Part shown: positions 1 through 32,951 of the stretch, in pieces
How the letters are laid out: each line of letters opens with the position of its first letter
Numbering within the stretch: position 1 is the stretch's first letter
Origin: Saprospiraceae bacterium
Lineage (GTDB): Bacteria > Bacteroidota > Bacteroidia > Chitinophagales > Saprospiraceae
Length of the DNA: 32,951 bases
NCBI GenBank assembly: GCA_028277915.1
Contig: JANQFJ010000224.1
Location: 1 to 32,951, forward strand
Direction: 5' to 3'
Made by a program: the position numbers and the translations under genes
The notes under the pieces: generated by a model
What the model was told of the DNA's origin: nothing
Database searches by the model: none
Seen by the model: the letters and a program-made list of their open reading frames with translations, nothing else

Positions 1-301
1 AAATTTTATAATACGTGTACAAAAGTCGATAGTCATTTTCGCCGGCATGGGTGATTTTAAGGATTGATGGATCAACGATCATTCTCAGCAGTGGAGAAAG
101 GTCCTTTATTTTCAGAGGATCAATCAGATAAAAACCATTTTCAGTAGCGACCTGAATCAAACAAAGCAAGGTATAAAAACGCTTCTCCCCAACAAATTCG
201 GTATCAAAACCAATCCAATCAACATCTTTATTTTCTTCATAAAACCTTTCCAGGTCTTTTTCCTGTTCAATTAAAAAAACATTTTTCGTGTCAAATCTCA
301 T
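1..301 (-). CDS. Ribonuclease D-type 3'-5' exonuclease, N-terminal part (cut by window edge)
   Basis: Only the first 100 codons are in the window; the rest lies beyond base 1. The protein is probably a DEDD-family 3'-5' exonuclease of the ribonuclease D type, which trims RNA 3' ends in the cytoplasm. The Exo I motif is visible as GFDTEFVGEK (Asp33 and Glu35, metal ligands), followed by LLCLIQVATENGFYLIDPL and the Exo II motif ITHAGENDYRLL (Asp90). These match the family order and spacing. Exo III and any HRDC domain are not in view. The start is the ATG at 301-299. An in-frame ATG at 331-329 would add ten residues; I prefer 301 because the family normally begins only about 30 residues before the DTE motif. 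No convincing promoter is seen, only a weak TAGTTTG on the minus strand near 375-381. Confidence 0.8.
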   Translation of the reverse strand, partial: MRFDTKNVFLIEQEKDLERFYEENKDVDWIGFDTEFVGEKRFYTLLCLIQVATENGFYLIDPLKIKDLSPLLRMIVDPSILKITHAGENDYRLLYTYYKI

Positions 302-331
302 GTAGAAATTTTTATTTCCTTCTGCATTCAT

Positions 332-714
332 AAAAAGCAATCACGTTAAAATTTTGTAAAAAAACATAGACGCACAAACTATTCCAGCAAAACAAACATC
401 TTTTTTCACCAAACTTGGTATTAACTTAATTGCCGTTGTATCAAATTGCTTATTTTTTAATATAATCGCCGCAACATATGAAATAATTCTCACAAAATAC
501 AGAGCTAAATGAATTTAAAAAACCAAAAGTCTATCGCTCAAACGATCAGCAATTTTCCAATTCAAGAAAATAATGGTAAAATTCTTTTCATTTTTCCTGA
601 AATTTGATCCTTTATTAAGAAATTGTTGATCAAAAAAAGTGTAACTCCAATCATATCAAAAGCAAATAAACGTTAGTGCTTTGTAAGTGTTACTAAATAA
701 AAGAAACCGAAAAT
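332..714. other. Intergenic region between divergent RNase D and AsmA genes
   Basis: A very AT-rich 383-base spacer that must carry the promoters for both divergent genes. I see no clean TAnnTTTG element for either. The nearest is TAGTTTG (minus strand, about 375-381), one base short of the consensus spacing, for the exonuclease gene. A 32-codon open frame starts at ATG 509, but nothing supports translation. No RNA gene, repeat or terminator hairpin was recognised. Confidence 0.5.
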
Positions 715-3700
715 ATGAGTATTTCAAAGACTTTGAAACGTACCCTAAAAATTCTACTTTCTCTTATCGTTGTTATCATTATTGCTGCGGTCGCTATCCC
801 TTATTTTTTCAAAGACCAAATTGTCGAAAAAGTAAAAGAGGATATCAATAAAAATGTAAATGCAAAAGTTGACTTCAATGAAGTCAGTTTGTCTTTGTTC
901 AGAAGTTTTCCAAATTTCAGTTTTAAACTCTCCGATTTTGAGATAACAGGGATTAATGAGTTTGAAAATCTACGTTTGGTAGCCGCTGAAAATATTGATT
1001 TTACGTTGGACCTGATGTCCGTCATCCAAACAGAAAGCCCGATTGAAGTACAATCCGTTCATTTGGACAAGCCCGAGGTCAACATAAAAATCCTTCGCAA
1101 CGGAACAGCGAATTACGACATTGCAAAAGTTGATTCAACCACTACTTCTTCAACTACTGAAAGTGCTGAATCTTATAACTTTCTCGTTAAACTTAAAGAA
1201 TATTCTATCAACAGTGGAAGCTTTGTTTATGATGACAAACCCAACGACACTAATATTGAAATAACGGACATGGACCATGCCGGAAGCGGTGAATTTACCG
1301 CAGAGATTTATGATATTTTTACAAAAACCAATATTGAAAATCTTACTGTAACTTCAGGTGGAATTACTTATCTCAGAAAGGCCAAAGCAGACCTCGATAT
1401 CATTTTGAGTGCTGACATGAACGATATGAAATTCACTCTGAAAGAAAACCAAATCGTCATCAATGCTCTGAAACTTGACGTTGAAGGATTTGTGCAAATG
1501 GCGGATGATGATGTCAACATGGATCTGGCCTTTGCAGCTCCTCAAAATAAGTTTAAAAACTTTTTATCTCTGATCCCAAGTGCTTATACAGTTGACTTTG
1601 TAGATGTTCAGGCCAATGGTAATTTACAATTTCAAGGAATTGTCAAAGGAACCTACAATGCATTGACTGGTAAGCTTCCTTCATTCCGTATCGATCTGAA
1701 AATCAAAGATGGGGATCTAAAATATCCTGACTTACCGCTTGGTATTTCGAAGATCAATACTTTGGCGAGTATTAATAGCCCCGGAAGCAATTTTGACCAA
1801 TTGACTGTTGATGTTTCAAACTTTAAAATGGAACTTGGTGGCAATCCCTTTGAAGCAGTTTTTAAGCTAAAAACACCCATTTCCGATCCGGATATTGATG
1901 CCAAAATTAATGGAAAAATTAACCTTGAAGAACTCGCCCAGGCGTTTCCGATGGAGGGTGTGAAAACGTTGAACGGACAAATAACTTCAGATTTAAGAGT
2001 TAATACCCGTATGTCTTTTATTGACAATCAGGATTATGAAAACATCGATATGAGTGGTGATATGCAAATCGAAAAACTGAGTTATGTAGCTGAAGGCCAG
2101 CCTAAGGTAATGATCAAAGAATTGAAAATGGGATTTAATCCGAAAAATGTGCGACTCGATAATTTTGAAGCTCAACTTGGAGAAAGTGACATCAAAGCTC
2201 GTGGAACTGTAGATAACATTTTAGCCTATTTTTCACCTGAAAAAACCATGAAAGGTGATCTGGTCATTCGATCAAATTATTTCAATGCAAATGAATGGTT
2301 GTCCGAAGAAGAATCTGCCACAACTCAAACCACATCAACGGATCGGCAGGCTGAAGCTACTGAAATTTTTGACCGTTTTGATTTTACGGTAGATGGAGAG
2401 GTAGGAAAAATTCATTATGATGTTTATCAATTGGAAAATACTTCCCTCACAGGAAATATTACGCCTAACAAAGCTAAAATTGAATCGTTTTATACAAAAA
2501 TTGAACAAAGCGACTTCCGGGCAAGTGGAACAGTCACCAATATTTTCAATTACCTTTTCGAAAATGAAACACTTTTCGGAAATATAAACCTGGCTTCAAA
2601 CTTTATCGATCTCAACCAATTTATGCTTGAAGAAGCTGCCACAGGGGAAGCTCAAGCCAAAAATATTTCCAATGGAGATCAGGAACTGGAACCAATCAAA
2701 GTACCTGAAAACATTGATTTTGATATCAATGCTGATCTTGGAAAAGTTCGCTATACCAACATTGATCTCAGGAATATAAAAGGAAAAATTTTGGCAAAAA
2801 ATGAAACTGTACAATTGAAAGACTGTTCTGCTAAAACCATGGGTGGTTCTTTCACTATAAATGGATTATACAATAGTCAGGACGAAAAAAATCCCTCTTT
2901 TGATTTGAAATACAAGGTAAAAGGATTTGACTTTCAGCAAGCTTTCAACCAACTCAATACCTTTGCCATTTTGGCGCCGATCGGCAAATATATTCAGGGA
3001 TCATTCAACACCGAAATGTCATTAAACGGTAAAGTCGGTAAAGATATGTTTCCGGATTTGGGTACTATTTCAATTGATGGTTTCATTGAAACATTGAATG
3101 GAATTGTGAAAGGTTTCCAACCTATTGAAAAATTCAGCAGCTTACTAAACATCCAGGATTTAAAGACGCTCAATATTCAAAATACCAAAAACTGGTTTGA
3201 GGTAGAAAATGGAATGGTAACTTTAAAGGACTTTGATTACACATACAAAGGAATTGCAATGGAAATTGGTGGTGCACATGGCATTTCACAGGATATGAAT
3301 TATAACATAAAAGCTAAAATTCCACGTAATATGCTGGAGAAAAATGCAGTTTCTTCAGCTGCTAATCAAGGATTGAAATTGCTGGAAAAAGAAGCTTCAA
3401 AACTTGGAATTAATATCGATGCCGGAGAATTTGTAAATGTCCTTTTCAATATTTCAGGCTCATTGAAAGATCCTAAATTTAAGTTAAATCTTTTAAATGC
3501 TGAAGGTGCGAAAACTTCTTTGAAAGACATTGCTCAAAATGTTGTTGAAGAAGCGGTTGATACCGTAAAAGCTATTGCGAAAGAAAAAATTGAAATTGTT
3601 AAAGACACAGTAGCCAAAGTAATTGACACCACCAAAGAAGACCTCAGAAAAAAAGCAGATGCTGAAATCGCCAAACTCATGGCAGAAGCCAACAAACAAG

Positions 3701-3963
3701 CAGATAATATTAAAGCTAACGCTAAACAGCTTTCCGAGGAAACCCACAAAATTGGTTACGCAAATGCAGACAAACTAATCGCCGAAGCCGGAAACAACTT
3801 TCTAAAAAAGAAAGGAGCGGAAATCGCCGCAAACAATCTTCGAAAAGAAACAGATAAAAAAGTAAACCAAATCATCAGTGAAGGGGATAAAAAAGCTCAG
3901 ACTGTAATTGATAAAGCCGAACAACAAGCAGACGCTATTCTTAAAAAATATGGGCTGGAATAA
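715..3963 (+). CDS. AsmA family protein with C-terminal Ala/Lys-rich helical tail
   Basis: A 1082-residue envelope protein of the AsmA/YhdP type, which in Gram-negative bacteria is anchored in the inner membrane and implicated in lipid transport to the outer membrane. Residues 10-31 form one hydrophobic N-terminal membrane segment (LKILLSLIVVIIIAAVAIPY), followed directly by the typical KDQIVEKVKEDINKN and FPNFSFKLSDFEI start of AsmA. Long repetitive beta-rich sequence follows, with recurring phrases such as ANGNLQFQG, DIKARGTVDN and NINLASNF, and the AsmA-like C-terminal region around residues 730-920. Residues 930-1082 are different: Ala, Lys and Glu rich, almost free of Pro and Gly, predicted here as long amphipathic helix or coiled coil. 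The ATG start fits the membrane anchor. It appears to be transcribed alone. The family call is firm; the role of the tail is unknown. Confidence 0.88.
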   Translation: MSISKTLKRTLKILLSLIVVIIIAAVAIPYFFKDQIVEKVKEDINKNVNAKVDFNEVSLSLFRSFPNFSFKLSDFEITGINEFENLRLVAAENIDFTLDLMSVIQTESPIEVQSVHLDKPEVNIKILRNGTANYDIAKVDSTTTSSTTESAESYNFLVKLKEYSINSGSFVYDDKPNDTNIEITDMDHAGSGEFTAEIYDIFTKTNIENLTVTSGGITYLRKAKADLDIILSADMNDMKFTLKENQIVINALKLDVEGFVQMADDDVNMDLAFAAPQNKFKNFLSLIPSAYTVDFVDVQANGNLQFQGIVKGTYNALTGKLPSFRIDLKIKDGDLKYPDLPLGISKINTLASINSPGSNFDQLTVDVSNFKMELGGNPFEAVFKLKTPISDPDIDAKINGKINLEELAQAFPMEGVKTLNGQITSDLRVNTRMSFIDNQDYENIDMSGDMQIEKLSYVAEGQPKVMIKELKMGFNPKNVRLDNFEAQLGESDIKARGTVDNILAYFSPEKTMKGDLVIRSNYFNANEWLSEEESATTQTTSTDRQAEATEIFDRFDFTVDGEVGKIHYDVYQLENTSLTGNITPNKAKIESFYTKIEQSDFRASGTVTNIFNYLFENETLFGNINLASNFIDLNQFMLEEAATGEAQAKNISNGDQELEPIKVPENIDFDINADLGKVRYTNIDLRNIKGKILAKNETVQLKDCSAKTMGGSFTINGLYNSQDEKNPSFDLKYKVKGFDFQQAFNQLNTFAILAPIGKYIQGSFNTEMSLNGKVGKDMFPDLGTISIDGFIETLNGIVKGFQPIEKFSSLLNIQDLKTLNIQNTKNWFEVENGMVTLKDFDYTYKGIAMEIGGAHGISQDMNYNIKAKIPRNMLEKNAVSSAANQGLKLLEKEASKLGINIDAGEFVNVLFNISGSLKDPKFKLNLLNAEGAKTSLKDIAQNVVEEAVDTVKAIAKEKIEIVKDTVAKVIDTTKEDLRKKADAEIAKLMAEANKQADNIKANAKQLSEETHKIGYANADKLIAEAGNNFLKKKGAEIAANNLRKETDKKVNQIISEGDKKAQTVIDKAEQQADAILKKYGLE

Positions 3964-3984
3964 ACCGTAAAGCAGTGAAGTAAA

Positions 3985-4031
3985 AAAGTGGTGAAGTGGT
4001 TTTGGGTTATTTTTTTCTACTTTACCACTTT
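3985..4031 (+). terminator. Imperfect hairpin downstream of the AsmA gene, possible terminator
   Basis: AAAGTGGTGAAGT (3985-3997) can pair with ACTTTACCACTTT (4019-4031) over 13 positions with one G-T wobble and a 21-base loop containing a run of T. There is no T tract after the 3' arm, so it is not a canonical intrinsic terminator. The related string AGTGAAGT also occurs just before it (3974-3981), so this may be a small local repeat instead. Confidence 0.35.
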
Positions 4032-4058
4032 GGTACTTAACCTCTTGTTCTTATTTCT

Positions 4059-4066
4059 TACATTTG
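4059..4066 (+). promoter_or_regulatory. -7 promoter element for purB
   Basis: TACATTTG followed by CGGT matches the Bacteroidota -7 consensus TAnnTTTG and lies 36 bases before the purB ATG. The same 12 bases, TACATTTGCGGT, occur upstream of purM on the opposite strand. The nearest TTTG upstream is 26 bases away, beyond the usual 17-23 spacing, so the -33 element is uncertain. Confidence 0.55.
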
Positions 4067-4102
4067 CGGTGAAATTGAAATCTTCATCTTAAACCAATTT
4101 TC

Positions 4103-5434
4103 ATGCTCACTGCTATCTCTCCAATCGATGGACGATACCACGAAAAAACAAAGGAATTATCAGAGTATTTTTCTGAATATGCGTTAATCAAGTATCGTGT
4201 TTTTGTTGAAATCCAATATTTCATTGCATTGGCTCAATTTCCTTTGCCCCAATTGGAAAAATTTGATTTGGATTTTGTGGAGCAATTGGATGCTATTTTT
4301 GAAGATTTCAGTATTGAAGATGCCGAAATTATCAAAAACATTGAAAAAACCACTAACCACGATGTCAAAGCAGTTGAGTATTTTTTGAAGACTAAATTTG
4401 AAGAACTAGGCATTTCCGAATTCAAAGAATTTATTCATTTTGGATTGACTTCCCAAGACATCAACAACACTGCTACTCCACTACTTTTGAAAAATGCCAT
4501 TGAGGAAATTTACCTTCCTCAACTGACAAAATTGAGAAACCAGGTTGCAGCTTTTGTTGAAGATTGGGCAGGTGTCCCAATGTTAGCTAGAACACATGGT
4601 CAGCCTGCTTCTCCTACTCTATTGGGTAAAGAATTTCGTGTTTTTTTAGAGCGGATTGATGTCCAATTGTTACAACTCAAATACATCCCTTATAATGCAA
4701 AATTCGGAGGAGCTACCGGCAATTTCAATGCACATTACGTGGCATATCCATCAACAAACTGGAAAGCATTTGGAGATAATTTTGTGAGCGAATATCTTGG
4801 ATTGAAACGTTCTCAGTTTACCACGCAAATTGAACATTATGACAATTTGGCTGCATTGTTCCATGTCCTGAGCCGCATAAATACTATTTTGATCGATTTG
4901 TGCAGAGATATTTGGACTTATATCAGCATGGATTATTTCAAACAAAAAACTATTCATGGCGAGATTGGATCATCTGCAATGCCGCACAAAGTGAATCCTA
5001 TTGATTTTGAAAATGCAGAAGGCAACCTGGGGATTGCAAATGCTATTTTTGGTCATTTAGCTGATAAACTACCGATCTCCAGATTACAGCGAGATTTGAC
5101 TGATAGCACGGTTTTGAGAAATATCGGCGTCCCAGTTGGGCATACGATTATAGCTTTTAAATCCATTCTAAAAGGTTTTTCAAAATTACTTTTGAATGAA
5201 GATAAATTGAATGAAGATCTAGAAAAAAACTGGATGGTCGTTGCTGAAGCGATTCAAAATATCCTTCGAAGAGAAAACTATGATCAGCCTTATGAAGCCT
5301 TGTTAAAACTTACTCGTGGCAAGGCCAAAGTCTCCCAACAAGATATTCACGAATTTATTGAAAGCCTGAATATTGCACCGAGCATCAAAGAAGAATTGTT
5401 ACAAATCACGCCACATAATTACGTTGGTGGTTAA
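4103..5434 (+). CDS. purB: Adenylosuccinate lyase
   Basis: A cytoplasmic purine-synthesis enzyme of 443 residues. It splits SAICAR to AICAR plus fumarate and adenylosuccinate to AMP plus fumarate. It belongs to the fumarase/aspartase superfamily and resembles the E. coli-type PurB, which begins with the same AISPIDGRY phrase. Visible motifs are TSQDINNT (116-123), TRTHGQPASPT with catalytic His165 (162-172), and the superfamily signature GSSAMPHKVNPIDFENAEGN (289-308), whose flexible loop carries the catalytic serine at 290 or 291. Length is normal and no key residue is missing. The ATG at 4103 fits the conserved N terminus. It has its own -7 element (4059-4066), of the same sequence as the one before purM about 10 kb away. 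Confidence 0.96.
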   Translation: MLTAISPIDGRYHEKTKELSEYFSEYALIKYRVFVEIQYFIALAQFPLPQLEKFDLDFVEQLDAIFEDFSIEDAEIIKNIEKTTNHDVKAVEYFLKTKFEELGISEFKEFIHFGLTSQDINNTATPLLLKNAIEEIYLPQLTKLRNQVAAFVEDWAGVPMLARTHGQPASPTLLGKEFRVFLERIDVQLLQLKYIPYNAKFGGATGNFNAHYVAYPSTNWKAFGDNFVSEYLGLKRSQFTTQIEHYDNLAALFHVLSRINTILIDLCRDIWTYISMDYFKQKTIHGEIGSSAMPHKVNPIDFENAEGNLGIANAIFGHLADKLPISRLQRDLTDSTVLRNIGVPVGHTIIAFKSILKGFSKLLLNEDKLNEDLEKNWMVVAEAIQNILRRENYDQPYEALLKLTRGKAKVSQQDIHEFIESLNIAPSIKEELLQITPHNYVGG

Positions 5435-5578
5435 AATGATTTTATAAAATAATTCAAATTGTTAAAATTCGAGGATTGATTTATAAACTAATTATCTCTC
5501 GCACGCCACTTCCTTTTTTTCAGCTATAAAAATTAAATTATTTCTTCTAACTTTAAGAGTTGAACACAAACTATAAAT

Positions 5579-7234
5579 ATGTCTGATAATTTAAGTGAAC
5601 TCTCCGGAAGAAAAGGTATTGTCGATAATTTATTCGAAAAAATGGGCAATGTAGCAGTTGAGACAGGTACACCATCTCAGGAGGATCTTGACCGATTAGC
5701 TGAAGAATTTTTGATGGGCAAAGCTAATACCTACGGTACAGCTACGTTCTACGATTTTATGAAACCTGACAACAAAGGCAAAAAGGTGTACGTTTGCAAC
5801 GGCTCTGCATGCTTATGCGCCAATACACAAATCCTGGTTTATCAAAATTTAAGAAATTACTTCGGTGAAGAGGAAATTGGTCATATGACCTGTTTAGGTC
5901 GTTGCCATGAAAATGGCGCATTTCATTATGATGGAAAAAATTATTCGGCGAGAAAGACTGAAGATTTTGAAACCATTATCAATGGACGATCAGCTTCTTT
6001 AAACCAGGACAATTACAATATTCAGGCAATTGGCAAGCAAATCCTTACGCTTCCTTTTGCCGGAATAGATTCTTGTGTTGCTCTTTTTGAAATAATGACA
6101 AGTCGAGGTTCTGAAGCAATTCTTTCAGAATTGATTAAAGCGAATTTGCGGGGGCGTGGAGGAGCAGGATTTCCAATTGGATTAAAACTCGAGGGGTGTC
6201 GAAATTCAGAATCCGATACGCGATTCATCATTTGCAATGCTGATGAAGGGGATCCCGGAGCATATTCAGATCGCTATTTACTCGAACAGCAAACACACAA
6301 ATTGTTGCTTGGGATGATGATCGCAGGTTATGCAGCGCAGGCAAATTGGGGGATTTTATACATTCGTGCAGAATACCCTGAAGCAATTGATATTTGTGAA
6401 AAAACAATTCAGAATTTTCGTGAGAATGATTTGCTCGGAGAAAATATCAGAAACAGTGGATTCACTTTTGATTTTAAAATAATAAAAGCGCAAGGTGCCT
6501 ACATTTGTGGCGAAGAAACAGCTTTGATTAATTCAATCGAAGGGCAAAGACCCGAGGTGCGGATTCGCCCGCCGTATCCTGCTCAAAAAGGATTGTTCAA
6601 CAAACCTACAGCCGTAAATAATGTAGAAACACTGGCAGTGTTGCCATATATTTTACAAAACGGCGGAGAACATCATGCAATGATCGGTTCTGAAAAATCA
6701 AAAGGTACAAAACTGATGTGTCTGGATAGTTTTTTCAACAATCCTGGCCTTTATGAAGTTGAAATGGGCACCTCTTTAAGCAAGGTGATATTTGATCTTG
6801 GAGGTGGTTTTAAAAAGCCAGTAAAAGCGATGCAAATTGGTGGTCCGTTGGGAGGAATCGTACCTGTCGATAGCATTGAAGATTTAACGGTAGATTTTGA
6901 ATCGTTTGCTAAAAACGGCTTTTTGCTGGGTCACGCTTCCATAGTTTGTATCCCAGAAGATTTTCCGATGGTAAAATATTTGGAGCATCTTTTCGATTTT
7001 GCAGCATATGAAAGTTGTGGGAAATGTTTTCCTTGCAGACTAGGCACTAAGCGTGGCCATGAACTTTTAACCAAAGCAATTAATTCAGACTATCAAATTG
7101 ATAAAGTTTTATTTTACGATCTACTGGATACTTTGCAAAATGGTTCTTTATGTGCTCATGGTGGAGGAATTCCTCTTCCTGTTCGCAATACGCTACACTA
7201 CTTTGAAGATGAATTAAAAGCATATTTTTATTAA
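5579..7234 (+). CDS. NAD-dependent formate dehydrogenase, beta subunit (NuoE-NuoF fusion)
   Basis: The diaphorase subunit (551 residues) of a soluble formate dehydrogenase, passing electrons from the partner subunit to NAD+. Residues 1-135 are a shortened NuoE-like thioredoxin-fold domain. It keeps the YGTATFY motif (52-58) and the four [2Fe-2S] ligands Cys73, Cys78, Cys105 and Cys109. Residues 150-551 are NuoF-like: GRGGAGFPIGLK (192-203) and CNADEGDPGAYSDR (219-232) for FMN and NADH, GAYICGEETALINSIEGQRP (306-325), then the [4Fe-4S] ligands Cys480, Cys483, Cys486 and Cys525. This two-subunit layout resembles Methylobacterium FDH1, where one beta chain replaces separate FdsG and FdsB. The catalytic subunit gene follows after 57 bases, so they are probably co-transcribed. 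Only a weak -7-like TAACTTTA (5548-5555) precedes the start. A hydrogenase diaphorase is less likely given the partner. Confidence 0.88.
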   Translation: MSDNLSELSGRKGIVDNLFEKMGNVAVETGTPSQEDLDRLAEEFLMGKANTYGTATFYDFMKPDNKGKKVYVCNGSACLCANTQILVYQNLRNYFGEEEIGHMTCLGRCHENGAFHYDGKNYSARKTEDFETIINGRSASLNQDNYNIQAIGKQILTLPFAGIDSCVALFEIMTSRGSEAILSELIKANLRGRGGAGFPIGLKLEGCRNSESDTRFIICNADEGDPGAYSDRYLLEQQTHKLLLGMMIAGYAAQANWGILYIRAEYPEAIDICEKTIQNFRENDLLGENIRNSGFTFDFKIIKAQGAYICGEETALINSIEGQRPEVRIRPPYPAQKGLFNKPTAVNNVETLAVLPYILQNGGEHHAMIGSEKSKGTKLMCLDSFFNNPGLYEVEMGTSLSKVIFDLGGGFKKPVKAMQIGGPLGGIVPVDSIEDLTVDFESFAKNGFLLGHASIVCIPEDFPMVKYLEHLFDFAAYESCGKCFPCRLGTKRGHELLTKAINSDYQIDKVLFYDLLDTLQNGSLCAHGGGIPLPVRNTLHYFEDELKAYFY

Positions 7235-7291
7235 AACGAATCTTCGGATAACTGGAATCTTTCTTTTTTGAATTTTTAAGAAAGTAATATT

Positions 7292-10036
7292 ATGACTACC
7301 AACCCAAAAGTAAAAACTAAGTTCGCCTACATTAATGACATGCCTTACGAGTTGAAAGAAGGCGAAACGATTTTATCTTTCATCAAAAGATACCAGGGAG
7401 AAAATACTGTCCCAACACTATGCGATGCACCGAACCTTGAACCATTTGGTTCATGCAGGGTTTGCAGCGTTGAGGTTGCACTGGAAAAAGATGGACGACG
7501 TAAAACCATGGCTTCCTGCCATACACCAATTATGGATGGCAGTTTTATTTATCCAAACTCAAAAAGCGTTCGTGCACTTCGCAAAAACATCCTGGAATTG
7601 GTCATTACTGATCACCCTTTGGATTGTCTGACTTGTGAAGTGAATGGTAATTGTGAATTGCAAAGCGTGGCTGGTCAGGTGGGAATAACTGGTGTTCGAT
7701 ACCCCGAAGGAGAAAATCATTTGGATCGGGAAAAAGATCTTAGCCATCCTTACATGGTTTCTGATCTATCTAAATGTATAAATTGTTACCGCTGTGTAAG
7801 AGCATGTGACGAAGTACAGGGAGAATTAGTATTGAGTATGGCAGGTAGAGGGTTTGATAGTAGAATTGTCAAAGGAAGCGATCTGTCATTTATGGATTCA
7901 GATTGTGTAAGTTGTGGCGCTTGTGCACAAGCCTGCCCTACAGCTGCAATCTCTGATGTTTTCCATTCGAAAACAGCTCTAGTTGCCGATAAAACACGAA
8001 CAATTTGTACTTATTGTGGAGTTGGTTGTAATCTTGAAGTTTCTGCTGCAGATGGAGAAGTTTTTAGTATCACGGCACCTTGGGACGCAGAGGTCAATCA
8101 AGGGCACACTTGCCTAAAAGGGCGGTTTGCATTTGGATTTTATGATCATCCTGATCGATTGAGAGAACCAATGATCAAGAAGAATGGAGAGTTTGTAAAA
8201 TCTAGCTGGGAGGAAGCTTACGATTTGATTGCTGAAAAACTTACAAGCTATAAAAAAGAATTTGGTCCCGATTCCATTGCAGGAATATCCTCTTCCCGTT
8301 GTACAAATGAAGAAAATTATTTGATGCAAAAATTCATGCGTGCAGTTGTTGGAACCAATAACATTGATGGATGCGCGAGGGTTTGCCACTCTCCTACTGC
8401 TTTGGGTATGCAAAGAACTTTTGGAACCGGAGCAGCTACAAATTCCATAGAGGATTTGAAACATACTGATTGCATCATGATCATTGGCGCCAATCCTACT
8501 GATGCTCATCCTGTGACTGGAGCGAAATTGAAACAGCATACAATGAGAGGCAAGACTACTATCGTGATTGATCCACGCAGAACTGAATTGGCAAAATATG
8601 CCCATTATCATTTAGCATTACGTCCGGGGACGAATGTTGCTGTTTTAAACATGATGATGCATTATATTGTGGAAGAAGGACTTGTCGACAATGATTTTGT
8701 TTTGACAAGGACAGAAGGATTCGACGAGTTTTTGAAAGAGATAAAAAACCTCAACATTGATGAAATGGAATCCATTTCCGGTGTAGATCGAAATCTTGTC
8801 AAAAAAGCTGCTATTGCCTATGCTACTGCTGATACTGCTATGTCATTCCATGGTTTGGGTGTTACGGAACATTCTCAGGGGACCTTCGCTGTAATGCAAA
8901 TCGCCAACTTAGCCATGCTGACCGGAAATATTGGCAAAAAAGGAGTTGGCGTAAATCCTTTGAGGGGACAAAATAATGTTCAGGGCAGCGCCGATATGGG
9001 TGTCCAACCACACCAGGGTGCAGGCTATTTGGATATAACTAATCCGGAAATCAATCAGCGATATACAGAGTTTTATGGTGTTGATGTACCAAGGGAAGTA
9101 GGTTATAAAATTCCTGAGATGTTTGATGCCGGGCTTGCTGGTCAGCTGAAAGCAATTTGGATTATTGGTGAAGATGTTGTCCAGACCGATCCAAATACTC
9201 AAAAAGTGATTAAGTCTTTAGAGAATACTGATTTTGTAGTCGTTCAGGAATTGTTTATGACTGAGACTGCAAAATATGCTGATGTTATTTTACCTGGAGC
9301 TTCTTTCATTGAAAAGAACGGAACATTTACGAATGGCGAGCGTCGTGTCCAACGGGTTAACAAAATTGTGGAACCAATCGGAAATGCTAAAGCTGATGGG
9401 CAAATAATTGTTGATATTATGAATAAAATGGGATACGCTCAACCTGACTATACTCCTGATGGTATGTTAGAAGAAATCTCCCAAATCGTTCCTTTCTTTG
9501 CTGGAATTAAATGGGAAGATTTGGGGATTAATGGCAAACAATGGCCAGTTGCGGAAGATGGAACTGATACGAAAATTTTACATGGCGAAGAATTTAAACG
9601 TGGAAAAGGGTTTTTTGAATTTCACCCTTTTGAAGAGTCAGTTGAAATCATTCAAAATGGTAAAGAGTATCCCTATATTCTGACGACTAATAGAGAATTG
9701 GAGCATTATAATTGTGGTGCAATGACTCGAAGGACTGGAAACGTTGAAATCCTTACTGATGACTTTTTAATGATCAATCCAAAGGATGCAAGCGACAATC
9801 TGATTAATAACGGTGATTTGGTTTGCCTGGAATCTCCACGTGGTAAAGTCGATATAAAAGCCAGAATCACAGATGAAGTCAATCCAGGAATTTTAAGCAC
9901 AACCTTCCATTTTCCAGAAATAATGGTAAATAATATCACTTCTGATGTGCATGATTCAGAAGCTCTTTGTCCGGAGTATAAGGTTGTTTCTGTCCGTATT
10001 CGAAAAAGTAAAGGGAAGAAAAAGATGTTGAATTAA
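7292..10036 (+). CDS. NAD-dependent formate dehydrogenase, catalytic alpha subunit (Mo/W bis-MGD)
   Basis: A 914-residue catalytic subunit that oxidises formate to CO2 (or the reverse) at a Mo or W bis-MGD centre. Cofactor ligands appear in the usual order: [2Fe-2S] Cys44, Cys55, Cys58, Cys76; His108, Cys112, Cys115, Cys121 for the NuoG-type His/Cys cluster; two ferredoxin-type [4Fe-4S] clusters at Cys162/165/168/172 and Cys205/208/211/215; and the [4Fe-4S] next to the Mo site at Cys239/242/246/274. The active-site motif is ARVCHSPTA (362-370), with Cys365 as metal ligand followed by His366, so this is the cysteine form and not selenocysteine. The molybdopterin-binding region continues with IIGANPTDAHPVTG, and the C-terminal dinucleotide-binding domain ends the protein. 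No fdhD or cofactor-synthesis gene lies nearby, so maturation must be encoded elsewhere. Assimilatory nitrate reductase is less likely because of the CHSPT motif. Confidence 0.92.
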   Translation: MTTNPKVKTKFAYINDMPYELKEGETILSFIKRYQGENTVPTLCDAPNLEPFGSCRVCSVEVALEKDGRRKTMASCHTPIMDGSFIYPNSKSVRALRKNILELVITDHPLDCLTCEVNGNCELQSVAGQVGITGVRYPEGENHLDREKDLSHPYMVSDLSKCINCYRCVRACDEVQGELVLSMAGRGFDSRIVKGSDLSFMDSDCVSCGACAQACPTAAISDVFHSKTALVADKTRTICTYCGVGCNLEVSAADGEVFSITAPWDAEVNQGHTCLKGRFAFGFYDHPDRLREPMIKKNGEFVKSSWEEAYDLIAEKLTSYKKEFGPDSIAGISSSRCTNEENYLMQKFMRAVVGTNNIDGCARVCHSPTALGMQRTFGTGAATNSIEDLKHTDCIMIIGANPTDAHPVTGAKLKQHTMRGKTTIVIDPRRTELAKYAHYHLALRPGTNVAVLNMMMHYIVEEGLVDNDFVLTRTEGFDEFLKEIKNLNIDEMESISGVDRNLVKKAAIAYATADTAMSFHGLGVTEHSQGTFAVMQIANLAMLTGNIGKKGVGVNPLRGQNNVQGSADMGVQPHQGAGYLDITNPEINQRYTEFYGVDVPREVGYKIPEMFDAGLAGQLKAIWIIGEDVVQTDPNTQKVIKSLENTDFVVVQELFMTETAKYADVILPGASFIEKNGTFTNGERRVQRVNKIVEPIGNAKADGQIIVDIMNKMGYAQPDYTPDGMLEEISQIVPFFAGIKWEDLGINGKQWPVAEDGTDTKILHGEEFKRGKGFFEFHPFEESVEIIQNGKEYPYILTTNRELEHYNCGAMTRRTGNVEILTDDFLMINPKDASDNLINNGDLVCLESPRGKVDIKARITDEVNPGILSTTFHFPEIMVNNITSDVHDSEALCPEYKVVSVRIRKSKGKKKMLN

Positions 10037-10081
10037 AATTTTGTAAAAAACAAAACCTAAAAGCATCTTACAGATTAAAAT

Positions 10082-10702
10082 ATGATCAAAAAAATTATGC
10101 TCCTTGCATTAATGCTAAACTCTTTTTTTCCAAGCATTTTAGGGCAGGGGCCGGACTCAGTCTATGTCAAAGAAATTGTCCAATTTCAGGCTGAAATAAA
10201 TTCAAAATTCACAAATAAAAGAACTTCACCTTTCTGCAATAAAGACAGGAAAAGGTTTAAAAGCCTCGAATATTATCCTATAAACAAAAGATATCGTGTA
10301 AAGGCAAAACTTGCTCGTCATCCAAATGAAGATTTTTTCAGAATGAAAACCTCAACCGGGAATCGTTCGATTTATCGAAAATATGGTGAAGTCAATTTTG
10401 AAATTGATGAAAAAAGCTTTGTTTTAAGTATCTATCAAAGCCTATCAGCAATAGAATCAACAGAACAAAAAAATGATCTTTTTCTATTGTTCAAGGATGA
10501 CACTAATGGAAATGAAACCTATGAAGGGGGTCGTTATCTGGATTTAATTATACCTGAAGGAGATATGATAATTTTGGATTTTAACAAAGCTTATAATCCA
10601 TTATGTCACTACAATAGTGCCTATTCTTGCCCTATTCCTCCAAAAGAAAATTACCTGGGCTTAGAAATTAAAGCCGGAGTAAAGAGGTATCAAAAAAATT
10701 AA
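10082..10702 (+). CDS. Exported DUF1684 family protein
   Basis: A 206-residue protein with an N-terminal signal sequence (IKKIMLLALMLNSFFPSILG), so it is probably periplasmic. The C-terminal half carries the strong DUF1684 hallmark: GGRYLDLIIPEGDMIILDFN (149-168), then KAYNPLCHYNSAYSCPIPPKEN and LEIKAG. The family is widespread in Bacteroidota and Actinobacteria and has no established function. It starts 45 bases after the formate dehydrogenase alpha gene on the same strand and may be read through from it, but I see no functional link. Its stop codon overlaps the stop of the convergent gene at 10699, leaving no room for a terminator between them. Confidence 0.8.
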   Translation: MIKKIMLLALMLNSFFPSILGQGPDSVYVKEIVQFQAEINSKFTNKRTSPFCNKDRKRFKSLEYYPINKRYRVKAKLARHPNEDFFRMKTSTGNRSIYRKYGEVNFEIDEKSFVLSIYQSLSAIESTEQKNDLFLLFKDDTNGNETYEGGRYLDLIIPEGDMIILDFNKAYNPLCHYNSAYSCPIPPKENYLGLEIKAGVKRYQKN

Positions 10703-11709
10703 TGATCTTCCTTGAGTTCAACTGTTGGTTCTTTAGCAAAGAACCGATAAGTCAATCCAGAAGTAATTTGAAACTGAGAACCGACTTGTGTCCCTTCAAG
10801 GTATTGGTATAGTGGAATCTCACTTGTTACAAATAAAGTCAAGGACTTATGAGTATAACTGATCTGAGGAACAAAAAATACTTTTTTTCCGCCAGTAGAA
10901 ACTTGTTCAACGTTGTATTTAGCTAACAGGTCAACATCTTTGGCAGCTTTCATTTTGGCAATCCACTCTCCTCTAATTTGACCGGTAAGTCCTAATTTTT
11001 TAAAGATTGTTTTTCCTACAAAAAATCCAATGCTGGCATAATCCCCAAATTTCTGTCCTAATGAATTGTACCCTTTTTTAATGTATAACATATTTAAAAA
11101 TAGGCGCAATTTTTTGTTAGTATATCCACGATATATGAAAGAATAAAACATAAAATCGTGTGAACCATTAGTAGCTTGTATTGTAGGAGGAGTAATGGCA
11201 TAAATATCTCCAACTGTCGGAGAAGAAAATATTAAAGTGGAATCATTATGTGAACCTAATGGTATTTTTAATCCCAGTCCCAGAGTTACTTCCGTTCTGA
11301 TATTTCCGTTTGTATTATTGAAAACGTCGTAGCGTGGAAAAATTATTAAATCTCCAAACCCACCTGAGGAAGTAGTCCCCTGATTCTCGAACTCAACCAA
11401 AGTCTTGTCTATAAAATAGCCAGTTGCCACAGAGAAGGTTAATTTATCTGTAAGGCCATAATCCCCACGGAAATACAAATAGTTGGTATTCAATCTATCA
11501 AACAAAGCGGTTGTGTCACGGTCTTCTGTAAAGAATTTTTTAGATTGACTCCACTGATAATTTGCAGAAAGTTCTACTTGATTTTTTTGCAATACTCCGG
11601 TAGCCGCACCACCCGCAATCGGACTTCCTGCACCTCCAGAACAACATCCCTGTGCCCAACTATAACCAGTAAAAAACAATACTATTAAGCTTACAGCAAT
11701 TATACGCAT
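10699..11709 (-). CDS. Putative outer-membrane beta-barrel protein with N-terminal CCSGG motif
   Basis: A 336-residue exported protein. A signal peptide (residues 1-19, ending in Ser-Trp-Ala) is followed by QGCCSGGAGSPIAGGAATG, a Cys pair and Gly-rich segment at the mature N terminus. The rest is alternating polar/hydrophobic sequence ending in an aromatic strand (FQITSGLTYRFFAKEP), typical of an outer-membrane barrel resembling MetA-pathway/transporter-like barrels of Bacteroidota. It is the last of three minus-strand genes; 13 bases separate it from the thioredoxin-like gene upstream, so they form an operon. The cysteine motif and the HMA-domain neighbour suggest a metal-related role, but no substrate can be read from the sequence. 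Barrel topology is inferred by eye. Confidence 0.65.
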   Translation of the reverse strand: MRIIAVSLIVLFFTGYSWAQGCCSGGAGSPIAGGAATGVLQKNQVELSANYQWSQSKKFFTEDRDTTALFDRLNTNYLYFRGDYGLTDKLTFSVATGYFIDKTLVEFENQGTTSSGGFGDLIIFPRYDVFNNTNGNIRTEVTLGLGLKIPLGSHNDSTLIFSSPTVGDIYAITPPTIQATNGSHDFMFYSFIYRGYTNKKLRLFLNMLYIKKGYNSLGQKFGDYASIGFFVGKTIFKKLGLTGQIRGEWIAKMKAAKDVDLLAKYNVEQVSTGGKKVFFVPQISYTHKSLTLFVTSEIPLYQYLEGTQVGSQFQITSGLTYRFFAKEPTVELKEDH

Positions 11710-11722
11710 AACAATTCAAGTG

Positions 11723-12502
11723 TTAATGAGATACACAAAATTTGTTTATTGCAATCCCATGATTTGTCGTAATTTTTAAGAAATAAAATCCATTATCAAA
11801 AGTACTGATATCCGTTTGAGATTGGATAACTCCAGTTCCACTTTGCGTTTCAGCTCCAATACTTTTAACAGTAGTTCCCAGCATATTTATCACCTCTATA
11901 CTAACTTTTGAAGTTTGATTTAATTTATAACTAAAGTTGAGTATCTCTCTTGCAGGATTAGGAAATGAAGTTAATTGTATTTCTGATTGAACATCATCAA
12001 TACCAACCGTGTTCATATCGGCTAATGCTTGATCTATAGCATTTCCAATTCCATGATGCGAGCTGTTTTCATTGTAGTAAACTTTATGATCAGGACCACC
12101 CAATACAACAATTTTGGGCATACCATAATCTCCATAATCTGACATATTCACCGCAGCGTCTGAAAATGTAGTTACGTTGGTAAATCCATAATTACTAGCC
12201 CAACCATTCAAAGAGGAGCAACTCGTATTTGCAAAATCATCTACAAGGTAATAAAGAACCTGACCGGGGTGACTAACTGTATATTCCATATATTCAGCAT
12301 GAGCTGCTACAGGATCTTCTATACAGGTAAAACAAGGCATTACCCAGGCAATTATAATCACTTTTCCATCATCCAACTCCGAAAATAAATTGTGGTCAAC
12401 ACCATTGCAATCGGTCGCTGTAAAATCAGTGGCGAAATTCTGCGCAAAAGAGATAGTTATCCCCATAAGAATCAAAGCGCCAATAGTTAAAATCTTTTTC
12501 AT
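11723..12502 (-). CDS. T9SS-targeted thioredoxin-like (redoxin) protein
   Basis: A 259-residue secreted protein. After a signal peptide (1-20) comes a thioredoxin-fold domain beginning FATDFTATDCNGVDHNLFSE, the usual TlpA/AhpC-TSA opening. It has a CxxC active site, MPCFTC (Cys57, Cys60), and a cis-proline motif YGMPKIVVLG. Residues 174-259 are a type IX secretion sorting domain (SFPNPAREILNF, then GTTVKS, NGFYFLKI and a short basic end), so the protein should cross the outer membrane and be displayed on the cell surface or released. It sits between the HMA gene (42 bases upstream) and the barrel gene (13 bases downstream). The most likely activity is thiol-disulfide exchange outside the cell; the partner is unknown. 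Confidence 0.78.
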   Translation of the reverse strand: MKKILTIGALILMGITISFAQNFATDFTATDCNGVDHNLFSELDDGKVIIIAWVMPCFTCIEDPVAAHAEYMEYTVSHPGQVLYYLVDDFANTSCSSLNGWASNYGFTNVTTFSDAAVNMSDYGDYGMPKIVVLGGPDHKVYYNENSSHHGIGNAIDQALADMNTVGIDDVQSEIQLTSFPNPAREILNFSYKLNQTSKVSIEVINMLGTTVKSIGAETQSGTGVIQSQTDISTFDNGFYFLKITTNHGIAINKFCVSH

Positions 12503-12544
12503 TTCAATAATGATTTTTAAAGTGAGTATTAAATAGTGGTGGTT

Positions 12545-12880
12545 TCACTGCCTGTCGTACTGACAGCAATGATGCAAATTATTATACACCTGATCAGTTG
12601 CTTTATACTCTTTTGTATCATAACCGGATAAGGCAATTTTTTTCTTAATTTCTTCAATTGAGGTTTTGTCGCTGTTGTATTTTACGACCAGTGTTTTCTT
12701 ACTGACATTCCATTTTGAAGATTTCACTCCATCAACCGACTCAGCAGCTTTTTCAATGGTTGATTTACACATCTCACAATTACCCCAGACTTTAAATGAT
12801 TCTTTTACAAGGGTTTGAGCGTTTAAATGCATCCCCATAAACAGGAATACAACAAGCAGGATATTTTTAAATATTTTCAT
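12545..12880 (-). CDS. Exported heavy-metal-associated (HMA) domain protein
   Basis: A 111-residue exported metal-binding protein of the MerP/CopZ fold. A signal peptide covers residues 1-22. The HMA domain runs from about 26 to 93; its metal loop reads WGNCEMCKSTIEKA (Cys35, Cys38), the GNCxMC variant common in Bacteroidota instead of the classical GMTCxxC. A C-terminal extension NNLHHCCQYDRQ (101-111) adds two His and two Cys, a possible second metal site. It is the first gene of the three-gene minus-strand operon and has a perfect -7 element about 50 bases upstream. It could be a periplasmic copper or mercury chaperone; the sequence alone does not identify the metal. Confidence 0.85.
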   Translation of the reverse strand: MKIFKNILLVVFLFMGMHLNAQTLVKESFKVWGNCEMCKSTIEKAAESVDGVKSSKWNVSKKTLVVKYNSDKTSIEEIKKKIALSGYDTKEYKATDQVYNNLHHCCQYDRQ

Positions 12881-12929
12881 CTGAATAAATGTAATTTAGA
12901 CTTAAATGTCCAGAATTATTAAATCCTTT

Positions 12930-12937
12930 CAAAGATA
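12930..12937 (-). promoter_or_regulatory. -7 promoter element for the HMA operon
   Basis: On the minus strand this reads TATCTTTG, a perfect TAnnTTTG, about 50 bases before the HMA gene start. No TTG or TTTG lies 17-23 bases further upstream (nearest at 11 and 27), so only the -7 half is supported. Confidence 0.45.
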
Positions 12938-13069
12938 ATAGAAATATTCAAATATTTTAGAAAACAAAAAAGCCTAATTCCGGTATGTCAAGTATTTGTC
13001 TTTAATACTTTCGTGTGGTCTTAACCTCCTAACGCCCTTCTTTAAAAGCCTCATGACTTCACCAGAAAT

Positions 13070-14248
13070 CTAATAAATAAACTTTCCAAAAGGGCTATTG
13101 ATAGTGACTTTTTCACCATTGTATTCTTCTACATAACCGATAATCTGAGCTTCAATTTTGAAACTTTTGGCGATATCAATAATATCCTGAGCATGCTCCT
13201 CAGGCAAATACACCTCAAGCCGATGTCCCATGTTGAATACTTGATACATTTCTTTCCAACTTGTATCAGCGGAATCCTGGATCATTTTAAACAAATGAGG
13301 TATCGGTAGAAGATTATCTTTGATGATGTGCTTGTTGTTTATGAATTTTTGCACTTTTGTTTGTCCTCCACCCGTGCAATGAATTAGGCCATTTATAACT
13401 GAATGATGGGAATTGAGCATTTTCACTAAAACAGGCAAATATGTCCGAGTAGGGGAAAGAATTAGTTTTCCAACATCCATCTTCTCATCAACGCCTTCTA
13501 TTTCAACATCGTCTGTCAATTTTTGAATGCCCATATACGCTACTTCCATTGGCATTCCATCGTCGAAACTTTCCGGAAACATATCAGCATAATCATAGTT
13601 CAAAACATCATGCCGTGCAGACGTCAGTCCATTGCTACCAGTCCCACCGTTATAATGGTTTTCATAAGAAGCTTGTCCATAAGAAGCCAATCCGACAATA
13701 ACATCTCCAGCTTTTATATCGTTGACAATCAATTCATTGCGCTTTAGTCGTGCAAAAGCTGTATATCCCACATCAATGGTCCGAACAATATCACCAACAT
13801 CGGCAGTTTCTCCGCCAGCCAGATAAACACCAACACCAAAATCGTTTAACATACTTAAAAATTCATCAGCCGCATTGATAATAGTACTGATGACCTCACC
13901 ACTAATTAATCGTTTATTTCGACCAATTGTAGAAGACAACACAATATTGTCAATCGCTCCTACACAAGCCATATCATCGAGATTCATAACGATAGCGTCC
14001 TGAGCTATTCCTTTCCAGACATCAAGGTTGCCTGTTTCCCTCCAATACATATAAGCAAGGCTGGTTTTGGTCCCAGCAGTATCAGCATGCATCAAATTGC
14101 AATAGTCAGGATCTCCTGCGACGATATCTGGAAGTATCTTACAAAACGCATTTGGATACAGCCCTTTATCGAGATTTTTGATCGCATCGTGGACTTCACC
14201 TTTTGTTGCAGAAACACCTCTAAGATCGTACTTATATTTTTCCGGCAT
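13070..14248 (-). CDS. purM: Phosphoribosylformylglycinamidine cyclo-ligase (AIR synthase), Bacteroidota long form
   Basis: A 392-residue cytoplasmic purine-synthesis enzyme that closes the imidazole ring of FGAM using ATP to give AIR. It shows the PurM/SelD-superfamily motifs in order: MHADTAGTKTSLAY (53-66), QDAIVMNLDDMACVGA (83-98, the acidic metal/ATP segment), LAGGETADVGD (143-153) and HCTGGGQTK (290-298). It is longer than the about 345-residue E. coli enzyme and matches the divergent form general in Bacteroidota, so annotation pipelines may call it only AIR synthase-related. The ATG at 14248 is followed by a typical KYDLRGVSA N terminus. It is transcribed alone, divergently from the T9SS gene at 14469, from a -7 element whose 12 bases match those before purB. 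Confidence 0.88.
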   Translation of the reverse strand: MPEKYKYDLRGVSATKGEVHDAIKNLDKGLYPNAFCKILPDIVAGDPDYCNLMHADTAGTKTSLAYMYWRETGNLDVWKGIAQDAIVMNLDDMACVGAIDNIVLSSTIGRNKRLISGEVISTIINAADEFLSMLNDFGVGVYLAGGETADVGDIVRTIDVGYTAFARLKRNELIVNDIKAGDVIVGLASYGQASYENHYNGGTGSNGLTSARHDVLNYDYADMFPESFDDGMPMEVAYMGIQKLTDDVEIEGVDEKMDVGKLILSPTRTYLPVLVKMLNSHHSVINGLIHCTGGGQTKVQKFINNKHIIKDNLLPIPHLFKMIQDSADTSWKEMYQVFNMGHRLEVYLPEEHAQDIIDIAKSFKIEAQIIGYVEEYNGEKVTINSPFGKFIY

Positions 14249-14267
14249 AATTCAGATTTTGTGACCG

Positions 14268-14275
14268 CAAATGTA
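14268..14275 (-). promoter_or_regulatory. -7 promoter element for purM
   Basis: The minus strand reads TACATTTG followed by CGGT, a perfect TAnnTTTG, 19 bases before the purM ATG. The 12-base core TACATTTGCGGT is the same as at purB. No -33 TTG at normal spacing is visible. The short leader means transcription would start very near the ATG. Confidence 0.55.
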
Positions 14276-14468
14276 CAATGATTCACTAAATTATTGAAGT
14301 TAATGTAATTCAAATTAATTGAAAAAATCCGGCTTTTGATAAATCGTTAATTCGTTTACTCATTTAACTGATGTTTTCAAATGCCGCAATAAACGATTCA
14401 CGAAAATTGCCTTCCATTTCTATTTTAAAAAGTGTTACCTTAAAAGTTAAATTAAAAAAAAGAAGGCT

Positions 14469-16169
14469 ATGAAAAGATTTTTAATGATTTCCAATTTTAT
14501 ACTCAGCTCAGTTTGGTTAATTGCTCAATGTCCGGATCCTCCGGTTACTCAAACTATTCAAGGTAATTCGGTCGCTGCAATTATTTCAAATGGCGGTGAT
14601 CTTTTTTTCGATGGAAATGATGGTCGTTTCAATGTACCCGTAGGATTGGAACCTTGGCGATCTACGATTTTCGCAGCTGGATTGTGGATGGGTTGTTATG
14701 GTGAAAACCAAAACCTAAAAGTAGCAGCGCAGGGTTATGGCAGAAATAATAACAGTTTTGATTATATCCCAGGTCCTTTGCATCCGAATACAGGAGAGCA
14801 ATATCCAAATCACTGCGAAAATTATAATAATATTTGGTTGGTGGAAAAACAGGACATCCTCGATCACCTCGCAGATTTTGAAGATAACGGAATTATTGAC
14901 CAACCAATTACTTCAATTTATGCCTGGCCTGGAAACAAAAATGCCCATTCAATCGATTATAATGGTTTTGAATTACCAATTAATCCGCAAGGCTGGGCTC
15001 CATTTTTCGACAACAACAGTAATGGTATTTACGAGCCAAATGATGGCGATTTTCCGCATCCTAAAAATGTAATAAATGAGCTTATTCCAGAACAAATCAG
15101 TTTTGCTGTTTTTAATGACAACAAGGTCCATTCTGAGTCGGCAGGTTTACCTTTGATGGTTGAAATTCAACTGACTTCATGGAATTTTAGTTGCCTTGGC
15201 AATCACGTTTTGGAGCATTCACTTTTTACAAATCACAAAATAATCAATCGATCAAATGAAGTTTTGGATTCGTTATATGTGGGACTATTTGTTGATTTTG
15301 ACAATGGTTGCTATTTAGATGATTTTATCGGCTGCTCACCTGAAAATGATGGTTTTTTGGTTTACAACAGTGATAATTTAGATGGTGAATCAAGTGCCAA
15401 TGATTGTGCGGGAGTTCCAACTTATGGAAATCATCCCCCTGCACAATCGGTTGCATTTTTAAATAAAAAGATGGATAAGTTTATTTTTCACAACCCTTTT
15501 CCTAGTTGTGTAGGACCTCCTGGCGCACAATATCCACCTTCAACGCCAATCCATTATTACAACTATCTCAGAGGACGTTGGAACGATGGATTATTGCTCA
15601 CTTATGGTGGTAGTGGCTATCAGTCTTCTGGTGGTGTGCCAACAAATTGGGCCTTTCCAGATAATCCCAACGACAGTTTGGGTTGGTCATTGTATGCCAT
15701 GGGAGCACCAGATGGAGACCGTCGAGCTTTGGGAAGTACTTTTGCCGGAACATTGGAACCAGGAGGAGTTTTTAGTATAGACATGGCGCACACCTATCAT
15801 GGTTATACTACCACCAATCACCTTGAAAGTGCGAACCAGGCGTATATTGAATTGGCTCAAATACAGCAAATGTACGATATGAAATTTAATGGTTGGTGCA
15901 ATGATATAGTAGCCGGAACTTCAATGATTACAGGTCATTCCATTGATGTTTTTCCAAATCCTGGTAACGGAAATGTTTTTGTAAAATCTGAAAATAATAA
16001 TCTCAGCAAAATTGAAGTTTATGATCTGGTTGGCAAAAATATTCTGACTAAAAATCTTGAAAACCAGGATTTTGTAGAAATAAACCTTAATGATTCTCCG
16101 AGTGGGATCTATTTTTTGAAAATAATTGCAGAGGGGCAGATTTTGACTGAATCAATAATTGTTCAATAA
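14469..16169 (+). CDS. Secreted protein with T9SS type A sorting domain
   Basis: A 566-residue secreted protein of unknown function. Residues 1-20 form a signal peptide ending WLIAQ. The mature part starts CPDPPVTQTIQGNSVAAIIS and contains FFDNNSNGIYEPNDGDFP (about 178-195), an acidic Asn/Asp loop resembling calcium-binding EF-hand-like or dockerin-like segments. Aromatic and Gly-rich sequence with several Cys follows. Residues 491-566 are a type IX sorting domain (DVFPNPGNGNVFV, IEVYDLVGKNI, SGIYFLKI). The architecture resembles large secreted proteins common in Saprospiraceae, but I recognise no catalytic motif. The ATG is 8 bases after an A-rich stretch and no good promoter is visible. It is unrelated by sequence to its neighbours. 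Confidence 0.8.
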   Translation: MKRFLMISNFILSSVWLIAQCPDPPVTQTIQGNSVAAIISNGGDLFFDGNDGRFNVPVGLEPWRSTIFAAGLWMGCYGENQNLKVAAQGYGRNNNSFDYIPGPLHPNTGEQYPNHCENYNNIWLVEKQDILDHLADFEDNGIIDQPITSIYAWPGNKNAHSIDYNGFELPINPQGWAPFFDNNSNGIYEPNDGDFPHPKNVINELIPEQISFAVFNDNKVHSESAGLPLMVEIQLTSWNFSCLGNHVLEHSLFTNHKIINRSNEVLDSLYVGLFVDFDNGCYLDDFIGCSPENDGFLVYNSDNLDGESSANDCAGVPTYGNHPPAQSVAFLNKKMDKFIFHNPFPSCVGPPGAQYPPSTPIHYYNYLRGRWNDGLLLTYGGSGYQSSGGVPTNWAFPDNPNDSLGWSLYAMGAPDGDRRALGSTFAGTLEPGGVFSIDMAHTYHGYTTTNHLESANQAYIELAQIQQMYDMKFNGWCNDIVAGTSMITGHSIDVFPNPGNGNVFVKSENNNLSKIEVYDLVGKNILTKNLENQDFVEINLNDSPSGIYFLKIIAEGQILTESIIVQ

Positions 16170-16210
16170 AGATAATTCTTCAAATATAACTTCAAAATGA
16201 CAATCAAAAT

Positions 16211-16241
16211 TTTGAAATAATTGGGTTTGCAACTATCTTCG
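16211..16241 (+). promoter_or_regulatory. Promoter of the LuxR-type regulator gene
   Basis: TTTG (16211-16214), 19 bases, then TATCTTCG (16234-16241): the Bacteroidota -33/-7 layout with one mismatch in the -7. The -33 lies inside the perfect 12-base palindrome TCAAAATTTTGA (16204-16215), a possible operator. Confidence 0.6.
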
Positions 16242-16250
16242 CACTCAATT

Positions 16251-16263
16251 TAGATTAATTCTA
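16251..16263 (+). promoter_or_regulatory. Inverted repeat TAGA-N5-TCTA in the regulator leader
   Basis: TAGATTAATTCTA, with 4-base arms around 5 bases, lies just downstream of the -7 and 16 bases before the ATG. The same pattern occurs in the leader of the TonB receptor gene (17039-17051). It is short and AT-rich, so chance is possible. Confidence 0.4.
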
Positions 16264-16279
16264 CATTACCTAAAAATAA

Positions 16280-16942
16280 ATGCGTCAGACTTCGATTGTA
16301 ATTGCCGACTCCCAGTACTTGATCCGCTACGGTCTGAAAAAAATGATCAGAAACTTAGGCGGTTATAACATTGTCGGAGAAGCCCAAAATGAAACTGACC
16401 TTGTAAGTTTACTCCATAAAAATAAAGCAGACATCATCCTGCTAGATTACAATCAACCAGGAAATTTTGAGATTGGAACCATTAAAAAAATTCTGAAAAT
16501 CTCTCCGAATTCAAATATCCTGATTATCAGCGCTGATAACAGCAAAAGCAACATATTTGAGGTTCTGGAACTTGGGGTCAATAGTTTTTTAACAAAACTG
16601 TGCGAAGAGGAAGAGATTCAAAATGCGATAAAAGCTACTGCAAAAGGTGAAAAATTCTTTTGCAATAATGTGCTCAACTTTATTTTGGAAAAATCCTTTT
16701 CACCAGAGAATTTTGACGACTGCTCCCCTACTCCGCTCACTTTCCGGGAAATCCAGATTGTCAAGTTAGTTGCCGCTGGAAAAATTGCCAAAGAAATAGC
16801 TGCCGATCTTGACCTGAGCATTCATACTATTTATACACATCGCAAAAAAATTATGCGAAAGCTGGAGCTTAATTCCACTTCTGAACTCGTCATCTACGCC
16901 ATCAATCACGGCATCATTTCGGCTGATCCAGTCAATACCTAA
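16280..16942 (+). CDS. LuxR/NarL-type response regulator (orphan)
   Basis: A 220-residue cytoplasmic transcription regulator. Residues 1-125 are a receiver domain: phospho-acceptor Asp56 in DIILLDYNQP, Ser85 as the switch residue in LIISADNS, and the conserved Lys in NSFLTKLCEE. The N-terminal acidic pocket is weaker than usual: IVIADSQ has Asp10 but Ser where a second acidic residue is normal. Residues 150-215 are a LuxR-type helix-turn-helix (PLTFREIQIVKLVAAGKIAK, then LSIHTIYTHRKKIMRKL). No sensor kinase is adjacent. The gene has its own promoter (16211-16241), and its leader inverted repeat recurs before the TonB receptor gene downstream, suggesting that it may control itself and the receptor. 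A short inverted repeat, ACCTAA-CT-TTAGGT (16937-16950), spans its stop codon. Confidence 0.9.
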   Translation: MRQTSIVIADSQYLIRYGLKKMIRNLGGYNIVGEAQNETDLVSLLHKNKADIILLDYNQPGNFEIGTIKKILKISPNSNILIISADNSKSNIFEVLELGVNSFLTKLCEEEEIQNAIKATAKGEKFFCNNVLNFILEKSFSPENFDDCSPTPLTFREIQIVKLVAAGKIAKEIAADLDLSIHTIYTHRKKIMRKLELNSTSELVIYAINHGIISADPVNT

Positions 16943-16992
16943 CTTTAGGTAACCATACCCACAATTCGTGATATCTTTTTAGCAATTCGGTA

Positions 16993-17023
16993 TTGTAAAA
17001 AATGGCTTGCCATTCTACTTTTG
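16993..17023 (+). promoter_or_regulatory. Promoter of the TonB-dependent receptor gene
   Basis: TTG (16993-16995), 20 bases, then TACTTTTG (17016-17023), an exact match to the TTG/TAnnTTTG Bacteroidota promoter at accepted spacing, 47 bases before the ATG. The bases after the -7 (CACTC) are the same as at the upstream regulator promoter. Confidence 0.7.
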
Positions 17024-17038
17024 CACTCTATCATTATT

Positions 17039-17051
17039 TAGACTAAATCTA
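17039..17051 (+). promoter_or_regulatory. Inverted repeat TTAGA-N5-TCTAA in the TonB receptor leader
   Basis: TTAGACTAAATCTAA (17038-17052) has 5-base arms around 5 bases, ending about 19 bases before the ATG. It shares the TAGA-N5-TCTA core with the regulator leader at 16251-16263. It may be an operator or a small leader hairpin. Confidence 0.4.
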
Positions 17052-17070
17052 ATTTAAATTCAAATCAATT

Positions 17071-19266
17071 ATGAGAATATCAATTTTGTTATGCTTAATG
17101 TGCTTCTTGTATTCATTGTCAGCCCAAGTAGAGCAACCAAAAGTGAAGTATGAAATGTCTGACGATAGCGTAAAAGTTGTCTTAGCCACTGTTGAAATTC
17201 CAACAGTCAAAGTGCTCGGAGAAAAACCCCGGTTGATGAGTGACATTCCGGGCTCAGCTAGTTTTTTAAATCCAAAAAAGTTAAAACTACTCCAACCACT
17301 TAGTGGAAATGAAGTTTTTCGGGTAGTTCCGGGCATTCATGTGGTTGATGAAGAAGGTGTTGGGATGCGTGCAAATATTGGCATTCGCGGGCTTGATCCT
17401 GACAGAAGCAGCAAAGTATTGGTTTTGGAAGATGGTGTCCCGGTGGCATTGAATCCTTATGGTGAGCCACAACTCTATTACACCCCTACCATTGATCGAA
17501 TGGAATCTATTGAGGTTTTAAAAGGAAGCGGTCAAATTTTGTTCGGTCCACAAACCATAGGGGGAGTTATCAATTACATCACCTCTGCCCCACCCCAAAA
17601 TAGCGAAGGTAGAGTAAGACTAAGAGGAGGTCAAGGTGGATATTTCAGCGGACTTATCGGCTATGGAAACACATTTGGAACAACAGGATTTCAGATTGAT
17701 TATCTGCGAAAGCAAGCTGATGAAATCGGCCCAACGAATTTTAAAATTAACGACTTAACCGGAAAAATCAACTTCAAACTAAATCAAAAATCTAAAGTAG
17801 GGATCAAGTTGGGTTTTTACGATGAAATAAGTAACTCTACTTATGTCGGTTTGACTCAAGCAATGTATGATACTGGTGGCCAGGACTTTGTAAACATCGC
17901 ACCAGACGACAAACTGGATGTAAGAAGAATTTCAGCAAGTGTTGTTCATGAGTATAAATGGAATTATAAACTAAAATTGATAACTACCGCTTTTGCTTAT
18001 TCCACGAACAGAAACTGGCAACGCCAGGATTTTAGTTATTCTCCAACTTCAAATATGACCGGAGTCATATGGGGAGACACAACTGTTTCAAATGGCGCAA
18101 TCTATATGCGAGACCAAAATGGCCACAGAAATCGACAATTTGAAGTAGCTGGAGTTGAACCAAGAATTTCCGCAAGATTCCAATTAGGGTCTATCAATAA
18201 TAAATTTGACGGAGGTATTCGTGTAATGTATGAAAGAGCATTTGAACAGCGTGTAAATGGTGATAAAGCAAATGCAGCTTCTGGCACCTTGAAAAATGAT
18301 GAAATTAGAACGGGAAAATCAATGAGTATCTATGCTCAAAATCGATTTGAAATTACGCCATCTTTTAGTATCAGTGGTGGAATTCGAACCGAGTTGTATA
18401 ATTATGAACGGAATATTGTTCGAAATAATGAAATTGATACCAGTATTGTTTCTAATGACTTTACTGCTCAGATTATTCCCGGCTTGGGCCTTGACTATTC
18501 CATCAACAATAATCTTGTAATATTTGGAGGAATTCACCGTGGTTTTGCTCCTCCGAGAATCAAAGATGCTATATCAAAAAGTGGCGAAGTTTACAATCTT
18601 GAACCAGAGTTAAGTTGGAACAGCGAATTTGGTTTCCGAAGTAATTTTAGTGATATTCTCAATCTTGAACTAGCAGGGTTTTATATGGATTTTTCTAACC
18701 AAGTTATTCCGGTTTCAGAGTCTTCTGGTGGAACTGGATCTGGTGTAGTCAATGGCGGTAGCACGCTCCATACAGGAGTTGAATTAGGATTTGATTTTAA
18801 TTTTGGAAAATTCTTTTTACAAAAAGACTATTCCCTGCGTCTATCCGGAAATGCGACTTATGTAAAAGCTTATTACAATAAAGATCGCTTTAAAGACGTC
18901 AACGGAGAATCCGTTAACATAAAAAACAACCGGACTCCATATTCTCCTGAAATTTTATCTACTGGTTCATTGTCATTTAGTACACCATTTGGTTTGAGTG
19001 CAAATATTATCATGAACTATATTGGTGATCAATTTACCGACGAGTTGAATACAGTTGCCCCTTCCAATAATGGTCGTATCGGGTTGCTGGATGCTTATTA
19101 CACTTTGGATGGAGGTATTCAATACTATGTCGATAAGATCAATACGACCTTTAGTATATCCATTAAAAACATGACAAATGAACGCTATATTTCAACAAGA
19201 CGGCCACAAGGTATTCGGGTTGGTTTGCCTACATTTGTATCCTTAGGCATTGATACAAAATTTTAA
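17071..19266 (+). CDS. TonB-dependent receptor, FecA-like
   Basis: A 731-residue outer-membrane receptor for TonB-driven uptake, probably of an iron chelate. After a signal peptide (1-19, ending SLSAQ) the plug domain covers about 55-175: NEVFRVVPGIHVVDEEGVG, NIGIRGLDPDRSSKVLVLED, then NPYGEPQLYYTPTIDRMESI and VLKGSGQILFGPQTIGGVIN. The YGEPQLYY and YGPQ-like GGVIN phrasing resembles FecA (ferric dicitrate receptor). The remainder is a 22-strand-type barrel ending with aromatic Phe (FVSLGIDTKF). It lacks the N-terminal carboxypeptidase-like domain and the SusD partner typical of polysaccharide uptake systems. No FecI/FecR pair is adjacent; the upstream LuxR-type regulator is a candidate controller. 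It is monocistronic, with a good promoter and a strong terminator at 19283-19328. The ligand is a guess from family resemblance. Confidence 0.88.
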   Translation: MRISILLCLMCFLYSLSAQVEQPKVKYEMSDDSVKVVLATVEIPTVKVLGEKPRLMSDIPGSASFLNPKKLKLLQPLSGNEVFRVVPGIHVVDEEGVGMRANIGIRGLDPDRSSKVLVLEDGVPVALNPYGEPQLYYTPTIDRMESIEVLKGSGQILFGPQTIGGVINYITSAPPQNSEGRVRLRGGQGGYFSGLIGYGNTFGTTGFQIDYLRKQADEIGPTNFKINDLTGKINFKLNQKSKVGIKLGFYDEISNSTYVGLTQAMYDTGGQDFVNIAPDDKLDVRRISASVVHEYKWNYKLKLITTAFAYSTNRNWQRQDFSYSPTSNMTGVIWGDTTVSNGAIYMRDQNGHRNRQFEVAGVEPRISARFQLGSINNKFDGGIRVMYERAFEQRVNGDKANAASGTLKNDEIRTGKSMSIYAQNRFEITPSFSISGGIRTELYNYERNIVRNNEIDTSIVSNDFTAQIIPGLGLDYSINNNLVIFGGIHRGFAPPRIKDAISKSGEVYNLEPELSWNSEFGFRSNFSDILNLELAGFYMDFSNQVIPVSESSGGTGSGVVNGGSTLHTGVELGFDFNFGKFFLQKDYSLRLSGNATYVKAYYNKDRFKDVNGESVNIKNNRTPYSPEILSTGSLSFSTPFGLSANIIMNYIGDQFTDELNTVAPSNNGRIGLLDAYYTLDGGIQYYVDKINTTFSISIKNMTNERYISTRRPQGIRVGLPTFVSLGIDTKF

Positions 19267-19282
19267 TAAATAACTTACTTTT

Positions 19283-19328
19283 CAGCCAAATGTCATGAAC
19301 TAGCTAGGGCATTTGGCTGTTTCTTTTC
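19283..19328 (+). terminator. Intrinsic terminator after the TonB receptor gene
   Basis: CAGCCAAATG (19283-19292) pairs perfectly with CATTTGGCTG (19310-19319), a 10-base stem with a 17-base loop, followed by a T-rich tail (TTTCTTTTC). It lies 17 bases after the stop codon. Confidence 0.88.
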
Positions 19329-19441
19329 TCCTTCTGCTCTTTCGGCACAATATTTTATTAAATGTAATTAGAAGGCTGTTTCTGCCCCCAATTCCCTCCT
19401 AGTTGAAATAGCTCAGATCTCAACAATAACTTTAAACGTAA

Positions 19442-19476
19442 TTTGTAAAATATTGATATTTAATTGTCTATATTTG
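19442..19476 (+). promoter_or_regulatory. Candidate promoter of the LysM-protein gene
   Basis: TTTG (19442-19445), 23 bases, then TATATTTG (19469-19476), a perfect -7. The spacing is at the upper limit of what is accepted for Bacteroidota. It implies an approximately 150-base leader. Confidence 0.45.
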
Positions 19477-19632
19477 TAAACCTTTTAAATATTAATAAGA
19501 GATCAGTACAACAATTGTATTTCATTCTTTGGAAAAAAGTAATATTTGCAATACCTTATCGCCTTATACCTCAATAGTTTATAAAAAGATTATTATTCAA
19601 ATATACACTTGGAAACACAAAATAAATTAATA

Positions 19633-21348
19633 ATGAAAGCTTCTACAATCTTTTTACTCCTAACGGGCATTTGCCTTTGCAATGTAACTTTCGCTAACAC
19701 TATTTACCTTGAGTACGATCAATCCTGTATGGATCGCTATGAATACAGGTACAGAGGTGTGGAGTTTGGCGCTAGTCATATTGTGTATCATGTACGACAA
19801 AACAACAATGAAAAAGTGGTTTTGGAAGTTGGTATCGAAAGTAAGATTGATTACGAACACCGACCAAGAAATATTAAATCTTGCAAGGGTGTTTCATTAA
19901 ACGAACGTATGGTGAGGGATATTAACAATGGTGATATACAGTTATTCATTGTGAAAAAATCCGGAAAAGGATACAATGTTTCACCTGTTGGAATAGCCAC
20001 CTATGCCCAAATTACACCGCAGGGATTTGGATTTTCTTCATTGGACAATATGTATTCTTATAAATACAATCAACCTGCTAATGGTACTAACCTGTCCAGA
20101 GGCGATAGCGGAGCCAAAATATTTTTTAATGGCACACTATCTCACACTTGCCCCAGACAATTTTTGTTTACAAAAACCAAAACTAAAGCTGGAAGAAATT
20201 ACACAGAATATACAATCATTCCCGAAATTGGAATATTAGAGGAAAAAACCGGATTTAATCAAACTGATGCTGCCAACAACGTCTTAGAATTGATCTCGGT
20301 AAATGGTCTTCCAATCGAATCTTATATCAGTGATTATTGTAAGGGAAAAGACCTTAATTACGTCTATACCGGAACTTTCTACAGTAACCGTACAGGGATG
20401 GCTTCCTCCAAACCTTACAGAGGAAGTACGATGGCTGACCTGGAACGTGGCAAAAATAGCAAGCCGGTAGATCCAAACAAAACAACTACTGAAGGATCAA
20501 CTTCAACAAAAGAGACTGTTCCTGGCACCGCAACTGCTTTTAACTGTCCGGTTTATAAGGATGTTGACAGAGGATTGTACATTGACAGAAATACAGGCAA
20601 ACCTGCTACATTAAGTTGCGGCGGCAATGATTATAGAAATGGAAAAATGGTAAACAGACCTGTCTTGGCAAATGAAAGTACCTCTTCTCCAAACGTAGTG
20701 AATGTAACTCCTGGTCCTGGTACTGATGCAGATGATTATTGTCTGGAAAAATCTTCTGATGGCATCCATGTTGTGCAGCCTAGTGAGACCCTTTATGGGA
20801 TCGCGAAAATATACAATCTTTCAATGGATGAAATTCGAGAATTAAACCGTCTAAAAGACGACAGGATATTTCCATGTATGAAAGTTTATACAAAAGTAAA
20901 AGTCACAGCTAACGTAAATGAAGATCTTGTTGCAAAAGAGGTTCCTGACTATTTGATCCACGTGGTTGCTCCCGGAGAGACGATCTACCAGATCGCCAAA
21001 AAATATGGTTATACAGTAGATAAATTCAAAGAAATCAATGGTTTGGAAAGCAATATGATAAATGTTGGTCAAAAATTGAAAATTTCAAATTGTAACTGTC
21101 CTACTCCAGCATCAAGTCCTGAAGCTGTTACAGCCGTTGAAGAGGATATTCCTGATTCTTTTGAGAATACAGAAAAAAGATTAATTGTTGACAATGACCA
21201 AAAACGAAAGATTCATATTGTTCGGGAAAATGAAACTATTTATACCATTGCAAAACAATATGACTTGTCTGCAGCAAAATTACGTGAACTAAACAATCTT
21301 GAGGTCAATGAGGTAATCATCCCATATCAAAGATTGTATGTCAATTAA
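19633..21348 (+). CDS. Exported protein with three C-terminal LysM domains
   Basis: A 571-residue exported protein that probably binds peptidoglycan. I start it at ATG 19633; a TTG 24 bases upstream in frame would only add residues before the signal peptide (MKASTIFLLLTGICLCNVTFA, about 1-21). Residues 22-250 are a Cys-containing region I do not recognise (IYLEYDQSCMDRYEYRYRG; RGDSGAKIFFNG at 156-167). Residues 255-370 are a low-complexity Ser/Thr/Pro linker with two Cys-containing blocks. Three LysM domains follow: 378-423 (IHVVQPSETLYGIAKIYNLS), 441-485 (IHVVAPGETIYQIAKKYGYT) and 527-571 (IHIVRENETIYTIAKQYDLS). No peptidase or amidase catalytic domain is visible. It is monocistronic, with a terminator directly after it, and its role is probably structural or anchoring in the envelope. 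Confidence 0.85.
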   Translation: MKASTIFLLLTGICLCNVTFANTIYLEYDQSCMDRYEYRYRGVEFGASHIVYHVRQNNNEKVVLEVGIESKIDYEHRPRNIKSCKGVSLNERMVRDINNGDIQLFIVKKSGKGYNVSPVGIATYAQITPQGFGFSSLDNMYSYKYNQPANGTNLSRGDSGAKIFFNGTLSHTCPRQFLFTKTKTKAGRNYTEYTIIPEIGILEEKTGFNQTDAANNVLELISVNGLPIESYISDYCKGKDLNYVYTGTFYSNRTGMASSKPYRGSTMADLERGKNSKPVDPNKTTTEGSTSTKETVPGTATAFNCPVYKDVDRGLYIDRNTGKPATLSCGGNDYRNGKMVNRPVLANESTSSPNVVNVTPGPGTDADDYCLEKSSDGIHVVQPSETLYGIAKIYNLSMDEIRELNRLKDDRIFPCMKVYTKVKVTANVNEDLVAKEVPDYLIHVVAPGETIYQIAKKYGYTVDKFKEINGLESNMINVGQKLKISNCNCPTPASSPEAVTAVEEDIPDSFENTEKRLIVDNDQKRKIHIVRENETIYTIAKQYDLSAAKLRELNNLEVNEVIIPYQRLYVN

Positions 21349-21366
21349 AATATATTTTGAAAATAT

Positions 21367-21405
21367 AAAGGGGTTCAAATTGGATTTTGAACCCTTTTTG
21401 TTTTT
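21367..21405 (+). terminator. Intrinsic terminator after the LysM-protein gene
   Basis: AAAGGGGTTCAAA (21367-21379) pairs with TTTGAACCCTTTT (21386-21398), giving a 13-position stem with one G-T wobble and a 6-base loop, running into T-rich sequence. It lies 18 bases after the stop. Confidence 0.9.
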
Positions 21406-21414
21406 ATAAATGAT

Positions 21415-21422
21415 TATCTTTG
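21415..21422 (+). promoter_or_regulatory. -7 promoter element for the CNNM-family gene
   Basis: TATCTTTG followed by CCG is a perfect TAnnTTTG(C), 32 bases before the ATG and immediately after the preceding terminator. TTTG runs occur 14 and 25 bases upstream, neither at ideal spacing. Confidence 0.5.
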
Positions 21423-21454
21423 CCGATTAAATATCATATCCACCAGGAAATTCA

Positions 21455-22516
21455 ATGGCATTAATATTATTCTTCCTAATTTCTATAATTTTTTCCTTTT
21501 TGTGTTCGATTTGGGAGGCAGTGCTTTTAAGTATTACCCCTTCTCAGGTTGAAATAAAATACCAGGAAGGCACAACTCTAGGTTTGCGACTGAAAAAATT
21601 TAAAAATAATATTGATCAACCACTTGCGGCTATTCTTACGCTAAACACGATTGCCCATACTGTTGGTGCGATTGGAGTTGGACATCAGGCCGCAATATTA
21701 TTTGGAAATTCGATTTGGTCCACTCTTGTTACTCCAGCCGCTATGACCTTGGCGATTTTAATTCTTTCTGAGATCATTCCAAAAACCTTAGGAGCAAATT
21801 ACTGGAAAGAATTGATACCTTTCACAGTCAGTTCGTTGCATATCATCATCATTGTATTATACCCATTGGTGTGGATCAGCCAGTTGATCACTAAATGGTT
21901 GAAAAAAGACAAAAGTAAGAGTGTATTGAGTAGGGCCGATTTCTCAGCAATTGCTGAAATTGGAAGAAAAGAAGGAATTTTCAAACATGGAGAAAGCAGG
22001 ATCATTAAAAATCTATTAAGTTTTAATACCATCCTCACAAAGGATATTATGACTCCCAGGACTGTAGTGAAAGCAGCGCGTGAAGATCAAACAATCAATG
22101 AATTTTTTGAAGAAAATAAAAAACTCAGATTTTCGAGAATTCCGATTTACCAAGATACCAAAGATGATATCAATGGCTTCTTTTTGAAAGATGACTTGCT
22201 TAACAACATAATCAACGGAAATGGAGATGCCCTACTTAAAGATATTACCCGAGAAATTCACATTGTCAATGAACAACTTCCTCTACCAAGTTTATTCAAC
22301 CATTTAATGGAAAACCGGGAACATATTGCTCTTGTTGTCGACGAATTTGGAGGTATGGCTGGCGTTGTAACCATGGAAGATGTAATTGAAACTTTGTTGG
22401 GAATGGAAATCATGGACGAATTGGACAACATTGAAGATATGCAAAAATTAGCTCGAAAAAACTGGGAAAAAAGAGCACAGGACCTTGGCATCATTGATTT
22501 GGACAAAAAGGAATAA
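21455..22516 (+). CDS. CNNM/CorC-type membrane protein with DUF21 and CBS domains
   Basis: A 353-residue inner-membrane protein of the CNNM/MpfA (hemolysin-related) family, several members of which are linked to magnesium or cobalt export. Residues 1-150 are the DUF21 transmembrane domain, with hydrophobic segments near 2-22, 55-80, 90-108 and 122-146. It includes LTLNTIAHTVGAIGVG and the conserved LSEIIPKTLGA (104-114). A linker (160-190) leads to two CBS domains: from DIMTPRTVV (197-205) and around ALVVDEFGGMAGVVTMEDVI. The protein ends about 30 residues after the second CBS domain and lacks the C-terminal CorC_HlyC (transporter-associated) domain of longer homologues. The start fits the membrane segment. 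glpD follows after 47 bases and may be co-transcribed, without an evident functional link. Confidence 0.88.
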   Translation: MALILFFLISIIFSFLCSIWEAVLLSITPSQVEIKYQEGTTLGLRLKKFKNNIDQPLAAILTLNTIAHTVGAIGVGHQAAILFGNSIWSTLVTPAAMTLAILILSEIIPKTLGANYWKELIPFTVSSLHIIIIVLYPLVWISQLITKWLKKDKSKSVLSRADFSAIAEIGRKEGIFKHGESRIIKNLLSFNTILTKDIMTPRTVVKAAREDQTINEFFEENKKLRFSRIPIYQDTKDDINGFFLKDDLLNNIINGNGDALLKDITREIHIVNEQLPLPSLFNHLMENREHIALVVDEFGGMAGVVTMEDVIETLLGMEIMDELDNIEDMQKLARKNWEKRAQDLGIIDLDKKE

Positions 22517-22563
22517 CCTTTCCACAATATTTTACTCCTGGATTGGAGCTAATCTTTCACAAT

Positions 22564-24240
22564 ATGAACCTCCTACTCTCTGCTGTGAATCGCCCTGAGA
22601 TCATCTCCAAGCTTCAAAAGGAAGATTTTGATCTCGTCATTATCGGTGGTGGCATTACTGGTGCAGGAATAGCGCTTGATGCAGCTTCGCGCGGTATGAA
22701 AGTCGCTTTAGTGGAAAAAAAGGATTTTGCATCAGGAACCAGCAGTAGATCTACAAAACTGATCCACGGGGGATTGCGCTATTTAAAACAATTTGAAATT
22801 GCTTTAGTCAGAGAAGTTGGAAGAGAAAGGGCTATAGTTCATAAACTCGCTCCGCACCTCGTCACATCAGAAAAAATGCTCTTGCCAATCACCGAAAATG
22901 GAACTTTTGGAAAAATAACCACATCTCTTGGTTTGATGGTTTATGATGTTTTGGCTGGTGTAGAAAAAGTAGATCAAAGAAAAATGTTGACCAAGGAGGA
23001 AACTTTAAAACTCGAACCTCTTTTAAATCCCGAAACTATTGAAGGAAGTGGCCTCTACTCGGAATATCGAACTGATGATGCCCGGCTGACCATTGAAATC
23101 ATTAAAACGGCCGTAAGTTTTGGTGCAGTTTGTCTCAATTATCTGAGAGCAGAAGATTTTTGCTACGATGGCCGGGGAAAGGTTTCTGGAATTGAATGTA
23201 TCGATGAAATATCCCAAGATCGATTTTCAATTACTTCTAAAATAGTGGTTAACGCAGCAGGTCCTTGGGTAGATAAGCTGAGGCAGATTAATAAATCACT
23301 CGATCAAAAACACCTTATCCTTTCAAAAGGCGTTCACATCGTAATTTCACATGAACGGTTTCCTATAAAGCAATCCGTCTATTTTGATGCACCAGATAGT
23401 AGAATGATCTTCGCTATTCCAAGGGGAAAAGCGACATATATTGGTACAACGGATACATCCTATGAAGGAGATATTAACCATGTCGTGGCAAATAGTGAAG
23501 ACGTCGATTATCTAATTGGTGCCACAAATAGAGTATTCCCAACTCTCAATTTGAATAAAAATGATGTCATTTCAAGCTGGGCTGGTTTAAGGCCTTTGAT
23601 ACATGAAGAAGGGAAGTCAACATCCGAAATTTCCAGAAAAGACGAAATATTTGAGTCTCCTAATGGCTTGTTATCCATTGCAGGTGGAAAATTAACCGGT
23701 TACCGCAAAATGGCCGAAAAGATTGTCAACCTCGTTGCGGATAAATTGCACATAAAACATCAACTTAGTTTTAAAGATTGTTTTACGGATCAAATCAGGT
23801 TTACTGGTGGGCCTTTTCGCAACACTGATGAAGTTAAGGAATACAAAAAAACAATTAAAAATCAATTGGCTCAATATAACATTGATGAATATTATGCAAA
23901 GTACCTCATAGCTTATTATGGAAAACAAACGAAAGTCATTCTTGATCAGTTTCAAAAAATGGAGCATTATGATCCTGAACTAAGGCTGGGACTTGCTGAG
24001 TTATGGTTTGGTGTTCACCATGAATTGGTCTTCAATGCCAGGGATTTTTTTATGAGGCGAACAGGGCGTTTGTACTTTGATATCGAAAGTATTGAAAAAC
24101 TCAGGGAACCGGCATTAAATGCCTTAAAAAATTATTTTAACTGGACTGTTGAAAAATTAAAGAATGAAAAAAAAGAACTTGAAAAGGTGATTTACGAAGC
24201 TTCAAGTTTTAATCATTATTTAAAAGGATACAAGAAATGA
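22564..24240 (+). CDS. glpD: FAD-dependent glycerol-3-phosphate dehydrogenase
   Basis: A 558-residue enzyme that oxidises sn-glycerol 3-phosphate to dihydroxyacetone phosphate at the membrane surface and passes electrons to quinone. The FAD dinucleotide fold is clear: FDLVIIGGGITGAGIALDAA (22-41), followed by FASGTSSRSTKLIHGGLRYL, the family signature for substrate and FAD binding. Later motifs include VVNAAGPWVD, FAIPRGKATYIGTTDTSY and LLSIAGGKLTGYRKMAE. The C-terminal DAO_C-like domain is present and length is normal. I use ATG 22564, because an upstream in-frame TTG (22543) would add seven residues with no family support. Its last four bases (ATGA) overlap the start of the GH31-like gene, so the two are translationally coupled. 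A kelch protein completes the operon. Confidence 0.94.
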   Translation: MNLLLSAVNRPEIISKLQKEDFDLVIIGGGITGAGIALDAASRGMKVALVEKKDFASGTSSRSTKLIHGGLRYLKQFEIALVREVGRERAIVHKLAPHLVTSEKMLLPITENGTFGKITTSLGLMVYDVLAGVEKVDQRKMLTKEETLKLEPLLNPETIEGSGLYSEYRTDDARLTIEIIKTAVSFGAVCLNYLRAEDFCYDGRGKVSGIECIDEISQDRFSITSKIVVNAAGPWVDKLRQINKSLDQKHLILSKGVHIVISHERFPIKQSVYFDAPDSRMIFAIPRGKATYIGTTDTSYEGDINHVVANSEDVDYLIGATNRVFPTLNLNKNDVISSWAGLRPLIHEEGKSTSEISRKDEIFESPNGLLSIAGGKLTGYRKMAEKIVNLVADKLHIKHQLSFKDCFTDQIRFTGGPFRNTDEVKEYKKTIKNQLAQYNIDEYYAKYLIAYYGKQTKVILDQFQKMEHYDPELRLGLAELWFGVHHELVFNARDFFMRRTGRLYFDIESIEKLREPALNALKNYFNWTVEKLKNEKKELEKVIYEASSFNHYLKGYKK

Positions 24241-25763
24241 GTAAGAGCATAGAAGTACAAAATCAGGAAAATTCAATGAAGCTTTGCTTTTCAGCCGAAC
24301 AACCAGCACTCCCCCCTATTTGGGCATTGGGATTTCATCAAGTTTTGGATGCAAGTAACGAACCTATCCAAATTGCCAATAAATTTCGAGCTCGAAAAAT
24401 CCCTTGTGATACTTTTTTTTTGAATATTGATTTTTTGGAAAACCACAAAAACTTCAACTGGTCCAAGGGCAGTTTTCCAAACCCTACCGAAAAAATCCGC
24501 ATTCTAAGAGAAAAGGGAATCAAAACAATTCTCCGAGTTGATAGTAAATTAAATTTTAACGAAAATGACTCAATTTTTTTGGAAGGATTAAAAAGAGATT
24601 ATTACTGCAAAACGCAAGATGGAGAATTGATTGTTGAGGAATCTGATTCCGGCAAACATGTGTTGCCAAATTTCACGAGTCCTAAAGTAAAAAGCTGGTG
24701 GGGACATCTTTATCGAATTATGTATTCAAAAAATCGGGTTGCAGGCTTTTGGGATATGACTAAAGAACCTTTCGAAATTCCGAACACAAACAACAGCCAA
24801 ATGACACAGGCAACCATTGAAGGGCTTTTGAAACTGAAATATCACCGTCGTCCTTTTGTCGCAAAAATGATTTCAAATGGATCATCTGAATTGCACATTG
24901 ATGGAGAATTATTCATCAGGACATTGCAGTACAGAGTTTTTCAACCATTGTTCTTTGCCGAAAATCACCTTGTAAAATCCGATCAATCTATTGACAAAAA
25001 TTCAACTCAAGAGTTTACACCCTGGATCTTCGGAGACAAAATCAATGATTTAGCGAAATATGCCATTGAGCTGCGCTATCAATTGTTGCCCTATATTTAT
25101 ACCACGATCTGGCAATTTGTCGAAAACGGCACACCTATGACAAAACCGTTTTCACCATCCAACCAAGATATTCCTAAAAATGATATAGCTTTTATTTTTG
25201 GAAATCACCTTTTGATCAGTCCAGTATTGGAAAAAGGATCGGAAAATCAAAGTATTCTTCTTCCTAAAGGGTTTTGGTATCATTACTGGACGGCGGAAGT
25301 ATTCGACGGAGATCAACGCGTTGAAGTGAATACCACATTATCACAAATCCCATTTTTCGTAAAAGCCGGAAGTGTGATTCCACATTATCCAATTTTTCAA
25401 AACTGCGGTGAAAAGCCTGCTGATGAATTGATGCTACACGTTTATTTTAAAAACGGAAAGGAATACAGTCAGCTTTATGAAGATGCCGGTGACGGTTTTA
25501 ATTATACAAAGAATGATTTTAGTTTAAAAGATTTTGAATTTGTTGGAACAAAAAAGGAAGTAGTTCTAACACAACACAAAAAAGGTCAATGGATTGACAC
25601 TTATCATACTTGCAATGTCTTATTTTATGGTCTCCCTTTTCAACCAAAAAAAAGTGTGGTTGATGATGAGGATATCGATTTCAAAATAATTGAAATTGCA
25701 GGAAATCCTGTTTTTATTTTCACTGTGGATAATAATTTTCAAAAAATCAAACTTAAACCATAA
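24237..25763 (+). CDS. Shortened GH31-like protein, probably catalytically inactive
   Basis: A 508-residue cytoplasmic protein (no signal peptide) clearly descended from glycoside hydrolase family 31. The barrel opens with PPIWALGFHQ (26-35), followed by IPCDTFFLNIDF and WGHLYR, and the C-terminal beta domain has ELRYQLLPYIYTT (278-290), LLISPVL, FFVKAGSVIPHYP and YEDAGDG (414-420). Three things are missing. The N-terminal beta domain of about 200 residues is absent. The nucleophile motif W-x-DMNEP has become GFWDMTKEP (170-178), with shifted spacing around Asp173. The segment normally holding the acid/base WSGDN, the GLSG loop and DIGGF (about 45-50 residues) is absent between RRPFVAK (204-210) and ELFIRTLQY (224-232). 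The reading frame is intact, so it is expressed as a reduced fold and not a simple pseudogene. It overlaps glpD by 4 bases. Confidence 0.8.
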   Translation: MSKSIEVQNQENSMKLCFSAEQPALPPIWALGFHQVLDASNEPIQIANKFRARKIPCDTFFLNIDFLENHKNFNWSKGSFPNPTEKIRILREKGIKTILRVDSKLNFNENDSIFLEGLKRDYYCKTQDGELIVEESDSGKHVLPNFTSPKVKSWWGHLYRIMYSKNRVAGFWDMTKEPFEIPNTNNSQMTQATIEGLLKLKYHRRPFVAKMISNGSSELHIDGELFIRTLQYRVFQPLFFAENHLVKSDQSIDKNSTQEFTPWIFGDKINDLAKYAIELRYQLLPYIYTTIWQFVENGTPMTKPFSPSNQDIPKNDIAFIFGNHLLISPVLEKGSENQSILLPKGFWYHYWTAEVFDGDQRVEVNTTLSQIPFFVKAGSVIPHYPIFQNCGEKPADELMLHVYFKNGKEYSQLYEDAGDGFNYTKNDFSLKDFEFVGTKKEVVLTQHKKGQWIDTYHTCNVLFYGLPFQPKKSVVDDEDIDFKIIEIAGNPVFIFTVDNNFQKIKLKP

Positions 25764-25766
25764 TTT

Positions 25767-27083
25767 ATGAACTTCAGGCTTTTTCTAACCATTGCTTTTT
25801 CTTATTTGGTTTTCACATTATCCGCTCAAATCACTGAAATGAGTCCTACGCCAGAACGTGTCACCAACAATGCTGTGGTGGAAGGATACGTCAATGGAGT
25901 CCCCTATGTTTATTCATTTGCTGGCCTGGATTCGACAAAATTGTACAGTGGGATTCATTTGCGTTCTTTTCGTTACAGCACTCAAACAGATCAATGGGAA
26001 TCTATCCCACCATTGCCTGACGCACTCGGAAAAATTGCAGCATCCGCAAGCAGAGTTGGTGATTTGATTTACATTATCGGCGGATATCACGTTTTTTCAA
26101 ACGGTAATGAAACTTCTTCCGACAAAGTTCACATTTATGACCCTCAGACCAATTCATATCTTCCTGATGGAACAGCAATTCCGGTTCCGATTGATGACCA
26201 GGTTCAGGCAGTTTGGAGGGATAGCCTCATCTATGTAGTCACTGGATGGAGCAATTCACAAAATGTAACCAATGTTCAGATTTACAACCCATCGACCGAT
26301 CAATGGAGCCAAGGCACTCCGGTTCCGAATGGGAGTACTTATCCTGCTTTTGGAGCGGCAGGATTGATATTTAACGATACGATTTATTATTTTGGAGGCG
26401 CCCGGAATGGTGATTTTGCGATTCAAAAACACATGAGAAAAGGCATCATCAATCCTGATAATCCAACTGAAATTGAATGGTCTTCTTTTATCCTCGATTC
26501 AAGTATCAAAGCTTATCGCCCCGGTGCTTTTATTCAATTCCAGGACCACCTTTTTTGGATTGGAGGGTCAGACAACACTTATAATTACAACGGCATTGCA
26601 TATAATAACGGCCAAGGCGTTGAGCCTAATCATCGCCTCTTATACCTACATCATTCCAACAACACATACCAGACACATGAGTACCCTGAAATTCCTATGG
26701 ATTTAAGGGGTGTGGCTTTTGTCAATGACACTATACTTTACATTGCCGGAGGAATGGAAAGCGGCCAAATAGTTTCAAATAAAACTTTGAAATTGGGAAG
26801 TTTTCCATTATTAGTAAAAACATTTGAAACAGCTTCAAAAAATGTCAAGATCGATGTCTTTCCTAATCCAGTGAATCAAAAAATGTATATTAAAATTGAT
26901 GACCTTGAAATTTGTAAAGATTGGGTTTTGAAAATATTTGACTCGAAAGGAAGCAAAATAAAAGAATCAAAATTGCAATCTTGCCAAGCTGTGATTAGTA
27001 TTGGAGAGTTACCGAACGGAGTTTATCAATTGGCTATTTTGATTAACGGGAAAATTATTTCAAAGCAATTTGTAAAAAACTAA
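25767..27083 (+). CDS. Secreted kelch-repeat protein with T9SS sorting domain
   Basis: A 438-residue secreted protein. A signal peptide (1-20, ending TLSAQ) is followed by kelch-type beta-propeller repeats, recognisable from blocks such as LIYIIGGYHVFSNG, NVQIYNPSTDQWSQG, TIYYFGGARNGD, HLFWIGGSDNTY and ILYIAGGMESGQ, each with the Gly-Gly and spaced Tyr/Trp of a kelch blade. Residues 361-438 are a type IX sorting domain (DVFPNPVNQKMYIK, NGVYQLAI, short basic end). It starts 3 bases after the stop of the GH31-like gene and is the last gene of the glpD operon. It probably functions as a surface binding protein; no catalytic motif is visible. Its stop overlaps the stop of the convergent lipoprotein gene. 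Confidence 0.85.
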   Translation: MNFRLFLTIAFSYLVFTLSAQITEMSPTPERVTNNAVVEGYVNGVPYVYSFAGLDSTKLYSGIHLRSFRYSTQTDQWESIPPLPDALGKIAASASRVGDLIYIIGGYHVFSNGNETSSDKVHIYDPQTNSYLPDGTAIPVPIDDQVQAVWRDSLIYVVTGWSNSQNVTNVQIYNPSTDQWSQGTPVPNGSTYPAFGAAGLIFNDTIYYFGGARNGDFAIQKHMRKGIINPDNPTEIEWSSFILDSSIKAYRPGAFIQFQDHLFWIGGSDNTYNYNGIAYNNGQGVEPNHRLLYLHHSNNTYQTHEYPEIPMDLRGVAFVNDTILYIAGGMESGQIVSNKTLKLGSFPLLVKTFETASKNVKIDVFPNPVNQKMYIKIDDLEICKDWVLKIFDSKGSKIKESKLQSCQAVISIGELPNGVYQLAILINGKIISKQFVKN

Positions 27084-27658
27084 TTTTCTACTTTCGTCCA
27101 ATACAAACTGTCAATTTTTTCATTCAAATATTGCTCAAAATTTAGCAAATCTTTTGGAGCTGCAAAGGAGTTAATGACTTTGTGTTCTTTTTCTCCTTTT
27201 TTGAGGTAAGTTACAGTTTTTGGCAAATCGGCAATGACGGTACCGTCTTCAGGATAGGTTTTACTCATTTCAAAAAAACCGATCTTTTCAGCCTCCTGAA
27301 AAATGGTATAAATGAAACTATCATTGACATTTGATTCGAAAAGTCCTTTTTTTTCAACATGAAATTTTCCATCATAAATGATCCTACCATTTGAAAAAAG
27401 CTGAACAGTAAAAACGGGACAATTTCCGAAACAAGGGGATTTTTTATACTCAAAAATTATTTCCAATACATCTTCATCATCAGGCTCTTCGGTTACAATT
27501 TTTTCCTTTACCGTGGAGTCGGAATTTTCAACTAAAGCAGAATCAACTACCAAAACTTCTTTTTCTATCGCTGAATCTTCTGCCGTTTTTGTCTTTTCGG
27601 TAGTGTTTGAACAAGCCGCCAACAGAAAAATAAATACTATTACAAATACTGGTTTCAT
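27080..27658 (-). CDS. DUF6438-type lipoprotein
   Basis: A 192-residue lipoprotein. The lipobox LLAAC places the lipidated cysteine at residue 16, followed by an acidic linker (about 20-66) rich in Glu, Asp, Ser and Val. The folded part (67-192) carries the motif KKSPCFGNCPVFTVQLFSNG (72-91) with Cys76 and Cys80, then GRIIYDGKFHVEKKG, characteristic of the DUF6438 domain. It is found mainly in Bacteroidota and its function is not established; the CFGNCP pair could form a disulfide. It lies 85 bases downstream of yidC on the same strand. An imperfect palindrome (CCTTGCAAAATTGCAAAG, 27683-27700) sits in the gap, so it may have its own control. Confidence 0.8.
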   Translation of the reverse strand: MKPVFVIVFIFLLAACSNTTEKTKTAEDSAIEKEVLVVDSALVENSDSTVKEKIVTEEPDDEDVLEIIFEYKKSPCFGNCPVFTVQLFSNGRIIYDGKFHVEKKGLFESNVNDSFIYTIFQEAEKIGFFEMSKTYPEDGTVIADLPKTVTYLKKGEKEHKVINSFAAPKDLLNFEQYLNEKIDSLYWTKVEN

Positions 27659-27743
27659 AAAACGACCCTATTAATACTATAGCCTTGCAAAATTGCAAAG
27701 AGAATATTATATTATTTTAAAACCACAAACCATAAACTCCCCC

Positions 27744-29645
27744 CTACTTCTTCTTTTTATTTTTTTTAGCTTCTTTTTCAGCTTGCTGTTTTTGCGCCTC
27801 CCTCATCGCAGTTTCCAAACGTTGAGAAAATCCTCCCTTCTTCTTAGGCTTCTTTTTATAAGCTTCCAGTTCTCGCTTAATTTTTTCCTGGTCGATGATA
27901 AGATTTTTAGTGAGCAGTGTTTGGCCTATATTGAAAATATTACTGAAAAACAAATAACAAGTCAATCCGGAGGCATAGCTATTGAAAAAACCGAGAAACA
28001 TGATCGGCATAAAATACTGCATATATTTCATCATCGGATTGGCTGACATATCCATATGTCTAGAATTGTAAAACGTATAAATAACTGTAGTAAACGCCCA
28101 TAATAGCGTAAACATACTAATGTGAGCTCCCATTCCAAATGGTAACTCAAACGGCAATTTCCAGAACACGTCAAAAGATGACAAATCAGTCGCCCACAAA
28201 AAGCTTGCCTGGCGAAATTCTATCGAAGCGGGGAAAAAACGATATAAAGCAAACCAAATCGGCATTTGAAGAACAATCGGAAAACACCCTCCTAACGGAT
28301 TCACTCCAAACTCACGGTAGAGTTTCATGGACTCCATCTGTTGTTTCTGCTGGTCATCAGGAAATTTTTCCTTCATTTTAGCCAATTGAGGCTTCAAAGC
28401 CCCCATCTTTGACTGAGAGTGTAACATCTTGTAAGTCAAGGGATAAAGCAATATTTTAACCAAAAGGGTCAAAGCCAAAATCACGATCCCTTTGCTCCCA
28501 ATAAAACGTGATAGAAAATCAAACAACGGACGAATGATGTGTCGATTTACAGTACCAAAAACACTCGTCCCGTAAGGGATAATCTCTTCCAACTCCATGT
28601 CGTAAGCCTGTAAAAGTTCATATTTATTAGGCCCGACATAAAATTTCATGGAAGCGCTGTTTCCGCTATCGCCACCTAAAGGGACAGCAAAACTAGTTAC
28701 CATTTTTTTCAACTCTGCAGCATCTTCCGGGACTATTTCAATTTCCATATCGGCGGATTTGAAAAAATTATTTGCAATCAGAGAGGAGTTGAAAAACTGG
28801 TTGACATTGGACACCCATTTAATTTTGGCACCACTAGCATCTTCCTGATCAGCTCCAGTGCAGGAGCAATGATCAGTATCGTCATCAACGGGTTTGTAAT
28901 AAATGCTGGTATAGTTTCTTTCATATGCAACGCTCCTTTCAATTTTGTCCAGCCAGTTGACCCATTTTAATTTTATAGCATCAGAAGATTGGTTGAGGTG
29001 ATTGTTTAAACCAACCAGTTGTACATCATAATCAATATTATAACTATCCGGTGCAATCGTGTACTTTTGTTCAAAATACTTGCCCTCACCTGCATCAGCA
29101 CGAAAAACAATTGAATTAGAAGACTTTTCAGCTTTAAAAAACAGCTCTCCTGTGTTGACCGTACCTCGCTGAGCATCTGAAACCGGAAGGATATACTCAA
29201 AACGATTCTTTTCATTTTCCATCAAACGCAGCGGAACCTTGTATTCATCTTTTAAACTATCCAGCAATACTTTTTTGTAATCTTTAAGAACGACTTCTTT
29301 TATACGCCCTCCTTTGCTCGTAAAATAGACCGTAAAAACATCGTTTGAAATAGAATCAATGACTTCTTTTCCAATAGAACTTGGTGCAAACACACCAAAA
29401 AGACTACTTTGTTCTGCAATTTTTGCAGAATCATTTTCTACTGACTCAACTATTTGATTATCGGTCGATTCAACCTCTTTTTTCGCTTCTGCGATTTTTG
29501 CATTTGCAATTGAATCGGTTACCCTTTGGATGGAATCCTGCTGACGCTGCGCGATCAAATCTGCTTCTGAAGGAGAATTGAACTGAGTCCATAAAAACAA
29601 TAGCGCAAAAATTAATAACAGCCCGATTATATTATTTTTATCCAT
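27744..29645 (-). CDS. yidC: Membrane protein insertase YidC
   Basis: A 633-residue inner-membrane insertase that folds and inserts membrane proteins, alone or with SecYEG. The first membrane segment is at residues 6-21. It is followed by an Ala/Glu/Gln-rich, coiled-coil-like linker (28-80) and the large periplasmic P1 domain (85-365). The Oxa1 core begins SKGIVILALTLLVKILLYPL (384-403), with Lys397 where many homologues have the conserved Arg of the hydrophilic groove. It continues with MGALKPQLAKMKEKF, EFGVNPLGGCFPIVLQMPIW (445-464) and further segments to SGLTCYLFFSNIFNIGQTLL. The C terminus (585-633) is strongly Lys-rich, as in ribosome-binding tails of some homologues. A Cys-containing acidic insert, DDDTDHCSC (254-262), in P1 looks unusual. 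A -7 element lies 68-75 bases upstream (29713-29720). Confidence 0.96.
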   Translation of the reverse strand: MDKNNIIGLLLIFALLFLWTQFNSPSEADLIAQRQQDSIQRVTDSIANAKIAEAKKEVESTDNQIVESVENDSAKIAEQSSLFGVFAPSSIGKEVIDSISNDVFTVYFTSKGGRIKEVVLKDYKKVLLDSLKDEYKVPLRLMENEKNRFEYILPVSDAQRGTVNTGELFFKAEKSSNSIVFRADAGEGKYFEQKYTIAPDSYNIDYDVQLVGLNNHLNQSSDAIKLKWVNWLDKIERSVAYERNYTSIYYKPVDDDTDHCSCTGADQEDASGAKIKWVSNVNQFFNSSLIANNFFKSADMEIEIVPEDAAELKKMVTSFAVPLGGDSGNSASMKFYVGPNKYELLQAYDMELEEIIPYGTSVFGTVNRHIIRPLFDFLSRFIGSKGIVILALTLLVKILLYPLTYKMLHSQSKMGALKPQLAKMKEKFPDDQQKQQMESMKLYREFGVNPLGGCFPIVLQMPIWFALYRFFPASIEFRQASFLWATDLSSFDVFWKLPFELPFGMGAHISMFTLLWAFTTVIYTFYNSRHMDMSANPMMKYMQYFMPIMFLGFFNSYASGLTCYLFFSNIFNIGQTLLTKNLIIDQEKIKRELEAYKKKPKKKGGFSQRLETAMREAQKQQAEKEAKKNKKKK

Positions 29646-29712
29646 TGTATTTTTTTAGTATGTTTAATTTGACTATTTATCAGTTTTTACATACGTTTGA
29701 AAAAAATCTCCG

Positions 29713-29720
29713 CAAAGGTA
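29713..29720 (-). promoter_or_regulatory. -7 promoter element for yidC
   Basis: The minus strand reads TACCTTTG followed by CGG, a perfect extended TAnnTTTGC. The context ATTGTACCTTTGCGG closely matches purM (ATTGTACATTTGCGG). No -33 at usual spacing was seen. Confidence 0.5.
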
Positions 29721-29749
29721 CAATTTTAGTTTATTTATAATTAAGAACA

Positions 29750-30178
29750 ATGGATCATAATTCGCTGAATATAGACCAACATGTGCTACAAGCCTATCTA
29801 AATACTACGTATTCCACTAAAAACCCTGAATTAGCCATAAAAATTGGTGAATTGAACCAGCCTTTAAATGTCTTCCTTTTTGACAATAATTCATTCACCT
29901 GGGCTTTTGTAAGCGCATCCAATCCATTTTCTTCAATACTTTCCAAAGACGAAAACAATCTTCGACACGAAGCACTGATTCAAAAAACAAAATCAATGAA
30001 ATGGCGATTTTGCGAAGGAGTTGGCAATCCTTCTGATGAAAGTTGGAAGGCCGAAAAAAGCCTTTTAATTCTCGACATTTCAAAAAAAGAAGCTATCGAG
30101 CTGGGAAAGGAATTCAACCAAAATGCAATCGTTTTTGGAAGATTGAGCCAAGCTCCTGAATTGGTTTTTTGCGATTGA
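29750..30178 (+). CDS. DUF3293 family protein
   Basis: A 142-residue cytoplasmic protein that matches DUF3293 by eye. The blocks are FTWAFVSASNPFSSILSKDE (about 49-68), where homologues read TAWNP, then NNLRHEAL, a Gly-rich turn with EGVGNPSDESWKAEKSLLIL, and KEFNQNAIVFG near the end. The family function is not established. The gene is divergent from yidC with a 104-base gap containing the yidC promoter; no clear promoter for this strand is visible. Length is normal for the family. Confidence 0.78.
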   Translation: MDHNSLNIDQHVLQAYLNTTYSTKNPELAIKIGELNQPLNVFLFDNNSFTWAFVSASNPFSSILSKDENNLRHEALIQKTKSMKWRFCEGVGNPSDESWKAEKSLLILDISKKEAIELGKEFNQNAIVFGRLSQAPELVFCD

Positions 30179-30222
30179 ATATTGCACTAAAGTTGGAATT
30201 AATTTGCACATCTTTTTTTAAT

Positions 30223-30238
30223 AAAAGTTTAAACTTTT
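30223..30238. repeat. Perfect 16-base palindrome
   Basis: AAAAGTTTAAACTTTT is fully self-complementary and lies in the 134-base spacer after the DUF3293 gene and 75 bases before the next ATG. With no loop it fits a dimeric protein-binding site better than a terminator. A near-consensus -7 (TATATTTC, 30267-30274) lies between it and the next gene. Confidence 0.5.
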
Positions 30239-30312
30239 CTTTCCGCTGCAAAAGATAAAAATATCGTATATTTCATTGATTTTGACCGTTTTTATCATTA
30301 AAACAAAAAACA

Positions 30313-30894
30313 ATGAAAACAGCATTTTTTTTAATCCTCTCTAGTTTCTTTTTTGTCTACTTTTCCAATCTTCATGCACAGGGATTCACTCCTCCAGCTG
30401 AAGGAAAAGCTGTGGTATATTTTGTACGAGTTACCAATTTTGGAAAAGCTGTATCATTTCAATATTTTCACAATGACAAATTTATTGGGCAGTTCAAAGG
30501 AAAAAATTACATGAGGTATGAATGCGATCCGGGTGAACAGCTTTTCTGGGTTTCTTCGGAAGACAAAGAATTTGTTACTACTGAGCTAAAAGCCGGAGAT
30601 TCATATGCCATCGTTATCAATGTTGAAATGGGAGCGTGGAAAGCAAGAGTTGGGCTGAACCCTCTTGATCCAAGCAATGAAAAAGAATTACTCGATCGCG
30701 TTAGCGAATTGATTAACAAAAAAGCACCGATTGTCACTTCTCAAAAAGATATGGACAAAATAAATGGCAAACTTGAAGCAAAAAACTTCATTCCCACACA
30801 ATTAAAAAGATATGAAACGGAATGGAGCAAAGAGAAGGATTTTCCACATATTTCGAATGAAATGGCCATCCCACAAGAGAGGCTTCAAAAGTAA
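30313..30894 (+). CDS. Exported DUF2846-like protein
   Basis: A 193-residue exported protein with a signal peptide (1-22, ending SNLHAQ). The mature domain opens PPAEGKAVVYFVRVTNFGKA, then HNDKFIGQFKGKNYMRYECD, PGEQLFWVSSEDKEF and LKAGDSYAIVINVEMGAWKA. This order (charged start, single Cys, PG turn, AG-x-Y strand) resembles DUF2846, a small beta-sandwich domain seen in many envelope proteins. Residues 110-193 form a charged tail with no recognised motif. No function is established. It has its own strong terminator (30915-30955). The family assignment is tentative. Confidence 0.6.
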   Translation: MKTAFFLILSSFFFVYFSNLHAQGFTPPAEGKAVVYFVRVTNFGKAVSFQYFHNDKFIGQFKGKNYMRYECDPGEQLFWVSSEDKEFVTTELKAGDSYAIVINVEMGAWKARVGLNPLDPSNEKELLDRVSELINKKAPIVTSQKDMDKINGKLEAKNFIPTQLKRYETEWSKEKDFPHISNEMAIPQERLQK

Positions 30895-30914
30895 TTCGAA
30901 CTACTTAAAAAGAA

Positions 30915-30955
30915 AAATCCTCTTTCGATTTGATTGTCGAAGGAGGATTTTTTTA
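30915..30955 (+). terminator. Intrinsic terminator after the DUF2846-like gene
   Basis: AAATCCTCTTTCGA (30915-30928) pairs with TCGAAGGAGGATTT (30937-30950) over 14 positions with one G-T wobble, an 8-base loop and a run of seven T at the end. It is 20 bases after the stop codon. Confidence 0.92.
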
Positions 30956-31030
30956 TTTCCAAAAATGAAATCCAGCATCTTTTGGTGATAAAATTAGCAC
31001 TTAAAAGGAAAATAAGTTAACTTTAGATTG

Positions 31031-31059
31031 ACATTGAGTTAACATTGAGTTAACATTGA
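31031..31059. repeat. Tandem 11-base repeat upstream of a small exported protein
   Basis: ACATTGAGTTA is repeated twice exactly (31031-31041, 31042-31052), followed by a partial third copy ACATTGA (31053-31059), ending 14 bases before the ATG at 31074. The period is about one helical turn. It may be a binding-site array or simple slippage. Confidence 0.6.
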
Positions 31060-31073
31060 AAAGCTGAGATAAT

Positions 31074-31493
31074 ATGAAACGCAACCTATTTCTAACGACT
31101 TTACTCTCCATATTGATTGTGGCTAATGCTTATTGCCAGGACTTTTTTGGATCTTATGACAATTTGTTTATCACTGACGAAACAGATACTTATGGGGAAT
31201 CTATGGAAGTGCAAGAGCATAGACTAGCCACACTACTCAACCATTTATTAGCCTCAACTGTCGATTATCCTCTGGAGGCAAGAGAAAAGGGAGAACAGGG
31301 ATTGGTGAGAGCGGTTATTTTCATAAACCCTGATCTTTCCAAAGCGACATTAACTTTTGCAAAAGGGAATATTGAATCTTTGGAGGTTGCTTTATCTGAG
31401 GCATATAAAAAACTTAACATTTTTAGGTTTATTTCAGATGACTACCAAGGAAGACTTACCTTCCCAATAAAAATCAGTTTTGAATTGGAATAA
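31074..31493 (+). CDS. Small exported protein with TonB C-terminal-like domain
   Basis: A 139-residue exported protein with a signal peptide (1-21, ending NAYCQ). After a short acidic stretch, residues 63-87 (VDYPLEAREKGEQGLVRAVI then FINPD) match the opening of the TonB C-terminal domain, where homologues read YP-x-x-A-x-x-x-G-x-x-G-x-V. The remainder fits the same small alpha/beta fold (LSKATLTFAKGNIESLEVAL). It has no inner-membrane anchor or Pro-rich spacer, so it is not a classical energy-transducing TonB. Such stand-alone copies are frequent in Bacteroidota and their roles are unclear. The gene is preceded by the tandem repeat at 31031-31059, and ffh follows after 227 bases. Confidence 0.65.
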   Translation: MKRNLFLTTLLSILIVANAYCQDFFGSYDNLFITDETDTYGESMEVQEHRLATLLNHLLASTVDYPLEAREKGEQGLVRAVIFINPDLSKATLTFAKGNIESLEVALSEAYKKLNIFRFISDDYQGRLTFPIKISFELE

Positions 31494-31690
31494 ACTTCCC
31501 TGTAAAATATAAGCTTGTCTTTTGAATCTTCAAATTACGATGATTTTCTCAGACCATCGTTGTGTTAGGTTCGTTGTAATATGTCAAAATTGTCAATTCA
31601 AATGCTTTCCATTTCAAATTAGCCTTTAGTCATTATCTAAATCAACCAAACTATTTTCACATAATCTCGTTATCTATTTTCTCAAATCAT

Positions 31691-31698
31691 TATATTTG
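31691..31698 (+). promoter_or_regulatory. -7 promoter element for ffh
   Basis: TATATTTG followed by CGA is a perfect extended -7, 22 bases before the ffh ATG. No TTG lies at 17-23 bases upstream. Confidence 0.5.
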
Positions 31699-31720
31699 CG
31701 ATTCATAAATTTGAAATGAT

Positions 31721-32951
31721 ATGTTTGAAAGTTTAAATGACAAACTGGAAAGTGCTTTTAAGACGCTAAAAGGTCAAGGAAGACTTACGGAAATTAACGT
31801 TGCCCAGTCGATCAAAGAAATTCGCAGAGCATTGGTTGCAGCCGATGTCAACTATAAAATTGCCAAAGAATTTACTGATAAAGTAAAGGAAGAAGCACTC
31901 GGCACTAAAAATGTTTTATCGGCAGTTAGGCCGGGAGAATTGATGGTAAAGATCGTTTTAGACGAATTGATTGAATTGATGGGAGGTCAATCTGTTGGGA
32001 TTAATACCTCTGGCAATCCAGGGGTTGTTTTGGTCGCAGGATTGCAAGGTTCTGGTAAAACTACGTTTTCCGCAAAGCTGGCTTTTCATTTAAAAGGAAA
32101 ACGCAAAAAGAAACCCTTGCTGGCTGCCTGTGATGTTTACCGTCCTGCTGCGATTGATCAGTTGACTGTATTAGGAGAACAAATCAATGTCCCGATTTAT
32201 AAAGAACCTGAGAACAAAAACCCTGTTGAAATCGCACTCAATGCAATCAAACACGCTAAGGTTCATGGCTTTGATGTAGTCATCGTGGATACAGCTGGAC
32301 GGTTGTCAATCGATGAGGAAATGATGCAGGAGATAACAAATATCAAAGAAGCAGTTCAGCCTTCAGAGACACTTTTTGTTGTTGATTCTATGACCGGTCA
32401 GGATGCTGTCGAAACGGCTAAAAACTTCAACGAACGCCTGAATTACGATGGAGTCGTACTCACCAAACTCGATGGTGACACTCGCGGTGGTGCAGCACTT
32501 ACTGTCAAATACACCGTTGGCAAGCCTATAAAATTTGTCAGCACTGGTGAGACCATGGAGACGCTGGATGTTTTCCACCCTGATCGAATGGCTCAAAGGA
32601 TTTTGGGAATGGGTGATATTACTTCATTCGTCGAAAAAGCTCAGGAACAATTTGATGAAAAAGAAGCCAAGCGCATTGAACGCAAAATCAAGAAAAACAA
32701 ATTTGATTTCAACGATTTTGTAGGTCAGCTCAATCAAATCAGAAAAATGGGAGACATCAAAAGCTTGATGAACATGATACCCGGAATGAGTAAACTGACT
32801 AAAAACCTCGATATTGATGATAAGGCTTTCAACAAAGTAGAGGCGATCATCCAATCCATGACTCCTCATGAACGAAGTAACCCTGAAGTTTTAAATATGA
32901 GTCGAAAGCGCCGAATTGCACTAGGTTGTGGGCACAGTATTCATGAGTTCA
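31721..32951 (+). CDS. ffh: Signal recognition particle protein Ffh (cut by window edge)
   Basis: The first 410 codons of the SRP GTPase, which binds signal sequences of nascent membrane proteins with 4.5S RNA and docks at FtsY. It starts at ATG 31721 with MFESLNDKLESAFKTLKGQG, the usual N domain. The G domain shows all GTPase motifs: GLQGSGKTT (P loop, about 108-116), DVYRPAAIDQL, DTAGR (about 190-194) and TKLDGDTRGG. The M domain begins near residue 300 (ILGMGDITSFVEKAQEQFDE) and is cut before its C terminus. Nothing is abnormal. The frame runs off the window without a stop. It is preceded by a -7 element at 31691-31698. FtsY is excluded by the short N terminus and the M domain. Confidence 0.96.
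   Translation, partial: MFESLNDKLESAFKTLKGQGRLTEINVAQSIKEIRRALVAADVNYKIAKEFTDKVKEEALGTKNVLSAVRPGELMVKIVLDELIELMGGQSVGINTSGNPGVVLVAGLQGSGKTTFSAKLAFHLKGKRKKKPLLAACDVYRPAAIDQLTVLGEQINVPIYKEPENKNPVEIALNAIKHAKVHGFDVVIVDTAGRLSIDEEMMQEITNIKEAVQPSETLFVVDSMTGQDAVETAKNFNERLNYDGVVLTKLDGDTRGGAALTVKYTVGKPIKFVSTGETMETLDVFHPDRMAQRILGMGDITSFVEKAQEQFDEKEAKRIERKIKKNKFDFNDFVGQLNQIRKMGDIKSLMNMIPGMSKLTKNLDIDDKAFNKVEAIIQSMTPHERSNPEVLNMSRKRRIALGCGHSIHEF

Follow-up and report, generated by a model that had tools for sequence, protein, structure and literature searches.

To our knowledge, how copper and metals like it cross the outer membrane of Bacteroidota has been little studied. The described system that comes closest to the locus reported here is PcoB/CopB. 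PcoB is predicted to form a barrel of 12 strands; its N-terminal region, which is disordered and rich in His and Met, is required for the efflux of copper, and the protein is coupled to a partner enzyme, the oxidase PcoA (PMC12509749). A second point of reference is the COG4313 channel, in whose structure the lumen is blocked by the segment preceding strand 1; neither metal-binding tails nor an invariant Cys-Cys pair are described for COG4313/FapF 12-stranded channels in the accessible part of the source (PMC4493636). The remaining systems to be compared are CusCBA/CusF, the HMA proteins CopZ and MerP, and the TlpA/AhpC-TSA/Redoxin proteins.

The stretch of DNA analysed here (the window; 32,951 nucleotides) is one contig (C307) of a Saprospiraceae assembly of 4.3 Mb in 352 contigs, which is 75.7% complete. 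The closest relatives of its proteins and the type IX secretion genes of the genome likewise point to Bacteroidota. It encodes, head to tail on the minus strand and with gaps of 42 and 13 bases, an HMA-domain protein, a redoxin-like protein and an outer-membrane beta-barrel (Table 1). This co-directional, adjacent trio is laid out as a sequence-only reading had described it, and the Cys motifs listed in that reading, namely GNCEMC, HHCC, MPCFTC and QGCCSGG, are all present in the three sequences. Read by eye, the N termini of all three proteins resemble signal peptides ending near AQ. The 5' neighbour of the trio is an AIR-synthase-related gene (13070-14248); at the other side, a DUF1684 gene (10082-10702) runs convergently towards the barrel gene, and the ends of the two share 4 bases. 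A Bacteroidetes promoter pattern had no match near the trio, and the sigma-70-like and terminator-like matches around it were not above chance level. SprA, of the T9SS translocon, is encoded elsewhere in the host genome (2390 bits, G000:C29).

Table 1. Features of the trio in the window, and of the lipoprotein-like gene found upstream of one barrel subfamily (positions within the respective loci).
Feature	Position	Strand	Details
Outer-membrane beta-barrel	10699..11709	-	336 aa; AlphaFold model; PDB matches FapF, COG4313 channel
Cys22-Cys23 near the mature N terminus of the barrel	11641..11646	-	47/47 relatives
Redoxin-like protein with T9SS sorting tail	11723..12502	-	259 aa; tail in 36/36 relatives scanned
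CFTC motif of the redoxin, residues 57-60	12323..12334	-	both Cys 46/46
T9SS type A C-terminal sorting domain, residues 180-257	11732..11965	-	PF18962, E 3.4e-13
HMA-domain protein	12545..12880	-	111 aa; putative N-terminal export signal; CxxC, C-terminal CC; Pfam HMA
CEMC metal-binding motif of the HMA domain, residues 35-38	12767..12778	-	sequence
C-terminal Cys-Cys of the HMA protein, residues 105-106	12563..12568	-	sequence; recurs in relatives
Lipoprotein-like gene	L129 6769-7137; L130 9413-9799; L131 9463-9801; L132 3028-3432; L135 10242-10595; L136 8925-9335; L142 4683-5036		

The barrel shares with PcoB/CopB its location in the outer membrane, an N-terminal region of metal-binding type that precedes strand 1, and a closely coupled redox partner (PMC12509749). 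Contrary to those proteins, however, its N-terminal region is Cys-Cys/Gly-rich rather than His/Met-rich, its partner is a T9SS redoxin rather than a multicopper oxidase, the barrels of its relatives carry C-terminal HMBD or HMA domains, and no match to the CopB Pfam family was found among 35 barrels at E up to 0.1. The best reading would be that the barrel works like PcoB/CopB without being a member of that family by sequence or N-terminal region. CusCBA/CusF genes are linked to the barrel in many relatives, and HMBD and HMA domains are shared with CusB proteins, but the window has no RND pump, adaptor or TolC-type protein, and the barrel is not a CusC, since it gives no OEP match. The HMA protein itself matches Pfam HMA (PF00403; E 1.9e-11, 44.6 bits against a cut-off of 24.8) and has the HMA fold with CxxC of CopZ and MerP, being exported like the latter. 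Contrary to them, it has an extra C-terminal CC and scores below the cut-offs of the NCBIfam equivalogs for CopZ (46 of 91 bits) and MerP (28.7 of 92.55 bits). In the HHCC tail to which attention had first been drawn, the CC recurs in relatives, but the HH does not.

Relatives of the locus were picked by the barrel alone. Searching genome contigs gave three loci (L020-L022; 49-56% identity), and 395 genomes of the class gave 43 strong places (>300 bits, window included); these loci, plus L126 (the other half of a split barrel) and L138, make up 48 barrel frames. In 43 of the 48, a redoxin of the same family is encoded directly upstream of the barrel on the same strand, with a gap of -62 to 196 bases, an adjacency that rules out a chance grouping of the pair. 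As for the exceptions, in L083, L121 and L125 the barrel lies at the end of a contig, and another contig of the same genome ends in a redoxin (L084, L141 and L126, respectively); in L105, one gene separates redoxin and barrel; and in L138, TlpA and DUF6029 genes separate the barrel from a different T9SS thioredoxin-like protein. The divergence of redoxins and that of barrels are correlated over 39 pairs (r 0.61 versus a maximum of 0.31 in 2000 permutations; L021, L119 and L126 excluded), a correlation to which shared descent contributes, the loci stemming from related genomes and not being independent. The HMA gene lies directly before the redoxin gene only in the window and L022 (2/48), and farther upstream on the same strand in L085, L087, L090, L091 and L114. 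Therefore, the conserved unit is the redoxin-barrel pair, and HMA is a looser third part, so that the neighbourhood conservation looked for in the trio holds for the pair and fails for HMA as its direct neighbour. A tblastn search with the barrel found no match in 72,556 plasmid records. A phylum-wide sample of 395 genomes gave barrel matches in 2 of them with an E limit of 1e-40, far fewer than in the class sample, which is a different draw of genomes.

Metal-binding domains are attached to the barrels themselves. Of 35 barrels, 18 contain Pfam HMBD, with a score above the Pfam cut-off in L020, and one contains Pfam HMA. The Cys pattern of the HMBD-type tail is present in 27 of the 48 aligned barrels, and the tail motif, which misses some tails such as that of L102, in at least 24 of 44 loci. 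In L124, the barrel protein (455 aa) carries at its C-terminal end an HMA domain with CxxC and a CC tail; this domain reaches 75.8 bits with a model made from the HMA proteins of the window and L022, and 18.5 of the 24.8 bits required by Pfam. The same type of HMA domain is fused to CusB in L151 (Pfam, 21.2 of 24.8 bits), and HMBD is found on the CusB proteins of L088 and L151. Both metal-binding attachments are common to barrels and CusB proteins. The idea that an HMBD tail and an HMA gene exclude each other was discarded, as L083, L090, L091 and L114 carry both.

The genes around the barrel show a similar picture. CusA, CusB, CusC, HYC_CC_PP or HMA is encoded near 16 of 44 barrel loci (15 of 43 without the window, which counts through its own HMA), versus 1 of 39 control stretches, these being chosen places on longer contigs of the same genomes and not random ones; HYC or HMA alone gives 11/44 versus 0/39. 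One of the 16, L121, is included through an HMA match that is a P-type ATPase on the opposite strand, and the fetched stretches of the remaining 28 loci hold no CusABC, HYC or HMA gene. When whole genomes were searched and read by hand, the 15 kb around the barrel held a CusA-family gene in at least 11 of the 44 genomes and an HYC_CC_PP gene in 12, a linkage spanning at least seven genera. The most complete arrangement, small frames aside, runs on one strand as HYC-HMA-CusA-CusA-CusC-CusB-CusB-redoxin-barrel in L090, L091 and L114. Two remote barrels with the same Cys-Cys start (L128 and L139) stand beside MerA-like, HMA and ArsR-type genes. Within the window, no CusA, CusB, CusC or HYC_CC_PP gene was found, its own HMA being the only gene of this set. 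The host has a Cus-like run on contig C210 (L143 4446-12281), where CusA, CusC and CusB lie between two HYC_CC_PP genes; redoxin, barrel and HMA are absent from this run.

Given the co-conservation of the pair, the fusion of HMBD and HMA domains to barrels, and the enrichment of Cus, HYC and HMA genes nearby, it is well supported that redoxin and barrel are functionally linked and tied to heavy-metal handling in the class. The sequence-only reading had proposed a route for the capture, reduction and passage of metal; its metal role and gene link are backed by the fusions and the neighbours, its capture and reduction steps are not, and the Cus context speaks for efflux rather than capture. With moderate confidence, we read the trio as a module of the cell envelope that serves the efflux or detoxification of a soft metal at the outer membrane, most likely Cu(I), with Ag or Hg possible. 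It would probably represent an unstudied way of moving toxic metal out across the outer membrane. The identity of the metal, its direction, the position of the Cys-Cys pair at the pore, and the surface location and reaction of the redoxin are features that we infer.

According to this efflux reading, the periplasmic HMA protein would bind the metal through its CxxC and CC tail and hand it on to the barrel, the putative outer-membrane conduit, where the metal would pass via Cys22-Cys23. In many relatives, the capture would be done by the HMBD or HMA domain on the C terminus of the barrel, and the C terminus of such barrels is periplasmic. The N-terminal Cys-Cys/Gly segment, placed at or in the pore in analogy to COG4313, might act as a thiol relay or gate. 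The redoxin, exported by T9SS to the outer face, would accept the metal, change its redox state, or keep thiols in order. A more specific version, which we offer as a tentative and rather speculative suggestion, is a metal relay ending on the surface, from HMA or HMBD to the paired cysteines in the channel and on to a thioredoxin-like T9SS protein that accepts the metal or converts its redox state and so gives direction to the process. We know of no metal-efflux system with a surface-anchored thiol protein at the channel exit.

The same parts could also work in the opposite direction, with the surface redoxin freeing or reducing a metal, the barrel admitting it, and the periplasmic HMA protein receiving it as acceptor. 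Such a metal acquisition would agree with the TonB receptor found within the gene run together with HMA in L022 and L083. However, the genes most often linked to the barrel are those of Cus RND efflux (CusC near 11/44 loci, CusB near 14/44), and the barrel has no TonB plug, so that we consider acquisition unlikely.

The redoxin does bear the T9SS sorting domain that had been assigned to it (PF18962, 50.1 bits against a cut-off of 27), and so do all the relatives scanned. Among the 47 redoxins aligned, all scoring >200 bits (lower scorers such as L102, L119 and L124 left out), C32, C57 and C60 are invariant (46/46 each), as is C95 (47/47), and H139 is present in 45 of 47; C32 and C95 come in addition to the motifs first listed. 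It resembles the TlpA/AhpC-TSA/Redoxin proteins in a CxxC following a strand, a later conserved M-P and weak profile matches, and differs from them in the extra C32 and C95, the T9SS tail and the lack of a Pfam match, the Redoxin family giving none with the window protein at E up to 1. The redoxin alignment holds 36 of the 47 redoxins, and the barrel alignment 35 of the 48 barrels. Weak thioredoxin-like Pfam matches appear in 5 of 36 relatives (best E 0.0023), and hhalign gave a weak match between the redoxin profile and the redoxins of the host itself (E 0.0031; controls 0.21-0.81). The structure model (pLDDT 48.5) was too poor for a fold search, and a PDB sequence search with the profile returned mostly T9SS-tail matches, plus two weak ones, to a thiol-disulfide oxidoreductase (E 0.021) and to an alcohol dehydrogenase. 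Taken together, the weak profile matches, the CxxC and the conserved M128-P129 support a predicted thioredoxin-like domain. In L108 (9683-11241), L111 (10098-11662) and L084 (11584-13038), two redoxin genes stand in tandem.

Four invariant cysteines would also suit a protein devoted to thiol/disulfide housekeeping at the outer membrane and surface, which would maintain the cysteines of the barrel and others in reduced or paired form and for which metals would matter only as thiol attackers, and the barrels of L138 and L129 indeed accompany a T9SS thioredoxin-like or TlpA-type protein. Even so, housekeeping leaves no place for the metal-binding domains fused to barrels, and we regard this explanation as distinctly unlikely.

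The barrel of the window has no family match in Pfam and NCBIfam. In the 48 barrels aligned, Cys22-Cys23 is invariant (47/47), and the barrel start reads A-Q-(G)-C-C, which we take not to be a lipoprotein box. Its AlphaFold model (pLDDT 61.4) has 12 or more strands, and the best PDB fold matches are FapF (Z 19.3, 250 residues aligned, 3.3 A) and the COG4313 channel 4rl8 (Z 19.2, 252 aligned, 3.3 A), at only 11-13% identity, with autotransporters ranking lower (Z about 16). Since the segment before strand 1 blocks the lumen in COG4313, Cys22-Cys23 may sit in or under the pore, in a part of the model with pLDDT <50. These fold matches, along with a weak match to Phenol_MetA_deg in 5 of 35 barrels (Pfam), would agree with the barrel being a COG4313-type channel for hydrophobic molecules or a FapF-like secretion pore, serving the redoxin or other cargo. 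Nevertheless, a common fold shows no function, the redoxin has its own T9SS export tail, and the metal-domain fusions and metal neighbours speak against a channel or pore of this kind, which makes it an improbable explanation. That three unrelated exported genes came together by chance would agree with HMA being directly beside the pair so rarely, but is so hard to reconcile with the adjacency of the pair, its correlated divergence (partly shared descent) and the domain fusions that it can be dismissed as extremely improbable.

No description of the redoxin-barrel pair was found in the open PMC literature (titles and abstract starts), nor any match for HYC_CC_PP in open PMC. The module is frequent in the sampled class, as the number of strong barrel places among its 395 genomes indicates, offers clear residues for mutation, and would tie type IX secretion to metal handling. 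Its genes are candidates for a directly testable step at the outer membrane that would accompany Cus efflux.

Other genes recur around the barrels. At 6 of 44 loci, a gene triple lies between the Cus genes and the redoxin-barrel pair, as in L088 (11773-13691), L147 (12151-14146) and L083 (1625-3521). It encodes a cytochrome c, a roughly 410-aa protein that matches no Pfam family, and a second, small cytochrome-like protein, and may provide a route for electrons connected with the handling of metals. Remote barrels starting with QTCCS or QACCSGG (L006, L007, L010, L012 and L133) directly adjoin a DUF3179 protein, which is Pfam-confirmed at L010; DUF3179 is listed among the selenoprotein families with a UxxC motif (accessible part of PMC9312934). 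In L138, from a genome of the same order, a T9SS thioredoxin, a TlpA-like protein and DUF6029 precede the barrel (681-4894), and the opposite strand encodes a regulator of the ArsR type along with a cupredoxin-like T9SS protein, the latter scoring below the cut-off. Finally, in a barrel subfamily with a QCCSPGNPVGG-like start, a lipoprotein-like gene of 110-140 aa with a conserved Cys is located directly upstream of the barrel (Table 1).
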